A program made the translations under genes and the position numbers. Shown piece after piece: positions 1 through 64,000 of a DNA stretch of 64,000 bases; the stretch's first letter is position 1; every line of letters starts with the position of its first letter. A model generated the notes under the pieces. That model did no database searches. It was not told where the DNA came from and saw nothing but the letters and a program-made list of their open reading frames with translations. This DNA comes from Melioribacter roseus (GTDB lineage Bacteria > Bacteroidota > Ignavibacteria > Ignavibacteriales > Melioribacteraceae): contig DYLK01000008.1 in the NCBI GenBank assembly GCA_020722065.1, forward strand, positions 2,719 to 66,718, in the 5' to 3' direction.

Positions 1-18
1 CTTGTGTTTAACTATAAT

Positions 19-393
19 ATGAAAAAAATACTATTAAATATCACAAATCACCCATCAGAAAAATGGGAAAATGCTCAAAAAGAGCAAGCTACTCAAAATT
101 ATGGCGAAATTATTGATATACCTTTTCCAAATATTTCTCCTGAATTAGATACAAGCGAAGTAGCTGAAATCGCAAAAGAATATTTAGGAAAGGTTAAAGA
201 AATACAGAAAAATAATTTAGTCACAGTCCACTTGATGGGAGAATTTACTTTTACGTTTTTGCTTACAAATTTGCTCATTTCAGAAGGAATTGAGGTAATT
301 TGCTCGACAACCAAACGGAGAATAGTTGAAGAGGGAAATAAGAAAATTTCAGTTTTCTCGTTCGTAAGGTTCAGAAGCTATCAAAATAAGTAA
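19..393 (+). CDS. Csx20-like small protein (putative CRISPR-ancillary family, orphan)
   Basis: This 124-residue soluble protein has no signal peptide or membrane segment. The start is set at the ATG of MKKILLN; an in-frame GTG lies 15 nt upstream. Its layout recalls the Csx20 family of type III CRISPR ancillary proteins as I remember it. That layout is a short Rossmann-like N-terminal strand followed by a NH turn (LNITNHP), a middle helix, a strand ending in a G-[DE]-F-x-x-T/A-F-like motif (HLMGEFTFTF), then a T-T-x-R-R-x-V-E-E motif (STTKRRIVEE), and a closing HVRFRxY-like tail (FVRFRSYQ). Csx15/16/20-type proteins have been linked to cyclic oligoadenylate turnover, but that function is inference here. 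There is no cas gene or repeat array in the window, so it is an orphan or sits at the edge of a locus to the left. Similarity is judged by eye only. Confidence 0.45.
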   Translation: MKKILLNITNHPSEKWENAQKEQATQNYGEIIDIPFPNISPELDTSEVAEIAKEYLGKVKEIQKNNLVTVHLMGEFTFTFLLTNLLISEGIEVICSTTKRRIVEEGNKKISVFSFVRFRSYQNK

Positions 394-407
394 AAAAAAA
401 GTGAAAT

Positions 408-415
408 TATTTTTG
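408..415 (+). promoter_or_regulatory. Candidate -7 promoter element
   Basis: TATTTTTG matches the Bacteroidota -7 consensus TAnnTTTG and lies about 60 nt upstream of the membrane-protein gene at 477. No good -33 TTTG/TTG is seen at the expected distance, so this is weak. If real, it gives the three-gene module its own promoter, separate from the preceding Csx20-like gene. Confidence 0.25.
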
Positions 416-476
416 GAAAAAAGGAATGTTGTTATCTCTTATTAGATGTATTAAATAAAAATTAATAGGAATACAA

Positions 477-1679
477 ATGGAAAAATTATTTAAGTTTCAA
501 AGTAAAAATGAAGACACAAATAACTTAACTGAAAGCATAAATAAAAATACAATTGATATTGAAGTGAAAGGATTTCGCGATGCTGGAGCTGCTGGCGGAG
601 AAATTGCAATTTTCACAAATAATCTAAATAGCATTTATTCTAGCTTAAATGCTACGCACGAGGAAAATTCAAATGAAGAAAATCATAAAAACACTAAGCG
701 AGAATTAGAAATTGAGAAATTAGAAAAATTACAAGAAAAGAAAAGGCAACAAATTACCACTCTTGAAACCCGCGATATTCCAGAAATTGAAAGTCAAATT
801 GACAAAGTAAGAAAAGAAGTAAAGGATATTAAGTTAAACCCCGATAAATACACTCAAAAAACTACAGATTCATTAAAGATGTTTATTGTTGCAGGTATAT
901 TAATAGGATTAACAATTTATTTGTGGTTTTTTTACGGAAGTGTAGCTTTTTCAGCCTTTTTTAGAGAAATAACATTCACAAAAAATTCTATTTTTAATAC
1001 AATATTTTATGCAGGTGCGTGGAGTGAAGCTTGGCAATCAGGCTTTACGGCTTTATTGATTATTTTGTTTATTCCATTCGTCTTTTTGGCACTTGGAATC
1101 TTGGTCCACATTTTCCAAGAACCAGAAAACAGAAAGAAATATTTACTCCCTATTGTTTATCTATTTTCTTTTCTGTTTGATTGTTTACTTGCTTATGAAA
1201 TTACTCAGAAAATTTATGAAGCAAAAGCTCTTAATTCATTTACAAACTTAAAACCGTATTCTATTCAAGAAGCAATATTTGATATAAATTTCTGGATTAT
1301 TATTGCCTCTGGTTTTGTGGTCTATATTGTCTGGGGTTATTTGTTTAATTATTATCAGGAACAAAGAAGTTATTCGAATAAAATAAATCGTCTTTTAAGT
1401 CAAAAGAATCATGAAATAACCGATTTAAAGAACGAACTTTCAAACATTTCCCAAAAGAAAATAAATCTTGAAAATGAATTGAATGAACTCGAACGACAAT
1501 CAATTTCTTTAACTGATAAAAATTTTACACCTGAACATAAATATCAAATAATTACGGTTTTTTATCAATATGCAAACGGTTGGTTGAATTTCTTGTCATC
1601 TGGGAAATTTAATCCCTCATCAATTCAAGAAATAAAAGAGATAACTGAAAGCTATATCGAAAGGATAAAAAATGATTAA
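477..1679 (+). CDS. Coiled-coil four-helix membrane protein of unknown function
   Basis: I do not recognise a named family for this 400-residue protein. The N-terminal ~70 residues are polar. A highly charged coiled coil runs from about 74 to 118. Four hydrophobic segments follow at about 135-161, 190-213, 222-243 and 272-293. A second coiled coil follows at about 294-345, and the C-terminal tail is soluble. There is no signal peptide, so both coiled coils should be cytoplasmic if the helices form two hairpins. The gene overlaps the next one by 8 nt, which implies coupled translation with the VWA-like lipoprotein. Such sensor-scaffold architecture fits a membrane-associated stress or defence module, but nothing in the sequence proves a role. 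Confidence 0.7.
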   Translation: MEKLFKFQSKNEDTNNLTESINKNTIDIEVKGFRDAGAAGGEIAIFTNNLNSIYSSLNATHEENSNEENHKNTKRELEIEKLEKLQEKKRQQITTLETRDIPEIESQIDKVRKEVKDIKLNPDKYTQKTTDSLKMFIVAGILIGLTIYLWFFYGSVAFSAFFREITFTKNSIFNTIFYAGAWSEAWQSGFTALLIILFIPFVFLALGILVHIFQEPENRKKYLLPIVYLFSFLFDCLLAYEITQKIYEAKALNSFTNLKPYSIQEAIFDINFWIIIASGFVVYIVWGYLFNYYQEQRSYSNKINRLLSQKNHEITDLKNELSNISQKKINLENELNELERQSISLTDKNFTPEHKYQIITVFYQYANGWLNFLSSGKFNPSSIQEIKEITESYIERIKND

Positions 1680-2547
1680 AAGTCTTATTTTGATATTTGT
1701 AATAGTTTTATTTGCTTTATCTTGCACTGAAAACAAAAAGAATGAAAATGCAGATGAATACAAACAACTGAATCTCACCATTTTGTTGGATTTGTCGGAT
1801 AGAATTGTTCAAAAGAACCAACCAACCCAAATCGAAAAAGATATAAAATCCATAATGGCAGTTGTTCAATTTTTTAAGAATCAAATTGCAGAGAAAGGCA
1901 CTTATAATTCAAATGATAAAATACGAGTACTTTTCTATCCACAAATAAGTGATTCAAAAATCCCAGAAATTGCACAAAATCTAAATATTGACTTGGAAAA
2001 ATTAAGTACAAGAAGTAAAAAGCAAATCTTCACAGAAATAGATACAATTTTTTCAAAAAATCTATTACAATTATATCGAATTGCAACAACACAAAGTGTT
2101 TTCAAAGGTTCTGATTTATATAACTTCTTCAAATATAGAGTTGAAGATGATTGCATCATTAAAGACAAAAACACAAAAAACATTCTTCTCGTTTATACTG
2201 ATGGCTATCTATTCTCAGCAAACCAACAAATTTCAGACTCAAACAGATATACTTTTATTGCTCCAAGATCAAAACATATCTCAATTTTTAGGAATAATCC
2301 TAATTGGGAAAATGAGTTTGTGGAAGGGAATTATGGCTTTTTAAGTGTCGATAAAGATTTATCAAATTTGAAAATAATAATGTTGGAATTCGCTCCAATT
2401 GAAGAATATCCACGAGATTTCGAGATTTTAAGAAAATACTGGGAAAAATGGTTAACAGAAATGAAGGTTGAAAATGTAAAATTTCTAAAATCGGACTTAC
2501 CTTCAACAAACAATTCAATACTTGAGAAATATTTACAAGAATTATAA
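1672..2547 (+). CDS. VWA-like lipoprotein of unknown function
   Basis: This is a 291-residue lipoprotein. The signal peptide ends in the lipobox FALSC with Cys18 as the lipidated residue. The mature part looks like a von Willebrand A fold. A strand runs into DLSDR (D40, S42), resembling a MIDAS DxSxS with the last Ser replaced by Arg. A GSD turn lies near 147-149, and a strand ends in YTDG (T177, D178). The MIDAS is therefore partial and metal binding is uncertain. The gene starts inside the end of the coiled-coil membrane protein gene (8-nt overlap), and the small basic protein follows 10 nt after the stop. The three probably form one unit. The product should be tethered to the inner or outer membrane facing the periplasm; partner binding is inference. 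Confidence 0.65.
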   Translation: MIKSLILIFVIVLFALSCTENKKNENADEYKQLNLTILLDLSDRIVQKNQPTQIEKDIKSIMAVVQFFKNQIAEKGTYNSNDKIRVLFYPQISDSKIPEIAQNLNIDLEKLSTRSKKQIFTEIDTIFSKNLLQLYRIATTQSVFKGSDLYNFFKYRVEDDCIIKDKNTKNILLVYTDGYLFSANQQISDSNRYTFIAPRSKHISIFRNNPNWENEFVEGNYGFLSVDKDLSNLKIIMLEFAPIEEYPRDFEILRKYWEKWLTEMKVENVKFLKSDLPSTNNSILEKYLQEL

Positions 2548-2557
2548 GGAAGTTAAA

Positions 2558-2710
2558 GTGAAAATTAATAAAATAAGAAGTCTGCTTTACACTGGTGCAA
2601 AAATTTTAGGCGATGTAAATGCTATTCAAAAAGGTAATATTTTACAAAGAATCGTTAATCGAATACTTGGTAGGATGATAGGTAAAATATTTGGTAAAAT
2701 TAAAATGTAA
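2558..2710 (+). CDS. Small cationic amphipathic protein
   Basis: This is a 50-residue product from a GTG start, preceded by a good ribosome site AAGGAAG 5 nt upstream. An earlier in-frame TTG at 2522 lies inside the VWA-like gene and has no such site. The N-terminal half reads like a conserved core (KIRSLLYTGAKILGDVNAIQKG). The C-terminal half is a run of Arg/Lys-Gly-hydrophobic steps (ILGRMIGKIFGKIK), giving a positively charged amphipathic helix with small-residue spacing. I have a vague recollection of similar short basic proteins in other bacteria and archaea, but cannot name the family. It is the last gene of the three-gene module. Possible roles include membrane interaction or nucleic acid binding; both are inference. 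Confidence 0.6.
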   Translation: MKINKIRSLLYTGAKILGDVNAIQKGNILQRIVNRILGRMIGKIFGKIKM

Positions 2711-2768
2711 TTAGTCGCTTTTGTAGAATATTGCAGTTCACTTTCGTGAACTGATAAAGAAAGAAAAA

Positions 2769-2825
2769 TCAAAAAAAAGGCTTTAGCCACATTATTCAAA
2801 TGATACTAAAGCCTTAACTTTTTTA
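2769..2825. terminator. Bidirectional intrinsic terminator
   Basis: Perfect 10-bp arms AAGGCTTTAG (2777-2786) and CTAAAGCCTT (2806-2815) flank a 19-nt loop. A T-rich run follows on the plus strand, and a run of A before it gives a T-run on the minus strand. It ends the 477-2710 module and the converging gap-pgk transcript. Confidence 0.85.
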
Positions 2826-2887
2826 TTAAGTTTTATATGCAATAGAAACAAAATTTAGCAATAATTCGCAACTTATAGAAAGATATT

Positions 2888-4084
2888 TTATAAATCAGAT
2901 AATGCAGCAACGCCAGGTAATTCTTTCCCTTCTAAAAATTCTAAAGAAGCACCACCGCCAGTAGAAACATGAGAAATTGAATTTTCAAGTCCGATACTAC
3001 TAATTGCTGCTGCTGAATCACCACCACCAACAATTGTTGTAGCTCCAAGTTCAGTAACTTTTGCTAAACCTTCAGCAATTTTAATTGTTCCATTAGCAAA
3101 ATTTGAAAATTCAAAAACACCCATTGGTCCGTTCCAAACAATAGTTTTACTTCTTTTTATAGAGTCTAAATAAATTTGAATTGTTTTAGGTCCAATATCC
3201 AAACCCATATAATCATCTGGAATTTGGTCTATATCGAATATTTTTGCTTCGGAATCATTGCTGAATTCTTTTGCACAAACAACATCAGTTGGTAAAATGA
3301 ATGCAATTTCCTTTTCTTCTGCTTTTGTTAAAATTTCAGAGGCTAATTCAACCTTTTCTTCTTCAATTAGCGATTTCCCGATATTGTAATCCATTGCTTT
3401 TAGAAATGTGAAAACCATTCCACCACCAATAAGTAATGTATCAACTTTGCCAAATAAATTTTCTATTACATCAATTTTACCTGAGACTTTTGCCCCACCG
3501 AGAATTGCTGTAAATGGTCGAACTGGATTTTCAATCGCTGTCCCAAGATAATCTAATTCTTTTTCCATCAAATAACCTGCTACTGCGGGTTTAATGAATT
3601 TTGTTACACCTTCTGTTGAAGCATGTGCACGGTGAGAAGTCCCAAAAGCATCGTTTACGTAAACATCACCAAGTTTTGCAAGTTGTTCAGCAAATGTTGG
3701 GTCGTTTTTTTCTTCTTGTTTATAATAACGTAAATTTTCAAGTAAAATAATTTCACCGCTTTTCATTGTGTTTACTGAATTTTCAACTTCGTCACCAATA
3801 CAATCATTAAGAAATTTTACATCTTTTCCTAATAATTCAGAAAGTCTTTTTGCAACTGGAGCTAAACTGAATTCTGGTTTTTTTTCACCTTTTGGTCTTC
3901 CAAGATGGCTCATTAGAATAAGTTTACCCCCGTCGTTAAGAATTTTTTCAATAGTAGGAATAGTGGATTTGATTCTAATATCATCAGTAATATTTAAATC
4001 TTTATCAAGTGGAACATTAAAATCAACACGTGTTAAAACTCTTTTCCCTTCAAAATTGATATTGTCAATTGTCATTTTTTTCAT
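2888..4084 (-). CDS. pgk: Phosphoglycerate kinase
   Basis: Phosphoglycerate kinase (398 residues, normal bacterial length) moves phosphate from 1,3-bisphosphoglycerate to ADP in glycolysis, in the cytoplasm. The N-terminal substrate-binding motif RVDFNVP is present at about residue 18, with SHLGRPKG at about 59. The C-terminal half has the ATP-binding stretch [11 protein letters not shown] and the glycine-rich WNGPMGVFE and GGGDSAAA motifs. The start is the ATG at 4084, preceded by GGGAG with 6-nt spacing. It lies 46 nt downstream of gap on the same strand, separated by a terminator-like hairpin, so the two enzymes may be expressed at different levels. Confidence 0.97.
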
Positions 4085-4090
4085 ACTAAA

Positions 4091-4123
4091 CTCCCAAAAA
4101 AAAGCCTCAACTTAGTTGAGGCT
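4091..4123 (-). terminator. gap-pgk intergenic terminator/attenuator
   Basis: AGCCTCAACT and AGTTGAGGCT form a near-continuous inverted repeat (4103-4123). On the minus strand it is followed by a run of T just before the pgk ribosome site GGGAG. It has the form of an intrinsic terminator after gap. Partial readthrough would supply pgk. Confidence 0.75.
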
Positions 4124-4130
4124 AAATAAT

Positions 4131-5174
<1,044 letters not shown>

Positions 5175-5188
5175 TTAAATTAAAGAAT

Positions 5189-5205
5189 TTGATTAGTTAA
5201 ATCAA
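5189..5205. promoter_or_regulatory. Inverted repeat, possible Crp/Fnr-type operator
   Basis: TTGATT-N5-AATCAA lies between the divergent gap and crp-like genes. The half-sites resemble the Fnr/Crp-type TTGAT...ATCAA, but the spacing is longer than the classical 4-nt Fnr spacer. It could mediate autoregulation or control of gap. This is seen directly as a palindrome; the binding protein is inference. Confidence 0.35.
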
Positions 5206-5210
5206 TTTTA

Positions 5211-5241
5211 TTGGTGAATATTAATTTTATTTCTATCTTTA
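5211..5241 (+). promoter_or_regulatory. Promoter of the Crp/Fnr regulator
   Basis: TTG (5211-5213) is followed after 20 nt by TATCTTTA (5234-5241), close to the Bacteroidota -33/-7 pair TTTG...TAnnTTTG. This places the start of transcription about 15 nt before the ribosome site TTTGGAGAG of the regulator. Confidence 0.5.
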
Positions 5242-5262
5242 GTTAGTCAGTTTGGAGAGATT

Positions 5263-5946
5263 ATGTCAGAACTTAGTGAATTCTTAAAATATGTCCCAAT
5301 TTTTTCTCAATTGCCTCAAGATACAATTGATATGATTGCAAAAATTGGCTCAATTAAAACGTTTTCGAAAGAAAGTGTTATTTTAATGGAAGATGAAGAT
5401 GGCTCAGCGATGTTTTTTATTGTTTCGGGCAAAGTTAAAGTATCTCGAATTAGTTCTGACGGCAAAGAAGTAATTCTTACTGCACTAGGAAAATCTGATT
5501 TTTTTGGAGAAATGTCAATCCTTGACGGACTTTCGCGTTCAGCAACAGTTGTAGCAATTGAAGATTCTGAACTTTTCATTATCCAAAGGAATCATTTTCT
5601 TGATTTAATAACAAAACATCCCGAAATCTCAATTCCATTATTACAAGAATTAACAGGAAGATTGCGGAATGCCGATATGCGAATTAAATCGCTTTCGCTA
5701 AAAGATGCTGAAGGAAAAGTAGCAGCAGTAATTCTTCAACTTGCTGATACAGAAGGCGTTGTAAGAAAAGGAATTGTTGAAATTGATAAACTTCCTTTGC
5801 AACAAGATCTTGCAAATATGGCAGGAACTTCTCGCGAAACAATTTCTAGAACTTTACATGCTTTTGCTAAAAAAGAACTGATTGAAATAGATGGTTCGAA
5901 ACTTAGAATTCTTGATTACGAAAAATTCCAGAGTATGTTTGGATAA
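5263..5946 (+). CDS. Crp/Fnr family transcription regulator
   Basis: This is a 227-residue one-component regulator. An N-terminal cyclic-nucleotide-binding beta-roll spans residues ~10-120, with FFGEMSILDGLSRSATVVA as the phosphate-binding cassette region. A dimer helix follows, then a C-terminal winged helix with the recognition segment MAGTSRETISRTLHAF at about 187-202. It lacks the N-terminal cysteines of oxygen-sensing Fnr, so it is Crp-like in sensing; the ligand is unknown. An inverted repeat upstream could be its own site. It is followed after 2 nt by the PHP phosphoesterase gene, so the two are likely cotranscribed. Confidence 0.9.
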   Translation: MSELSEFLKYVPIFSQLPQDTIDMIAKIGSIKTFSKESVILMEDEDGSAMFFIVSGKVKVSRISSDGKEVILTALGKSDFFGEMSILDGLSRSATVVAIEDSELFIIQRNHFLDLITKHPEISIPLLQELTGRLRNADMRIKSLSLKDAEGKVAAVILQLADTEGVVRKGIVEIDKLPLQQDLANMAGTSRETISRTLHAFAKKELIEIDGSKLRILDYEKFQSMFG

Positions 5947-5948
5947 AA

Positions 5949-6791
5949 ATGTTTAGAAAATATGATTTACATTCCCACACCAAATTTTCTGATGGAGAAT
6001 ATTCACCTTGTAAATTGTTGCAAATTGCTAAAAATAGAGGAATTTACGGACTTGCAATTACTGATCATGATACTGTTGATGGAATTCCTGAAGCAATTGA
6101 ATGTGCTAAATCTATTAAAATGGAAGTAATTCCTGGTGTTGAACTTAGCACACGTTTGCAAGGATTAGAATTTCATATTCTTGGATTATTTATTGATTAT
6201 CAAAATATAGAATTGTTGGAATTCCTAAACTCACTCAAAAATCTTAGAGTGGAAAGAGCTAAAAAGATTATTGAAAATTTACAATCATTAGGTATTGATA
6301 TTTCATTTGATGAAGTAGCCGAAATTGCCAAAAATTCACCAATCGGAAGACCACATATTGCTCAAATTTTAGTTAAAAAGAAAATTGTTACAGATTTTTA
6401 CCAAGCATTTCATAAATATCTTGGGGATTATGCTCCAGCAAATGAATTAAAAGTTGAGTTGCAAATTCCAGATGCAATAAAGTTAATTCATAATTCCGGC
6501 GGATTAGCTTTTCTTGCTCATCCAGGAAGAATAGATAAACCAATTCTCGATGAAATTATTGCTTTTGGACTTGATGGGATTGAAATTTGTCATCCATCAA
6601 TGGGGAAAGCATTTACTAAAAGATATACAGAAATTACTAAAACAAATAATCTATTAAAATCAATTGGTTCGGATTTTCACGGCGGGGCAAAAGATGATTA
6701 TGACACAATGGGGAAATATTTCCTTGCAGAAAGCGATATCCTTTACATCAAAAAGAAACTTAAACGTAAACATAGTGAAAAGGTAGCCTAG
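5949..6791 (+). CDS. PHP-domain phosphoesterase
   Basis: This 280-residue PHP protein is of the TrpH/YciV type, whose members hydrolyse 3',5'-nucleoside bisphosphates or 5' ends of short RNA. Metal-binding motifs are visible: DLHSHTKFSDG (residues 6-16), ITDHDTVDG (~38-46), GVELST (~61), AHPGRID (~195) and GSDFHG (~242). There is no signal peptide, so it is cytoplasmic. It begins 2 nt after the Crp/Fnr-type regulator gene. The exact substrate cannot be read from the sequence. Confidence 0.88.
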   Translation: MFRKYDLHSHTKFSDGEYSPCKLLQIAKNRGIYGLAITDHDTVDGIPEAIECAKSIKMEVIPGVELSTRLQGLEFHILGLFIDYQNIELLEFLNSLKNLRVERAKKIIENLQSLGIDISFDEVAEIAKNSPIGRPHIAQILVKKKIVTDFYQAFHKYLGDYAPANELKVELQIPDAIKLIHNSGGLAFLAHPGRIDKPILDEIIAFGLDGIEICHPSMGKAFTKRYTEITKTNNLLKSIGSDFHGGAKDDYDTMGKYFLAESDILYIKKKLKRKHSEKVA

Positions 6792-6834
6792 AGAGACTGT
6801 TTACTTTTTTAATATTTCGTTTTAATCATTTTTT

Positions 6835-6842
6835 TATTTTTG
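6835..6842 (+). promoter_or_regulatory. Candidate -7 element upstream of porZ-like gene
   Basis: TATTTTTG fits TAnnTTTG and lies 20 nt upstream of the ATG. The -33 part is poor (TTTC with short spacing). It is the only promoter-like signal in the 71-nt gap. Confidence 0.35.
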
Positions 6843-6862
6843 CATAATTTAGCAGAGGAAAT

Positions 6863-9100
6863 ATGAAATCGTCAAAAAATATAGGTTTTACTCTTTTACT
6901 AATTCAGTTGTTTTTACTCATATTTACAAATTTATCGTTTTCGCAATTTAACGAATGGAAAAATTATACTTCCCTAAATTCTACTTCGGATTTTACATTC
7001 TATGAAGATAATATTTGGGTAACAACCAATGGCGGTTTGTATAAATTTAATAAAACCGATAGTACATATTCAGTATTTAGGAAAACAGAAGGTTTAAAAA
7101 GTCAAGTTTTGACAGCAATTGCAATTTCAAATAAGGGAAATATTTGGATCGGAAGTCAAGAAGGGTACATTATCGTAATGAATCAAAATGGGGAAATATT
7201 GAAAAATATTTTCGACATCTACAATTTTGATAATGAACAAAAAAGGATAAATAGCATAAGAATTTCTGGCGATTCTGTTCTTGTAGCGTACGATTTTGGA
7301 ATTTCAATACTTTCGGACAATTCACTCGAATTTATTGAAACTGCAATGAAATTTGGTGATTTTAATATGAAATCTAAAGTGAATTATGCTGAAAAAATTG
7401 ATGGTAAAATTTGTCTCGCAAATGTTGAAGGAATTGCAATTCAGAAAGCAAATACATCAACAATTTCTGACCCAGAAAGTTGGGATTCTTTCCCAATTAC
7501 AACATCTTCTTCTGCTCCAATTGCCTTTAAACTTACCAAGTTTGGCTCAAAAACTTATATTTCAACCGAAAATGGTCTTTACTTTTATGAAAATGGAATT
7601 GTAACATATTTGGCATTTTCTGGCTATTCACTATCTGATATTTCTGTTTATGAAAATGAACTTTATGTGGCAATTGGTAAGAAATTATACAAAATGCAGA
7701 ATTCTGAATTTATAGTTGCTGAGCAACTGACAACTAATATTATAAAATTCAATTTGCAATCGGAGGAAAATTACTTTGCTACAAGCGAAGGTTTGTATTT
7801 CATAAATCCAACATTATCTGAAATAATTTTTCCTAACGGACCAACTACAAATCTATTTAATAGCATTTCGGTTGATGGCGATGGAATTGTTTGGGTTGGA
7901 AGTGGCGATGATACTTTTGGGCGTGGAATATATAAATTTGACGGTGAAAATTGGACAATTTATAATAAATCCAACCAAGATTTTTATAGTAATTCTTATC
8001 ATAATGTTTATGCCGCTAAAAGTGGCACAAAATATTTTAATAATTGGGGCTATGGTTTTACAACTTTGCAAAATGGTAACTTCAAAAATTTCACAACAAG
8101 CAACACAAGTTTAGTCGGAATTACAACAGCCCCAAATTTTCTTGTTATTTCCAATTCAAAAGAAGATAATGCTGGTAATTTATGGGTTCTGAATTATTGG
8201 TCAGCCGAACATAAACCTTTAAGCGTTATGAAAAGTGATAGTAGTTGGGTTCATTTTGAACCACAAAATATTTCTATTTCTGATGAAGATAGGTTCGATC
8301 AATTGATTATCGACCAAAATGGCACTAAATGGTTTGGGATGTTTATTGGGAATAATGGACTTTTTTATTTTAATGATAATAATTCGATCGACAATTTGAA
8401 TGACGATACTTGGGGAATCTTAACAACTTCCGATGGATTATCTGGTCCAGTTATTCAAGCTCTTGCTTTGGATAATTATGGACAACTTTGGATTGGAACA
8501 AATTCTGGCGTAAATATCATATCAGACCCAAGTTATCCTGAGGTAATTTCAGAAGTTTATGCACTTAAAAATTTTAACGTAACTTCAATTTATGTCGATC
8601 CATTAAATAGAAAGTGGATTGGCACAAGTGACGGAATTTATTACGTATCGAGTGATGGATTTACCGTTTATGCTCAATTTGATTCAAAAAATTCACCATT
8701 AGCAACAAATTCAATTCTTTCAATTGGATACGATGAAAAAAATGGAATTGCTTATTTTGCATCGGATTTTGGAATGTCATCACTCTCAACCGAAGCAATT
8801 TTACCGAAAAGCACATTTTCAGAAATATCAACTTATCCAGCACCATTTGTGCTTTCCAAAAATGAAAATCTAACAATAGATGGTTTGATTGCTAATTCAC
8901 AAGTTAAAATTTTTGATATTACTGGAAATTTAATTAATTCAAGTGAAGAAGGGACTATTTATTCGCCTGGTGGAAGAGTCGCGATTTGGGATGGGAAAAA
9001 AGCAAACGGCGAAAAAGTAGATAGCGGAATTTACCTTGTTGTTGCATATAATTCTGAAGGGAAAGAGATTTCTGTAACAAAAATCGCAGTACTAAAATAG
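6863..9100 (+). CDS. porZ: PorZ-like T9SS beta-propeller protein
   Basis: This is a 745-residue exported protein with an N-terminal signal peptide ending at about residue 28 (LSFSQF). The body consists of repeated two-component-regulator-type propeller blades with motifs such as NIWIGSQEGYI, IVWVGSGDD, QLWIGTNSGV and KWIGTSDGIY. The C-terminal ~85 residues form a beta-sandwich with GxxVAIWDGKKANGEKVDSGIYLV, a gliding-motility/T9SS C-terminal-like fold. Length and layout match PorZ, a surface component of the T9SS attachment complex. A generic T9SS cargo with propellers is the alternative. It directly abuts the ABC-F gene with no gap. Confidence 0.65.
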   Translation: MKSSKNIGFTLLLIQLFLLIFTNLSFSQFNEWKNYTSLNSTSDFTFYEDNIWVTTNGGLYKFNKTDSTYSVFRKTEGLKSQVLTAIAISNKGNIWIGSQEGYIIVMNQNGEILKNIFDIYNFDNEQKRINSIRISGDSVLVAYDFGISILSDNSLEFIETAMKFGDFNMKSKVNYAEKIDGKICLANVEGIAIQKANTSTISDPESWDSFPITTSSSAPIAFKLTKFGSKTYISTENGLYFYENGIVTYLAFSGYSLSDISVYENELYVAIGKKLYKMQNSEFIVAEQLTTNIIKFNLQSEENYFATSEGLYFINPTLSEIIFPNGPTTNLFNSISVDGDGIVWVGSGDDTFGRGIYKFDGENWTIYNKSNQDFYSNSYHNVYAAKSGTKYFNNWGYGFTTLQNGNFKNFTTSNTSLVGITTAPNFLVISNSKEDNAGNLWVLNYWSAEHKPLSVMKSDSSWVHFEPQNISISDEDRFDQLIIDQNGTKWFGMFIGNNGLFYFNDNNSIDNLNDDTWGILTTSDGLSGPVIQALALDNYGQLWIGTNSGVNIISDPSYPEVISEVYALKNFNVTSIYVDPLNRKWIGTSDGIYYVSSDGFTVYAQFDSKNSPLATNSILSIGYDEKNGIAYFASDFGMSSLSTEAILPKSTFSEISTYPAPFVLSKNENLTIDGLIANSQVKIFDITGNLINSSEEGTIYSPGGRVAIWDGKKANGEKVDSGIYLVVAYNSEGKEISVTKIAVLK

Positions 9101-11050
9101 ATGATTTCAGTTCAAAATTTATCGATCCAATTTGGCGGGTATTCATTATTTGAAAATGCAAATTTTCAAATAAATCCAACTGATAGAATTGCTATTGTTG
9201 GCAATAACGGAAGCGGAAAAACCACTTTATTACGAATTATTGCAAAACAAGAACAGCCTGAAAGTGGAAATATTAGCATTCCAAAAGATTTTTCAATCGG
9301 TTATTTACCTCAAGAATTTTATGCTTTGCAAGGAAAATCGGTTTTTGAAGAAGTGAAATCTTCAGTTGTTCAGTACAATAAAATATTAATTCGCGAAGAA
9401 GAAATACGTAAAAAACTTGAACAAAATCCAAATCACGAAGAACAAAACAAACTAATTTTGGAATTTGGAGAACTTGAACATAAAAAAGAATTGATAGATT
9501 TTTATGAAATTGAATCAAGAATTAAGAAAATTCTTATGGGACTTGGGTTTTCAATCGCCGACTTTCACAAATTGACGGAAGAATTTTCTGGTGGTTGGCA
9601 AATGAGAATTCATCTTGCAAAATTGTTGATAGCCGAAAATGATTTGATAATGCTTGACGAACCGACAAATCATCTTGATATTTATTCATTGAAATGGTTA
9701 ATAAATTTTTTGGAATCATTCAAAGGTGCTTTGTTAATTGTTTCGCACGACAAATATTTTGTAAACAAAATAACAAGTAAAACACTTGAAATTGCCAATC
9801 AAAAAATTTCCATTTATAACGGGAAATACGATAAATACTTAGTTTACAAAGAAGAAAAAGAAATTGAATTACTTGCAAACAAAAAAAATCTCGAAAAAAA
9901 ACGAAAAGAATTAGAGAATTTTATTGAACGATTTCGTTATAAAGCTACAAAAGCAAAGCAAGTTCAAAGTAGAATAAAACAATTAGAAAAATTTGAAGAA
10001 ATTCAAATTGATGAAAAAGCTGGAAAAATTAGATTTCGCTTTCCAGATTCACCAAAATCGGGGACAATTCCAATTTCTGTGAAAAATTTATACAAATCTT
10101 ATTCTGATTTATCAGTTTTAGAAAACGTAAATTTTGAATTGCAAAAGGGTGAAAAAATTGGACTTTTGGGAATGAATGGCGCTGGTAAATCTACTTTTGC
10201 AAGAATTTTAGCAGGAATCGAGGAATTTGATTCAGGCGAAAAATATGTAAATCCACTTACAGAAATAGCCTATTTTTCTCAAGATGTAACTGATAATCTT
10301 AATTTGGAAAGTGATTTATTGGACACGATGCTCGAAGAAAATGAAGATTTCACAATTCCACAACTTCGCTCAATTCTTGGCTCTTTCCTTTTTACAGATG
10401 ACGATATTTTCAAAAAAGTATCAATGCTTTCTGGTGGCGAAAAAAGTAGATTAACTCTTGCCAAAATGCTCTTGAGAAAATCAAATTTGTTAATTCTTGA
10501 TGAACCAACAAATCATCTTGATATAAATTCTAAAAATGTACTTCAACAAGCGATTATTGATTATTCTGGTTCAGTTTTAATTGTTTCTCACGATATAGAA
10601 TTTCTTCGTCCAATTGTAGGGAAAATTTTGGATTTTCGCGAAAGAAATGCGAAATTGATTTACGGTGGAATTGATTATTATCTTGAAAAATATTTTGACG
10701 AAAACGTAAAAAATGAGGCGAATAATACAGAAATAGATAAAAATAAAAAGAAATTACGAAAGCGAAATGAAGCGGAAATTCGTCAAAGAAAATATACAGC
10801 AACAAAAAAGATAAAAGCCGAAATTGAGCATATTGAAGAACTAATTTCACAATTGGAAGAAAAAATCAGGCAAAATGAATTAGAAATGATGAATCCCGAA
10901 AATTTCTCGATTGGCGAAAAAGTAAAATCTATTCAAAAAAGTTATTCGGAAAATAAAAATAATCTTGAACAACAAGTAGAAAAATGGGCGGAATTGAATT
11001 CAGAAATGGAAAAAATTATTAAAAATATAGAAGAAGAGTACAGCTCGTAA
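9101..11050 (+). CDS. ABC-F family ATPase
   Basis: This 649-residue soluble protein has two fused ABC ATPase domains and no membrane segment, typical of ABC-F ribosome-associated factors (Uup/YheS/EttA group). Walker A motifs are GNNGSGKTT (~34-42) and GMNGAGKST (~362-370). Signature motifs are FSGGWQMR and LSGGEKSR, and both Walker B motifs read LDEPTNHLDI. The lysine-rich linker at ~245-310 is the P-site tRNA interaction motif region. A C-terminal charged coiled coil (~555-645) resembles the Uup/YheS tail. It starts on the base after the stop of the PorZ-like gene. Confidence 0.92.
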   Translation: MISVQNLSIQFGGYSLFENANFQINPTDRIAIVGNNGSGKTTLLRIIAKQEQPESGNISIPKDFSIGYLPQEFYALQGKSVFEEVKSSVVQYNKILIREEEIRKKLEQNPNHEEQNKLILEFGELEHKKELIDFYEIESRIKKILMGLGFSIADFHKLTEEFSGGWQMRIHLAKLLIAENDLIMLDEPTNHLDIYSLKWLINFLESFKGALLIVSHDKYFVNKITSKTLEIANQKISIYNGKYDKYLVYKEEKEIELLANKKNLEKKRKELENFIERFRYKATKAKQVQSRIKQLEKFEEIQIDEKAGKIRFRFPDSPKSGTIPISVKNLYKSYSDLSVLENVNFELQKGEKIGLLGMNGAGKSTFARILAGIEEFDSGEKYVNPLTEIAYFSQDVTDNLNLESDLLDTMLEENEDFTIPQLRSILGSFLFTDDDIFKKVSMLSGGEKSRLTLAKMLLRKSNLLILDEPTNHLDINSKNVLQQAIIDYSGSVLIVSHDIEFLRPIVGKILDFRERNAKLIYGGIDYYLEKYFDENVKNEANNTEIDKNKKKLRKRNEAEIRQRKYTATKKIKAEIEHIEELISQLEEKIRQNELEMMNPENFSIGEKVKSIQKSYSENKNNLEQQVEKWAELNSEMEKIIKNIEEEYSS

Positions 11051-11057
11051 TTGTTTA

Positions 11058-11089
11058 AAATAAAAAACCCGTCTTATAACAAAACGGGT
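11058..11089 (-). terminator. Intrinsic terminator for rpmB (also ends the ABC-F gene)
   Basis: ACCCGT (11067-11072) pairs with ACGGGT (11084-11089). On the minus strand the stem is followed by a run of T, fitting rpmB. On the plus strand only a weak T-rich tract follows. Confidence 0.75.
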
Positions 11090-11116
11090 AAAAATTTGAC
11101 CTAATTTTAATTAAAC

Positions 11117-11356
11117 TTATCTAACTTTTATCTGTTTTTCATTGATCATTTTCGCTAATTGAGCAGTTCCATTTTTAGCAATAGTTTTTAATGCACTTGT
11201 TGAAAGTTTAATTGTAACAAATTTATTTAATTCTTGTACCCAAATTCTTTTCTTTTGCAAATTTGGCAAAAATCTTCTGTTTGTTTTGTTATGTGCATGC
11301 GAAATACTACTTCCACTAATCGGTTTAACTCCAGTAATTTGGCACTTTCTTGACAT
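11117..11356 (-). CDS. rpmB: 50S ribosomal protein L28
   Basis: bL28 (79 residues) begins at MSRKCQITG, with ribosome site GGAGATAATT just upstream. An open frame extends 21 codons further but is not expected to be translated. The family hallmark opening (SRKCQITGVKPxxGxxxSHAHNKTNRRFLPNLQ) is present in pieces over residues 2-33. The tail is LSTSALKTIAKNG...K as usual. It lacks extra zinc cysteines. It is a single gene, convergent with the ABC-F gene. Confidence 0.96.
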   Translation of the reverse strand: MSRKCQITGVKPISGSSISHAHNKTNRRFLPNLQKKRIWVQELNKFVTIKLSTSALKTIAKNGTAQLAKMINEKQIKVR

Positions 11357-11513
11357 AATTATCTCCACATAAAAATATTTTAAGGTGCAAAGTATAAGAT
11401 AATTCCCATGAAAAAGCAAATTATTTACTAATCTTTATTCTACTTAAAATTAACTTAATTATTTGATTCACTTTTTCCTTATTTTTGAAATAAACAATTT
11501 GTAATATGGATTT

Positions 11514-13919
11514 ATGAAAAATATTAGAATAATTTTATTTTCATCATTTTTAAGCTTTATCTTACTTTATCCACAAAACAAATCAATTCATCAAAAAAAT
11601 TGGGAAGAAAAAAAAGCGGAAAAGTTAACCACTAACAAGGTTGAACCATTTCGGATATTTAATTCGAAGAATCAAAAATTGAGTAAAACAGTTTTTGGCT
11701 ATTTACCAGATTGGGAATATGTTTCGCAATCAAGTGAATATTTACGGTTGGATTTACTTACTCACATCGCAATTTTTGGCTTCACAACCGATGGAAATGG
11801 GAATCTCGAAAATCCACTTGCCTGGCCTTGGACAAATTTAATTACCCAAGCACATAATTCCAATGTGAAAATGATTATGACAGTTATCTCATTTGATTCG
11901 GATATTATTCATCAAATTTTAGTTGATGAAAATACTCAAAGCAATCTGATTTCTAATATTATTTCAATTATTCAACAAAATAATTTAGATGGTGTAAATA
12001 TTGATTTTGAAAATGTTTATGAAGAAGATAGAAATGATAATTTTGTGGGATTTTTGCAAAATCTAAAAAATAGTTTGGAGAATGATATTGAATTATCTTT
12101 CGCTTCTCCAGGTTGGAATTGGGGTGGGTGGAATTTTCAAGCAATTGCAGAAACGTGCGATTATCTTTTTTTGATGGAATATGATTATTATGGAGAATGG
12201 AGCGAATCTTCGGGACCAAGTGCTCCATTAATTGGCGATTGGATAAATATAACGCGATCTATAAATGAACAATACGCAAATATTGATAAATCAAAATTAA
12301 TTTTGGGCATTCCTTATTATGGTAATCATTGGGAAACGGCTAATTTGGATGAAAATGCAGACATTTTGCGATTTATTAATTCACCGCGTTATCGAGATAT
12401 AAAATCTGGGTTTGATTGGAATTCGAAAAAATGGTCAGATTATTTTTCAAATTCATTTTTCAGTTGGCAAGAAAATAATTCGCATCAAATTTGGTATGAT
12501 TCCAAACAATCACTTGAAGAAAAATATGATTTTGCGATTTCTCAGAATATGAAAGGAATTGGGATATGGGCTTTAGGTTTTGATGGAAATAGAACTGAAC
12601 TTTGGGATTTAATTAACCAAAAATTTGGAAATGGACAAATTCCCAAACCCGAACCACCAATTGCAGTTTTTATCAATCCAAATACAAAGCAATTAATTTT
12701 TGATTGTGATGATGAAAGTGCAACAAATTATTTAGTTTACTTTTATCAAGAAAATTCAGAAGTTGATTCGTTGGTAACAACTAAAAAAAATGTTGATATT
12801 TCTGGTATTTTACAAAACGAAGGGACGTATTATTTTTATGTAAAAAGTGCTAATTCAAGTGGAAATTCAAATAAATCGACGACAGTAGCAATCAAAAATG
12901 GTGAAAATTTTGAAAATCTGGTTATTGATGGATTTGATAATTATTATGGAAATAACAACAATTTTAACTATGTTGAAAAGTTTGGGAATTCTGCAAATTT
13001 CACTTTTGCAAGCACAAATAACGAAGCAGTAATCAGAAATTATTTGTCATTGGATGACTATATGCGGGTTTTTTGGTTTGTTGGTAACGAAGATCGGGGA
13101 ACAGAAACGTTCAACTTTCTTGAACAACAGAAAATTTCAGATTATATCGAATTAGTACAAAATTTTCAAGGAAAACATGCAATTTTTATAAATGGTAGCG
13201 AAATTGGATACGATTTGGCGGATACTACAAATTGGGCAACATTGCAAGATTTGACATTTTTCGAGAATGTATTGGCTGCAAAATATGTTTCAGATTCGCC
13301 TTTTGATGAAATGAATACGCATTTTTCATTTTCAAGCACGGATTCAGAATTTAATTTGGGAGGAGAAATCTTTTTTGATGATGGAAATTACGGAACTTAT
13401 TCTGTTTTATATCCCGATATTATTCAGCCAAATAACTCTTCGTCAATTTTTCAGATTAATGGAATAAGCTCAGAAAACGGAATTTGTGGAATTTCAAGAA
13501 AAAATGTTGATGAAAATTTTCATGCAAGATTTTTACTTTATTCAACAATCCCATTCGAAACAATTCGTACAGATAATGAAAGAGATGAATTTATTTCTGC
13601 ATTATATCAATATTTTGATTTCCCAATTTCGGTCGAAGATAATACAGAAATTCCTTTAGAATTTAAACTTTCTCAAAATTATCCAAATCCATTTAATCCA
13701 AATACTACAATTTCATATCAAATCCCACAGAATTCGTTTGTAAATTTGAAAATTTATGATGTCTTGGGAAATGAAATTGCAACTTTAGTAAATGAGCAAA
13801 AAAGTGCTGGGAAATATAAAGTGAAGTTTGAATTGAAAAATTTGAGTTCTGGAGTTTACTTCTACAAAATTCAAGCAAATAATTTTATCGAAATAAAGAA
13901 AATGATTTTAATTAAATAA
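11514..13919 (+). CDS. Secreted GH18-like glycoside hydrolase with T9SS sorting domain
   Basis: This 801-residue exported protein has a hydrophobic signal segment at ~5-20. Residues ~55-370 form a GH18 TIM barrel of the YaaH/chitinase-like type. It opens with VFGYLPDWE and carries the active-site strand DGVNIDFEN (D159-E166), with E166 as the likely proton donor. Asn replaces the second Asp of the strict DGxDxDxE pattern. Further motifs are LMEYDYYG and GIGIWALGFDG. A fibronectin-III-like segment and a linker follow. The last ~85 residues are a type A T9SS sorting domain (FKLSQNYPNPFNPNTTISY ... KKMILIK). Likely action is on chitin or peptidoglycan-type glycans outside the cell; the exact substrate is unknown. 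A candidate -7 element TATTTTTG lies at 11480-11487. Confidence 0.85.
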   Translation: MKNIRIILFSSFLSFILLYPQNKSIHQKNWEEKKAEKLTTNKVEPFRIFNSKNQKLSKTVFGYLPDWEYVSQSSEYLRLDLLTHIAIFGFTTDGNGNLENPLAWPWTNLITQAHNSNVKMIMTVISFDSDIIHQILVDENTQSNLISNIISIIQQNNLDGVNIDFENVYEEDRNDNFVGFLQNLKNSLENDIELSFASPGWNWGGWNFQAIAETCDYLFLMEYDYYGEWSESSGPSAPLIGDWINITRSINEQYANIDKSKLILGIPYYGNHWETANLDENADILRFINSPRYRDIKSGFDWNSKKWSDYFSNSFFSWQENNSHQIWYDSKQSLEEKYDFAISQNMKGIGIWALGFDGNRTELWDLINQKFGNGQIPKPEPPIAVFINPNTKQLIFDCDDESATNYLVYFYQENSEVDSLVTTKKNVDISGILQNEGTYYFYVKSANSSGNSNKSTTVAIKNGENFENLVIDGFDNYYGNNNNFNYVEKFGNSANFTFASTNNEAVIRNYLSLDDYMRVFWFVGNEDRGTETFNFLEQQKISDYIELVQNFQGKHAIFINGSEIGYDLADTTNWATLQDLTFFENVLAAKYVSDSPFDEMNTHFSFSSTDSEFNLGGEIFFDDGNYGTYSVLYPDIIQPNNSSSIFQINGISSENGICGISRKNVDENFHARFLLYSTIPFETIRTDNERDEFISALYQYFDFPISVEDNTEIPLEFKLSQNYPNPFNPNTTISYQIPQNSFVNLKIYDVLGNEIATLVNEQKSAGKYKVKFELKNLSSGVYFYKIQANNFIEIKKMILIK

Positions 13920-13923
13920 AATT

Positions 13924-13965
13924 AAAGCCACTCCTTCTTTTCAGGAAGTGGCTTTTGTTTTAATA
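13924..13965. terminator. Intrinsic terminator between convergent genes
   Basis: AAAGCCACT (13924-13932) pairs with AGTGGCTTT (13946-13954), with CCT/AGG extending the stem around a bulge. It is followed by TTTGTTTTAAT. It ends the GH18 gene, and the T-rich reverse side may also serve the acyl-CoA ligase gene. Confidence 0.8.
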
Positions 13966-14030
13966 AATTGTGAGTGAATAATATTTCTTCATATAAACAA
14001 AAATCAGATTTATCAGAAATAAAGACCAAA

Positions 14031-15728
14031 TTAATTGCTAACTAAATGTCGTTTTATTTTCTGAGTTGTTGTTTTTTCAAATTCTTTTTCTCGGACAATA
14101 AATTTTTGTATTTTCTTAAAAGAAGCTAAATGTTGATTTGCAATTTCAACTTCTTCTTTAATCTTATTGTAAATAACATCTTCAGTTAACTTAATCCCAA
14201 AATTTTCGGCATATTCAATAAATTGCTCGGAATCTGGGAAAATTTGTGCAAGAATTATTTCACCTTGTTTTTCATCATTTGCTCCGACAATAACTGATTC
14301 AAGAATAAAATCACTTCGATTTAGGACTTCTTCAATTTCTTCTGGAAAAACATTTTTCCCACTTTTTGAAATAATCACATTTTTTTTGCGTCCGTTTATA
14401 TGCAAAAATCCGTCTTCATCAATATAACCAATATCGCCAGTTTTGAACCAACCATCTTCAATAACTTCAGCAGTAAGTTCAGGATTTTTGTAATATCCCA
14501 ACATAACGCTTGGAGCTTTTGCAAAAATTTCCCCGTGTCCTTCTTGATTTGGGTTATTTATTTTTATCTGAACTGAAGGAAGTGGTAAACCAGCGGCATC
14601 ATCCTTGAAATCGTCAATTCGGTTCAATGTTAGAATTGGTGAAGTTTCAGTTAAACCATAACCTTGCAAAAATGAAAAGCCAAAATCACGCAAACCTTTT
14701 GCAACTTTTGGATCTGGAGCTGCACCGCCAGCAATAAAAATTCGAATAGAACCACCAAATTTTTCGTGCAATTCGGTAAAAATCTTGCGTTTTACATTGA
14801 TTCCAAATTTTGTTAACAGATTCGTAGCTTTTTGCATTATTGGAACAACTTTTGATTTAACTTTATCCTCATTTATTGTTTTCATAATTCGTTTGAACAT
14901 TTTGTCGTAAAGCAACGGGACACCAAGCAAAATGGTAGCTTTCACTTTCATCAAATCTTCTACAACTGTTTTAAGTGAACGCGAATAATGAACTGAACTT
15001 CCGCTGTAAAGTGGACAAAGCAAACCACAAGTACATTCGTAAGTGTGATGAATTGGTAAAACTGAAAGGAATCTATCAGTTGGATACATTGCAAGCATTC
15101 GAAGCATATCGTGAATGTTTGTCATTATATTTTTTTGTGATAACATAACTCCTTTGGAATGACCAAGTGAACCTGAAGTGAAGATAATTTCAGTCAAATT
15201 CTCAGCATCAATCTTCGGCAGATCTGCGATTTTTATACTTTCTGCTTGGTCAATCATTTCTTTCATCTGCAAAAAGTTGGGATTTGTTGTTTTGTCCATA
15301 CAAATGAAATTTCTCACATTTTTTAATGAATTATGTTTTTCAGCAAATAAATCCTCGAAAGTTGAACTGAAAACAACTACTTTTGCTTCAGATTCATAAA
15401 TGATGTTTAGAATTTCAGCCTCAGTTAGTGCTTTGTCTATTGGAACTACAACAAAATTCCAAGAATTTATTGCCAAATAAGATAATCCCCATTGGACACG
15501 ATTTTCGCCAATGAGTGCTATTTTATCTCTCTGTGAAATTCCAAGATTTTCGATTGATTTCCCAAATCTGAAAGCAAAATCCATTAATTGATTATACGAA
15601 ACAGATTTGATCGGATAATCTTTTAAGTCTTCGAGGGCAAGTTTGTCTCCAAATTTCTTTGCAGAATTAATCACCATCTCTTGCAGAGTTTCGTATTTAT
15701 CAACTTCATTTAGTACTAAATTTTTCAT
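14031..15728 (-). CDS. AMP-forming long-chain acyl-CoA ligase
   Basis: This 565-residue member of the ANL superfamily activates fatty acids as acyl-AMP and then acyl-CoA in the cytoplasm. The phosphate-binding loop is FTSGSLGHSKGVML (183-196), with LG in place of the common TG. The adenine motif is GYGLTETSP, the TGD motif is WFKTGDIGYIDEDG, and the hinge is NGRKKNVIISKSGKNVFP. The catalytic-lysine region at the C terminus is TTTQKIKRHLV. Length is slightly short for FadD and fits the Bacteroidota long-chain type. The gene stands alone, divergent from the AlaX-like gene. Confidence 0.92.
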   Translation of the reverse strand: MKNLVLNEVDKYETLQEMVINSAKKFGDKLALEDLKDYPIKSVSYNQLMDFAFRFGKSIENLGISQRDKIALIGENRVQWGLSYLAINSWNFVVVPIDKALTEAEILNIIYESEAKVVVFSSTFEDLFAEKHNSLKNVRNFICMDKTTNPNFLQMKEMIDQAESIKIADLPKIDAENLTEIIFTSGSLGHSKGVMLSQKNIMTNIHDMLRMLAMYPTDRFLSVLPIHHTYECTCGLLCPLYSGSSVHYSRSLKTVVEDLMKVKATILLGVPLLYDKMFKRIMKTINEDKVKSKVVPIMQKATNLLTKFGINVKRKIFTELHEKFGGSIRIFIAGGAAPDPKVAKGLRDFGFSFLQGYGLTETSPILTLNRIDDFKDDAAGLPLPSVQIKINNPNQEGHGEIFAKAPSVMLGYYKNPELTAEVIEDGWFKTGDIGYIDEDGFLHINGRKKNVIISKSGKNVFPEEIEEVLNRSDFILESVIVGANDEKQGEIILAQIFPDSEQFIEYAENFGIKLTEDVIYNKIKEEVEIANQHLASFKKIQKFIVREKEFEKTTTQKIKRHLVSN

Positions 15729-15786
15729 ATATTTTCCATTATTTTTAAATGAATAGTCAAAATTAACATATTATTAAATTATTATT

Positions 15787-16248
15787 ATGAAAGAATATTT
15801 TGCCCCGATGCACACTGCTGAACATATTTTGAATGGATTTATGTCGAAAAAATATGGAAATGGCAGAAGTTTTTCAGCTCATCTAGAAAAGAAAAAATCA
15901 AAATGCGATTATCGTGGATTTACGAAAAATTTATCTCCCGAAGAAGTTCTTGAAATTGAAGAAAATGTAAATGCGGTTATTCGACAAAATTTAGATATTT
16001 CCGAAAAAATTATCACAAAATCCGAAGCTGAACAAATATTTGATATTTCCCGCATCCCAAAAGAAGATTTGCAAAATGAATTTTCTGTTCGCATTGTGTC
16101 AGTTGGCGATTTTGATTCTTGTCCGTGTATTGGAAATCATGTAAAAAACACATCAGAAATTGGAATTTTTAAGATTATTTCAACATCGTTTGAGAATGAA
16201 ATTCTAAGGATACGCTTCAAATTAATTAATGAAAATTTGGTGAATTGA
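15787..16248 (+). CDS. AlaX-like stand-alone tRNA editing protein
   Basis: This 153-residue protein is made only of the second-additional-domain editing fold shared by AlaRS and ThrRS. The zinc or substrate pocket motifs are HTAEHIL (H9, H13) and SCPCIGNHV (C114, H118). AlaX proteins hydrolyse Ser- or Gly-mischarged tRNA-Ala in trans. Here there is no N-terminal beta-barrel domain, so it is a minimal form and specificity cannot be assigned. The following M15 peptidase gene overlaps its stop by 4 nt, suggesting cotranslation without an obvious functional link. Confidence 0.8.
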   Translation: MKEYFAPMHTAEHILNGFMSKKYGNGRSFSAHLEKKKSKCDYRGFTKNLSPEEVLEIEENVNAVIRQNLDISEKIITKSEAEQIFDISRIPKEDLQNEFSVRIVSVGDFDSCPCIGNHVKNTSEIGIFKIISTSFENEILRIRFKLINENLVN

Positions 16249-16787
16249 TGATAATTGATTCGAAATTTTCAGAATTGGAATGTTTCGCTGGAATTGAAAT
16301 TCCAATTGAAATTGTGGAGCAACAAACATTAATATCAGTTGAGTATTTTTCATTTGACAATCAATTGCATTTAGGTCAACTTGTTGTGAATAAATCACTT
16401 AGCGCTGAAATTCTTGCAATATTTAGGGAAATAAAGCAATTAAAATTCCCGATTGAAAAAGTAATTCCAATTTCATTTTATAATTGGGATGATGAAATTT
16501 CGATGCAAAACAATAATTCATCTTGTTTTAATTTCAGATTGATAAAAGGGACAAATCGTTTATCAAAACATGCTTTTGGGAAAGCGATTGACATAAATCC
16601 GATGCAAAATCCATTTATAAAACAGAATTCCATCGAACCAAAAAATGCAGTTTATGATATTACGCAAAAAGGGACAATTAGAGATAATTCGCAAATTGTT
16701 AGAATATTTTCTGATTTTGGTTGGGAATGGGGCGGGAATTGGACAAATTCAAAAGATTATCAACATTTTGAAAAAATAGAAACATAA
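16245..16787 (+). CDS. M15 family peptidase
   Basis: This 180-residue D-Ala-D-Ala/L-Ala-D-Glu-type peptidase has zinc motifs SKHAFGKAIDINP (H109, D116) and DYQHFE (H173), plus the conserved FGWEWGGNW stretch before it. No signal peptide is visible at the annotated start, which is odd for a peptidoglycan enzyme. Either export is non-classical or the protein acts on muropeptides inside the cell. It overlaps the AlaX-like gene by 4 nt. Confidence 0.85.
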   Translation: MMIIDSKFSELECFAGIEIPIEIVEQQTLISVEYFSFDNQLHLGQLVVNKSLSAEILAIFREIKQLKFPIEKVIPISFYNWDDEISMQNNNSSCFNFRLIKGTNRLSKHAFGKAIDINPMQNPFIKQNSIEPKNAVYDITQKGTIRDNSQIVRIFSDFGWEWGGNWTNSKDYQHFEKIET

Positions 16788-16833
16788 ATTAAATCAAGTT
16801 GTAAATTATCACATTAAAAAAAATGGTTAAAGT

Positions 16834-17265
16834 ATGTTCAAATTCGTATTAGTCTTTTTATTAACAGTTGTTTTTGCAAACGCACAATCTACTGAAAATT
16901 GGGTAAAACTTATTGGCGGTGAAGAGAAACAGATATATTTCGACAAGAATAGTGTTCTGGCTGATTCTATTGAAATTAAAATAAGTGTTTCACAAAGTCA
17001 TATTCCTGGGCTAAAAATTGAGACAATAGAAAAACCAATTTATCGTTCAGTAACTGAATATATCTTTAATCCCAAGATTATGAGATATAGCATTGCCACA
17101 ATAACTTATTTCGATTCAAAAGGTAATTTTCTAAACAAATTTACTTACACAAATAATAGTGAAATCGAGACGTACAAATACAGTTATCCAATATTCGAAA
17201 ATAGTTTAGAATCTCAGATTTTGAACACCATTTATTATTACTATCCTGAACTGAAAAGAAAATAG
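16834..17265 (+). CDS. Small exported protein, surface-adhesin-E-like
   Basis: This 143-residue protein has a clean signal peptide (VFANAQ, cleavage ~18-19). The mature part starts with WVKLIGGEEKQIYFDKNSV, followed by alternating strands and a YFDSKGNFL turn. This layout resembles the surface-adhesin protein E fold (W-x-x-[IV]...YDx-x-SI...). Similarity is weak and by eye. The function is unknown. It lies 46 nt after the M15 peptidase gene and may share its transcript. Confidence 0.6.
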   Translation: MFKFVLVFLLTVVFANAQSTENWVKLIGGEEKQIYFDKNSVLADSIEIKISVSQSHIPGLKIETIEKPIYRSVTEYIFNPKIMRYSIATITYFDSKGNFLNKFTYTNNSEIETYKYSYPIFENSLESQILNTIYYYYPELKRK

Positions 17266-17311
17266 AAAGCATATTATAAAAATCATTCTATAAATAAGAA
17301 TATTTCTATTA

Positions 17312-17319
17312 TATCTTTA
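17312..17319 (+). promoter_or_regulatory. Possible -7 element in the gap before tRNA-Lys
   Basis: TATCTTTA is the same hexamer-like element as the one in front of the Crp/Fnr gene. No gene follows before the terminator at 17502, so it is either chance or the promoter of a short untranslated RNA. The 17266-17548 stretch otherwise holds no credible reading frame. Confidence 0.2.
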
Positions 17320-17495
17320 GTCGAATGAGTTAATAATTATGTGATAAGAAAAAGTCAACCTTTTTCAGGACGATACAAAAAGAGATAATTGAAAAATTGT
17401 AAACTAAGATTCAATTAGTAAGAGGGACAAAATAATAATTCATTCATTGGGGTTAATATATAGTGATTTGTATAGTAACTTTTTGGTTCATATAC

Positions 17496-17534
17496 AAAAA
17501 ACCGTCTTAAGTTAGACGGGATTTCTTTTTTTTT
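17496..17534. terminator. Bidirectional intrinsic terminator next to tRNA-Lys
   Basis: CCGTCT (17502-17507) pairs with AGACGG (17514-17519). A long T-run follows on the plus strand, and A6 before the stem gives T6 on the minus strand. It fits termination of the leftward tRNA-Lys transcript and of rightward readthrough from 16834-17265. Confidence 0.85.
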
Positions 17535-17548
17535 GGCTTAAAATTTTG

Positions 17549-17621
17549 TGCACCCTGCGGGGCTCGAACCCGCGACCTGATGATTAAGAGTCATATGCTC
17601 TACCAACTGAGCTAAGGGTGC
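17549..17621 (-). tRNA. tRNA-Lys (anticodon CTT)
   Basis: The folded 73-nt cloverleaf has acceptor GCACCCT/AGGGTGC with discriminator A. The D arm is GCTC/GAGC with loop AGTTGGTA. The anticodon loop CTCTTAA gives CTT, reading AAG. The T arm is GCGGG-TTCGAGC-CCCGC. The 3' CCA is not encoded. Position 27-43 is a T-C mismatch, leaving a 4-bp anticodon stem that is otherwise regular. A terminator follows 30 nt downstream. Confidence 0.95.
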
Positions 17622-17692
17622 GGTGCAAAAATAACTAAATGAAGCATACTATCAAAAAATTTTGTAGTTTGAAAGCAACAAATTCAAGAAAT

Positions 17693-18574
17693 ATGAAAAA
17701 GATTATTGTTTTAACTTTTATTTTATTAGCAATTATTAGTTGTAATTCTGAAAACAATCATAAAATTGAGAAGAAATCTGTCTCAAATATTATGGTTGAT
17801 GAAATTGGGAATGAAGTTGAAATTCCAGAAAAAGGGAGCAAAACAATTTCGCTCGCCCCAAATTTAACGGAAATAATCTTTTTTCTCGATTTACAAAATC
17901 AATTAATAGGGAACACTTTATATTGCAATTACCCTTCACAAGCTGAGAAAATCGCAAAAGTTGGAGATTTACTTACACTCGACTACGAAAAAATTGTGGA
18001 ATTAAAACCAGATATTATTTTGATGACAATCGAAGGGAATCAGAAAAATCATTATCTAAAATTGAAAGATTTAGGATTTGATATTTATGTTACAAATCCA
18101 CGTGATTTTAATGGAATTTTCAAATCAATTATTGCCATTGGTAAACTTTTCGGAAAGGAAAAATTAGCGAGGGGAAAAGTTGATTCCCTGAACTCGATTG
18201 TGCAAAATGTATCAAAAATTAAAAATAATGGTAAAAAGGCAGTTTTTCTGATTTCCGTTCGTCCGTTTATTGCTGCATCAAAAAATACTTTTATTAATGA
18301 ATATTTGCTAAAAACTGGCTTAGAAAATGGTGTGGTTTCTGATAAAATAAATTATCCTGTGTTAAATCCCGAAGAATTAATTCGCATAAAACCGCAAATA
18401 ATAATTTTGCCTAAAAGTATGAAAAATGAGTTTGAAGCAATTCTAAATGAAAACGTTTTGCTTAAAAATGAATTAAAAACAACGGAAATTATTTCAATTG
18501 ATGAAAATATTTATTTTAAGCCAGGACCAAGATTTGTTGAAGCACTTTTGGATTTTAGTAGAAAAATCAAATAA
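17693..18574 (+). CDS. Periplasmic binding lipoprotein, BtuF/FecB type
   Basis: This 293-residue substrate-binding lipoprotein starts at MKKIIVLTF, chosen because it gives a proper lipoprotein signal with lipobox LAIISC (C17). An upstream in-frame ATG at 17639 adds 18 odd residues. The two-lobe helical-backbone fold of the cobalamin/siderophore class is visible as SLAPNLTEIIFFL, VGDLLTLDYEKIVELKPDIIL, a long connecting helix ~150-170, and NPEELIRIKPQIIIL. No permease or ATPase gene is adjacent, so the transporter partner lies elsewhere. The ligand, cobalamin or ferric chelate, is uncertain. Confidence 0.82.
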   Translation: MKKIIVLTFILLAIISCNSENNHKIEKKSVSNIMVDEIGNEVEIPEKGSKTISLAPNLTEIIFFLDLQNQLIGNTLYCNYPSQAEKIAKVGDLLTLDYEKIVELKPDIILMTIEGNQKNHYLKLKDLGFDIYVTNPRDFNGIFKSIIAIGKLFGKEKLARGKVDSLNSIVQNVSKIKNNGKKAVFLISVRPFIAASKNTFINEYLLKTGLENGVVSDKINYPVLNPEELIRIKPQIIILPKSMKNEFEAILNENVLLKNELKTTEIISIDENIYFKPGPRFVEALLDFSRKIK

Positions 18575-18758
18575 TTAACCATTTTTTGGTAATTTTCAAA
18601 TAAAAATAAGTTGAAAAACAAATGGGAAAAATCTTCCAAAGATTTCAGCAATTAACTAATTAAAATGCCTATAAAATCAAAAATGTTAATTGAAAATAAT
18701 GCGTGTTTTATGGTAAGTTAATATATTTCCCATTAGAAATAAAATAAGGAAGACAAAA

Positions 18759-19574
18759 ATGAAAAGGTTCATAAATCTATCAAAGAAATATCTGGTATTT
18801 GCTTCGTTGCTTGCATTTATCGCATGTTCAAAAGTTGCAGTAACTGGTCGCGAACAACTAAATCTTGTTTCTGATGCTGAAGTTTTAAGTATGAGTTACA
18901 CGCAATACAACGAATTTCTGAAAACAAGTAAAATCAGTACCGATAAAAAAAATACGCAACTTGTAAAAAAGGTTGGGAATAACATTTCGAAAGCAGTAAA
19001 TGAATATTTAGCACAAGAAAAATTATCAGATTTAGTAAAAGATTATAATTGGGAATTTAATCTTGTTGAGAGCGAAGAAGTTAATGCTTGGTGTATGCCT
19101 GGTGGAAAAGTAGTTTTTTATACTGGAATTCTTCCATACACTAAAGATGAAATTGGGATGGCGGTTGTAATGGGGCACGAAATTGCTCACGCAATTGCAA
19201 AGCACGGACAAGAAAGAATGTCGCAACAACTTTTACAACAAGTTGGAGCAGTTGCAGTTGCAGTTGCGGTTAAAGATGAAAGTCCAGAAGCACAAGCTGC
19301 GTGGATGGCGGCTTATGGAATTGGTTCGCAAATTGGAGTAATGTTGCCTTACAGCAGATTGCATGAAAGCGAAGCCGATCATCTTGGTTTAATTTTTATG
19401 GCTATGGCTGGTTATAATCCCGAAGCTGCGATTGAGTTTTGGACAAGAATGTCGGAATCTGGCGGGGCAAAGCCACCAGAAATTTTAAGCACTCATCCTT
19501 CAGATGAAAAAAGAATTGCTGATTTGAAGAAATTACTTCCTAAAGCAATGGAATATTACAAAAAAGGTAATTGA
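18759..19574 (+). CDS. M48 family metalloprotease lipoprotein
   Basis: This 271-residue LoiP/YcaL/BepA-type peptidase has a lipoprotein signal ending FIACS (C23) and the VTGREQLNLVSD opening typical of the group. The zinc site is MGHEIAHAIAKH (H140, E141, H144) with third ligand E205 in HESEADHLG. Its expected role is periplasmic quality control of outer-membrane proteins. There are no TPR repeats, unlike BepA. The next gene starts within its stop codon. The 184-nt upstream gap holds no clear promoter. Confidence 0.93.
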   Translation: MKRFINLSKKYLVFASLLAFIACSKVAVTGREQLNLVSDAEVLSMSYTQYNEFLKTSKISTDKKNTQLVKKVGNNISKAVNEYLAQEKLSDLVKDYNWEFNLVESEEVNAWCMPGGKVVFYTGILPYTKDEIGMAVVMGHEIAHAIAKHGQERMSQQLLQQVGAVAVAVAVKDESPEAQAAWMAAYGIGSQIGVMLPYSRLHESEADHLGLIFMAMAGYNPEAAIEFWTRMSESGGAKPPEILSTHPSDEKRIADLKKLLPKAMEYYKKGN

Positions 19575-20260
19575 GTTTGAATTGGAATAATTTTATTCAA
19601 ATTGCTGGAGTAAAATCTCTTCAAGAAGCTGAATTACTGATTTCAATTGGTGTTGAATTTATTGGATTTCCACTAAGATTGCCCATAAACAAGGAAGACA
19701 CAACTGAAATTGAAGCTAAAGAAATAATTGCTCAAATCAGAAATAAATGCCACCCAATTCTGATTACATATCTTGGGAAGGCAAATGATTTGATTGAATT
19801 TGCAGATTTTCTTAATGTCGAAATTATTCAATTACATGGTAAAATTTTGCTGAATGAAATTCAAATTTTGCGGGAGAAGAAAAATCTGAAGTTGATTAAA
19901 AGTCTAATTGTTCGTGGTAATAATTTCACTGAACTTGTCTCAGAAATAGAGGAATATTCGCCATTTGTGGATGCTTTTATTACTGATACTTTTAATCATG
20001 AAACTGGGGCAAGTGGAGCAACTGGAAAAGTTCACGATTGGGAAATAAGCAGAAAATTGGTGGAGATTTCAAAAAAACCAATAGTACTTGCCGGTGGTTT
20101 AAATCACAAAAATGTAAAATCGGCAATTTTAACTGTAAAACCAGCAGGAGTAGATTCACACACTGGGGTTGAAGATTTTGAAGGAAATAAGTCTGAATTT
20201 TTGGTTAAAGAATTTTTGCAACAAGCTAAAAATGGATTTAAGGAATTAAATCCATTTTAA
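19571..20260 (+). CDS. TrpF-like (phosphoribosylanthranilate isomerase family) protein
   Basis: This 229-residue TIM-barrel protein of the PRAI family starts at a TTG that overlaps the stop of the M48 gene. C-terminal family motifs are present: ITDT (D139, matching the catalytic Asp), SGATGKVHDW, AGGLNHKNV and GVDSHTGVE with the phosphate-binding end. The usual N-terminal K-I-C-G active-site segment reads QIAG instead, so the catalytic Cys is replaced by Ala12. No other trp gene is near. It is either a diverged TrpF or a homologue with another substrate; its role in tryptophan synthesis should not be assumed. Confidence 0.72.
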   Translation: MSLNWNNFIQIAGVKSLQEAELLISIGVEFIGFPLRLPINKEDTTEIEAKEIIAQIRNKCHPILITYLGKANDLIEFADFLNVEIIQLHGKILLNEIQILREKKNLKLIKSLIVRGNNFTELVSEIEEYSPFVDAFITDTFNHETGASGATGKVHDWEISRKLVEISKKPIVLAGGLNHKNVKSAILTVKPAGVDSHTGVEDFEGNKSEFLVKEFLQQAKNGFKELNPF

Positions 20261-20265
20261 CTTTT

Positions 20266-22287
20266 TTATTTAGTTTCTAAAACTTTTGCAATTAGTTTTT
20301 CAATTTGATTAATGTTCATTGGTTTGTTTATTACATAATTGACACCATATTTTTGCTTTTCTTCATTACTTATTTCCATTCCCCAACCACTTAAAACAGC
20401 AATTTGTTGTTTGCCATTGTATTTTTTCTGAATTTTTTCTGCTAACGTCCACCCAGTCATTCTTGGCATTCCAATATCGGTAATTATCAAATCGAACTCT
20501 TCATTTTCAATTTTTTCGAGAGCTTTGAAACCGTCTTCAGCCACTTTGCCAATATGTCCGAGAGTTTCAATTATTTCAAGTGCAATATCTCGAATTGTTT
20601 CATCGTCATCAACCCAAAGAATTTTGGCTTGCTTTAAATTTTTACTCGATTGAGTAGTTTCTTCAACATCTTGTTTTTTATCAATAATTTGTGAGTAATA
20701 TGGAAGAATCACCTCAAAAGTTGTTCCTTTATTAATTTTGGTTTCTTTTACATAAATTTGTCCATCATGTTCTTTTATAATCCCATAAGAGCCACTTAAT
20801 CCCAAACCTCGTCCAGGTTCATAACCTTTTGTTGAAAAGAATGGTTGGAAAATCCGCCTTTTTGTTTCATCGTCCATTCCAAGCCCAAAATCGCGAAAAG
20901 TTACGCAACCACCGTTTGAACAATCCGAAGTTTTAATTTCAATTGTTCCACCAGAAGGCATTGCTTCAATTGCATTTTTAATAAGATTATAAAAAACGGT
21001 TCTTAATTCAGAAGAATTTCCTCGCACAAATTTTTTGGAATTGTAACTTGTTTTGATTTCAAAGGAAATTCCATCTTTTTCTGCATTATCTTTCCAAAGT
21101 GGACGTGATTGTAGAATAACATCACTTACAATTGAACTCAAGTCAATTGGTTCAAATTCTGAACGGTTTTTTGCTTTTCCACCAAATTTTTGCATTAATT
21201 TTATTCGATTTGAAGCATCTATTGTTATTTGACGAATTGTTTCTATGTATTCACGGTCATTTTCTGAAAAATTACCTTTTTTAAGCAAAAGCTCAGTGTT
21301 GCTTAAAATTGATTGTAATGAATTATTGAAATCGTGAGCAACTGAAGAAGCCATTTCGCCAATTGCTCCAAGTCGTTGTATTTCTATAATTGCTGATTCT
21401 GCTTTTTTTCGGTCAGTAATATCTCTACCTAAAACAACTAAACCTTTTCTACTTCCATCTTCTTCGAAAACAGGAATTTTTATTACATCATAAATTTTAG
21501 TTTCTCCATAAACTGTTGGAATGATTTCTTCCCCTTTAGATAGAATTTTCTTTTCCCAAGCAATTTCGTCACTTTGCATGCATTTCAGAAATGATTCTTT
21601 ATATATTGGAGAAGTAAATTCAGCTAAATCGGCATCTGTTTTTCCAAAATAGTTCACATTTTTTAATGCGAACAATTCTAAATCGGAATCATTTGCAATT
21701 AGCCATCTGCCATTTCCATCTTTAAAGCAAATTATATCTGGAGTTGCATTGATTAAAGTTCTTAGTCTTTGTTCACTTTCGCGTAATGATTCTTCATCCT
21801 TTTTTCGTAGAGTAATATCTTGATAAATCCAAAGATTTTCATATAAATTCTCAGCAATTTTTACTGGAATGTAAGTTCTCTCTAAAATTCTTCCATCAAC
21901 GAGATATAAAATTTCATTTTGAACAATTTCTCTTTTATTTAGAATTTCTTCGATTCTTTCTATGAATTGGTTTGGGTTAATAAAAAGATTTTTGGATTGT
22001 TCTAAGGCTAATTTGCAATCGGAACCTTTTAAAGCAATTGGAGGCGCTTGGATATTAAAGAATTCGCAAAATTTGGTGTTTGTTTGCAGAATTTTTCTAT
22101 CGGGAGTTTCAACTAATATTCCATCTGGTAAATTCTCAATTAATGCTGATATTCTATTTGAAACAGATTTATTTCCCGCTAAATTTGCTTCAAGTGAAAT
22201 AATTTTTTTGTCTTTTTCTTCAATTATTGATTTTAAAACATTGATTTCATAAATCAATTCCGAGTTTGTTTTTCCTTCTTCTTGCAT
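20266..22287 (-). CDS. PAS-containing hybrid histidine kinase
   Basis: This is a 673-residue soluble sensor kinase with no membrane segment. Order: an N-terminal coiled coil (~5-45), PAS 1 (~45-165), PAS 2 (~170-300), then a HisKA region with the H-box VAHDFNN (H318). The HATPase domain has N box NLIKNAIEAMP, G1 DFGLGMDD and G2 GRGLGLSGSYGI. The C-terminal receiver domain has the acidic pair VDDDE and phosphoacceptor D604 in TDIGMPRMTGW. No output domain follows, so phosphate must pass to another protein or act by feedback. It converges on the TrpF-like gene, with only 5 nt between stops. Confidence 0.92.
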   Translation of the reverse strand: MQEEGKTNSELIYEINVLKSIIEEKDKKIISLEANLAGNKSVSNRISALIENLPDGILVETPDRKILQTNTKFCEFFNIQAPPIALKGSDCKLALEQSKNLFINPNQFIERIEEILNKREIVQNEILYLVDGRILERTYIPVKIAENLYENLWIYQDITLRKKDEESLRESEQRLRTLINATPDIICFKDGNGRWLIANDSDLELFALKNVNYFGKTDADLAEFTSPIYKESFLKCMQSDEIAWEKKILSKGEEIIPTVYGETKIYDVIKIPVFEEDGSRKGLVVLGRDITDRKKAESAIIEIQRLGAIGEMASSVAHDFNNSLQSILSNTELLLKKGNFSENDREYIETIRQITIDASNRIKLMQKFGGKAKNRSEFEPIDLSSIVSDVILQSRPLWKDNAEKDGISFEIKTSYNSKKFVRGNSSELRTVFYNLIKNAIEAMPSGGTIEIKTSDCSNGGCVTFRDFGLGMDDETKRRIFQPFFSTKGYEPGRGLGLSGSYGIIKEHDGQIYVKETKINKGTTFEVILPYYSQIIDKKQDVEETTQSSKNLKQAKILWVDDDETIRDIALEIIETLGHIGKVAEDGFKALEKIENEEFDLIITDIGMPRMTGWTLAEKIQKKYNGKQQIAVLSGWGMEISNEEKQKYGVNYVINKPMNINQIEKLIAKVLETK

Positions 22288-22492
22288 AAAAATCTGCCTT
22301 TTTTATGTTCGGATGAATATTGTAATATTGCTTTAATTTCTACTTTGTTAAAATATAAAAATACTTATCAATCTTGTCAGAAAATAATATTAAACTCTTA
22401 AAATATTTTTAATAAATAAATTAGCATAGTTTTTATACGAAACGGAAATTGCTTTAAGAAATTGAAAATAAAATTATTGATATTGATTATAT

Positions 22493-24007
22493 TTGCCAAT
22501 AATATATAATTTGTTGAGGTTTAATATCGTACAGAATAAAGAAATAAATGTTGTAGAAAAAGTTGTTTCGCTTGCAAAACGACGTGGATTTGTTTTTCAA
22601 TCAAGCGAAATTTATGGCGGGTTGAACGGTTGCTGGGATTACGGTCCGCTTGGTGTTGAATTACTAAAAAATATTAAAGAAGAATGGTGGCGATTTATGA
22701 CGTACCGCGATGATGTTGAAGGTTTGGATGCGTCAATTTTAATGCACCCAAAAGTTTGGCAAGCATCGGGTCATGTTGATAATTTTAGCGATCCAATGAT
22801 TGATTGCAAACAATGTAAATCACGATATCGTTTAGACACACTTTCTGAATTAATAAACGAGAAGAAAAAGGAGAAAATCCTTCAGGAAATGAAAGGAAAT
22901 TTGAATTCAGATAATTTGGCAAAATTGTTGCAACTTGAAGCAAATTCTGAAAATTTAGATAAACTTTATGAAGCAATTTTTGAAAACAAGGAACTTAGTG
23001 AATCTATTTTATCATTCATCAATTGTCCAAATTGCGGAACAAAAGGAAATTTTACAGAACCACGCAGTTTCAATTTGATGTTTAAAACTTTTGTTGGTCC
23101 AGTGGAAAGTTCTGAAAATACAGTTTACTTGCGACCAGAAACCGCACAAGGAATTTTTGTGAATTTTCTTAACGTTCAAAATGCAAGCCGACAGAAATTA
23201 CCATTTGGAATTGCACAAATCGGAAAAGCATTCCGAAATGAAATAAATACAAAAAATTTTCTCTTCAGAACACGAGAATTTGAACAAATGGAAATGCAAT
23301 ATTTCGTAAAACCAGAAGAGGATAAAAAACATTACGATTATTGGAAAGCAAAACGGTTAGAATGGTACACAAATTTGGGAATTAGTTCAGAAAAGCTAAG
23401 ATACCACGATCATCCAGCCGATAAATTAGCACATTACGCAAAAGAAGCTACAGATATTGAATATTTATTCCCATTCGGTTGGGGCGAAGTAGAAGGAATA
23501 CACAACAGAACAAACTTTGATTTATCCCGCCACGAAGAATTTTCGGGAAAATCACAAAAATATTTCGATGAAGAAACGAAAGAAAAATTCATCCCATTTA
23601 TAATTGAAACATCAGCAGGTGCAAGTCGCGGATTTATGATGTTCCTTATTGATGCCTACGATGAAGAAGTTGTCGAAGGAGAAACAAGAGTAGTTCTACG
23701 ATTCCATCCACGAATTGCACCAATTAAAGCTGCTATTTTCCCTTTAGTTAAAAAAGATGGAATGCCAGAAATTGCAAGAGAAATTGAATCTGAACTTCGT
23801 CCATTTTTACGTGTATTTTATGATGATAAAGGTGCAGTTGGAAGAAGATACCGCCGACAAGATGAAGCTGGTACGCCATTCTGTATAACGGTTGATACTC
23901 AAACTCTTGAAGATGGAACAGTAACTCTACGGGAAAGAGATAGTATGCAACAAATTAGAGTTCAGAAAGAAAATATCCTAACAGAACTAATGAAACGATT
24001 AAAATAA
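22493..24007 (+). CDS. glyS: Glycyl-tRNA synthetase (dimeric type)
   Basis: The class II alpha2-type GlyRS charges tRNA-Gly. Present are the opening [19 protein letters not shown], a zinc ribbon CKQC...CPNC around residues 102-180, motif 2 (FRNEI...[14 protein letters not shown]) and motif 3 (GASRGFMM...R). The C-terminal anticodon-binding domain starts at ~390 ([11 protein letters not shown]). No in-frame ATG or GTG exists near the family's usual N terminus. TTG codons at 22493, 22511 and 22514 are possible. GAGG at 22516-22519 has good spacing to an ATC at 22526, which would give the expected N terminus. The start is therefore uncertain. Confidence 0.93.
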
Positions 24008-24076
24008 TATAAAATTATTTAAAAAAAGACAAAATATTCTTTTTTCTTGTAAATGAAATTTACTATTTTAGATTGT

Positions 24077-24084
24077 TATTTTTG
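24077..24084 (+). promoter_or_regulatory. Candidate -7 element for cydAB
   Basis: TATTTTTG matches TAnnTTTG, about 63 nt before the cydA start. No -33 element sits at the standard distance. The leader that follows ends with the strong ribosome site GTAGGAGGTTAG. Confidence 0.35.
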
Positions 24085-24146
24085 ATTGAAAAGTTTTATT
24101 TTCAAAGCAACTAATTAACTAATTAACTAAAACCGTAGGAGGTTAG

Positions 24147-25520
24147 ATGGATGTACTCGTACTATCGCAATGGCAATTTGCGATCACAACCGTTTACCAT
24201 TTCTTTTTTGTTCCACTTACTCTTGGATTAACTGTTGCTCTTGCAATAATGCAAACAATTTATGTTACAAGTGGTGATGAGGATTACAAAAAAATGGCAA
24301 AATATTGGGGGAATCTGTTCTTAATTAACTTTGCAATGGGAGTTGCAACTGGTATCGTACAAGAATTTCAATTCGGTATGAACTGGTCTGAATATTCCCG
24401 CTTTATGGGCGATATATTCGGAGCTCCACTTGCAATTGAAGCTTTACTCGCATTTTATATGGAGTCAACTTTCATTGGATTGTGGGTATTTGGTTGGAAG
24501 AGATTTTCGCCAAAAGTTCATCTTGTAACAATTTGGTTAGTAGCAATCGGTTCAAACTTATCTGCAATTTGGATTTTAACTGCGAACTCGTTTATGCAAG
24601 AACCAGTTGGATATGTACTTAATTCAACAACAAACCGTGCCGAAATGGTGGACTTTTTCGCATTAATCGGAAATCCACATTTATGGTTACAATTCCCACA
24701 TGTTTTCTTCGCTGGAATAACCCAAGCTGCTTTTTTTATAATAGGAATAAGTGCTTGGCATTTTATGAAGAAAACAAAAAATATTACTCCATTCAAAAAA
24801 TCTTTCCGTTTTGGCGTAATTTATGGTTTAGTTGGAGTTGTGATGGTTGTGCTTATTGGTCACGTACAAGCACAACATTTAGGACAAACTCAACCTATGA
24901 AATTAGCCGCAGGTGAAGCATTGTGGGAAACAGAAAGCCCAGCTTCATTTTCAGTTTTTTCGATAATTGATCAAGCTTCCCAAACTAATTCTGCAGAAAT
25001 AAAAATTCCTGGATTTTTAAGTTTCTTGGCTTACAATTCATTTGAAGGAGAAGTAAAAGGAATTAAAGATCTTCAAGCAGAATATGAAACAAAATATGGT
25101 CCTGGTAACTACATCCCAAATGTAACAGTTTCATATTGGATGTTTAGAATAATGGTAATTGCAGCTGGATTAATGCTTTTAATTGCTTTAGTTGGTTACT
25201 TTAAATCTGGAAAATCAGAGATGGATTGTAAACCAATGGGCTTGAAATTATTCTTCTATTCCCTTTTCTTACCATATATTGCAATGGCATCTGGTTGGAT
25301 TTACACAGAAATGGGACGTCAACCTTGGCTTGTGTTTGGTTTATTCAAAACTGAAGATGGTGTTTCGAAAGCAGTTGATTCTTTAGAAGCCACATTTTCA
25401 TTAATTGGATTTACATTAATTTATGCAGTATTAATTGTATTTGCTGTAAAATTATGGAAAAAATATGCCTCGATGGATATGGAAAAAGTTTTTGATCACG
25501 AAACAATAAAAGAAGCATAA
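24147..25520 (+). CDS. cydA: Cytochrome bd oxidase subunit I
   Basis: CydA (457 residues) is the quinol-oxidising, heme-carrying subunit of the high-affinity oxygen reductase in the inner membrane. Several transmembrane helices are evident. H18 in VYHFFFVPLTLGL matches the axial heme ligand near the N terminus. The GHVQAQHLGQTQPMK motif and the GRQPW motif near the end of the Q loop are intact. The Q-loop is short (no C-terminal Q-loop insertion). The ribosome site GGAGG is strong. cydB follows 11 nt later. Confidence 0.97.
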   Translation: MDVLVLSQWQFAITTVYHFFFVPLTLGLTVALAIMQTIYVTSGDEDYKKMAKYWGNLFLINFAMGVATGIVQEFQFGMNWSEYSRFMGDIFGAPLAIEALLAFYMESTFIGLWVFGWKRFSPKVHLVTIWLVAIGSNLSAIWILTANSFMQEPVGYVLNSTTNRAEMVDFFALIGNPHLWLQFPHVFFAGITQAAFFIIGISAWHFMKKTKNITPFKKSFRFGVIYGLVGVVMVVLIGHVQAQHLGQTQPMKLAAGEALWETESPASFSVFSIIDQASQTNSAEIKIPGFLSFLAYNSFEGEVKGIKDLQAEYETKYGPGNYIPNVTVSYWMFRIMVIAAGLMLLIALVGYFKSGKSEMDCKPMGLKLFFYSLFLPYIAMASGWIYTEMGRQPWLVFGLFKTEDGVSKAVDSLEATFSLIGFTLIYAVLIVFAVKLWKKYASMDMEKVFDHETIKEA

Positions 25521-25531
25521 GGAGGTTAAAT

Positions 25532-26545
25532 ATGGACTTAAATATTGTTTGGTTTATACTTATCACTGTTTTGTTTGTCGGATTCTTCTTCTTAGAAGGA
25601 TTTGATTACGGTGTTGGAATTTTACTTCCTTTTATTGCTAAAAAAGATGATGAAAAAAGAGTAATTATCAATTCTATTGGACCTTTTTGGGATGGAAACG
25701 AAGTATGGATGCTTACTGCAGGTGGTGCTATTTTTGCAGCTTTCCCACATTGGTATGCAACTTTATTCAGCGGTTTCTATCTTCCTCTATTTTTGATGCT
25801 TTTCGGATTAATCATCCGAGCAGTTGCATTTGAATTTAGAAGTAAAGAAGAAAGTTCAACTTGGAGAAATGGTTGGGATTGGATGATTTTCTTCGGTAGC
25901 TTCATTCCCGCATTACTTTGGGGAGTTGCAGTTGCAAACTTACTCCGCGGAGTTCCAATCGATGAAACAATGACTTACACAGGAGGATTTTTCAATCTAT
26001 TAAATCCTTATGGATTAGTTGGTGGAATTACTTTTGTAGTATTGTTTATGTATCATGGCTCAATTTTTCTAACTCTTAAAGTTGGCGGTGAAATGTTGAA
26101 CTCAGTGAAAGCTGTTGCAAATAAATTATATTTACCTACAGTTGTTGTTGCAGTTGTTTTTGTTCTTTATACTTTCTTTGAAGTTCAAGCTTTTCAAGCT
26201 AAAGGTTTAGCAATGTTGGCTCTTCCAGGTGTTGCAGCAGTTGCTCTATTACTTTCTGGCTTATTCTTAAAACAAGAAAAAGCTGGTTTAAGTTTTATTA
26301 TGACTGCACTTACAATCGTTTTTGTAACAATTACTGCTTTTGTTACTTTATTCCCAAATGTTATGATTTCTTCAACAAATTCAGCTTATAATCTAACAAT
26401 TTATAATGCTTCAGCTTCTCCATATACTCTTGAAGTAATGACAATTGTTGCTTTAGTTCTTGTTCCATTTGTTTTAGTTTATCAAGCATGGTCGTATATT
26501 GTTTTCAAAAAACGTCTGACAAAAGATTCAGAATTAGAATACTAA
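25532..26545 (+). CDS. cydB: Cytochrome bd oxidase subunit II
   Basis: CydB (337 residues, usual length) stabilises the heme-bearing CydA in the membrane. The hallmark N-terminal FFLEGFDYGVG and the following GPFWDGNEVWMLTAGGAIFAAFP appear over residues ~19-70. Eight or so hydrophobic helices follow. The AGGAGGT ribosome site overlaps the end region of cydA. A clear terminator comes directly after, separating it from cydDC. Confidence 0.97.
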   Translation: MDLNIVWFILITVLFVGFFFLEGFDYGVGILLPFIAKKDDEKRVIINSIGPFWDGNEVWMLTAGGAIFAAFPHWYATLFSGFYLPLFLMLFGLIIRAVAFEFRSKEESSTWRNGWDWMIFFGSFIPALLWGVAVANLLRGVPIDETMTYTGGFFNLLNPYGLVGGITFVVLFMYHGSIFLTLKVGGEMLNSVKAVANKLYLPTVVVAVVFVLYTFFEVQAFQAKGLAMLALPGVAAVALLLSGLFLKQEKAGLSFIMTALTIVFVTITAFVTLFPNVMISSTNSAYNLTIYNASASPYTLEVMTIVALVLVPFVLVYQAWSYIVFKKRLTKDSELEY

Positions 26546-26566
26546 TTCAATAGTTAACCTATTTTT

Positions 26567-26608
26567 ATCCCAAATGTCCCTAAAAAAGACATTTGGGATT
26601 TTTATTTT
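26567..26608 (+). terminator. Intrinsic terminator after cydAB
   Basis: A perfect 12-bp stem ATCCCAAATGTC (26567-26578) / GACATTTGGGAT (26588-26599) is followed by TTTTATTTT. It separates cydAB from cydDC, so the assembly transporter is likely expressed from readthrough or its own promoter. Confidence 0.92.
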
Positions 26609-26641
26609 AAACAGTTACTTTGTACAATAAAAATCTGATTT

Positions 26642-28366
26642 ATGAATTTCGACAAAAAGTTACTTTTTCTACTTAAAAAAGCTAAAATTCCGTTTATTTT
26701 AACTATTAGTTTAGGAATTATGGTTTCTCTTGCCACAATTTCATCAACTAAATTGCTTGCAATAATTGTGAATAGTGTTTTTCTCGAAAAGAAAATTCTT
26801 CAGCAAGTTCTAAATCTGATTTTACTCTTTGCTATAGTAGCTTCAGCAAAAAGTATTTTGATGTGGCTGAAAACTTATTTTTCATTCAAAATATCTGAAA
26901 ATATTAAAAATCATCTTCGCGAAATATTATCTTCTGCTCTTTTTGACAAAGGTCCGTCAAATCTTTCAAATGAAAAAAGTGGGGAAATTAGTAATATTCT
27001 TACTGAAGGAATTAACAAACTCGAAGCATATTTTAGCAGCTATTTACCACAAGTTTTATTTTCTACAATAATTCCAATTTTAATAATTGCTTTCGTCTTT
27101 CCGATTGATTGGATTTCTGGATTGGTACTTTTTGTAACTGCTCCGTTAATTCCATTGTTTATGATTTTAATTGGGAAAAGAGCTGAAAATTTGAGCAAAC
27201 GTCAGTGGAAAACTTTGAATTTTCTAAGTTCACATTTTTTTGATGTAATGCAAGGTTTAACAACTCTAAAATTGTTCGGAAGAAGTAAATTTCAGACAAA
27301 AAAAATAAGTGAAATTAGCGAAGAATTTCGGCAAACGACAATTGGAGTTCTAAAAGTAGCTTTTCTTTCTGCTTTGGCATTGGAATTACTTTCCACGATT
27401 AGCATTGCAATGGTTGCTGTTGAAATTGGAATTCGCTTAATTTTTGATAAAGTGGAGTTCGTCGATGGATTTTTTGTTCTGCTTATTGCTCCAGAATTTT
27501 ATCTTCCACTTCGACAACTTGGCTCAAGTTTTCATGCTGGAATTGATGGAGTTACAGCTTCAAAATCAATTTTTGCTGTGTTAGATGAGAATACAAAAAA
27601 TATTAATGGAAATGTTGTTTGTAATTGGGATGAGGATTTTACAATAGAGATGAGGAATCTAAGTTTTAGTTACGATGGGAAAACAAATGTAATTGATAAC
27701 TTAAATATCAAAATTAATTCTGGGAGTAAAATTGCAATTGTTGGAGAAAGTGGTGCGGGAAAATCCACTTTTTTTAATCTTTTGCTGAAATTTATTTATC
27801 CAAACTCAGGCGAAATTCTCTTCAACAACCAAAAAATTTCAGATCTCACAAAACAGAGTTGGTATTCTGGAATTACTTATCTTTCGCAAAAACCTTATCT
27901 TTTTTATCGAACAATAGAAGAAAATCTTAAAATATCTAACGAAAACGCAACTGAACAAGAAATTCGGCAAGCGATTGAATTTGCTAATCTTACTGAGTTT
28001 GTGAATTCTCTTCCAAACGGAATAAATACAATTATTGGTGAAAAAGGGATAAATTTGAGTAGCGGACAAATTCAGAGAATTGCAATTGCTCGTGCATTTC
28101 TTAAAAAATCTCGATTAATTTTACTTGATGAACCAACTGCAAATCTTGATGCTGAAATTGAAGATGAATTGCAAAGTAAAATAAATAAATTATCTGAAAA
28201 CAAAACCGTAATTACAATTGCACACAGATTAAATACTGTAATTTCAGCTGATTTTATCTTCGTTTTTGAGAAAGGGAAAATTGTTGAAACGGGAACTCAT
28301 CAATTTCTTTTGCAACAAAAAGGGAAGTATTTTGAATATTTTAGTAATTACAGAGGCGAATTATGA
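26642..28366 (+). CDS. cydD: CydD-type ABC transporter subunit
   Basis: This 574-residue half-transporter has six transmembrane helices over ~1-310 and one ATPase domain. Walker A is GESGAGKST (~364-372), the signature is LSSGQIQRIAIARAF, and Walker B is LILLDEPTANLD. The segment ~60-330, including the GPSNLSNEKSGEISNILTEG loop, follows the CydD pattern. With CydC it forms the heterodimer required for cytochrome bd maturation; CydDC has been described as a thiol exporter and, more recently, as a heme transporter. It overlaps cydC by 4 nt. Confidence 0.92.
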   Translation: MNFDKKLLFLLKKAKIPFILTISLGIMVSLATISSTKLLAIIVNSVFLEKKILQQVLNLILLFAIVASAKSILMWLKTYFSFKISENIKNHLREILSSALFDKGPSNLSNEKSGEISNILTEGINKLEAYFSSYLPQVLFSTIIPILIIAFVFPIDWISGLVLFVTAPLIPLFMILIGKRAENLSKRQWKTLNFLSSHFFDVMQGLTTLKLFGRSKFQTKKISEISEEFRQTTIGVLKVAFLSALALELLSTISIAMVAVEIGIRLIFDKVEFVDGFFVLLIAPEFYLPLRQLGSSFHAGIDGVTASKSIFAVLDENTKNINGNVVCNWDEDFTIEMRNLSFSYDGKTNVIDNLNIKINSGSKIAIVGESGAGKSTFFNLLLKFIYPNSGEILFNNQKISDLTKQSWYSGITYLSQKPYLFYRTIEENLKISNENATEQEIRQAIEFANLTEFVNSLPNGINTIIGEKGINLSSGQIQRIAIARAFLKKSRLILLDEPTANLDAEIEDELQSKINKLSENKTVITIAHRLNTVISADFIFVFEKGKIVETGTHQFLLQQKGKYFEYFSNYRGEL

Positions 28367-30090
28367 AAGAATTCATACGATTGTTAAAAATTGCTGAAAA
28401 TTTCAAATGGATTATGGCTTTTACAGCTTTAATTGGATTTTTGACAATTGGAAGTAGCATCGGTTTATTGATGGTTAGTGCTTGGCTTATTGCGAAAGCT
28501 GCACTACATACACCGCTTGCTTTCTTGCAAGTGTCGGTTGTTGGAGTTCGCTTTTTTGGAATTTCACGTGGAGTTTTAAGATATTCCGAGCGATTACTTT
28601 CTCACAATACAACTTTCAAATTGCTCGCCAAATTCCGAGTTTGGTTTTATGAAGCTATTGAACCGCTTGCACCCGCAGGTTTGGCTAAATTTCGAAGTGG
28701 TGATTTGCTTGCACGAATTGTTGCCGATGTAGAAAATCTTGAGCACATTTATATTCGAATAATTTATCCACCAATTGTTGCAGTGGGAATTATCTTATTG
28801 ATGTATTTTATTTTTGGATTTTTCAGCCCAATAATTTCTATAATAATTGTAATAACTTTGCTTTTAGCTGGAATATTTGTCCCGATTTTTACGAAAAGAA
28901 TCGGAAGAAATCTCGGCAAGCAATTGGTGGAAACACGCACAAAGTTAAATATTCTAACAATTGATTTAACACAAGGTTTAACTGAATTGATAGTCTTTAA
29001 CGAAAGAGAAAAATTTGAGAAGGAATACAAAAGAACAAGTAGAAAATTAAATTACTTGCAATTTAAAATGTTCTTTATTGATGGGTTGAATGAATCACTA
29101 ATAACTTTGGTAATGAATATAAGTTTATTGTTTACAATGATTTATGCAATTCCAGAAGTAACAATTGGGAATTTAACAGGCATCAATTTAGCAGTACTAA
29201 TTGTTGGAACTATGTCGGCATTCGAAGCAGTTTTGCCAATTCCAACAATGATTCATAATCTTGAAACGAGTATTTCTTCGGGAAAGAGAATTTTTGAAAT
29301 AATTGATGAAAAATCAACAATTGATGAAACAGAAAGTAAAAAGGAAAATATTTCAGATTTTTCTATCAAATTTAATGATGTGAATTTCGGTTACGAACAA
29401 AATAAAATAGTTCTAAAAAATGCCAATTTTGAGATAAAAAGAAATGAAAAAGTTGTTATTGTCGGTCAAAGTGGTTCAGGAAAATCTACAATTATTAATC
29501 TATTATTTCGCTTTTGGGATGTTAATTCTGGGAAAATATTATTTGGTAATGAAAATGTGAAATCTATAAATCTTGATTATCTTAGAAGTAAAGTAGCGAT
29601 AGTTTCGCAAAACTCACATTTTTTTAATGGGACAATCCTTCAAAATCTACAACTTGCGAAAGATAATTTAACTGAAGTAGAAATTCAGTCAGTTCTTGAA
29701 AAAGTGAAAATAATTGATAAAATAAACTCACTTCCTGAAAAAATAAATACTTGGGTTGGTGAAAATGGAATAAAATTAAGTGGTGGCGAAAAGCAACGTT
29801 TGGCAATTGCGAGAATGTTATTGAAAGATGCTGAAATTCTTGTTTTTGATGAACCAACCGCAAATCTTGATTCTCTAAACGAAAAATCTATTTTCGAAAT
29901 GATTTTTGAAGTCTCAGCAAATAAAACATTAATTTTTATTACGCATAGATTATTGAATCTTGAAAAATTCGACAAAATTCTTGTTATGAAAGATGGTGAA
30001 ATAATTGGCAATGGAATTCCATCTGAAATTATTAAAACTAACTCGCATTTAATAAAACTGCTTGAATCACAAAATCAGCATATATGGTAA
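28363..30090 (+). CDS. cydC: CydC-type ABC transporter subunit
   Basis: This is the 575-residue partner of CydD, with start ATGA overlapping the cydD stop. Membrane helices cover ~15-300, with the CydC-typical AWLIAKAALHTPLAFLQVSVVGVRFFGISRGVLRYSERLLSH region split over residues 39-80. The ATPase domain has Walker A GQSGSGKST, signature LSGGEKQRLAIARM and Walker B VFDEPTANLD. It forms the exporter needed to assemble the bd oxidase encoded just upstream. Confidence 0.93.
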   Translation: MKEFIRLLKIAENFKWIMAFTALIGFLTIGSSIGLLMVSAWLIAKAALHTPLAFLQVSVVGVRFFGISRGVLRYSERLLSHNTTFKLLAKFRVWFYEAIEPLAPAGLAKFRSGDLLARIVADVENLEHIYIRIIYPPIVAVGIILLMYFIFGFFSPIISIIIVITLLLAGIFVPIFTKRIGRNLGKQLVETRTKLNILTIDLTQGLTELIVFNEREKFEKEYKRTSRKLNYLQFKMFFIDGLNESLITLVMNISLLFTMIYAIPEVTIGNLTGINLAVLIVGTMSAFEAVLPIPTMIHNLETSISSGKRIFEIIDEKSTIDETESKKENISDFSIKFNDVNFGYEQNKIVLKNANFEIKRNEKVVIVGQSGSGKSTIINLLFRFWDVNSGKILFGNENVKSINLDYLRSKVAIVSQNSHFFNGTILQNLQLAKDNLTEVEIQSVLEKVKIIDKINSLPEKINTWVGENGIKLSGGEKQRLAIARMLLKDAEILVFDEPTANLDSLNEKSIFEMIFEVSANKTLIFITHRLLNLEKFDKILVMKDGEIIGNGIPSEIIKTNSHLIKLLESQNQHIW

Positions 30091-30142
30091 ATTCCTCAAT
30101 TCTTTGATTCTGTAAATTTACAGTAAAAACAAAAAAACTTAT

Positions 30143-31291
30143 TCAAGATTTATAAATACGAGGAACTCGGGAATTAATATTAGTTAGAATTTCATAAGGA
30201 ATTGTATTTGCCCATTCTGCTAAATTTTCTGCTGTAATTTCTTGATCGCCCATTTTCCCGAGCAAAACAACTTCATCATTGTTAAAAGAAGAATCCCAAT
30301 TAATATTCACAATTATCTGATCCATCGAAATTGTGCCAATAACATCGTATTTTTTATTGCGAATCAATACTTTTACTTTGCCACTCATTGAGCGAAAATA
30401 GCCATCGCCATAACCAACTGGAATTGTAACTGCTCTGATGTCATTTTTCCCAACCCATTTACCACCATAACCAACTGGATGATTTGCTTTAATTACTTTG
30501 AAATATACAACATGCGATTTCCATTCCAAAGTTGGTAAAACTTTCACTGATTTAACAACTTCATTACTTGGATAAACACCATAAAGCATAATTCCTGGAC
30601 GAACCATCGAAAAGTTTGCATTTGGGTATTGTAATATTCCGCCAGAATTTGAAATGTGAATTAATGGGAAATTATAACCCATTTTGTTAGAGAAATTCAC
30701 AATTTGAGAAAAACGTTCAATTTGTAAATTGGTATATTCTGAATTCTTTGAAGAAGAATCAGCAAAATGAGAAAAAAGTCCTTCGATTTCGATATTTGGG
30801 AAAGTAAATGCTTTTGTAATGAAATTTTCAGCGTTATAATAATGAACTCCAAGTCTTTCCATTCCAGTATCAATTTTAAGATGAACTTTTGCAGTTTTGT
30901 TCATACTTTTTGCAATTTCACTAATTTGCTTAATCTTTTCCAATGACGAAGCTGTGATAGTGAGTTTATTTTCTATAAAAAGAGGGATTTGATTTCCAAG
31001 AATTCCTCCCAAAACTAAAATTGGTAAATCGATTCCATTTTCTCGAAGCAAAATTCCTTCTTCTAAAACTGCCACACCAAGATAATCAGCATTAATTTCT
31101 TGCATTAATTTTGCAACTCTAATCAATCCATGACCATAAGCATTTGCTTTTAGAATTGGCATAATTTTACAATTGCCGACATGCTGTTTGATATTGAGAT
31201 AGTTTTGTTTTAATTGTTCTAAATTAATCTGAACAAAAGTCGGACGTAAAACATTGTTTGTACTAATAGAAGGCAGATTTTCGGGTTTCAT
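30143..31291 (-). CDS. alr: Alanine racemase
   Basis: This 382-residue PLP enzyme makes D-alanine for peptidoglycan. The PLP lysine motif is PILKANAYGHG (Lys ~49). The phosphate-binding and catalytic-tyrosine elements are VRPGIMLYGVYPS and TIPVGYGDGYFRSMS. The C terminus RVPRIY is canonical. It starts 3 nt downstream of the feoB stop on the same strand, so it is probably the third gene of a feoA-feoB-alr transcript. Confidence 0.96.
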   Translation of the reverse strand: MKPENLPSISTNNVLRPTFVQINLEQLKQNYLNIKQHVGNCKIMPILKANAYGHGLIRVAKLMQEINADYLGVAVLEEGILLRENGIDLPILVLGGILGNQIPLFIENKLTITASSLEKIKQISEIAKSMNKTAKVHLKIDTGMERLGVHYYNAENFITKAFTFPNIEIEGLFSHFADSSSKNSEYTNLQIERFSQIVNFSNKMGYNFPLIHISNSGGILQYPNANFSMVRPGIMLYGVYPSNEVVKSVKVLPTLEWKSHVVYFKVIKANHPVGYGGKWVGKNDIRAVTIPVGYGDGYFRSMSGKVKVLIRNKKYDVIGTISMDQIIVNINWDSSFNNDEVVLLGKMGDQEITAENLAEWANTIPYEILTNINSRVPRIYKS

Positions 31292-31294
31292 CTT

Positions 31295-33241
31295 TTAGGC
31301 AATCCCAAAAAAATTAATAAGATTTACAGAAATTACTGCTAAAAAATATGCTGAAAACGTGTAAATAAAAAATTGAAGAATAGGAATTCTCCAACTTCCC
31401 GTTTCCTTTTTAGTAATTGCTAAAGTTGACACACATTGCATTGCAATAATAAAAAATACAATTAATCCAATAATTGAAGAAGTTGTAAAAACCTTCGTTC
31501 CATCACTCTTTTTGGCTTTTTGCATATTTTTAAGAAGAGATTTTTGAATTGAATCTTCATCAGAAATATTTACTTGAAACATTAAAGCCATAGAACTTAC
31601 AAATACTTCTCGAGCAGCAAAAGATGTAATAATTGCAACTCCTACTCTCCAATCAACACCTAATGGTGAAACAGCAGGTTCAAGGAATTTCCCAATATTT
31701 GAAGCATAGGAATTTTCAATTAATTCTTGCTCAAAACTGTCATTCTCGTTATAAATAGAATTATCAATTCCAGCAGGGAAAAAAGTTAATGCCCAAAGAA
31801 TTACTGAAAAAATCATAATTATAGGTCCAGCACCTGTTATATATGATTTAGTACTTAAATAAGCATTGAAAAAAACATTATTCAATCTTGGAATTTTATA
31901 GGTTGGTAACTCAAGAATAAAAGATGAATGGTCTTGTTCGGTAATTACTTTATTCTTCAATTTATTGATAATTCCAGCTGCAACAAGTGATGAAATTATA
32001 CTTAGTAAGTAAATTGAAGCTAAAATAATTCCAGCAGTTAAAGAACCTGTGGTTGGGACAAGAAAACCAATGAGAAGTAAATAAACAGGAATTCGAGCTG
32101 AGCAACTTAATAATGGTAAAATAAAAATAGTAAGTAATCTTTCACGTTTATTTGGAATTGTTCTTGCAGCCATAATTGCGGGAACAGCACATGCAAAACC
32201 AGAAACCATCGGAGCAAACGAGCGACCGTTTAATCCAATTTTAGAAAGAGGTTTATCAACTAACATTGCTCCGCGAGCTAAATATCCAGTATCTTCCAGA
32301 ATACCAAGTATTAGGAATAAAATTAAAATTTGTGGAATAAAAACAGCAACAGAACCAAAACCTGCAATCAATCCATTTGCCAAAAGTTGAGTAAACCAAT
32401 TATTGCCCCAAATACCTAAAATTGATTCAGAACTGAGAGCAAAAGCAGAATCGATCAAATCCATAATTGGTGAAGCCAACCAAAAAACTGAAGCAAAAGT
32501 AACTGACATCGCAAGAAAAAAAATCAATAATCCCCAAGTTCCATTTAAGAGAACAGAATCAATTTTAAGTGAAATTTCATCAGGTTTGTGAAGATTGTTA
32601 AAATCTTTTGTAATATTTTTTGAGTTGGTTTTGGTAGGGAAAAGGACTTTTTTTTCGATTTCTGAAATTCTGTTATATTTATTAACAAGTGTAAAAGTAT
32701 CTTCAGAAATTTTGTTAATTACTCTTTTTTCAAAATTATTTTCAACTTCTGTCTTTATAAAATGAATAAGCTCATCAATTCCATTATCTTTAGTTAAATC
32801 AATTTTAAATACTGGTAAATTTAATTCTTCTGATAATTTATTTTCATCGATTGAAAAGTTTTTTCGAGCAAGAATATCATTCATTGTAATAATAACAACA
32901 ACATTAAAATTTGCTTCAATTAAATCATTTACAAGAATTAAATGTCTCGAGAGTTGGCTTGCATCGATTGTTGTTATTATTAAATCTGGAGTTCCAAATT
33001 CAGGGTGTGAATAAATTCCTTCGATTGTAATTATTTCATCAATAGAAGTTGGAATCAGACTAATTATGCCAGGTGTATCAATTAAATGTGCATTAATTTC
33101 ATATTTTTTATCGAAATCAGCAGAAAAATAATCAACTGTAGCACCAGGATAATTTACAGTCTTAATTTTTTGTCCGCTCAATTTGTTAAAAAGAGTGGTT
33201 TTGCCAGAGTTTGGAGGACCTACAAGTGAGATTGTAAACAT
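31295..33241 (-). CDS. feoB: Ferrous iron transporter B
   Basis: FeoB (648 residues) has an N-terminal G domain: G1 GPPNSGKTT, G3 DTPG and a G4-like TMND in place of NKxD-type motifs. A helical linker follows to ~200, then a large polytopic membrane domain with GFACAVPAIMAARTI and related gate motifs. It imports Fe2+ across the inner membrane. It sits directly after feoA, on the strand opposite to the neighbouring Fur-family gene. Length is at the short end of the family, mainly from a reduced linker. Confidence 0.95.
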   Translation of the reverse strand: MFTISLVGPPNSGKTTLFNKLSGQKIKTVNYPGATVDYFSADFDKKYEINAHLIDTPGIISLIPTSIDEIITIEGIYSHPEFGTPDLIITTIDASQLSRHLILVNDLIEANFNVVVIITMNDILARKNFSIDENKLSEELNLPVFKIDLTKDNGIDELIHFIKTEVENNFEKRVINKISEDTFTLVNKYNRISEIEKKVLFPTKTNSKNITKDFNNLHKPDEISLKIDSVLLNGTWGLLIFFLAMSVTFASVFWLASPIMDLIDSAFALSSESILGIWGNNWFTQLLANGLIAGFGSVAVFIPQILILFLILGILEDTGYLARGAMLVDKPLSKIGLNGRSFAPMVSGFACAVPAIMAARTIPNKRERLLTIFILPLLSCSARIPVYLLLIGFLVPTTGSLTAGIILASIYLLSIISSLVAAGIINKLKNKVITEQDHSSFILELPTYKIPRLNNVFFNAYLSTKSYITGAGPIIMIFSVILWALTFFPAGIDNSIYNENDSFEQELIENSYASNIGKFLEPAVSPLGVDWRVGVAIITSFAAREVFVSSMALMFQVNISDEDSIQKSLLKNMQKAKKSDGTKVFTTSSIIGLIVFFIIAMQCVSTLAITKKETGSWRIPILQFFIYTFSAYFLAVISVNLINFFGIA

Positions 33242-33469
33242 CTATCTTATAATAATTGAAGAGGCTTCAGATTTTCGGATAGCAATTACAGTCCCTCGAA
33301 TAGAAAAAGCAATTGGGTCATCAAACAAAGATTTTCCGATAACTTTAATTTCTTCGCCAGGAGTAAATCCAACTTCAATAATTCTTCTAGCTGATGGATG
33401 ATTATAATCTATTCCCAAAATTTCAGATTGTTCACCATTTAATAATTGGCTTGCGTTTCTAACTTTCAT
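33242..33469 (-). CDS. feoA: FeoA-domain protein
   Basis: This 75-residue SH3-like FeoA protein has the family features GIDYNHPSARRIIEVGFTPGEEIKVIGKSLFDDPIAFSIRGTVIAIRKSEA spread over residues 19-70. FeoA binds FeoB and supports its activity. It abuts feoB with no intervening base. The divergent Fur-family gene 114 nt away suggests iron control of this operon, though no clean Fur box is visible in the gap. Confidence 0.93.
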   Translation of the reverse strand: MKVRNASQLLNGEQSEILGIDYNHPSARRIIEVGFTPGEEIKVIGKSLFDDPIAFSIRGTVIAIRKSEASSIIIR

Positions 33470-33583
33470 AATATTTTATCAAAAAATTTAATTAAATACT
33501 TTTATATTTCGCTTATCTAAAATTAATCTAAATAAGGATAATAAACAAATATTTTTTATTTTTAATAGAACGTTGGAGAAAAA

Positions 33584-34036
33584 TTGGACAAAAGAGAAGC
33601 ACACGAAGCATTTTTTAGTTTTTTGAAACAAGGTTACAGAATTACCCCACAAAGATTTGAAATTTTAGATTTTGCATTAGATTTTGATAAACATTTTAAA
33701 GCTGAAGAACTTTTTGTGAAAATGCAAAATAGTGGTTCAAAAGTGTCGAGAGCTACTGTATATAATACATTAGAATTATTAGTACAATGTGAATTACTTT
33801 CGAGGAGAGTTTTTGAGCATAACATTACAATGTATGAATCGAACTTTCAAAGAAAACAACATGATCACATAATTTGCGAAGAGTGCGGGAAAATATGGGA
33901 ATTTGTTGAACCAGAAATACAAGAAATTGTAAATAAAGTAGGGGAAAAATTTAATTTAGAACCACATAGTTATGTATTTAATATTTATGCAAAGTGTAAA
34001 AACCCAGAAAATTGTAAAGAAAAAACATCAGTTTAA
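33584..34036 (+). CDS. fur: Fur family transcription regulator
   Basis: This 150-residue metalloregulator starts at TTG, with GGAG 6 nt upstream; no ATG fits. The N-terminal winged helix (YRITPQRFEILDFAL...SRATVYNTLELL) covers residues ~17-70. The dimerisation half carries QHDHIICEECGKIWEF (His and CxxC) and a second CKNPENC pair near the C terminus, a structural zinc site. It is divergent from feoAB, favouring a Fur role, although PerR or Zur cannot be excluded from sequence alone. Confidence 0.88.
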   Translation: MDKREAHEAFFSFLKQGYRITPQRFEILDFALDFDKHFKAEELFVKMQNSGSKVSRATVYNTLELLVQCELLSRRVFEHNITMYESNFQRKQHDHIICEECGKIWEFVEPEIQEIVNKVGEKFNLEPHSYVFNIYAKCKNPENCKEKTSV

Positions 34037-34356
34037 TTTTGTTTCTGTTTAAAACGTTTTTTAGTTTTTTTTAAACCTTTCTCAAAACTTGGTTCAAGAA
34101 TATTAGTTGCCTACAATCCAAAAATCTACCAAAAGGATAATCTATCTCCCCGTAATGTTTCCAACTTCCTATAACTTGTTTGGCAAAAATTTGTTTAATC
34201 TTCTATTCTTCAATTACAACATTTTCTCCTTGCAAAATGAAATGCAATTTTGATTGAATAAATTTTGGCTTATTAACTCTAAAAAGTTAAAAACAAAAAC
34301 AATTTTAGAAACTTTCTCGTTGAAACTTGAGAAATTATTCGAAAATAAGATAAATA
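34037..34356. other. Gene-free stretch between fur and the rimP promoter
   Basis: No credible reading frame and no recognisable structured RNA (tmRNA, RNase P, SRP, 6S) is seen. An A/T-only inverted repeat GTTTAAAA (34047-34054) / TTTTAAAC (34069-34076) may weakly terminate fur. The rest is low-complexity AT-rich DNA leading to the rimP promoter. Confidence 0.5.
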
Positions 34357-34388
34357 TTTGCAGAAATAGAAAAATTGTGTTAGTTTTG
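34357..34388 (+). promoter_or_regulatory. Promoter of the rimP-nusA-infB operon
   Basis: TTTG (34357-34360) is followed after 20 nt by TAGTTTTG (34381-34388), an exact match to the Bacteroidota -33/-7 pattern TTTG...TAnnTTTG. Predicted transcription starts around 34393-34396, right at the base of the following GC-rich hairpin. Confidence 0.75.
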
Positions 34389-34396
34389 TACTCCAG

Positions 34397-34425
34397 AAAT
34401 CGCCCCAAAAGGGGCGATTTTTTTT
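34397..34425 (+). terminator. Terminator-like hairpin at the 5' end of the rimP transcript
   Basis: AAATCGCCCC (34397-34406) and GGGGCGATTT (34411-34420) form a perfect 10-bp stem with loop AAAA. T8 follows at 34418-34425, ending 15 nt before the rimP ATG. By form it is a strong intrinsic terminator. It lies immediately downstream of a good promoter, so it may be a 5' stabilising hairpin, an attenuator, or a terminator of upstream transcription. Confidence 0.8.
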
Positions 34426-34440
34426 AGTACGAGACTTAAA

Positions 34441-34884
34441 ATGACAGAAAAAGACAGATTATTCGAAAAAGTTCAAGAATTAGCAAAAGAAAATGATTTC
34501 TTTCTAATTGAATTCGTTTGGCGAGGTAGTGAACAAAACAGAGTTGTTGAAATATACATCGACAATAAAATTGGAGTTACAACCGATTTTTGTAGAACAA
34601 TTTCCAGAAAAGTTGAAAAAATTATTGATGAGGAAAAATTAATTCCCTCAAAATATAGGTTAGATGTTTCTTCTCCAGGAATTGAAAGATCATTAATTTA
34701 TCTTGAACAATACGAAAAACATATCGGTAGAATATTTGAAATAAGTTTGCTTGAAAAAGAAAAAGCTATTCAAGGAAAACTTATTAAAATTATTGGGAAA
34801 GAGATGTACTTTGAAGTGGATAATAACGAAATACTAATTGATTTTGAAAAAATAAAAAAAGCTAACTTAATAATTTCTTTTTAA
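34441..34884 (+). CDS. rimP: Ribosome maturation factor RimP
   Basis: RimP (147 residues) assists 30S maturation. The N-terminal alpha/beta domain has the RVVEIYIDN strand and ISRKVEKIID helix, then the family motif RLDVSSPGIERSL (~77-89). A C-terminal SH3-like barrel follows. It heads the operon with nusA (15-nt gap). The ribosome site is poor: only a GAG 9 nt upstream follows the leader hairpin. Confidence 0.93.
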   Translation: MTEKDRLFEKVQELAKENDFFLIEFVWRGSEQNRVVEIYIDNKIGVTTDFCRTISRKVEKIIDEEKLIPSKYRLDVSSPGIERSLIYLEQYEKHIGRIFEISLLEKEKAIQGKLIKIIGKEMYFEVDNNEILIDFEKIKKANLIISF

Positions 34885-34899
34885 CGGAGGAATCAAAAA

Positions 34900-36144
34900 A
34901 TGAATAGTTTGATTGTTGAAACTTTTGCACAAATGGCACGCGAAAAAAATTTAGATAAAGATGTTCTTGGCGGAATAATTGAAGAAATATTTGCTGTTTT
35001 AGTTCGAAAAAAATACGGACTTGATGCAAATTTTCAAGTAATTGTAAATATGAGCAAAGGTGATATCCAAATTTTCCTTGAAAAAGAAATTGTTGAAACA
35101 GTGGAAAATGAAACACTTCAAATTTCCTTTGAAGAAGTAGAAAAAAGAGGAAATGAAGATGAACTCGAAATAGGTGATATATATGTTGAGGAATTAAAAT
35201 TAGAGGATTTTGGAAGAAGATTGATAAATCTTGCTCGACAAACTTTGAATCAAAGAATTCGCGAAGTTGAAAAAGACATAGTTTATAAAGAATATTATGA
35301 TATGCTTGGTGAAATTATTGTTGGCGACATATATCAAGTAAGAAAAAATGATATTCTAATAAATCATAACAAACACGAACTTCTTATGCCACGTTCAGAA
35401 ATGATTCCAAAAGAAAAATACCGAAAAAGTGAAACTATTCGTGCCGTTGTAAAAGAAGTAAATAAAACAAATCAAGGACCAAATATTATTGTTTCAAGAG
35501 CAGATAATACATTTTTACGTAGATTGTTTGAAATTGAAATTCCAGAAATTTATGATGCAATTATCCAAATTCACGATATAGCCCGTGAACCTGGAGAAAG
35601 AGCTAAAGTTTCTGTAGAATCGCAAGATGATAGAATTGATGCAGTTGGTGCTTGCGTTGGAATGAAAGGAGTTCGTATTCACGCTATTGTACGCGAACTA
35701 AATAACGAAAATATTGATGTAATTAACTATTCTTCAGATCCAGTTGTTTATATTCAAAGAGCATTAGCTCCCGCAAAATTAAAAGCAATCGAAATTAACG
35801 AAGCAGAGAAAAAATGCACAGTTTGGGCTGATAACGACCAAGTTTCTTTAATTGTCGGAAGAAATGGCGTAAATATTCGACTTGCAATGAAGTTAACTGG
35901 TTATTCTATTGATGTAATTCGGGAAGAAAAACCATTTGATGAATATGAAGACGATATTGAGTTGGTAGAATTAAGGGAAGAATTATCAAATGAAATTGTT
36001 GATTTACTAATTGAAAATCGTTTTGATACCGCTGTAGAAGTTTTAACTGCTGGAGTAGATGAATTAGTTCAAATAAATGGGATAACACATGAAAAAGCTA
36101 AAGAAATCATAGAAATATTAAAAGATCAGTTTGAAGAAGAATAA
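34900..36144 (+). CDS. nusA: Transcription termination/antitermination factor NusA
   Basis: NusA (414 residues) binds RNA polymerase and modulates pausing, termination and antitermination. Order: an N-terminal RNAP-binding domain to ~130, the S1 domain (~133-195), KH1 and KH2 (~205-345, with VGACVGMKGVRIHAIVREL and VSLIVGRNGVNIRLAMKLTGY). A single C-terminal helix-hairpin-helix-like repeat (VDELVQINGITHEKAKEI) follows. The short tail lacks the two acidic repeats of the E. coli protein. A strong GGAGG ribosome site is present. Confidence 0.96.
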   Translation: MNSLIVETFAQMAREKNLDKDVLGGIIEEIFAVLVRKKYGLDANFQVIVNMSKGDIQIFLEKEIVETVENETLQISFEEVEKRGNEDELEIGDIYVEELKLEDFGRRLINLARQTLNQRIREVEKDIVYKEYYDMLGEIIVGDIYQVRKNDILINHNKHELLMPRSEMIPKEKYRKSETIRAVVKEVNKTNQGPNIIVSRADNTFLRRLFEIEIPEIYDAIIQIHDIAREPGERAKVSVESQDDRIDAVGACVGMKGVRIHAIVRELNNENIDVINYSSDPVVYIQRALAPAKLKAIEINEAEKKCTVWADNDQVSLIVGRNGVNIRLAMKLTGYSIDVIREEKPFDEYEDDIELVELREELSNEIVDLLIENRFDTAVEVLTAGVDELVQINGITHEKAKEIIEILKDQFEEE

Positions 36145-36158
36145 GGAGCAATTAATAT

Positions 36159-39100
36159 ATGTCTGAAAAACAACAAAAAATTAGGCTTTATCAATATGCA
36201 ATGGAAATAAAAATTTCGACAGAAGTGATAATTGCTTATTTACAAGATAAGGGCTTCGGTAGAAAGACAAATATGACTCCTTTATCTGATGATATGCTTG
36301 AATTATTGGAAGAAAAATTTAAGAAAGAAAAATCTGACGCCAAAAAACATCAAAAAAAAATTGATGATTTCCAAAAGAATTATCAGAATAAGTTCTTACA
36401 AAAAGAAGAGAAAAAAGAAGTTCGCGAGGAACCAAAAGTAGTTGAAATTCAACAAGTTGAAGTGAAAAAAGATCAAGCGCAGAAAGCAGAAGAAATTACC
36501 AAACCTCAAGTTGAAACTAAAAAAGAAGAACCACAAATTGGTTTGAAAATTGTTGGTAAAATAGATTTAAGAGAATTTGAAGAAAAGAAAGCTCAATTCG
36601 AGAAGCAAGAGAAAAAAATACAGCAGAAAGATTTTCATCAACATCAACAGAAAAATATCCAAAATCATTATAAAAACGAACATAAAAATGTTCCACCAAA
36701 AAATGACTTAGATAAAGTTCAAGAAAAAAATGAAATCCCAAAAAATGAAATTCCAAAAGAGGAAATCAAAAAAGTTGAAGTAATTGAATCTGTAATTCCT
36801 CAAGTTGAACCGATTATTGAAGTTGTAAATGAAACTGTTGAACCTCAAAAATATGTAACTGCATCTGAAAAAGAATTAAATGAACGTGAAGTTGGTTTAA
36901 AAGTTCTTGGGAAAATTAATCTTGAAGATAGAAACAAGAAAAGATCTAAGAAAAAGAAAATTAAAGATGATAAAAAAGATTCAACTAATAAAACCCAAAA
37001 TCAAACTACAATTCAAAATCAGCCAAAAGAACAACATCGTCGCCCGCAACACGGACCAAGTCAAGGTGGACAAGGACAATCACATAAACATAACGAAACC
37101 AAACCTTCGGTTCATAAACCAAAATCTGTTGTTGAGGATACAAAAGCAATTGACTTGAAAGCGGATTTAGTTGTATTCCCAAAAGATACTGATGATAATT
37201 CACCGAAAAAGAAAAAACTAAAAGTAAAAAAACGTAAAGATGAGGATACAGATACTTCGCCAAATAAGAAAAAGAAAAAAGTTAAAAAGTTTGAAATTGA
37301 TAAACAAGAAGTTCAAGATACAATTAGAAAAACTATGCTTGCAATGGATGAAGAAAGTTCAATTGTAGATAGAGCGTTATTCCGTAAAAAGAAAAAGAAA
37401 GAGAAAGCTATAATTCAAGAAAGAATTATGGAACAAATGGAATTAGAAAAATCAATTATTAAAGTAACTGAATTTATTGCGGTTAACGAATTGGCAAATC
37501 TGATGAACGTTCCCGTTTCTGAAGTTATTCAGAAATGTATCAGTTTAGGTTTAATGGTTTCAATTAATCAAAGATTAGATTTTGAAACAATTGCAGTTGT
37601 TGCTGATGAATTTGGTATCCAAGTTGAATTACAAGAAGAACTTCAAGAAGATATACTTGCTGATTTTGATGATCCAATTAGTTCACTTGAATGGCGTCCG
37701 CCAGTTGTAACTATTATGGGACACGTAGATCACGGTAAAACATCATTACTTGATTACATTCGTCGAACGAACGTTGTTGCTGGTGAATCTGGTGGAATTA
37801 CACAACACATTGGTGCTTACCATGTTGAAATAAGAGGTAAATATATCACTTTTCTTGATACTCCTGGACACGAAGCATTTACTGCAATGCGTGCACGCGG
37901 AGCTCAAGTAACTGATATTGTAATTCTAATTGTTGCCGCTGATGATTCTGTAATGCCTCAAACTATCGAGGCTATAAGTCATGCTCAAGCTGCCAATGTT
38001 CCAATGATTGTTGCAATAAATAAAATTGATAAACCAGGTTCAAACATTGAGAAAATTAAACAACAACTTGCAGATCGCGGTGTTTTAGTTGAAGAATGGG
38101 GTGGAAAATATCAAAGTGTTGAAATCTCAGCTAAAAAAGGCTTGAACATTGATGTCCTTCTAGATAAAATTTTAATTGAAGCTGAAATGCTTGAGCTTAA
38201 AGCTAATTATAATAGAAAAGCTCGCGGTTCTATAATCGAAGCACAATTAGAAAAAGGACGTGGCGTTGTTGCTACAGTGCTTGTTCAAAAAGGTACACTT
38301 CAAATTGGCGATCCTTTTGTGGCTGGAAATAATTTCGGTAGAGTTCGAGCAATGTTTGATGAACGAAATAATAAAGTGAAAAGTGCTGGACCTTCAGTTC
38401 CAGTTGTTGTTACAGGATTTGAAGGAGTTCCACAAGCTGGCGATCAGTTTGTAGTTGTAAATTCTGAAAAAGAAGCGCACGAAATTGCTTTAAAACGTCA
38501 ACAAATTAAACGTGAACAGGATCAAAGACAAGTTCACATGATAACATTAGATGAAGTTGCTTCGCAAATTAGTAAAGGACAAATTAAAGACTTAAACATT
38601 GTTGTAAAAGGTGATGTGGATGGTTCTGTTGAAGCACTTGCAGATTCATTTATGAAATTATCAAATCAAGAAGTCCGTGTAAAAGTTATTCATAAAGGTG
38701 TTGGTGCAATTTCGGAAAGTGATGTACTTTTAGCTTCAGCCTCACAAGCAATTATTGTTGGCTTCCATGTTCGTCCGCATCTTGCAGCACGTAAGTTGGC
38801 TGAAACTGAAAAGGTTGAAATAAGATTGTACAACATCATTTATGACGCTATTGAAGAATTGAAATCGGCGTTAGAAGGTATGTTGCGTCCATTAATTTCA
38901 GAAGAAGTTGTAGCTACAATTGAAGTCCGCAATGTATTCAAAGTCCCAAAAGTTGGAACAGTTGCTGGTTGTTTTGTTGTTGATGGAAAAATAAACAGAA
39001 ATGATAAAATTAGACTTTTCCGAGATGGAATCTCAATTTACGAAGGTTCATTGTCAACACTAAAACGCTTTAAAGATGACGTTCGCGAAGTCGAGCAAGG

Positions 39101-39200
39101 TTACGAATGCGGTCTAAATATCAATAATTTTAATGATATAAAAATTGGGGACACAATTGAAGCATATAAAATTGTAGAAACCAAACAAAAGTTGAAATAA
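36159..39200 (+). CDS. infB: Translation initiation factor IF-2
   Basis: IF-2 (1013 residues) is the GTPase that places initiator tRNA on the 30S subunit. The N-terminal ~430 residues are a lysine/glutamate/glutamine-rich disordered arm with poly-Lys blocks. It opens with a small IF2_N-like helix region (residues ~1-55). A second IF2-N domain lies at ~440-505. The G domain has GHVDHGKTS (~523), DTPGHEAFTAMR and NKID. Domains II-IV follow to the end. rbfA starts within its stop codon. Confidence 0.97.
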   Translation: MSEKQQKIRLYQYAMEIKISTEVIIAYLQDKGFGRKTNMTPLSDDMLELLEEKFKKEKSDAKKHQKKIDDFQKNYQNKFLQKEEKKEVREEPKVVEIQQVEVKKDQAQKAEEITKPQVETKKEEPQIGLKIVGKIDLREFEEKKAQFEKQEKKIQQKDFHQHQQKNIQNHYKNEHKNVPPKNDLDKVQEKNEIPKNEIPKEEIKKVEVIESVIPQVEPIIEVVNETVEPQKYVTASEKELNEREVGLKVLGKINLEDRNKKRSKKKKIKDDKKDSTNKTQNQTTIQNQPKEQHRRPQHGPSQGGQGQSHKHNETKPSVHKPKSVVEDTKAIDLKADLVVFPKDTDDNSPKKKKLKVKKRKDEDTDTSPNKKKKKVKKFEIDKQEVQDTIRKTMLAMDEESSIVDRALFRKKKKKEKAIIQERIMEQMELEKSIIKVTEFIAVNELANLMNVPVSEVIQKCISLGLMVSINQRLDFETIAVVADEFGIQVELQEELQEDILADFDDPISSLEWRPPVVTIMGHVDHGKTSLLDYIRRTNVVAGESGGITQHIGAYHVEIRGKYITFLDTPGHEAFTAMRARGAQVTDIVILIVAADDSVMPQTIEAISHAQAANVPMIVAINKIDKPGSNIEKIKQQLADRGVLVEEWGGKYQSVEISAKKGLNIDVLLDKILIEAEMLELKANYNRKARGSIIEAQLEKGRGVVATVLVQKGTLQIGDPFVAGNNFGRVRAMFDERNNKVKSAGPSVPVVVTGFEGVPQAGDQFVVVNSEKEAHEIALKRQQIKREQDQRQVHMITLDEVASQISKGQIKDLNIVVKGDVDGSVEALADSFMKLSNQEVRVKVIHKGVGAISESDVLLASASQAIIVGFHVRPHLAARKLAETEKVEIRLYNIIYDAIEELKSALEGMLRPLISEEVVATIEVRNVFKVPKVGTVAGCFVVDGKINRNDKIRLFRDGISIYEGSLSTLKRFKDDVREVEQGYECGLNINNFNDIKIGDTIEAYKIVETKQKLK

Positions 39201-39553
39201 TGAGTATTCGAACACAAAAAGTTGCAAAATTAATAAAAGAAGAATTAAGTCAGATTTTTCTACTTAAAGTTGAAGATAATCAAACTGGACTAATAACAAT
39301 TTCGAATGTTAAATTAACCCCGGATTTGAAAATTGCTCGAATTTACTATTCAGCTTATGAAAAACAAAAACGAAAAGCATTAGCTGAAAAATTAGAATCA
39401 AAGAAAATAGAAATAAGGAAAGATTTGGCAAGCAAAATTAAAAATATGCGATTTATTCCCGAATTAGAATTCTATTTAGATGATACTCTAGATTATGTTG
39501 AAGAGATTGAAATTCTTCTATCAAAAGTAAGAGAAAATGATAACAAAGAATAG
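39200..39553 (+). CDS. rbfA: Ribosome-binding factor A
   Basis: RbfA (117 residues) is a KH-like 30S maturation factor. The family opening (RTQKVAKLIKEELSQIF) and the strand VKLTPDLKIARIYYSAY are clear, as is the RFIPELEFYLDDTLDY tail motif. It overlaps infB by 1 nt and truB by 17 nt, so the three are tightly coupled. Confidence 0.95.
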   Translation: MSIRTQKVAKLIKEELSQIFLLKVEDNQTGLITISNVKLTPDLKIARIYYSAYEKQKRKALAEKLESKKIEIRKDLASKIKNMRFIPELEFYLDDTLDYVEEIEILLSKVRENDNKE

Positions 39554-40229
39554 CACTAATTTTTCTGTTTCTGATTTCCAAAAAGGGGAAAATGTTCTGA
39601 TAAATAAGCCAATTGGTTGGACTTCTTTTGATGTTGTCAACAAAATCAAAAGAAATCTAAAATTAAAAAAAGTTGGTCATTCTGGAACTTTGGACCCAGC
39701 AGCAATTGGTTTGTTAATACTTGCAACTGGAAGTAAAACAAAAGAATTAGGAAATCTCCAAAATCTTGGGAAAACATATTCAGGAGAATTTGTCTTAGGG
39801 AAACGGACAAAATCTATGGACGGAGAAACAGAAGTTTATGAAGAAAAATCAACAGAAAATATAACAAATGAAATGATTTTTGCCGTTCGTGATTCTTTTA
39901 TGGGACCCACATTACAAATTCCGCCGATGTTTTCGGCAATTAAGCATAATGGGAAAGCATTATACGAATATGCAAGAAAAGGCGTTGAACTTGAACGCGA
40001 AGCAAGAGAAATTACAGTAACTGAATTTGAAATTCTTGAAATCAACTTACCAATTCTAAAATTTCAAATTTCTGTTTCAAAAGGAACTTACGTCAGAGTA
40101 ATTGCGGATGATTTCGGGCAGAAATTAGGTTGCGGTGCATATTTACAAAATCTAAAAAGAGATAAAATTGGTGAATTTTCATCTGAAGATGCTTTTGAAA
40201 TAGATGAATTTTTAGCCCATTTCAAATAA
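39537..40229 (+). CDS. truB: tRNA pseudouridine-55 synthase
   Basis: TruB (230 residues) makes pseudouridine 55 in the T loop of tRNA. Motifs: INKPIGWTSFDVVNKIKR (~21-38), then VGHSGTLDPAAIGLL with the catalytic Asp, and QIPPMFSAIKHNGKALYEYARKG. The C-terminal RNA-binding part (GTYVRVIADDFG) is present but there is no PUA domain, so it is a short-form TruB. The start lies within the end of rbfA. Confidence 0.95.
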   Translation: MITKNSTNFSVSDFQKGENVLINKPIGWTSFDVVNKIKRNLKLKKVGHSGTLDPAAIGLLILATGSKTKELGNLQNLGKTYSGEFVLGKRTKSMDGETEVYEEKSTENITNEMIFAVRDSFMGPTLQIPPMFSAIKHNGKALYEYARKGVELEREAREITVTEFEILEINLPILKFQISVSKGTYVRVIADDFGQKLGCGAYLQNLKRDKIGEFSSEDAFEIDEFLAHFK

Positions 40230-40239
40230 AAGTAAAAAA

Positions 40240-41166
40240 ATGAAAGTATTTTATAGTTTAGAACATATAGAAAAAAAATCAAATACGGTTTTAACAATCG
40301 GAACTTTTGATGGAATTCATAAAGGACATCAACAAATTCTGAAAGAAGTTACTGAAAAAGCCAAAGAATTTAATTGTCGGTCGTTTGTGGTAACATTTCA
40401 CCCACATCCAAGATTTGTTGTTTCGCCCGAATTTAATTTCAAATTATTAACTACTATTGACGAAAAGCTCAATATTTTCGAATCACTTGGTATAGAAAAT
40501 GTTCTTGTAATTGAATTCACAAAGGAGTTTTCACAAACAAGCTATTCTGATTTTATCGAAAAAATGATTTGCCAGAAAGTTGGTGTAAAGCATATAGTAA
40601 TTGGATACGATCATAGATTTGGTAAAAATAGAGATGGAAATATTGAAAATCTTATGAATTTATCATCAAGATGCAACTTTTCGGTTTCGCAAGTAAGCGA
40701 AATCAATCAAAATCAGAAAACGATAAGTTCTACACTAATCAGAAATTATATTAAAAATGGTAAAATTGACGAAGCAAATTTATTACTCGGAAGAAATTAC
40801 ACATTTTGGGGAAAAGTAGTCCGAGGTTCGCAACGTGGAAGAGAACTTGGTTACCCGACTGCAAATATTCAGCCAGACGAGAAAAAAGTAATTCCACAAA
40901 GTGGAGTTTTTGGCGTAAAAGTTACAATAAAAGAAAATGAATATTTTGGAGTTATGAATATCGGAACGCGTCCAACTTTTGAAAATTTAAGTCAATCTAT
41001 CATAGAAATCTTTATCTTTGATTTCAAAGAAAATATTTATAGTAAAAACATAAAAACCGAAGTTCTTTTTTATATACGTGATGAAAGGAAATTTGCAAAT
41101 AAAGAAGAATTAATTAATCAAATTGAATTTGATATAAATTACGCAAAAAATATATTTTATAACTAA
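40240..41166 (+). CDS. ribF: Bifunctional riboflavin kinase / FAD synthetase
   Basis: RibF (308 residues) converts riboflavin to FMN and then FAD. The N-terminal nucleotidyltransferase domain has GTFDGIHKGHQ (~22-32) and TFHPHPR, with the ISSTLIRNYIKNGKI motif. The C-terminal kinase domain has GRELGYPTANIQP and GVMNIGTRPTF. It sits in the conserved truB-ribF-rpsO-pnp order. Confidence 0.96.
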   Translation: MKVFYSLEHIEKKSNTVLTIGTFDGIHKGHQQILKEVTEKAKEFNCRSFVVTFHPHPRFVVSPEFNFKLLTTIDEKLNIFESLGIENVLVIEFTKEFSQTSYSDFIEKMICQKVGVKHIVIGYDHRFGKNRDGNIENLMNLSSRCNFSVSQVSEINQNQKTISSTLIRNYIKNGKIDEANLLLGRNYTFWGKVVRGSQRGRELGYPTANIQPDEKKVIPQSGVFGVKVTIKENEYFGVMNIGTRPTFENLSQSIIEIFIFDFKENIYSKNIKTEVLFYIRDERKFANKEELINQIEFDINYAKNIFYN

Positions 41167-41167
41167 T

Positions 41168-41191
41168 TAATGGCGGTAAATTCTGCCATTA
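41168..41191 (+). promoter_or_regulatory. Candidate S15-binding leader hairpin before rpsO
   Basis: TAATGGCGG (41168-41176) pairs with CTGCCATTA (41183-41191) around the 6-nt loop TAAATT. The stem has a G-U pair next to a G-C pair at the loop end, the motif S15 recognises in 16S rRNA and in known rpsO leaders. No T-run follows, so it is not a terminator. It ends 25 nt before the rpsO ATG. Confidence 0.5.
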
Positions 41192-41216
41192 CATCGTAAA
41201 CTAAAAAGGAGACAAT

Positions 41217-41486
41217 ATGTCAATCACAAAAGACGAAAAGTTAGAATTAATCAAAAAATTCGGCGAAAATGAACAAGATACTGGGAAAACTGAAGTTCAA
41301 ATTGCAATTCTAACAACAAGAATTAACCAATTAACAAGCCATTTTTCAGTACATTCAAAAGACCACGCTTCACGAAGAGGCTTGTTGAAAATGGTTGGAA
41401 AAAGAAGAAGATTGTTGAAGTATCTTGCTAAAATTGATATTCTCAGATATAGAGAAATCTTAAAAGAACTCAACATTAGAAAATAA
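41217..41486 (+). CDS. rpsO: 30S ribosomal protein S15
   Basis: uS15 (89 residues) binds 16S rRNA helices 20-22 early in 30S assembly. The family signature appears as [22 protein letters not shown] and [25 protein letters not shown]. The ribosome site is AAAAGGAG. pnp follows after 11 nt, the classic rpsO-pnp pair. Confidence 0.98.
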
Positions 41487-41497
41487 GAGGAAATTTA

Positions 41498-43627
41498 ATG
41501 TACATTAAAAAAGAAATTGAACTTGGCGGAAAAACTCTAATCATTGAGAGCGGGAAGTTAGCCAAACAATCCAATGGTGCTGTTATGGTAACTTATGGCG
41601 AAACAATGGTTTTAGTTACTGCAGTAGCCTCGTCTGAAGCAAAAGAGGATATTGATTTTTTCCCCCTTTCAGTTGAATATCGAGAACGAGCTTTTGCGGC
41701 TGGTAAAATTCCCGGTGGATTTTTCAAACGAGAAGGAAAGCCAACTGAAAAAGAAATTCTCAGTGCAAGATTGATAGATAGACCAATTCGCCCCTTATTT
41801 CCAGAATATTATCGAAATGAAACCCAAGTTGCTGCATTTGTTTATTCGTACGATACAGAAAATGATGCTGATGTAATTGCGGCAGTTGGTGCTTCGGCAG
41901 CTTTAGTTTTATCAAATATTCCATTTTTAGAACCAATTGGTGAAGTGCGAGTTGGAAGAATCGAAGGAAATTTGGTAATAAATCCAACTGAAAGCCAAAT
42001 TAAATTATCTGATATGGAATTAGTTGTTGCTGGAACTGCCGATTCAATTATGATGGTTGAAGGTGAAGCTAAAGAAATATCAGAAAATGAATTACTTGAA
42101 GCATTAATTTTTGCTCATCAAGCAATTAAAAAAATTGTTGAAATGCAACTTGAAATGCAAAAAGAAGTTGGCAAACCAAAAATGGAAATAATTCCACCTG
42201 TAATTGATGAAAATTTAGTTACAGATATTAATGCTTTAGCTTTCGAGGAATATAAAACTCTTGTTGCAACAGTTCTTGGTAAAGAAGAAAGAGCTGAAAA
42301 AAACAAGGAATTAAACACGAAAGTTCAAGAAGCACTAGCGGAAAAGTATCCAGAATCAGAAAAAATTATCGCTCAAGTTCTTCATGATTTAGAAAAGAAA
42401 TTAATGCGTGAAAGAATTTTAACTGATGGATTAAGACTAGATGGTAGAAATACTACACAAATTCGCCCAATTACTTGTGAAATTGGTTGCATCCTTCGTA
42501 CACATGGTTCTTCATTATTTACACGTGGTGAAACACAAAGTTTAACTACTTTAACTTTGGGGACAAAACGTGATGAACAAATAATTGACGGATTGAAAGA
42601 AGAATATACAAAACGCTTTATGCTTCATTACAATTTTCCTCCATTTTCTGTAGGAGAAATTGGGAAATATGCTGGTATTGGCAGAAGAGAAGTTGGACAC
42701 GGAAATTTAGCTGAACGCTCGCTTAAAAACATTATTCCACCTGAAGGAAAATTTCCTTACACAATTCGTTTAAACTCTGATATTCTCGAATCGAACGGTT
42801 CATCTTCAATGGCTACTGTTTGTGCGGGTTCTTTGGCTTTGATGGACGCGGGTGTTCCAGTAGAAAAAGCAATTGCAGGAATTGCAATGGGATTGATTAA
42901 AGAAGGCGATAAATACGCAATTCTTACTGATATTCTCGGAAATGAAGATCATCTTGGTGATATGGATTTTAAAGTTGCTGGTTCGGTTGATGGAATTACA
43001 GGATTCCAAATGGATATTAAAATTCAAGGAATTTCGTATGAAATTATGCAAAAAGCTTTGGAACAAGCTCGAGTTGGAAGATTACATATTCTTGGTATTA
43101 TGAACGAAACTATCGATAAACCAAAACAAAGTATTTCACAATGGGCACCTGTAATTGATAGTTTCTATATCAATCCAGAAAGTATTGGTGCTGTAATTGG
43201 AACCGCTGGAAAAGTAATTCAAAAAATCCAAAAGGATTTTAATGTCGAAATTACAATCGAAGAAGACGGAAAAGTAAATATTTACGGACCTCAGATGGAA
43301 TCTGCTGTAAAAGCAAAAAAATACATCAAATTGCTTGTTGCTGAACCAGAAATTGGTCAAATATATACAGGAAAAGTTAAAAAAATTATGGAATTTGGGG
43401 CTTTTGTTGAAATATTACCAAATAAAGATGGTTTATTACACGTTTCGCAAATTTCACATGATCGAGTTGAAAAAGCATCTGATGTATTAAAAGAAGGTGA
43501 TGAAATAGAAGTAAAATTGATAAAAATCGAAAAAGGTAAAATTAGTCTTTCTCGAAAAGTTTTACTTGAAAATCCCGACAAGAAAAAGCGAAAAGAAAAT
43601 TCTGATAAAAATGAAACTGCAGAGTAA
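41498..43627 (+). CDS. pnp: Polyribonucleotide nucleotidyltransferase (PNPase)
   Basis: PNPase (709 residues) is the 3'-5' phosphorolytic exoribonuclease. It has two RNase PH domains: the first ~1-220, the second ~310-545 with LFTRGETQSL and the metal/phosphate region GDMDFKVAGS. A linking helical domain lies between them. The KH domain (IGAVIGTAGKVIQKIQ, ~560-620) and S1 domain (GKVKKIMEFGAFVEILPNKDGLLHVSQI, ~628-695) close the protein. A terminator follows. Confidence 0.98.
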   Translation: MYIKKEIELGGKTLIIESGKLAKQSNGAVMVTYGETMVLVTAVASSEAKEDIDFFPLSVEYRERAFAAGKIPGGFFKREGKPTEKEILSARLIDRPIRPLFPEYYRNETQVAAFVYSYDTENDADVIAAVGASAALVLSNIPFLEPIGEVRVGRIEGNLVINPTESQIKLSDMELVVAGTADSIMMVEGEAKEISENELLEALIFAHQAIKKIVEMQLEMQKEVGKPKMEIIPPVIDENLVTDINALAFEEYKTLVATVLGKEERAEKNKELNTKVQEALAEKYPESEKIIAQVLHDLEKKLMRERILTDGLRLDGRNTTQIRPITCEIGCILRTHGSSLFTRGETQSLTTLTLGTKRDEQIIDGLKEEYTKRFMLHYNFPPFSVGEIGKYAGIGRREVGHGNLAERSLKNIIPPEGKFPYTIRLNSDILESNGSSSMATVCAGSLALMDAGVPVEKAIAGIAMGLIKEGDKYAILTDILGNEDHLGDMDFKVAGSVDGITGFQMDIKIQGISYEIMQKALEQARVGRLHILGIMNETIDKPKQSISQWAPVIDSFYINPESIGAVIGTAGKVIQKIQKDFNVEITIEEDGKVNIYGPQMESAVKAKKYIKLLVAEPEIGQIYTGKVKKIMEFGAFVEILPNKDGLLHVSQISHDRVEKASDVLKEGDEIEVKLIKIEKGKISLSRKVLLENPDKKKRKENSDKNETAE

Positions 43628-43650
43628 TATCAAAAATCATTAAATAAAGA

Positions 43651-43683
43651 AAACCCGATTTGGTTGAATCGGGTTTTTTTGTT
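43651..43683 (+). terminator. Intrinsic terminator after pnp
   Basis: A perfect 10-bp stem AAACCCGATT / AATCGGGTTT with 6-nt loop TGGTTG is followed by T7. It closes the rimP-pnp operon. The dus gene starts 15 nt further. Confidence 0.93.
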
Positions 43684-43697
43684 TAAAAATATAAAAA

Positions 43698-44762
43698 ATG
43701 AGTTATCAGAAGTTAAATATTGAAAAAAAGTTGCTTTTAGCACCAATGACTGAAATTACAGACAAGCCATTTCGAAGTATTTGCAGAAATTACGGTGCAG
43801 CATTAACCTATACACAAATGATTAGCGCCAAAGGAATTGTTAAAAGAGAATTTGCAACGCTTCGTTTAGCTGTATTTTCGAAAAAGGAATTGCCAATCGG
43901 AGTGCAACTTCTAGGGAATGACGCAAATATTATTTCAGAATCAATAAAAGTTATAAAGGAATTTCAACCATCTACATTTGATTTGAATGCTGGTTGCCCA
44001 GTCCCAAAAGTTGTAAAATTAGGTTTTGGAGCTGCATTGTTAGAAAATCAGTTGGAATTAGCAAAAATATTACGCGCGATGAAAAAATCTGCTGGAGAAA
44101 TTCCAATTTCAGTAAAATTAAGATTAGGATTATCAAAAAATAGAATAAATGAAAATCTTAAAATTGCTGAAAATGAAGGTGTAGATTTTGTTATAATTCA
44201 CCCAAAATATGCGTACGAAAAAAGCGAAATTCAACCAAATTATGAAATATTAGCTGATATAAAATCGAAATTTAAAATTCCTATTTTTGCAAATGGATTT
44301 TTCTTTTCAGCAGAAGAATGTGATTCCATAATAAACAAAAATTATGTAAATGGAGTAATGATTGCACGCGGAGCATTAGGAAATCCATTTATTTTTAAGC
44401 AATTTGAGGAAATTAGAAAAGGTGAAATTGCAAGCGAAGTAACAATTCAACGAATATTTGATGTCTTGATTGAACATATTCGTCTAATTGAAATAGAATA
44501 TGGTGAGAATATTACGGGTTTAAACAATGCAAAAAAGAATACAATTTGGTATTTTAGGAAAGTAAATGGAATAAAATATTTAGTCCCAAATGTTTTGAAA
44601 GTTCAATCATATTCTGGATTAATTAGCGTTGTTAAAAAACACAAGGAAGAGATAGAATCGGGTAAATTTGTATCGCTTGGCGATGCAAATGAAATTAATA
44701 AAATGTTTTTAAATAGAATTCTCTTTTGGTTGCTAAAAGAGAAAAATGAAAGTTTTGAGTAA
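43698..44762 (+). CDS. tRNA-dihydrouridine synthase
   Basis: This 354-residue FMN enzyme reduces uridine in tRNA. The opening LLLAPMTEITDKPFR, the catalytic-Cys motif DLNAGCP (C100) with PVPKVVKLGFGAALL, and VKLRLG are present. MIARGALGNPFIF marks the FMN phosphate site. The usual HgRt segment reads HPKY, keeping His but changing the Arg to Lys. It looks DusB-like, but the target position is not certain. It is followed closely by rng. Confidence 0.9.
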   Translation: MSYQKLNIEKKLLLAPMTEITDKPFRSICRNYGAALTYTQMISAKGIVKREFATLRLAVFSKKELPIGVQLLGNDANIISESIKVIKEFQPSTFDLNAGCPVPKVVKLGFGAALLENQLELAKILRAMKKSAGEIPISVKLRLGLSKNRINENLKIAENEGVDFVIIHPKYAYEKSEIQPNYEILADIKSKFKIPIFANGFFFSAEECDSIINKNYVNGVMIARGALGNPFIFKQFEEIRKGEIASEVTIQRIFDVLIEHIRLIEIEYGENITGLNNAKKNTIWYFRKVNGIKYLVPNVLKVQSYSGLISVVKKHKEEIESGKFVSLGDANEINKMFLNRILFWLLKEKNESFE

Positions 44763-44764
44763 TT

Positions 44765-46345
44765 ATGGCAAAAGAAATATTAATTAGCAGTTCTGCATTT
44801 CAAAACAGAGTTGCGATAGTTGAAGATGGAAATCTTGTTGACTATTTTATAGATCACGTAGAAAAAGGACGAATGGTCGGAAATATTTATCTTGGTAGAG
44901 TCGCAAGAATTTTACCTGGAATAAGAGCAGTTTTTGTCGATATTGGAATGAAGCATGATGGATTTTTACATTTTGCTGATATTGAAAAATTGAGCGATAG
45001 AGACGATAATTTTAAGGATGATGAAGGTGATGACGATATTCCAGAAGAAATTCTGGCAAAACGTGAAAAATTTAATTATTTATTCGAAAAACCACTTCTT
45101 CAAATAAAAGGTGGAGTTGAAACCCCAACTTTAAAAAGAGGTGAAAAAGTAATTGTTCAGATTATTAAAGAGCCTGTAAAAGAAAAAGGCGTTCGGGTAA
45201 CTTCATCTCCATCACTTGCCGGAAGATTTACAGTGTTAGTTCCATTCGATAATCGAGTCGGAATTTCCAAAAAAATTACAGATTTTAAAGAAAGAAAAAG
45301 ATTACGTAGAATTGCAAGAGAACTTCTTCCTGAAAATTTTGGTTTGATAATTAGAACCGCAGCAAAAGGGTTAGATGCTGATACAATTGGAACAGATATT
45401 AAATATTTAATGCGCGAATGGAAAAACATTGAGGCTGGGGCAATGGAAAAAACTCCGCCATCACTTTTACATAAAGATTTAAGTACAACAATATCAATAT
45501 TCCGTGATTTATTTACACCAGATGTAACAAAAGTATTTATCGATTCCAAAAAAATTCACAAGGAAATTCGAAATTATATTAAAGCTGTTCATCCAGATTG
45601 GATTGATAAAATTGAGTTCTATAAAAGTAATTCGACAATATTTGAAGATTTCAAAATTCATGAACAAATTGATTCTCTGCATAGTAGAAGAGTTCCATTA
45701 AAAAGTGGTGGATATATAATAATTGAACATACCGAAGCAATGACAGTTATTGATGTTAACTCAGGTAAATATGCAAGAAAACGTGAACAAGAAAGTAATT
45801 CTCTTAAAACAGATTTGGAAGCAGCAAGAGAGATTACAAAACAACTCAAATTACGCGATATTGGTGGGTTAATTGTTGTAGATTTCATTGATTTACAAGA
45901 AGAAAATAATAGAAAAAAAATTTATGATGAATTGAAAAAGGAATTCAGAAAAGATAGAGCAAAAGTTGTAATTCTACCCATGACAGATTTTGGATTAATG
46001 CAAATTACTCGCGAACGAATTCGAGAAAATATTCTTCAATCAACACACGAAGCATGTCCATATTGCAACGGGACAGGAATCTTGCAGAAAAAATCCAACA
46101 CAATTCACGATTTAGAAGATTGGATTAAACGACATAAAAACGAAGGAAAAGTCAGAAGTTTACGAATTAAAGTTTCACCCGCAATTTGGCATTTGTTAAA
46201 AGAAGGTGGATTAAAATCATTGATTATTAAATGGCAATTCAAATATTTATTAAGAATAAAATTGGAAATTGACGATACATTAAATCCAGAAGAATACACA
46301 ATTTTCTCTTCAAAAGGTGAAGATTTAACAGAATTATATAATTAA
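44765..46345 (+). CDS. rng: Ribonuclease G/E family endoribonuclease
   Basis: This 526-residue RNase G-type enzyme cuts single-stranded A/U-rich RNA and 16S precursor. The S1 domain is at ~36-130 ([22 protein letters not shown]...GFLHFAD). The 5'-sensor and DNase-I-like catalytic region has [14 protein letters not shown] and [11 protein letters not shown] with the metal-binding aspartates. The Zn-link CPYCNGTG appears at ~436-443. It has no long C-terminal scaffold, so it is not full RNase E. Confidence 0.95.
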
Positions 46346-46358
46346 AAGGAAAAATAAA

Positions 46359-47006
46359 ATGAAATTTTTTATTGATACGGCAAATATTAATGAAATCAAA
46401 GAAGCGGAAGCACTTGGAATTTTGGACGGCGTAACAACAAATCCATCTTTGGTTGCTCGTGAAGGAAGAAATTTTATCGAGTTAATTAAAGAAATTACTG
46501 AAATTGTTGATGGACCGATTAGTGCGGAAGTTGTCTCTACTGATTACGAAGGAATTTTGAGAGAAGGTAGAGAATTAGCTAAAATCCATAAAAACATTGT
46601 TGTAAAAGTTCCGTTAATTAAAGATGGTTTAAAAGCAGTAAAAACATTTACAGAAGAAGGAATTAAAACAAATGTTACACTTTGCTTTTCACCATCGCAA
46701 GCACTTTTGGCAGCAAAAGCTGGAGCAACTTACATTAGCCCATTTGTTGGCAGACTTGATGATATTAGCACAAATGGAATGGAATTAGTCGGACAAATTA
46801 TAGATATTTATTCAAATTATGGTTATAAAACAGAAGTGCTTGTTGCAAGCATTCGTCATCCATTACATTTGGTTGAAGCAGCACAAATGGGTGCAGATGT
46901 TGCAACAATGCCTTTTGAAGTTATTAATAAATTATTTAATCACCCATTAACAAATTTGGGGTTGGAAAAATTTCTTTCAGATTGGAAAAAGGTAGAAGGT
47001 AAATGA
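46359..47006 (+). CDS. Transaldolase, fructose-6-phosphate aldolase-like
   Basis: This is a 215-residue short-type transaldolase (TalC/FSA subfamily) for C3 transfer in the pentose phosphate pathway. [20 protein letters not shown] and VVKVPL with the Schiff-base lysine K83 are visible, plus [27 protein letters not shown] in order. Subfamily members differ between true transaldolase and F6P aldolase activity; the sequence alone does not settle it. gcvT follows after 1 nt. Confidence 0.92.
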
Positions 47007-47007
47007 T

Positions 47008-48096
47008 ATGAAAAAAACAACTTTTAATGAAATGCATAAACTATCTGGAGCAAAACTTGTTGAATTTGCTGGTTATGAAATGCCAATACAATACAGTTCA
47101 ATAATTGAAGAACACAAAGCAGTAAGAAATTCTGTCGGTGTTTTTGATGTTTCGCACATGGGAGAGGTTTTAGTTGAAGGTGAAAACGCACTAAACTTTG
47201 TTCAGAAAATTACCACCAACGATGCTTCGAAACTTACAAATGGGAAAGTACAATATTCCGCGATGTGTTATGAAAATGGTGGAATTGTAGATGATTTGCT
47301 CGTTTACAGACTTGAAGAAAATAAATTTATGCTCGTAATTAACGCTTCAAATATTCAGAAAGATTTTGAATGGATGCAAAAAAATAATAATTACGGAGTA
47401 AGTTTAAAAAACGAAAGTGATGAATATTCACTCTTGGCAATTCAAGGAAGAAATTCTAAACCAATTCTTGAAAAATTAGTTGGAAAAGAAATTGATTTGA
47501 AATACTATACCTTTTCTTTCTATCAACTTAATGGAATCGATTGTTTAATTTCACGTACAGGTTACACAGGCGAACTTGGATACGAAGTATATTTTAAAGG
47601 AAATATTGAACAAGCTGAAAAAATGTGGAAATCAATTTTTGATGAAGGAAAACAATACGGAATCAAACCAATCGGACTTGGAGCCCGCGATACTTTACGT
47701 TTGGAAATGGGGTATTGTTTATACGGAAATGATATTGATGAAACTACAAATCCAATTGAAGCTAATTTAGGCTGGATTACAAAATTGAACAAAGGGGAAT
47801 TTAACGGTTCAGAAGTGTTGAATAATGCTAAAAAAAATGGAACTACAAGAAAACTTGTTCCATTGATAATTCAAGAAAAAGCTTTCCCTAGACATGGATA
47901 TGAAATTGTTGATGGCGAAACTGTAATTGGGGTAGTTACAAGTGGAACAGTAAGTCCTATTTTAGAAAAACCAATTGCAATGGGTTACGTTCCTACAGAA
48001 AAATCATCAATTGGAAGCGAAGTAGAAATTAAAATTAGAAATAAAAACTATAAAGCAATTGTTACAAAATTACCTTTTGTGGAGACAAACATATAA
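47008..48096 (+). CDS. gcvT: Glycine cleavage system T protein
   Basis: GcvT (362 residues) is the aminomethyltransferase moving the methylene group from H protein to tetrahydrofolate. Motifs: GYEMPIQYSSIIEEHKAVR, VGVFDVSHMGE, the folate-binding region with ISRTGYTGELGYEV, and GLGARDTLRLEMGYCLYGND. No gcvH or gcvP is in the window. It overlaps comB by 1 nt. Confidence 0.96.
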   Translation: MKKTTFNEMHKLSGAKLVEFAGYEMPIQYSSIIEEHKAVRNSVGVFDVSHMGEVLVEGENALNFVQKITTNDASKLTNGKVQYSAMCYENGGIVDDLLVYRLEENKFMLVINASNIQKDFEWMQKNNNYGVSLKNESDEYSLLAIQGRNSKPILEKLVGKEIDLKYYTFSFYQLNGIDCLISRTGYTGELGYEVYFKGNIEQAEKMWKSIFDEGKQYGIKPIGLGARDTLRLEMGYCLYGNDIDETTNPIEANLGWITKLNKGEFNGSEVLNNAKKNGTTRKLVPLIIQEKAFPRHGYEIVDGETVIGVVTSGTVSPILEKPIAMGYVPTEKSSIGSEVEIKIRNKNYKAIVTKLPFVETNI

Positions 48097-48806
48097 TGAA
48101 GGCAAATGTCCTATTTTCATTTCAAAATTTAGATGAATTATATTTTTCAGAAAAAACAGTTGTAATTGTTGATATTTTACGCTCCACATCAACAATTGTG
48201 TATGCGTTAAATAACGGTGCAAAGGAAGTAATTCCAGTTGCGACAATGGAATTTGCTCGAAAAATTGCTGGTGGACATAATATTCTTGCTGGCGAAAGAA
48301 ATTCAAAAAAGTTAGATGGTTTTGAACTTGGCAATTCCCCAGTTGAATTTGTTCCAGAAATTGTTGAAGGAATGTCGATAATCTTTCTTTCTACAAATGG
48401 TTCAAAAGCAATTGTAAAAGCAAAATTTGCAGAAAATCTTCTAATTTCAACTTTTTTGAATTTGTTAGCAACGTCAAAAAAATTATTAGAAATTGGAAAA
48501 GATTTTGAAATACTCTGTGCTGGAAATTCAGGATTTTTCTGTATGGAAGACACAATTTTTGCTGGTAAACTAATTCGTGAAATTCAAAAAATAAATCCTG
48601 AATTAGAATTGACAGACTCTGCAAAAACAAGTATTATTCTTTCGGATGTTTATGGAGATGATATTTATCAGATGCTTACTGAAACCGAACACGGAAAAGA
48701 ATTAGTTAATCTTGGATTAGAAAGCGATTTTGAAATAATATCTCGAGTAAATTCAATTGATATTGTCCCAATTTACGAATCAGGCTCAATAAAAGTGTTA
48801 AAATAA
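48096..48806 (+). CDS. comB: 2-phosphosulfolactate phosphatase-family protein (ComB)
   Basis: This 236-residue member of the ComB family is known from coenzyme M synthesis, where it removes phosphate from 2-phosphosulfolactate. Family motifs: VVIVDILRSTSTIVYAL, LAGERNSKKLDGFELGNSPVEF, STNGSKAI and CAGNSGFFCMEDTIFAG. No other coenzyme M gene is near. In many bacteria this protein occurs without that pathway, so the real substrate is unsure. It is adjacent to ftsK with no gap. Confidence 0.88.
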   Translation: MKANVLFSFQNLDELYFSEKTVVIVDILRSTSTIVYALNNGAKEVIPVATMEFARKIAGGHNILAGERNSKKLDGFELGNSPVEFVPEIVEGMSIIFLSTNGSKAIVKAKFAENLLISTFLNLLATSKKLLEIGKDFEILCAGNSGFFCMEDTIFAGKLIREIQKINPELELTDSAKTSIILSDVYGDDIYQMLTETEHGKELVNLGLESDFEIISRVNSIDIVPIYESGSIKVLK

Positions 48807-51293
48807 ATGCGATTAAGAAAAGAAATAAAATCACACAAAGAAGATTCAACTCCAAAAGTTCAGGATTCAGAATTCTTTATTTCTCCTCAAAAAAAGAAGA
48901 AAATTGCTGGGCTTTTGGTTGTAATTTTTTCCTTTCTGATTATTTTAAGTATTATTTCGTATTCTCGTTACGACAAAGCTAATTTAAATTATACTTTTGG
49001 TGATTTTTTACGCATCTTTTCGCAGGAAGCAGAATTTATAACTCGTGTCGAAAGTACACATAATTTACTTGGTATTTTTGGTGCTTATATTTCAGATTTT
49101 CTCATTAATTCTACAATTGGAGTGATGTCGCTTATTTTCCCAATTTTGCTTTTTGTTTGGGGTGTAAGTATTGTAAAAAAAGATGCAATCAAGAATTCTT
49201 TGAAATTCTCGTATTTTCTTTTTTATAATGGATTATTGTTCTCGTTACTTTCTGGGGTGTTACGTTATTCACTAAAAATATTTCCTGATGTAAATGAACT
49301 ATCAGGTAAAGTTGGACTTTTTTTTGGAACTGGAATAAGTAGATTATTTGGCGGACTTGGAGCAATTTTATTTATTATTACACTTTTTGTAATTGTTTGG
49401 GTCATTTATTTTGATTTCAGTTTTTCGACTATTTTTGGCAAAATTCTCGAAATTTTCGGAATAGAAAAATCATCTGAAGAAAATTCTGAAAAAAATAAAA
49501 ATTCACAAGAAAGATCAGAATTAACACCGGAAATTGTTCTTCCAACCAATTCTAAACCTTACAAAGGAAAAACATTTATTACAACATTAACAGATGTAGG
49601 TGAAACAGAAGAAGAAGTTGTAGAAAACACCGAAAAAGAGACTGTAATTAAAATCAAAAAAAATGAAAACCGCTCAAATATCAAAAATAGTGAAGAAGAA
49701 TCTCAAGAATCAGAAAGTGAAGAAAAATCTCGATTAACTGATAAAATAATAATTGAATCTGTTGATGAAGATGTCGAAAAAACAATGCCGGAACAGTGGG
49801 AAGAAAAGTTAAATTACAAATACCCAACTTTAGATTTGCTTGACGATGTCCCAGACGGAGAAGTTGAAATATCTGAAGAAGAATTAAAGAGAAATGCTGA
49901 ACTTCTTAAAGAAAAACTAAAATTATTTGACATTATTATTGAAAAGATTGATGTTACTCCAGGTCCAGTTGTAACTTTGTATGAATTAGTTCCAGCGCCA
50001 AACGTTAAAATCAGCAAAATTGTAAATCTTGAAAATGATATTGCACTCGCACTTTCAGCTCGTGGAATTAGAATAATGGCTCCAATTCCAGGTAAAGGCG
50101 TAATTGGAGTTGAAATACCAAATGCAAAATCATCGCCAGTAACGGCAAAAATGATTCTTGGGCAAATGGATGTTAAAAAATATGAATTACCACTTGCTCT
50201 GGGCAAAACTATTTCAGGCGAAATTCATGTAACAGATTTAGCGAAAATGCCTCATCTTTTAATTGCTGGTGCAACTGGTGCAGGGAAAAGTGTTGGCGTT
50301 AATATGATGGTTACAACTTTACTATATTCTAAACATCCATCTGACGTAAAATTTGTGATTATCGACCCAAAAAAGATTGAACTTACGTTTTATAAATTAT
50401 TAGCCAAACATTTTCTTGCCGTTTCGCCCGATATTGATGAAGATGTTATTACAACTCCACAAAACGCTTTGCTTGTGTTAAAATCCGTTGAAATTGAAAT
50501 GGATAAACGATATGATAAATTGGCTAAACTCGGAGTTAAAAATATTGTTGATTATAATAATAAAGTAGCAAATCCAAGCACTTTGCCAAAAAATACTGAA
50601 TCTATGAAGCATTATAAATTACCTTATATTGTTGTTGTAATTGATGAATTAGCAGATTTAATGATAACTTCAGGCAAAGAAGTGGAAGAGCCAATCACAA
50701 GAATTGCTCAGCTTGCGCGTGCTGTTGGAATTCATCTTATTGTTGCAACTCAAAGACCTTCTGTTAATGTTATTACAGGAACAATTAAAGCGAATTTCCC
50801 AGCTCGAATTGCTTATCAAACAGCTTCAAAAATCGATTCACGTACAATATTAGATGGAAAAGGAGCCGAACAACTTTTAGGTCGTGGTGATATGCTATTT
50901 CTTCCTGGTGGAATGCCAAAGCCAATGAGAATTCAAAATGCTTTTATTTCAACAGATGAAGTTGAAAAAGTAACAGAATTTATTTATAAACAGCAAGGAT
51001 TTTCAAAACGTTATTTGTTACCGTCAATTTATGATAAGAAAAGAAAAGCAGATTCTAACTTTTTAACAGATATGGACCCGATGTTGCCAGAAGCCGCAAA
51101 AGTGATAATTCAAAGCCAACAAGGTTCAGTCTCGTATTTACAAAGAAAATTAAAATTAGGTTATGGCAGAGCATCTCGAATTATTGACCAACTTGAAGAA
51201 ATGGGAGTTGTCGGACAACTTGAAGGAAGTAAAGGCAGAGAAGTTTTAATTTCAACAGAAGAAGAATTAGAAAGTATTTTAAGGTCGTTGTGA
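48807..51293 (+). CDS. ftsK: DNA translocase FtsK
   Basis: FtsK (828 residues) is the hexameric DNA pump at the division septum. Four membrane helices lie at ~32-52, ~92-115, ~130-152 and ~172-200, followed by a charged linker to ~320. The motor domain has Walker A GATGAGKS (~489) and the family motifs KHPSDVKFVIIDPK and HLIVATQRPSVNVITG. The C-terminal gamma winged helix (YLQRKLKLGYGRASRIIDQLEEMGVV split over ~770-800) reads the KOPS polarity signals. The LolA-like gene overlaps its stop by 4 nt. Confidence 0.97.
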   Translation: MRLRKEIKSHKEDSTPKVQDSEFFISPQKKKKIAGLLVVIFSFLIILSIISYSRYDKANLNYTFGDFLRIFSQEAEFITRVESTHNLLGIFGAYISDFLINSTIGVMSLIFPILLFVWGVSIVKKDAIKNSLKFSYFLFYNGLLFSLLSGVLRYSLKIFPDVNELSGKVGLFFGTGISRLFGGLGAILFIITLFVIVWVIYFDFSFSTIFGKILEIFGIEKSSEENSEKNKNSQERSELTPEIVLPTNSKPYKGKTFITTLTDVGETEEEVVENTEKETVIKIKKNENRSNIKNSEEESQESESEEKSRLTDKIIIESVDEDVEKTMPEQWEEKLNYKYPTLDLLDDVPDGEVEISEEELKRNAELLKEKLKLFDIIIEKIDVTPGPVVTLYELVPAPNVKISKIVNLENDIALALSARGIRIMAPIPGKGVIGVEIPNAKSSPVTAKMILGQMDVKKYELPLALGKTISGEIHVTDLAKMPHLLIAGATGAGKSVGVNMMVTTLLYSKHPSDVKFVIIDPKKIELTFYKLLAKHFLAVSPDIDEDVITTPQNALLVLKSVEIEMDKRYDKLAKLGVKNIVDYNNKVANPSTLPKNTESMKHYKLPYIVVVIDELADLMITSGKEVEEPITRIAQLARAVGIHLIVATQRPSVNVITGTIKANFPARIAYQTASKIDSRTILDGKGAEQLLGRGDMLFLPGGMPKPMRIQNAFISTDEVEKVTEFIYKQQGFSKRYLLPSIYDKKRKADSNFLTDMDPMLPEAAKVIIQSQQGSVSYLQRKLKLGYGRASRIIDQLEEMGVVGQLEGSKGREVLISTEEELESILRSL

Positions 51294-51856
51294 TACAAAG
51301 ATTGTTCATTTTATTTGTAATATTTTCTTCGAATATTATCCTATCGCAAGAAAATCCAATTTTTAATGGGATGAAAAGTAAATTCCAAAATGCTGAGAAT
51401 TTCTCAATTAATTTTTCATCAGAAAAAGGAAATGGAGAATATTTTTTCATCAAACCAGAAAAAGAAGTTCTGATTTTTGCAGATAATTTAATTATTATCG
51501 AAAAAGATGAAGTTACAACTTTTAACAAAAAGCAGAATAAGCTGATTTATAGCAAAAAACAAAAAAGTATTGCTCCTTATTCGTTCAATAATATTTTAGG
51601 TTTGATAGAAAAGAATGTGAAAATTACTGAATCGAAGAATCAAATAGAACTTGATTTTTCGTCCAAAAAACAACCAAAATTTGAAAAGATAATCTTTAAA
51701 CTCGATAAAAATCAATTGCCTGAAGAAATTACCATCGAAAAAAATAAAAAAAGAAACAAAATTTCGGTGAATAGAATTCAATTCAATTTGAAAAATATTC
51801 TATCAAAAATCAAAATTGAGAAAAACGCTCAAACAAAAGTTGTGGACTTGCGATGA
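51290..51856 (+). CDS. LolA-like outer-membrane lipoprotein carrier
   Basis: This 188-residue exported protein starts at a GTG that overlaps the ftsK stop. The signal peptide ends about ILSQ-E. The rest is an 11-strand-like beta-rich sequence with GNGEYFFIKPEKEVLIFADNLIIIEKDEVTTF, the LolA half-barrel pattern. The ftsK-lolA order is conserved widely. Divergence is strong: the mid-region is shortened compared with the ~200-residue family. Function as lipoprotein chaperone is likely but not certain. Confidence 0.78.
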   Translation: MIQRLFILFVIFSSNIILSQENPIFNGMKSKFQNAENFSINFSSEKGNGEYFFIKPEKEVLIFADNLIIIEKDEVTTFNKKQNKLIYSKKQKSIAPYSFNNILGLIEKNVKITESKNQIELDFSSKKQPKFEKIIFKLDKNQLPEEITIEKNKKRNKISVNRIQFNLKNILSKIKIEKNAQTKVVDLR

Positions 51857-52899
51857 AGATTAAAAAACACATATTTAATTGGATTTTTTCAGTTATCATA
51901 GCAGTGTTTTTCTTTACGATTGCTTTCAAAAATGTAGATTTTGACGAAATTTTGCCATATTTCTCTAAAATTGATTATCTATATTTAGTAATCTTTTTTA
52001 TGCTCTACTTTTTTACAAATATTATCCGAACATTTCGTTGGAAAGTAATTATTTCAAGTGTAAAAGAAAATTCATCATTTTTAAATTTATTTACTTCAAT
52101 GATGATAGGTTATGGAGTAAACTCAATTGTGCCTCGTTTGGGTGAATTTTATCGAGCATTTTTCCTTGCCAAGTGGGAAAATATATCTCGCGGAGCAATG
52201 TTTGGGACAGTAATTGTTGAGCGAATTATCGATTTAATTGCTTTGTTTTTATCCGTTTTACTCAGTATTTATTTATATGATGGCAATATTTATATTGATA
52301 TTCCTTGGTTAAAAACAGCTTTAATTTGGACGGGAACTCTAACTTTAACTTTAACACTTTTCATAATTGTGTTAGTTGTTGCTGGAGAAAGGAGTTATAG
52401 TTTTATAATTATTTTAATAAGAAGATATTCACCAACATTTGCTCAACAAACTGAATCACTTTTTGAAAAACTTGTTACTGGATTTTCAAGTATTAACGGA
52501 AAACAAAATTTTATATACGTAATTATTTATACAATTATGATTATGTTTTTCTATGGATTAACAAGTTATGCTGGGTTTATGATTTTCCCAAGTGAATTGG
52601 CAAATGGAGGGACAATGAAAATCGCTTGGATTTTAATGACAATTAGTGCTTTGGGCATTGTTATTCCAACTCCAGGCGGTTTGGGTTCTTATCATGCTAT
52701 TGTAATTTTTGTGCTTTCAACTTTATTTAATTTTTCAGAAGAAATAAGTGTTGCTTACGCAATCCTTACACACGCTGTTTCATATTTTGGGTTTATTATA
52801 ATTGCAATTATTTCCTATATTTTTGTAAATATTCATCGGAAAAAGAATAATTTGCCAATTTATAATTTTTGGAGCGTTTGGAAAAATGGCGATGAATAA
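51853..52899 (+). CDS. YbhN/AglD-type flippase-like membrane protein
   Basis: This 348-residue protein has about eight transmembrane helices of the lysylphosphatidylglycerol synthase-like TM family (UPF0104). The hallmark TFRWKVI ... IVPRLGEFYRAFFLAKWE (~57-113) and the PTPGGLGSYHAI segment (~274-285) are present. Members are involved in lipid or polyprenol transfer across membranes; the substrate here is unknown. The start overlaps the lolA-like stop by 4 nt. Confidence 0.88.
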   Translation: MKIKKHIFNWIFSVIIAVFFFTIAFKNVDFDEILPYFSKIDYLYLVIFFMLYFFTNIIRTFRWKVIISSVKENSSFLNLFTSMMIGYGVNSIVPRLGEFYRAFFLAKWENISRGAMFGTVIVERIIDLIALFLSVLLSIYLYDGNIYIDIPWLKTALIWTGTLTLTLTLFIIVLVVAGERSYSFIIILIRRYSPTFAQQTESLFEKLVTGFSSINGKQNFIYVIIYTIMIMFFYGLTSYAGFMIFPSELANGGTMKIAWILMTISALGIVIPTPGGLGSYHAIVIFVLSTLFNFSEEISVAYAILTHAVSYFGFIIIAIISYIFVNIHRKKNNLPIYNFWSVWKNGDE

Positions 52900-53542
52900 G
52901 TTCTTTTTCGTTCTTATAATATCTATAAATTCAATTTATGCTCAAGAAATTGAAAAAAAACAACTTGCAATCACTAGTGGAATGGGAATTGATTATTCTT
53001 ACGTCCCGATGGTTGTAGATTACATAAATAATAATTATGCTAACGGAAAAGTACTTTCTGAAGTTAACACGGCAGTGGAATTTTGGGGAAGTATGAATTA
53101 CCCAATTTCAGATAAATTTGATGTGGAACTTGATTATGCTTATAATTATTTCAGTTATTCAGATTTTTTATTTATGGGTTCTTATTACGAATTAAGCAAA
53201 ACATCAAATATCATTTCTGGTTTAATTTTGTATAAAATCCCGATTTCTAACGTCATTTTTAGATTTGGCTTAGGCGGGAATGCAAATTTTGTAACACTTG
53301 AAGAGAAAGTTCTTCAGAAGAATTCTGGCTCGGCAATTGGATTTGGATTAAGCGGCAAGACTGAAATGTTAGTCCCATTTTCAGAAAATACATTTGCAAG
53401 TCTTTCGACAGTTGTTCGTTATGCTTTAATTGGCACAGCAAATTCGGATAATTACATTTTTTATGATGAAGTAACTGCTAAAGAAGTTGAGTTAAACTAT
53501 CTTTCAGCAATTTTTAGAATAGGTTTACATTACAAATTTTAG
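52892..53542 (+). CDS. Outer-membrane beta-barrel-like exported protein
   Basis: This 216-residue product from MNKFFFVLI has a signal peptide cut after about residue 18 (IYAQ). The start is set at the second of two close ATGs because GGAAA sits 8 nt before it; the first ATG at 52886 adds MA. The mature chain alternates hydrophobic and polar residues (ELDYAYNYFSYS, IFRIGLHYKF with a terminal F), typical of a small 8-strand barrel. There is no named family. It overlaps the preceding gene slightly and is followed by uppP after 6 nt. Confidence 0.7.
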   Translation: MNKFFFVLIISINSIYAQEIEKKQLAITSGMGIDYSYVPMVVDYINNNYANGKVLSEVNTAVEFWGSMNYPISDKFDVELDYAYNYFSYSDFLFMGSYYELSKTSNIISGLILYKIPISNVIFRFGLGGNANFVTLEEKVLQKNSGSAIGFGLSGKTEMLVPFSENTFASLSTVVRYALIGTANSDNYIFYDEVTAKEVELNYLSAIFRIGLHYKF

Positions 53543-53548
53543 GTTTAT

Positions 53549-54406
53549 ATGACAATATTTGAAGCAATAGTTTTGGGAATAATCCAAGGAATTACAGAAT
53601 TTCTACCAATTAGTAGCACGGGACATTTAACGGTTGCTGCTCAGTTTATGGGTTTAATTTCTGAAGAAAATCCGCAACAATGGACTTCTTTTATGGCGGT
53701 AATTCAACTTGGAACTTTGGCATCGGTTTTCATCTATTTTTGGAAAGATATTTGGGCAATTTTAAAAGATTTTATCTCAAATAATATTATTACTCGAGTG
53801 GAATTCAAAAATCAAACTGAAAATTCCAAATTAGGTTGGTTAATTATTATTGGTTCAATTCCAGTAATAATTTTTGGTTTGGGTTTCAAAGATTTTATTG
53901 AAGGAGCATTTACAAAGGATTTGTATGTGATTTCAGCAAATTTGATAATTTTTGCAATAATTCTCGCGATTGCCGAAAAAGTAGGAAAATTTAAGAAAGA
54001 AATGAACCAAATTACTTGGAAAGATTCTTTAATAATTGGAATTTTCCAAACATTTGCTCTAATTCCAGGTGCGTCTCGTTCTGGTTCAACAATAACAGGT
54101 GGATTATTCGTTGGACTTAAAAGAGATACTGCAGCAAAATTCTCTTTTTTACTTGGAATCCCAGCAATTTTTGGAAGTGGTTTGCTTGAATTTTATCATC
54201 AAATGGAATTTATGAACTCGTCAAACGCAACAACTTTGGCAATTGCTACAATTGTTTCGGCAATAAGCGGCTATCTTGCAATTGATTTTTTATTAAAATT
54301 CTTGAAATCAAAATCTACATACATTTTTATTTGGTATAGAATAGCAATTGCAATTGTAATTCTGCTTTTAATTTCGAATGGATTAATCAACAAAGGATAT
54401 TTATGA
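53549..54406 (+). CDS. uppP: Undecaprenyl-diphosphatase
   Basis: UppP/BacA (285 residues) recycles undecaprenyl pyrophosphate in the inner membrane. The catalytic motifs GIIQGITEFLPISSTGHL (E and S at ~17-27) and LIPGASRSGSTI (~172-183) are intact. About eight helices are seen, as expected. It overlaps the cyclophilin gene by 4 nt. Confidence 0.96.
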   Translation: MTIFEAIVLGIIQGITEFLPISSTGHLTVAAQFMGLISEENPQQWTSFMAVIQLGTLASVFIYFWKDIWAILKDFISNNIITRVEFKNQTENSKLGWLIIIGSIPVIIFGLGFKDFIEGAFTKDLYVISANLIIFAIILAIAEKVGKFKKEMNQITWKDSLIIGIFQTFALIPGASRSGSTITGGLFVGLKRDTAAKFSFLLGIPAIFGSGLLEFYHQMEFMNSSNATTLAIATIVSAISGYLAIDFLLKFLKSKSTYIFIWYRIAIAIVILLLISNGLINKGYL

Positions 54407-55014
54407 AAAAATTACTTCTTTTAGGAATTATTTTAGTATTTCAAGCATGTGCAAATTTTCAAACTGTAGATGAACAAAAAACGATAACTGACGAAAAAAA
54501 ACAGGAGATACTTATGAATACAGAAAATGGCGGAAAACTTATCGCACAATTTAGAACAAATCACGGAGATTTTTCAATTCAATTGATGCCCGAAAAAGCT
54601 CCATTAACAGTTAGAAATTTTGTCGGATTGGCAGAAAAAAAATATTATGACGGAATTACTTTTCACCGTGTAATTGATAATTTTATGATTCAAGGAGGCG
54701 ATCCAACAGGAACTGGCTCAAGTGGAGAATCAATTTATGGCGGAGCTTTCGGTGATGAATTTGACAAAGATTTGAATTTTACCGAGAGTGGAATTCTTGC
54801 TATGGCAAATCGTGGTCCAAACACAAATACAAGTCAGTTTTTTATAACACTTGTTCCAACTCCTTGGTTAAATCAAAAACATACAATTTTTGGAAAAGTT
54901 ATTGACGGAATGGAAGTTGTCCAAAAAATTGGTAAAGTGCCAACAACAAAACCATTCGACAGACCAGTTGAAAAAGTAATAATTGAATCATTAACTATTG
55001 AAAAAGTAAAATAA
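54403..55014 (+). CDS. Cyclophilin-type peptidyl-prolyl isomerase lipoprotein
   Basis: This 203-residue lipoprotein has signal LVFQACANF with Cys ~16. The cyclophilin domain covers residues ~44-200: YDGITFHRVIDNFMIQGGDPTGTG, then GILAMANRGPNTNTSQFFITL and the LNQKHTIFGKVIDGMEVV tail. The catalytic Arg in FHR and the QFF and H residues are intact. It acts on exported proteins at the membrane. A ribosome site for the next gene is hidden in its end. Confidence 0.94.
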   Translation: MKKLLLLGIILVFQACANFQTVDEQKTITDEKKQEILMNTENGGKLIAQFRTNHGDFSIQLMPEKAPLTVRNFVGLAEKKYYDGITFHRVIDNFMIQGGDPTGTGSSGESIYGGAFGDEFDKDLNFTESGILAMANRGPNTNTSQFFITLVPTPWLNQKHTIFGKVIDGMEVVQKIGKVPTTKPFDRPVEKVIIESLTIEKVK

Positions 55015-55016
55015 AA

Positions 55017-56054
55017 TTGGCAGAAAGCAAAACAAATCGTTCAATTGAAGAAGTTCTAAAATTTGCGGATAAAAAAAATCCATTCCCCATATATTATTTA
55101 TTTGGGAAAGATAATTTTGAAATAAATAGTAAATCTCAGAAATTACAAGAAATATTTGCAGATTTGCTTGTCTCGGATTTTGATAAAGAAGTCTTTAATT
55201 TTGATAAAAATTCAACTTTATCAGACGCATTGTTTTCTGCTTATGCTTTCCCATTTGGAAGTGAAAAAAAGATTGTAATTCTCAATAATTTTGAATTTAT
55301 TGACGAAAAGGACGAATTACTACCGTATATTGATTCTCCTCAACAATCAACAATTCTTATTATAACACATTTTAATTCCAATCTTGGAAAGTTTAAAATA
55401 TACGATTCACTTCGAAAAAAAGGGTATCTGTTTGAAGCGTCGGAATTAAAATCTGCAGAATATCCAAAATGGGTTTTCAATTATTTTAAGCAGAATGGAT
55501 TTTTGCTAACTGATGAAAACACTAACTTGATTCTTGAATTGGTTGGTGAAAACAAAAACTTAATTGCATCGCATCTCCCTAAATTCCAAGATTTTTTGAA
55601 TGGAAGAACAAATATTACCAAAGAAGATATTGTTACTTTAATCGCAAAAACTAAAAAATACTCTGCATTTGATGTAATTGACGCAATTGCTATCGGTGAT
55701 AAAAAAAAATCTTTGATAATTGGGAATAACTTAGTTCAAAATACAACAGATTTTGTTTTGCTTCTTGGAGCTTTAAATTCTTTCTTCACACAAACTGCGT
55801 TTGTCTTGGAATTTATTAAGCAAAAAAAATCAGATAACGAAATTATCAGTGTCGGAGGAATTTCTTACATGCAATTGAAGAAAATTAAGATGGCAAAGCA
55901 ATTCCATAATGATAAAATCTTACGAAATGTATTTTCTGCTTTGATGGAGGCTGATGTTAAATTCAAAACAGGAAGCATGGAAACAAAATCTCTATTTTAT
56001 ATTCTAATTTCAGAAATATTTAATTTCAATTCAGTGGAACAAATTCATAATTAA
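55017..56054 (+). CDS. holA: DNA polymerase III delta subunit
   Basis: HolA (345 residues) is the clamp-loader wrench subunit. It starts at TTG two bases after the cyclophilin gene. The N-terminal opening YYLFGKDNFEINSKSQKLQEIF, the domain II helix region (KKGYLFEASELKSAEYPKWVFNYF) and the C-terminal collar helices (QLKKIKMAKQFHNDKILRNVFSALMEADVKFKTG) match HolA/YqeN. It lacks a real P-loop, as in the family. Confidence 0.9.
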   Translation: MAESKTNRSIEEVLKFADKKNPFPIYYLFGKDNFEINSKSQKLQEIFADLLVSDFDKEVFNFDKNSTLSDALFSAYAFPFGSEKKIVILNNFEFIDEKDELLPYIDSPQQSTILIITHFNSNLGKFKIYDSLRKKGYLFEASELKSAEYPKWVFNYFKQNGFLLTDENTNLILELVGENKNLIASHLPKFQDFLNGRTNITKEDIVTLIAKTKKYSAFDVIDAIAIGDKKKSLIIGNNLVQNTTDFVLLLGALNSFFTQTAFVLEFIKQKKSDNEIISVGGISYMQLKKIKMAKQFHNDKILRNVFSALMEADVKFKTGSMETKSLFYILISEIFNFNSVEQIHN

Positions 56055-56066
56055 AAGGTAGAAAGT

Positions 56067-56654
56067 TTGTTGAATCTCGATTACAAAATATTGAGCGATG
56101 AAGTGCTAATAAAAGATTTTCAAGAAAATGATAATCTTGATGCTTATCAAGAATTGGTACGAAGATACAAAGATCCGCTAACAAATTTTGTTTATAGATT
56201 TATTGGTGATAAAGAATTAGCTGTCGATATTGTTCAGGATACAATGGTAAAATTTTATCTAAAAAAAAATTCTTATCAAACGATTGCAAAGTTTTCGACA
56301 TGGTTATATACAATTGCAACAAACTTGGCTCGAAACGAATACAAAAGGAAAAGAAGAAGAACATTCCTATCTTTGAATAATGACGATTCTGAAATTCCTT
56401 TGCAAGTTGAAGATGAAAAAATTCTATCACCCGAGAGAGAAACAGATAATAGTTTTATTGCTGAAGAAGTTCAAAAAGCATTACTTCGTGTTAAACCAGT
56501 TTATCGAGAAATGGTGATTTTACGAGACATTGAAGGTTTTTCATACGAAGAAATTGCTGAAATGAAAAAAACTTCACTCGGAACTGTAAAATCAAGAATT
56601 AACAGAGGAAGAAATCATTTGAAAATAATGCTACAGAAATACTATGAAAAGTAA
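56067..56654 (+). CDS. ECF-type RNA polymerase sigma factor
   Basis: This 195-residue sigma-70 family factor of the ECF class starts at TTG (56067 or 56070). Region 2 is at ~20-90 (YQELVRRYKDPLTNFVYRFIGDKELAVDIVQDTMVKFY, TFSTWLYTIATNLARNEYKRKRRR in similar order). Region 4 (YREMVILRDIEGFSYEEIAEMKKTSLGTVKSRINRGR) has the helix-turn-helix. The downstream membrane protein, overlapping by 11 nt, is the likely anti-sigma factor. Confidence 0.92.
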   Translation: MLNLDYKILSDEVLIKDFQENDNLDAYQELVRRYKDPLTNFVYRFIGDKELAVDIVQDTMVKFYLKKNSYQTIAKFSTWLYTIATNLARNEYKRKRRRTFLSLNNDDSEIPLQVEDEKILSPERETDNSFIAEEVQKALLRVKPVYREMVILRDIEGFSYEEIAEMKKTSLGTVKSRINRGRNHLKIMLQKYYEK

Positions 56655-57246
56655 AAAAATATCTGATAATGAATTACTAAACCTTCTTCAAGGTTTGCCA
56701 AAGGAGAAAGCTCCTGAAAATTTTGAATTTAACTTAATGACCAGAATTCAAAATAAACAATTTGGAAATTTACAAAAAGAGGAAAAATCAATTTTTTGGT
56801 GGATTGCGTTACCATCTGGAACTATCGTCATTTCAGCTTTCATTCTCTTTGCTGTGCTATTCAATAATTCCAAGCAAACTTCCAATTTTGTGAATAAAAC
56901 TAAAACTGTTCAAGGTAAACATGACGTAATTTATGTTGTTTTGCCTGAAGAAAATCAAATTTCAGAAAGAAAATCAATTTCAAACGAGATTTTTGTAAAA
57001 ATTACGAATTCTAATCTAAATTCTTCAAAAATCAATCAAGCACTTCCATTGATCTCAAAAAATAATGTTTCATTGGATGGTTATTTAGATAAACCAATTC
57101 CCAATTCATATAATGCAACTTTAGTAAGTAGTGGAAGTAGTACAGAGCCAGTTAGAAATTTTGTTACAAAACAATCAATAAAAGTGCAAAATGAAAAAGC
57201 TAAAAAAGATTCGATAAAAGCAAAAAAGAAATTAAAAACTAAATAA
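56644..57246 (+). CDS. Putative membrane anti-sigma factor
   Basis: This 200-residue single-pass protein has an N-terminal cytoplasmic part of ~55 residues (NELLNLLQGLPKEKAPENFEFNLMTRIQNK), a membrane helix at ~57-78 (WWIALPSGTIVISAFILFAVLF), and an extracytoplasmic tail ending in a Lys-rich stretch. No zinc anti-sigma HxxxCxxC motif is present. The overlap with the ECF sigma gene is the main reason for the call; the fold itself is not recognised. Confidence 0.65.
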   Translation: MKSKKISDNELLNLLQGLPKEKAPENFEFNLMTRIQNKQFGNLQKEEKSIFWWIALPSGTIVISAFILFAVLFNNSKQTSNFVNKTKTVQGKHDVIYVVLPEENQISERKSISNEIFVKITNSNLNSSKINQALPLISKNNVSLDGYLDKPIPNSYNATLVSSGSSTEPVRNFVTKQSIKVQNEKAKKDSIKAKKKLKTK

Positions 57247-57311
57247 ATTTGTTGTTTTTTGATGATTTATTATATTTGTATTCTTAAAAATTATAGGTAA
57301 AGGTGTTTATA

Positions 57312-57515
57312 ATGAAGAACGGTATTCATCCTAATTATCAGACTTGTGTTGTAACATGTGTTTGTGGAAATACTTTCACAACAAGATCTACTGCTCCTCA
57401 ATTAAAATTGGAAATTTGTTCAGAATGTCATCCATTTTTTACAGGAAAACAAAAAATATTAGATTCTGCTGGAAGAGTTGAGAAATTTAATAAAAAGTAT
57501 GGTTTGAAAAACTAA
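57312..57515 (+). CDS. rpmE: 50S ribosomal protein L31
   Basis: bL31 (67 residues) starts at MKNGIHPNY. An upstream in-frame GTG adds three residues but has no ribosome site. The zinc-type form is shown by [11 protein letters not shown] and [15 protein letters not shown] (CxC and CxxC pairs). AAAGGTG lies upstream at usable spacing. Confidence 0.96.
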
Positions 57516-57540
57516 GTTATAACAAAATACAACTTTTTGA

Positions 57541-57578
57541 AACCGTCTAATCTTTAAGATTTAGGCGGTTTTTTATTT
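57541..57578 (+). terminator. Intrinsic terminator after rpmE
   Basis: AACCGTCTAA-TCTT (57541-57554) pairs with AAGATTTAGGCGGTT (57556-57570), with one G-T pair and one bulge. T6 follows. It ends the long 43.7-57.5 kb run. Confidence 0.9.
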
Positions 57579-57647
57579 TAAAAAATTCAAATTTTAGCAA
57601 ATTTGGTTTACTATATTTCGTTATTATAAAATTAAGTGTGATGTTTT

Positions 57648-60600
57648 ATGAAAATTTATTTCAGATTCCCGCAAGTTGCTATTTCTAAATTCAATCTTAA
57701 AAATTATATTCTTTCCTCTGAGAATGAATTACAACTTCGAGCAAATTTTAGAGAAATTGCCTTTTTAATAAATGAGAAACAAACGGAAAAATTATCTGCT
57801 GGGCTGTTATATTCTATAAATCTTCTTTCAAAAATTTACAAATATGTTTTTGAGTTTTATTTATCTGATATTGACAAAAATGTGCTTAAAAATCAATTTT
57901 CAACTTTTGCAAATACAATAAATGAATTCAGTTTTATGGAAATGCTAACTGATTTTTCAACAAAATTCCAACCAGAAGAAGTGATGTTAAACAAAATATC
58001 TTTAGAAGAATTTTTGTGGAAAAAGGAAAATGAGCGGTTTATGTATGAAAACGAAATGATTCAAACATTCATTTCATACTTAAATATTGAAAATCCAGCA
58101 TTAAAAAACTTATCCAATATTATTAATTATCAATCACTTGCAAACAAAGAGAATTTTCATAAATACATTAATTTTAGTAAAGATTTTTACCGTAAACAGA
58201 AACCTATTAATAATAACGCGGATATTCTATCTTTTTTGCAAGAACCTATTTTGAAATTTCCAAATAATTTACAAGACCAATTAGAATTTATCCGAGATAA
58301 TTGGAGAGCAATTCTTAAAGATAATTTTGATGTCGAATTTTTAAAAGCAATAGACATTTTCAAAGAAGAATACGTTTCTGCGAGTTTCGGGGTTGGTCAA
58401 AATCCAACATTTATTCCAAATTATAAAGGTGATAAATTTGACGAAAGTGCTACTATCGGAAAATCTGGATTTAATTATTCCAAATCAAGTCAAAGCGATT
58501 ATTCCGAATACAAAGCCTTTACCGAAGACATTCATTGGATGCCAAATGTAGTGATGATTGCCAAAAATATTTTTGTTTGGCTCGACCAACTTTCCAAGAA
58601 ATATTCTATGGAAATACGAACACTCGATAAAATACCAGATGAAGAATTGCGAATTCTTCACGAAAGAAATATTAATTCTCTTTGGTTAATTGGAGTTTGG
58701 GAAAGAAGTGACGCTTCACGAAGAATTAAGCACATTCGGGGAAATATTGATGCTGTTTCTTCTGCCTATTCTCTTTACGATTATCAAATTGCTCAGCAAC
58801 TCGGTGGAGAATTTGCTTATCAGCAATTAAATGAAAAAGCGAAACGTTTTGGTATTCGTTTGGCTGCTGATATGGTACCAAATCACACGGGAATTTTTTC
58901 GAAATGGATTGAAGAACATCCCGAATATTTTATTCAAAGAACAGATTTACCTTTCCCTAATTATCGATTTACGGGTGAAAATCTTTCCTCAAATCCCGAT
59001 TTACTTATTCAAATTGAAGATGGATATTGGACAAATTCCGATGCTGCTGTTGTCTTCAAATATCATAATTTTAAGAACGGTGAAACTAAGTATATTTATC
59101 ACGGGAATGATGGAACAAATATGCCTTGGAACGATACGGCACAACTTGATATTCTAAAACAAAATGTTCGCGAAGCCGTAATACAAAAAATAATGGATGT
59201 TGCACGAAAATTTTCTATTATCCGTTTTGATGCTGCAATGACACTTACTAAAAAGCATTTTTCTCGACTTTGGTACCCACAACCAGGATTAGGCGGCGAT
59301 ATTCCAACAAGAACTGATTATTCTTTAACGAAAGAACAATTCGATGAACTTTTCCCAGTTGAATTTTGGCGTGAAGTTGTTGATCGAATTAACACTGAAA
59401 TGCCTGAAACTTTACTTTTAGCCGAAGCTTTTTGGCTTATGGAAGGCTATTTTGTGCGTACTTTGGGAATGCACAGAGTTTATAATAGTGCTTTTATGCA
59501 CATGTTTATGCTTGAAGAAAATGAAAAATATCATGGTTTGATTAAAAATACACTTGAATTTGAGCCTGAAATCTTAAAAAGATATGTCAATTTTATGAGT
59601 AACCCTGACGAAGAAACCGCAATAAAGCAATTTGGAACTGGCGACAAATATTTTGGTGTTTTATTAATGATGATTACATTGCCAGGTTTGCCAATGTTTG
59701 CTCACGGACAAATTGAAGGTTTTCATGAAAAATATGGAATGGAATATCAGAGAGCATATTATGAAGAATTTGAAAATGAATATTTGGTAAATCGACACAA
59801 AGCTGAAATATTTCCAATTCTGAGCAAACGTTATATCTTTTCAGAAGTTACGCATTTCTGGTTTTATAATTGTTTTAACTCCAGCGGAAATGTTAATCAT
59901 AATGTTTTTGCATTTTCAAATCAATTTCATAATGAAAAAGCTCTTGTTCTGTTCAACAATAAATATGATAGAGCAGAAGGAATTATTAATTTATCCTCCG
60001 CAAAATTAGTAGATGAAAATCTGAAACAAGTAACAATTTCTGAAGCATTAGAAATTCCAAAAGGGGAAAATCTCTTTGTGAAATTCAAAGAACTAATTGC
60101 TAATAAAGAATATTTATACTCAGTTTATGATTTTATAAATGGGATGAAAATTAAGTTGAATGGTTTTGAATATCGAGTTTTTACTAATTTTGAAATAATT
60201 TATGATGAATCTGGTATTTATCAGAATCTTTATTCAACTCTAAATAAAAATGGTGTTAATTCCATTCAATATGAACTTAAAAAACAATCACTTTCAAATA
60301 TTCATCATGCTATAATTAACTTATTCGACTCTACCAATTTTGAACATATTATTTCAATAATTTCCCAAAATGAAAAAAGAACAGAAGAATTGGAGAAAGA
60401 TCTTATAAATCTTGAAAATAGGTTCCATTTTATTGTAAGTGAAATTGTTCGCAAAATAAGTGGAAATGTAGCAAAAAACAGATATGAATTTGATTTTGAT
60501 TTAACAATTCATGCAATTTCTAATCTTTATAAAATCCTTGCAAAAGAAGAATTTGAAATCGATTTTAATCTTAGAAGGAATTACAATTTAATGTTCGACC

Positions 60601-61166
60601 ATAATTTCCGCAAAAATTTTATCATTTTTGTGATTCTTGGTGCCATTAAAGAAATTCAAGTTAAAACTGATTTCAAATCAATTTACGAAATTGAACCCGA
60701 AATATTGCTTTCAGAACCTTTCTACGCAATTTTTTATAAATTAGATTTATCTTCAGACGAAATTGATGAAACTAAACAATTAATCGGGATTTTATCTAAA
60801 TATTGCCAAACTTTGTGCGAAATTCATCGAGAAAAGGGAATGAATAATTTTGATTTCAATGTTTTTGTTAATGAAATATTAAAAGCATTAGATTATGAAA
60901 TTGTTCAGAATTTCTTGAAAGTTAATGATTACAAAGGAATAACTTACTTTAGAAAAGAAAATTTCGAAGATTTAGCAAGTTGGTTTTTCACAATCTATCT
61001 TGTGGAAAGCCAAAAATGGAGAATTGAAAACGAAGTTAAAAATCAAGAGATTGATTTGAATTTTAGAAAATCTATTAGAAAAATTGCTCAAATAATTGAT
61101 ATTTCGAACGAAAGCAAATATAATTTTATAATTCTAAAACAGAATATTGCGAAAATTATAAGTTAA
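57648..61166 (+). CDS. Very large cytoplasmic GH13 (alpha-amylase family) protein
   Basis: This 1172-residue protein has no signal peptide. An N-terminal ~330 residues of helical, non-catalytic sequence precede a GH13 catalytic barrel (~340-720). Region I is ADMVPNH (D408, N412, H413). Region II is IIRFDAAM with nucleophile D528. Region III is LLAEAFW with acid/base E593. The region IV position reads MSNPDEET, where the usual NHD is NPD, keeping D654 but losing His. A C-terminal ~400-residue helical tail has no recognised fold. This suggests cytosolic alpha-glucan metabolism, perhaps glycogen or trehalose-like chemistry, but the substrate is not readable. It converges with the barrel-protein gene, and the two stops share TTAA. 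Confidence 0.8.
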   Translation: MKIYFRFPQVAISKFNLKNYILSSENELQLRANFREIAFLINEKQTEKLSAGLLYSINLLSKIYKYVFEFYLSDIDKNVLKNQFSTFANTINEFSFMEMLTDFSTKFQPEEVMLNKISLEEFLWKKENERFMYENEMIQTFISYLNIENPALKNLSNIINYQSLANKENFHKYINFSKDFYRKQKPINNNADILSFLQEPILKFPNNLQDQLEFIRDNWRAILKDNFDVEFLKAIDIFKEEYVSASFGVGQNPTFIPNYKGDKFDESATIGKSGFNYSKSSQSDYSEYKAFTEDIHWMPNVVMIAKNIFVWLDQLSKKYSMEIRTLDKIPDEELRILHERNINSLWLIGVWERSDASRRIKHIRGNIDAVSSAYSLYDYQIAQQLGGEFAYQQLNEKAKRFGIRLAADMVPNHTGIFSKWIEEHPEYFIQRTDLPFPNYRFTGENLSSNPDLLIQIEDGYWTNSDAAVVFKYHNFKNGETKYIYHGNDGTNMPWNDTAQLDILKQNVREAVIQKIMDVARKFSIIRFDAAMTLTKKHFSRLWYPQPGLGGDIPTRTDYSLTKEQFDELFPVEFWREVVDRINTEMPETLLLAEAFWLMEGYFVRTLGMHRVYNSAFMHMFMLEENEKYHGLIKNTLEFEPEILKRYVNFMSNPDEETAIKQFGTGDKYFGVLLMMITLPGLPMFAHGQIEGFHEKYGMEYQRAYYEEFENEYLVNRHKAEIFPILSKRYIFSEVTHFWFYNCFNSSGNVNHNVFAFSNQFHNEKALVLFNNKYDRAEGIINLSSAKLVDENLKQVTISEALEIPKGENLFVKFKELIANKEYLYSVYDFINGMKIKLNGFEYRVFTNFEIIYDESGIYQNLYSTLNKNGVNSIQYELKKQSLSNIHHAIINLFDSTNFEHIISIISQNEKRTEELEKDLINLENRFHFIVSEIVRKISGNVAKNRYEFDFDLTIHAISNLYKILAKEEFEIDFNLRRNYNLMFDHNFRKNFIIFVILGAIKEIQVKTDFKSIYEIEPEILLSEPFYAIFYKLDLSSDEIDETKQLIGILSKYCQTLCEIHREKGMNNFDFNVFVNEILKALDYEIVQNFLKVNDYKGITYFRKENFEDLASWFFTIYLVESQKWRIENEVKNQEIDLNFRKSIRKIAQIIDISNESKYNFIILKQNIAKIIS

Positions 61167-62671
61167 AATAATCTCACATTATACTTTAACTCAATTCCGC
61201 TAAATTCTGGTTCGTAGCGACAAACGCCACCAATGCAAATGTTTCCTGCTTGTCGAGATCCCGCAAGCAGGGAAATCTCAGAATTATCGAACAAGTTATA
61301 ACCAAATCTAATAAATCCCCAAAAATTCCTTACAATTTTATCTATTTCGGGTTCACGAGTTTCCATTTCGCCTACGAAAGACAAGCTGAAATCTGGGGAA
61401 TTCATCCATTCCAAAGTTAAAACATCATCAAAATACTTTTCATCAGTAGATAAAACATTGCTTTGTTGATGTTCAACAACCGTTTTGATTGTGTTCACTT
61501 CATCGATAAAATATTTGAATTCACAAACGGGAGTTAAACTTTTTGTATTTGTAATTGCTTCCATTTTGTAACCAAAACCAAAAATTAAACCGAAAGAATT
61601 GCTTGTATTTTCAAATTTTGTAAAAACATCTTCTAATAATAATTCGCTTTCGGTAGTTGAATTACTAATCTTTTTGAAAAACGAATCTTTTTCGAGCGAA
61701 TAAGTTCTTCCATAATTTACGGTTAATTTGTTTTCGTCATTCACCAAATAATCAGTAGAAATTTGAAAGCCAACTTCGTTATTTGGGTTTAATGAAAATG
61801 GATGTCGATTTAATAAAATGTAAGAATAATCAGTAGTTAATGATGGCGGAGTGTTGTAATTTATTGTTCCATCATAACTTGTTAACGAAAAATTATCATA
61901 ATATTTGAATTCGGTAGAAATTGAAAAATCATTTATGTAGAAGTTCAAATTGGAATAGATTGCTTTTCCAACGTAATTTTCATTGAGATTTTCTTCTAAT
62001 TGTGAATTCTTTTTAATTCCATATTCTGTGTAAATATCAAAAACGTCAAATTTATAGGCAAATCTTCCAGAGAAAAGAGTAGTTGGTTTAATTTCTTCGA
62101 AATAAGGCTGATTTGAAACAACCGAAAACCCAAGATTTAACTTATCAATTCCTCGAAATTCAGCATCGAAGCCTCGCAAAACATCTTTGCGTTCTGCTTT
62201 AGAATTTTCCGCCATTCCAGAAACGGCTTTCAGTCTAAAATTATTGAAATTTACTTCAAATTTAATTCCTTGAAGATTATTATCAACTCTCACATTTCTA
62301 TCTTCATAAATTTTAAGTAATAAACCGCGACCAAATGTTGTGTAATAATTCCCAATTATTGTATTAATTTTGCTTTTTTTCTCACCGATTTCATATTCTA
62401 AATACTTAAAGGAAATATCGGAATAGTTTACTTTTCCCCTATTTATTGCTGGGTTAATATCATTTGGTTGGAAAACCTCATAACGCAAGCCAGTTTTGAA
62501 ATTCTCGTATGAATAATCAAGGTTAAACCAATTTTCTAATGTTTGTCGTTGCAATTCATTATCGTAAGAAAATTCCAACTGATTAGAAAGTGAAATTCCG
62601 CTTGGTAATTCAATAATTTGTCCGAAAGTTGTGTTAATTAGCAAAATTACAAATAATAGTATTTTCTTCAT
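61163..62671 (-). CDS. DUF6029-like outer-membrane beta-barrel protein
   Basis: This 502-residue exported protein has a signal peptide ending about NTTFGQ. The rest alternates aromatic and polar residues in a beta-barrel pattern. It includes IGNYYTTFGRGLLLKIYEDRNVRVDNN near ~105-132, a region recalled from DUF6029-type proteins. No enzymatic motif is seen. It follows the TlpA-like gene with a 1-nt overlap (minus strand), so it is probably cotranscribed. Confidence 0.65.
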   Translation of the reverse strand: MKKILLFVILLINTTFGQIIELPSGISLSNQLEFSYDNELQRQTLENWFNLDYSYENFKTGLRYEVFQPNDINPAINRGKVNYSDISFKYLEYEIGEKKSKINTIIGNYYTTFGRGLLLKIYEDRNVRVDNNLQGIKFEVNFNNFRLKAVSGMAENSKAERKDVLRGFDAEFRGIDKLNLGFSVVSNQPYFEEIKPTTLFSGRFAYKFDVFDIYTEYGIKKNSQLEENLNENYVGKAIYSNLNFYINDFSISTEFKYYDNFSLTSYDGTINYNTPPSLTTDYSYILLNRHPFSLNPNNEVGFQISTDYLVNDENKLTVNYGRTYSLEKDSFFKKISNSTTESELLLEDVFTKFENTSNSFGLIFGFGYKMEAITNTKSLTPVCEFKYFIDEVNTIKTVVEHQQSNVLSTDEKYFDDVLTLEWMNSPDFSLSFVGEMETREPEIDKIVRNFWGFIRFGYNLFDNSEISLLAGSRQAGNICIGGVCRYEPEFSGIELKYNVRLF

Positions 62672-63165
62672 TATTTCATCTTTAATAATTTTTTAATATG
62701 TTCTTCAATTTGTATTTCATCACCTTTCTTAAAACCAGAATGACTATAAACAATCTCTCCTTTTGAATTAATTAGGAATGTATGCGGAACGGTTTGCACG
62801 TAATAATCGCGAGCAGTTTGGTTTTCAGAATCTAAAAGTACTTGGAATTTGTAATTGTTTGAGCGAACAAATGGTAAAACTTTCGACATACTTTTTTCGT
62901 TATCTACTGAAATTGCAAACATTTGTAGATTGTTAGATTTATACTTTTCATAAATTTTATTATAAATTTTCAATTCTTCCATGCAAGGTTTGCACCAAGT
63001 TGCCCAGAAATTAATTAATATCGGACCTTTTCCAAGAAAATCTTTCAATTCTACGAATTCGCCACTTAAATTTTCTAATTCAAAATTTGGAGCTTTTGAA
63101 CTTTGATTTTGACTAAAAACGCTCAAAAATCCTAAAAACAAAATAAAAATTGCTTTTTTTATCAT
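62671..63165 (-). CDS. TlpA-like thiol-disulfide oxidoreductase
   Basis: This 164-residue exported thioredoxin-fold protein has a signal peptide of ~18 residues (VFSQN). The active site is NFWATWCKPCMEEL with a CxxC pair (C57, C60), followed by VQTVPHTFLINSKGEIVYSHSG with the cis-Pro. It resembles TlpA/ResA redoxins, which reduce disulfides on cytochromes or secreted proteins. It overlaps the barrel protein gene by 1 nt and lies 47 nt downstream of the T9SS cargo gene. Confidence 0.92.
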   Translation of the reverse strand: MIKKAIFILFLGFLSVFSQNQSSKAPNFELENLSGEFVELKDFLGKGPILINFWATWCKPCMEELKIYNKIYEKYKSNNLQMFAISVDNEKSMSKVLPFVRSNNYKFQVLLDSENQTARDYYVQTVPHTFLINSKGEIVYSHSGFKKGDEIQIEEHIKKLLKMK

Positions 63166-63212
63166 TATTAAACCATTGTTATTAATTTATTTACTGATTA
63201 CTTAACTTAATT

Positions 63213-63923
63213 TTATTTCAACAAAATCATTTTTTTTATTTCACTAAATCCGCTTGAAGTTTTTAATTGATAAAAATACACACCACTTGGTAAATCATTT
63301 GCGATAAATTCAACTTCATAATTGCCAGCAGATTGAGGTTCGTTTATCAATTCTGCAACTTGCTCGCCTAAAATATTGTGTACTGTGATTTTTACGATAC
63401 TACTTTCTTTTATTGAATATTTTATAATTGTACTTGGGTTAAATGGATTTGGATAATTCTGTAAAAGAGAAAAGTTTGTAGAAATATTTTCGGAAGTTAT
63501 GTCAGTAGCTGTAACTTCGACTGAAAAATTTACTAATTGAGAATCAGCAAAATCTGCAACATTTCCAAAACGGAGATTGATATTGCCGTTTCCTGGGAAA
63601 TTTTGTGGGAAAATGTGAAGTGAAACTTCGCGACTTTCTCCAGCCGAAAGCGAACGACTTCCGAAAGTTTGCGTTGTTGCTATGCTATCCAAAGTTGGGG
63701 AAAAGCAAAATTCGAAACAAAGTGATGAACTCCAACCAGGCTCAATATCATTCAAAGTTCGTTTTACGTATAAATCCAAATTATTATCTGTCAGATTTGT
63801 GAGTAAAATGTTAAATACAATTTCGGAATTGACTGTATCTGAAACTTCGTTTGTTTCATACTGAACAGAAAAAGTTTGGGCATAAAAATTTGATGCTAAA
63901 AGAAGAATTGCTATAAATTTCAT
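63213..63923 (-). CDS. T9SS cargo protein with type A sorting domain
   Basis: This 236-residue exported protein has a signal peptide (NFYAQ) and a ~125-residue Ig-like module (YETNEVSDTVNSEIVFNILLTNLTDN, CFEFCFSPTLD). A T9SS type A sorting domain closes the last ~85 residues (FSLLQNYPNPFNPSTIIKYSI, YKLKTS-like strands, IKKMILLK). The folding suggests a surface-anchored or secreted structural protein; the function is unknown. It sits 10 nt downstream of another T9SS-domain gene cut by the window edge. Confidence 0.82.
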   Translation of the reverse strand: MKFIAILLLASNFYAQTFSVQYETNEVSDTVNSEIVFNILLTNLTDNNLDLYVKRTLNDIEPGWSSSLCFEFCFSPTLDSIATTQTFGSRSLSAGESREVSLHIFPQNFPGNGNINLRFGNVADFADSQLVNFSVEVTATDITSENISTNFSLLQNYPNPFNPSTIIKYSIKESSIVKITVHNILGEQVAELINEPQSAGNYEVEFIANDLPSGVYFYQLKTSSGFSEIKKMILLK

Positions 63924-63933
63924 AAAAATGTCC

Positions 63934-64000
63934 TTATTTAATTAAAATCATTTTTTTGATTACACAAATTACCACTTTGCAATTTATAGAAATATTCGCC
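63934..64000 (-). pseudogene. 3' end of a T9SS cargo gene with apparent frameshift
   Basis: The gene is cut by the window end; only the last ~22 codons are visible. The minus strand reads GEYFYKLQSGN, a normal T9SS sorting-domain strand, then runs LCNQKNDFN-stop in the same frame. The expected ending VIKKMILIK-stop is present at 63934-63960 in another frame. Removing one G from TTTGTG restores SGNF-VIKKMILIK. So there is a 1-nt insertion (or a sequencing error), which would damage the sorting signal. Confidence 0.7.

What the first reader, a model, noticed from the sequence alone, without database searches (positions are those of the whole stretch)
477..2710. Three-gene module: coiled-coil membrane protein, VWA-like lipoprotein, tiny cationic protein
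The genes are overlapped or tightly spaced (8-nt overlap, then 10 nt). They have unrelated folds, no metabolic role, and sit between an orphan Csx20-like gene and a terminator. A membrane scaffold with cytoplasmic coiled coils, a periplasmic VWA-like partner and a membrane-active small protein would make a sensible sensor-adaptor-effector set. This is the most accessory-looking and least explained part of the window.
Basis: inference. Interest (0 to 1): 0.6.

Follow-up and report, generated by a model that had tools for sequence, protein, structure and literature searches.

The report
Membrane–periplasm module linked to CRISPR
A pair of unnamed genes, an inner-membrane coiled-coil protein and a von Willebrand-type lipoprotein, often followed by a tiny cationic protein, recurs inside or beside type III CRISPR immune loci in a group of little-known bacteria, which suggests an immune arm that works at the cell envelope.

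Summary
In detail: genes at 477-1679, 1672-2547 and 2558-2710, then a terminator. Protein 1 has four membrane helices and long coiled coils. Protein 2 is a lipoprotein with a VWA fold. Protein 3 has 50 aa, pI 11.6.

The membrane gene lies beside the lipoprotein gene in 29 of 30 loci; the exception is truncated. Two contexts exist. In 14 loci the pair follows a TerB gene, with no Cas10 found (Csm1 0 of 7, Cmr2 0 of 14 genomes tested). In the window's clade (16 genomes) four copies, with the small gene, lie inside type III CRISPR loci between CARF genes and cas1-cas2. Others sit beside Csx20, a weak Csx3-like match, CARF genes or a CRISPR array; five show no local link. Cas10 occurs in 12 of 16; Csx20, a cA4 ring-nuclease family, in 8 of 9 genomes with an intact close-clade module. 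The window has Csx20 directly upstream; its genome carries Csm1 on another contig.

Best reading: an envelope-facing ancillary module of cA4-signalling type III immunity, acting in cis or trans. No cA4-binding domain was recognised and CRISPR-free copies exist, so the mechanism is inferred. Defence link supported; sensor-adaptor-effector roles untested.

The parts
19..393 (+). csx20, family of cA4-degrading ring nucleases; 83 nt upstream of the module
   Evidence: PADLOC PDLC01397 E 2.5e-37; NCBIfam NF040559 37.6 bits, below its 70-bit cut-off. A Csx20 tested by others degrades cA4 (PMC12409355, passages read). Only PDLC01397 hit in this genome.
477..1679 (+). TM protein: four membrane helices (about 135-153, 192-210, 222-240, 267-285 aa), coiled coils before and after them, no named family
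   Evidence: Hydropathy; AF2 model mean pLDDT 75.4, pTM 0.44, helices 43-120 and 270-347; no Pfam or NCBIfam match over its cut-off, PADLOC and PHROGs matches weak and coiled-coil-like
1672..2547 (+). lipoprotein: signal peptide with lipobox-like Cys18, then a VWA-like domain (about 30-291) with DxSDR, GSD and TDG motifs
   Evidence: AF2 mean pLDDT 73.1, pTM 0.76; Foldseek and VIA-align matches are mostly VWA domains, e.g. VWF A1 Z 11.7; motifs conserved
2558..2710 (+). small cationic protein, 50 aa, pI 11.6, GTG start, GD(V/I)NA motif
   Evidence: Homologs behind the lipoprotein in six other intact loci and one broken locus; 11 of 391 class genomes
2777..2815 (.). stem-loop with flanking A and T runs, likely bidirectional terminator shared with convergent pgk
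   Evidence: Folding of 2765-2840 gives -15.4 kcal/mol, z -3.17

Best explanation
The TM protein and the VWA lipoprotein form a two-part envelope module that serves as an ancillary arm of cA4-signalling type III CRISPR immunity in this bacterial clade. In the window it acts in trans to a type III-A-like locus elsewhere in the genome. Shown here: near-strict pairing of the two genes; placement in or beside type III loci in several lineages; genome-level co-occurrence with Cas10, and presence of Csx20 in nearly all genomes with the intact close-clade module; VWA fold; four hydrophobic segments. Inferred: the VWA domain sits on the periplasmic face of the inner membrane and binds the two outer loops of the TM protein. 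On infection Cas10 makes cA4; a CARF partner (candidate: the NE0113/CARF5 protein, the CARF gene nearest the TM gene in the four in-locus cases), or the coiled-coil domain itself, changes the TM protein. The pair, possibly with the cationic peptide, then perturbs or guards the membrane, and Csx20 removes cA4 to switch the response off.
For: In four genomes (G010, G684, G598, G567) the three genes lie co-directionally inside a type III locus, between CARF genes (Card1-type and NE0113 in all four, NE0113 split in two frames in G684; Csx1 in three) and cas1-cas2 (identities for G010 and by similarity to those for the others), with Csm1 or Cmr2 6-11 kb away. G186: next to Card1-type and NE0113 genes, with RT-Cas1, cas2 and Csm1 following. 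G694: TM gene next to a CRISPR array whose 24-nt repeat also ends the contig carrying its type III-A locus. G068: Csx20 with one gene between. G045: Csx3-like gene (E 7e-5, weak). Window: Csx20 upstream, ShosTA-like pair beyond it, Csm1 with GGDD on another contig. Csm1 over cut-off in 9 of 13 lipoprotein-positive against 39 of 378 other class genomes, Fisher p 1.5e-6. Cas10 (Csm1 or Cmr2) in 12 of 16 clade genomes. Csx20 in 8 of 9 genomes with an intact close-clade module, including two where the module is not beside CRISPR genes.
Against: No CARF, SAVED or other known cOA-binding domain recognised in any of the three proteins. By eye on the alignment, all regions of the TM protein in the CRISPR-linked clade align with the TerB-linked clade, so no CRISPR-specific sensor domain is apparent. 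The TerB-linked clade has the pair with no Csm1 (0 of 7 genomes) and no Cmr2 (0 of 14). G452 and G634 carry the module among housekeeping genes; G609, G646 and G294 also show no local link, and G068 and G294, both nearly complete genomes, have no Csm1 or Cmr2. The Fisher test ignores shared ancestry, and the four in-locus cases form one clade, so there are perhaps three or four independent placements. The background frequency of Csx20 in the class was not measured. The type III loci already hold other effectors.
Confidence: 0.52

Rival explanations
1. General envelope-stress module. The pair is a house stress system (coupled to TerB in its other clade) that monitors the envelope, and it sits near CRISPR only because accessory genes cluster.
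For: TerB gene directly upstream of the pair in 14 of 14 loci of that clade (Pfam TerB over its cut-off for the one member scanned); no Csm1 in 7 of 7 and no Cmr2 in 14 of 14 of those genomes tested; housekeeping neighbours in G452 and G634.
Against: No TerB gene in the 14 clade-B loci searched. Genome-level association with Csm1 (p 1.5e-6) and presence of Csx20, also in trans. Placement inside the type III gene run with the same orientation in four genomes.
Confidence: 0.25
2. Stand-alone abortive-infection system: the VWA lipoprotein senses, the TM protein relays and the small protein kills, carried in defence islands.
For: ShosTA-like genes and Csx20 next door in the window; patchy distribution, 13 of 391 class genomes; cationic amphipathic small protein.
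Against: No PADLOC match for the three proteins beyond weak ones (best E 0.0016). The small protein was not found in the 14 TerB-clade loci nor in 8 of 9 further clade-B loci searched in six frames, the hit being G045, and it occurs away from the module in G049, G433 and G452. The fullest contexts are CRISPR loci.
Confidence: 0.13
3. Passenger of type III loci without immune function, kept by linkage.
For: The four in-locus cases form one clade; the window copy is on a different contig from its type III locus.
Against: Adjacency recurs in lineages as distant as G186 and G694; 29 of 30 loci keep both genes next to each other with conserved motifs.
Confidence: 0.08

Closest known systems
Type III CRISPR membrane effectors Cam1, Csx23, Cam2, Cam3, CorA
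   Same: Membrane proteins encoded in type III loci, several shown or proposed to act on the membrane on second-messenger production (PMC11229360, passages and section 18 read; PMC11014256, abstract and outline read)
   Different: Cam1, Csx23 and Cam2 are described there as single proteins with a fused (known or proposed) ligand-binding domain. Here there are two genes, an exported VWA partner, no recognised cOA-binding domain, and relatives outside CRISPR.
vWA-MoxR-VMAP ternary systems linked to type III CRISPR (UAS-55, -64, -66) and other vWA-related CRISPR-linked systems
   Same: A VWA protein associated with CRISPR loci (PMC10910872, passages read)
   Different: The ternary systems combine vWA with MoxR and VMAP. 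I saw neither beside this module, by eye only, not by a search; and this VWA protein has an export signal. Whether one of that paper's vWA plus transmembrane groups is this family could not be checked, since its supplements were not open to me.
TerB-linked membrane systems
   Same: The pair's relatives in the other clade follow a TerB gene
   Different: No TerB gene in the window printout or in the 14 clade-B loci searched.
Zorya ZorA
   Same: NCBIfam ZorA listed at E 0.43 for the coiled-coil part
   Different: 9.6 bits against a cut-off of 100; the partner here is a VWA lipoprotein.

Membership tests
VWA domain | Rossmann-like alpha/beta VWA fold | tested here: met
   AF2 model; Foldseek top matches mostly VWA/I domains, three at E below 0.001; VIA-align e.g. 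VWF A1 (1sq0_A) Z 11.7, rmsd 3.4 over 175 residues
VWA domain | Complete MIDAS motif DxSxS...T...D (motif recalled) | tested here: not met
   Sequence has DxSDR, G(S/A)D and TDG: first Asp and Ser and the last Asp conserved, third Ser replaced by Arg. Metal binding not testable.
Type III CRISPR ancillary effector | Encoded inside type III loci | tested here: inconclusive
   True in G010, G684, G598, G567; adjacent in G186 and G694; not so for the window copy, whose Csm1 is on another contig
Type III CRISPR ancillary effector | CARF, SAVED or other known cOA-binding domain | tested here: not met
   No such match in Pfam, PADLOC or NCBIfam; fold comparison of the TM protein was uninformative
Type III CRISPR ancillary effector | Activation by cyclic oligoadenylate | not testable with these tools
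   Needs biochemistry
Csx20 ring nuclease (window 19-393) | Match to Csx20 profiles | tested here: met
   PADLOC E 2.5e-37, but the NCBIfam equivalog model scores 37.6 bits, below its cut-off of 70
Ter / TerB systems | TerB gene adjacent | tested here: not met
   Searched in 14 clade-B loci with the L038 TerB: none; 14 of 14 loci of the other clade have it. The window was judged from its ORF list only.
Zorya ZorA | Score over the NCBIfam ZorA cut-off | tested here: not met
   9.6 bits against 100

The most novel reading that the evidence does not exclude
A type III CRISPR output that crosses the inner membrane: intracellular cA4 signalling is relayed by a four-TM coiled-coil protein to a periplasmic, metal-site-like VWA domain (or the reverse, with envelope attack by phage feeding into type III immunity). 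It would be a two-component envelope arm related to a TerB-linked stress module.
Probability: 0.22. Interest if true: 0.82.

Novelty: new variant of a known kind. Interest (0 to 1): 0.6.

Why it matters
The type III membrane effectors that I read about are single proteins with a sensor on the cytoplasmic side. A paired module with an exported VWA lipoprotein would extend CRISPR immunity to the far side of the membrane. It could also help account for loci that carry a ring nuclease but no known effector (31 such cases in PMC12409355, passage read). One published effector search concentrated on loci without a known effector (PMC11229360, section 18); three of the in-locus copies found here share their locus with Csx1 and all four with Card1-type genes, so that search would probably have passed them over (inference).

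Tried and rejected
Scans with the single lipoprotein sequence in viral contigs and genome contigs confirmed nothing; the alignment query, which used one peptide pattern, found four loci, all MAGs titled as Ignavibacteria groups. No match in the plasmid or phage collections, so a plasmid- or phage-borne origin is not supported. PDB sequence search of the lipoprotein gave only E 0.68 or worse. Fold search of the TM protein returned generic coiled coils with no E below 0.001, so no fold family is claimed; some rows are Tc-toxin chains and mean only long helices. Dropped before counting: weak lipoprotein hits in G138, G222, G424, G062, G234 and G204 (E 1e-6 to 1e-3), G329 (E 6e-7) and the second G567 hit; the weak TM hit in G040, a histidine-kinase-like protein by eye. 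The module is rare in G186's class (2 of 98 genomes, one of them the weak G329 hit) and found in 1 of 4 genomes of G068's class. Csx20 was sought genome-wide with one PADLOC profile only (1 of 14 control genomes rings); Csm1 rings in 7 of 14 controls, 3 over the cut-off, so only matches over the cut-off were counted.

Paper searches: none of the listed titles or abstract starts names a TM plus VWA-lipoprotein pair in type III loci. These cover only openly licensed PMC papers and no supplements, so this is not proof of absence. Papers: PMC12409355 and PMC10910872, passages; PMC11229360, passages and section 18; PMC11014256, abstract and outline; all others, search listing only.

I treat the three class draws (391 genomes each) as the same genomes because the listed handles agree; the tool does not state it. 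The tree was rooted on the TerB clade by my choice.

Full report
What is there. Three co-directional genes lie at 477-1679, 1672-2547 and 2558-2710, 83 nt behind a csx20 gene (19-393) and ahead of a likely terminator shared with convergent pgk. The window is G000:C13:2719-66718. Just upstream, across a run of N, the contig carries a HAD gene, a ShosT-like gene and a ShosA/DprA-like gene. The named relatives of the lipoprotein are MAGs titled Ignavibacteria, Ignavibacteriales, Ignavibacterium or Ignavibacteriaceae, and matching contig lengths place them in the window's class, so the host is probably of that class (inference).

The proteins. The 400-aa protein has four hydrophobic segments and, in an AF2 model built from only four sequences (mean pLDDT 75, pTM 0.44), long helices at 43-120 and 270-347; it has no named family. 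I infer both ends to be cytoplasmic from the even number of segments and the large charged end domains, with loops of about 38 and 26 aa outside. The 291-aa protein has a lipobox-like cysteine and a VWA fold (mean pLDDT 73, pTM 0.76, four sequences; Foldseek top hits mostly VWA or I domains; VIA Z 11 to 12). The MIDAS-type motif is incomplete (DxSDR). Of 23 sequences compared, window included, 21 have a lipobox-like cysteine. The other two (G068, G646) have a hydrophobic N-terminus without one at that place, which suggests tethering to the inner membrane. The 50-aa protein is strongly basic and conserved.

Pairing. Of 30 loci with a lipoprotein hit that I kept (21, 9), 29 have the TM gene adjacent, with spacing from overlap to 33 nt in the 23 measured. 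The exception is the truncated G052 copy. In G646 the TM gene is itself truncated.

Two contexts. In 14 of 14 loci of one clade a TerB gene directly precedes the pair. Pfam was run on one of these TerB proteins and confirmed it. Csm1 was absent in 7 of 7 and Cmr2 in 14 of 14 such genomes tested.

The other clade, to which the window belongs, is found in 16 genomes, 13 of the window's class and three of other classes of the phylum. Four (G010, G684, G598, G567) have the three genes inside a type III locus, between CARF genes and cas1-cas2. Card1-type and NE0113 genes are there in all four (NE0113 split in two frames in G684) and Csx1 in three; identities come from profile searches for G010 and from similarity to those proteins for the rest. 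In three of them Csx20 lies in that same stretch; in G010 it lies about 12 kb away, past Csm1. G186 has Card1-type and NE0113 genes next door, with RT-Cas1, cas2 and Csm1 following. In G694 the TM gene lies next to a CRISPR array whose 24-nt repeat also ends the contig bearing its type III-A locus. G068 has a Csx20 with one gene between and a repeat array about 16 kb away. G045 has a weakly matching Csx3-like gene. G045, G445 and G068 share a small gene whose homolog lies upstream of Csm1 in the window's own genome (modest E-values); this is G445's only link. G052 is a broken copy some 6 kb from a CARF-type gene. G452, G634, G646, G609 and G294 show no local CRISPR link; for G646 and G609 the contigs are short.

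Genome-level test. Csm1 over its cut-off occurs in 48 of 391 class genomes, among them 9 of the 13 with the lipoprotein: Fisher p 1.5e-6, not corrected for ancestry. With Cmr2 added, 12 of the 16 clade genomes have a Cas10. The four without are G445 (88% complete), G646 (77%), G068 (98%) and G294 (99%). Csx20 by one profile occurs in 9 of 16. Among the nine genomes with an intact close-clade module (G000, G010, G684, G598, G567, G045, G445, G452, G634) it is absent only from G445. G452 and G634, whose module is not beside CRISPR genes, still carry Cas10 and Csx20 elsewhere, as the window's genome carries Csm1 elsewhere. This trans pattern is the strongest argument against mere clustering, although the Csx20 background was not measured.

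The small protein. It is found in 11 of 391 class genomes. Nine of these also carry the lipoprotein: seven in intact three-gene loci (in G634 with one gene between), one behind the broken lipoprotein of G052, and one (G452) elsewhere in the genome. G049 and G433 carry it without the lipoprotein. It was not found in the 14 loci of the TerB clade. It is an optional partner, not part of the core pair.

Mechanism. Shown: pairing, fold, hydropathy, association. Inferred: contact of the VWA domain with the outer loops; activation downstream of cA4, perhaps through the NE0113 protein; switching off by Csx20. A Csx20 tested by others degrades cA4 (PMC12409355, passages read). The window's genome has Csm1 with GGDD and two Card1-type genes, so cA4-type signalling is plausible there. 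No known cOA-binding domain was recognised in the module, and no part of the TM protein looks unique to the CRISPR-linked clade. A direct sensor role is therefore less likely than use of a general envelope module.

Verdict. The finding is better described as an envelope module recurrently tied to type III CRISPR. Interest 0.6: a specialist would find an exported VWA partner in type III loci surprising, and the proposal is directly testable, but the link rests on perhaps three or four independent placements.

Noticed in passing
L113 (G000:C41) 8404-11929: Four unannotated genes (163, 351, 292, 373 aa) just upstream of Csm1 in the window's own genome; the 163-aa one recurs beside the TM-VWA pair in G045, G445 and G068, and the 373-aa one has a relative in G068. 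By eye one looks sigma-factor-like and one Lon-like; this was not tested.
   Followed up: partly
L002 123-2439, upstream of the window: HAD gene, ShosT-like gene and ShosA/DprA-like gene (PADLOC E 5e-8 and 4e-48 for the last two) directly ahead of csx20: a small defence cluster.
   Followed up: partly
L002 about 2600-2740, just before window position 1: A run of N flanked on both sides by the start of csx20: looks like an unmerged scaffold overlap, so the exact sequence ahead of csx20 is uncertain.
   Followed up: no
L038-L050 and L052: TerB, TM protein and VWA lipoprotein in a row in 14 loci, often near a response-regulator-like gene, a TPR-like gene and other small unnamed proteins, judged by eye: an unnamed operon of its own.
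   Followed up: partly
L134 9129-9281; L135 8655-8807; G049:C1:1452805-1452954: Copies of the small GD(V/I)NA protein away from the module; in G433 and G452 they lie next to a TonB-receptor-like gene and near a D-Ala-D-Ala dipeptidase-like gene, judged by eye.
   Followed up: partly
L010, L076, L077, L079: The NE0113/CARF5 protein is the CARF gene nearest the TM gene in all four in-locus cases, with an ARPP-1-like gene (by eye) between in G567: candidate partner.
   Followed up: no
L086 3808-6018: RT-Cas1 fusion in the type III locus of G186.
   Followed up: no
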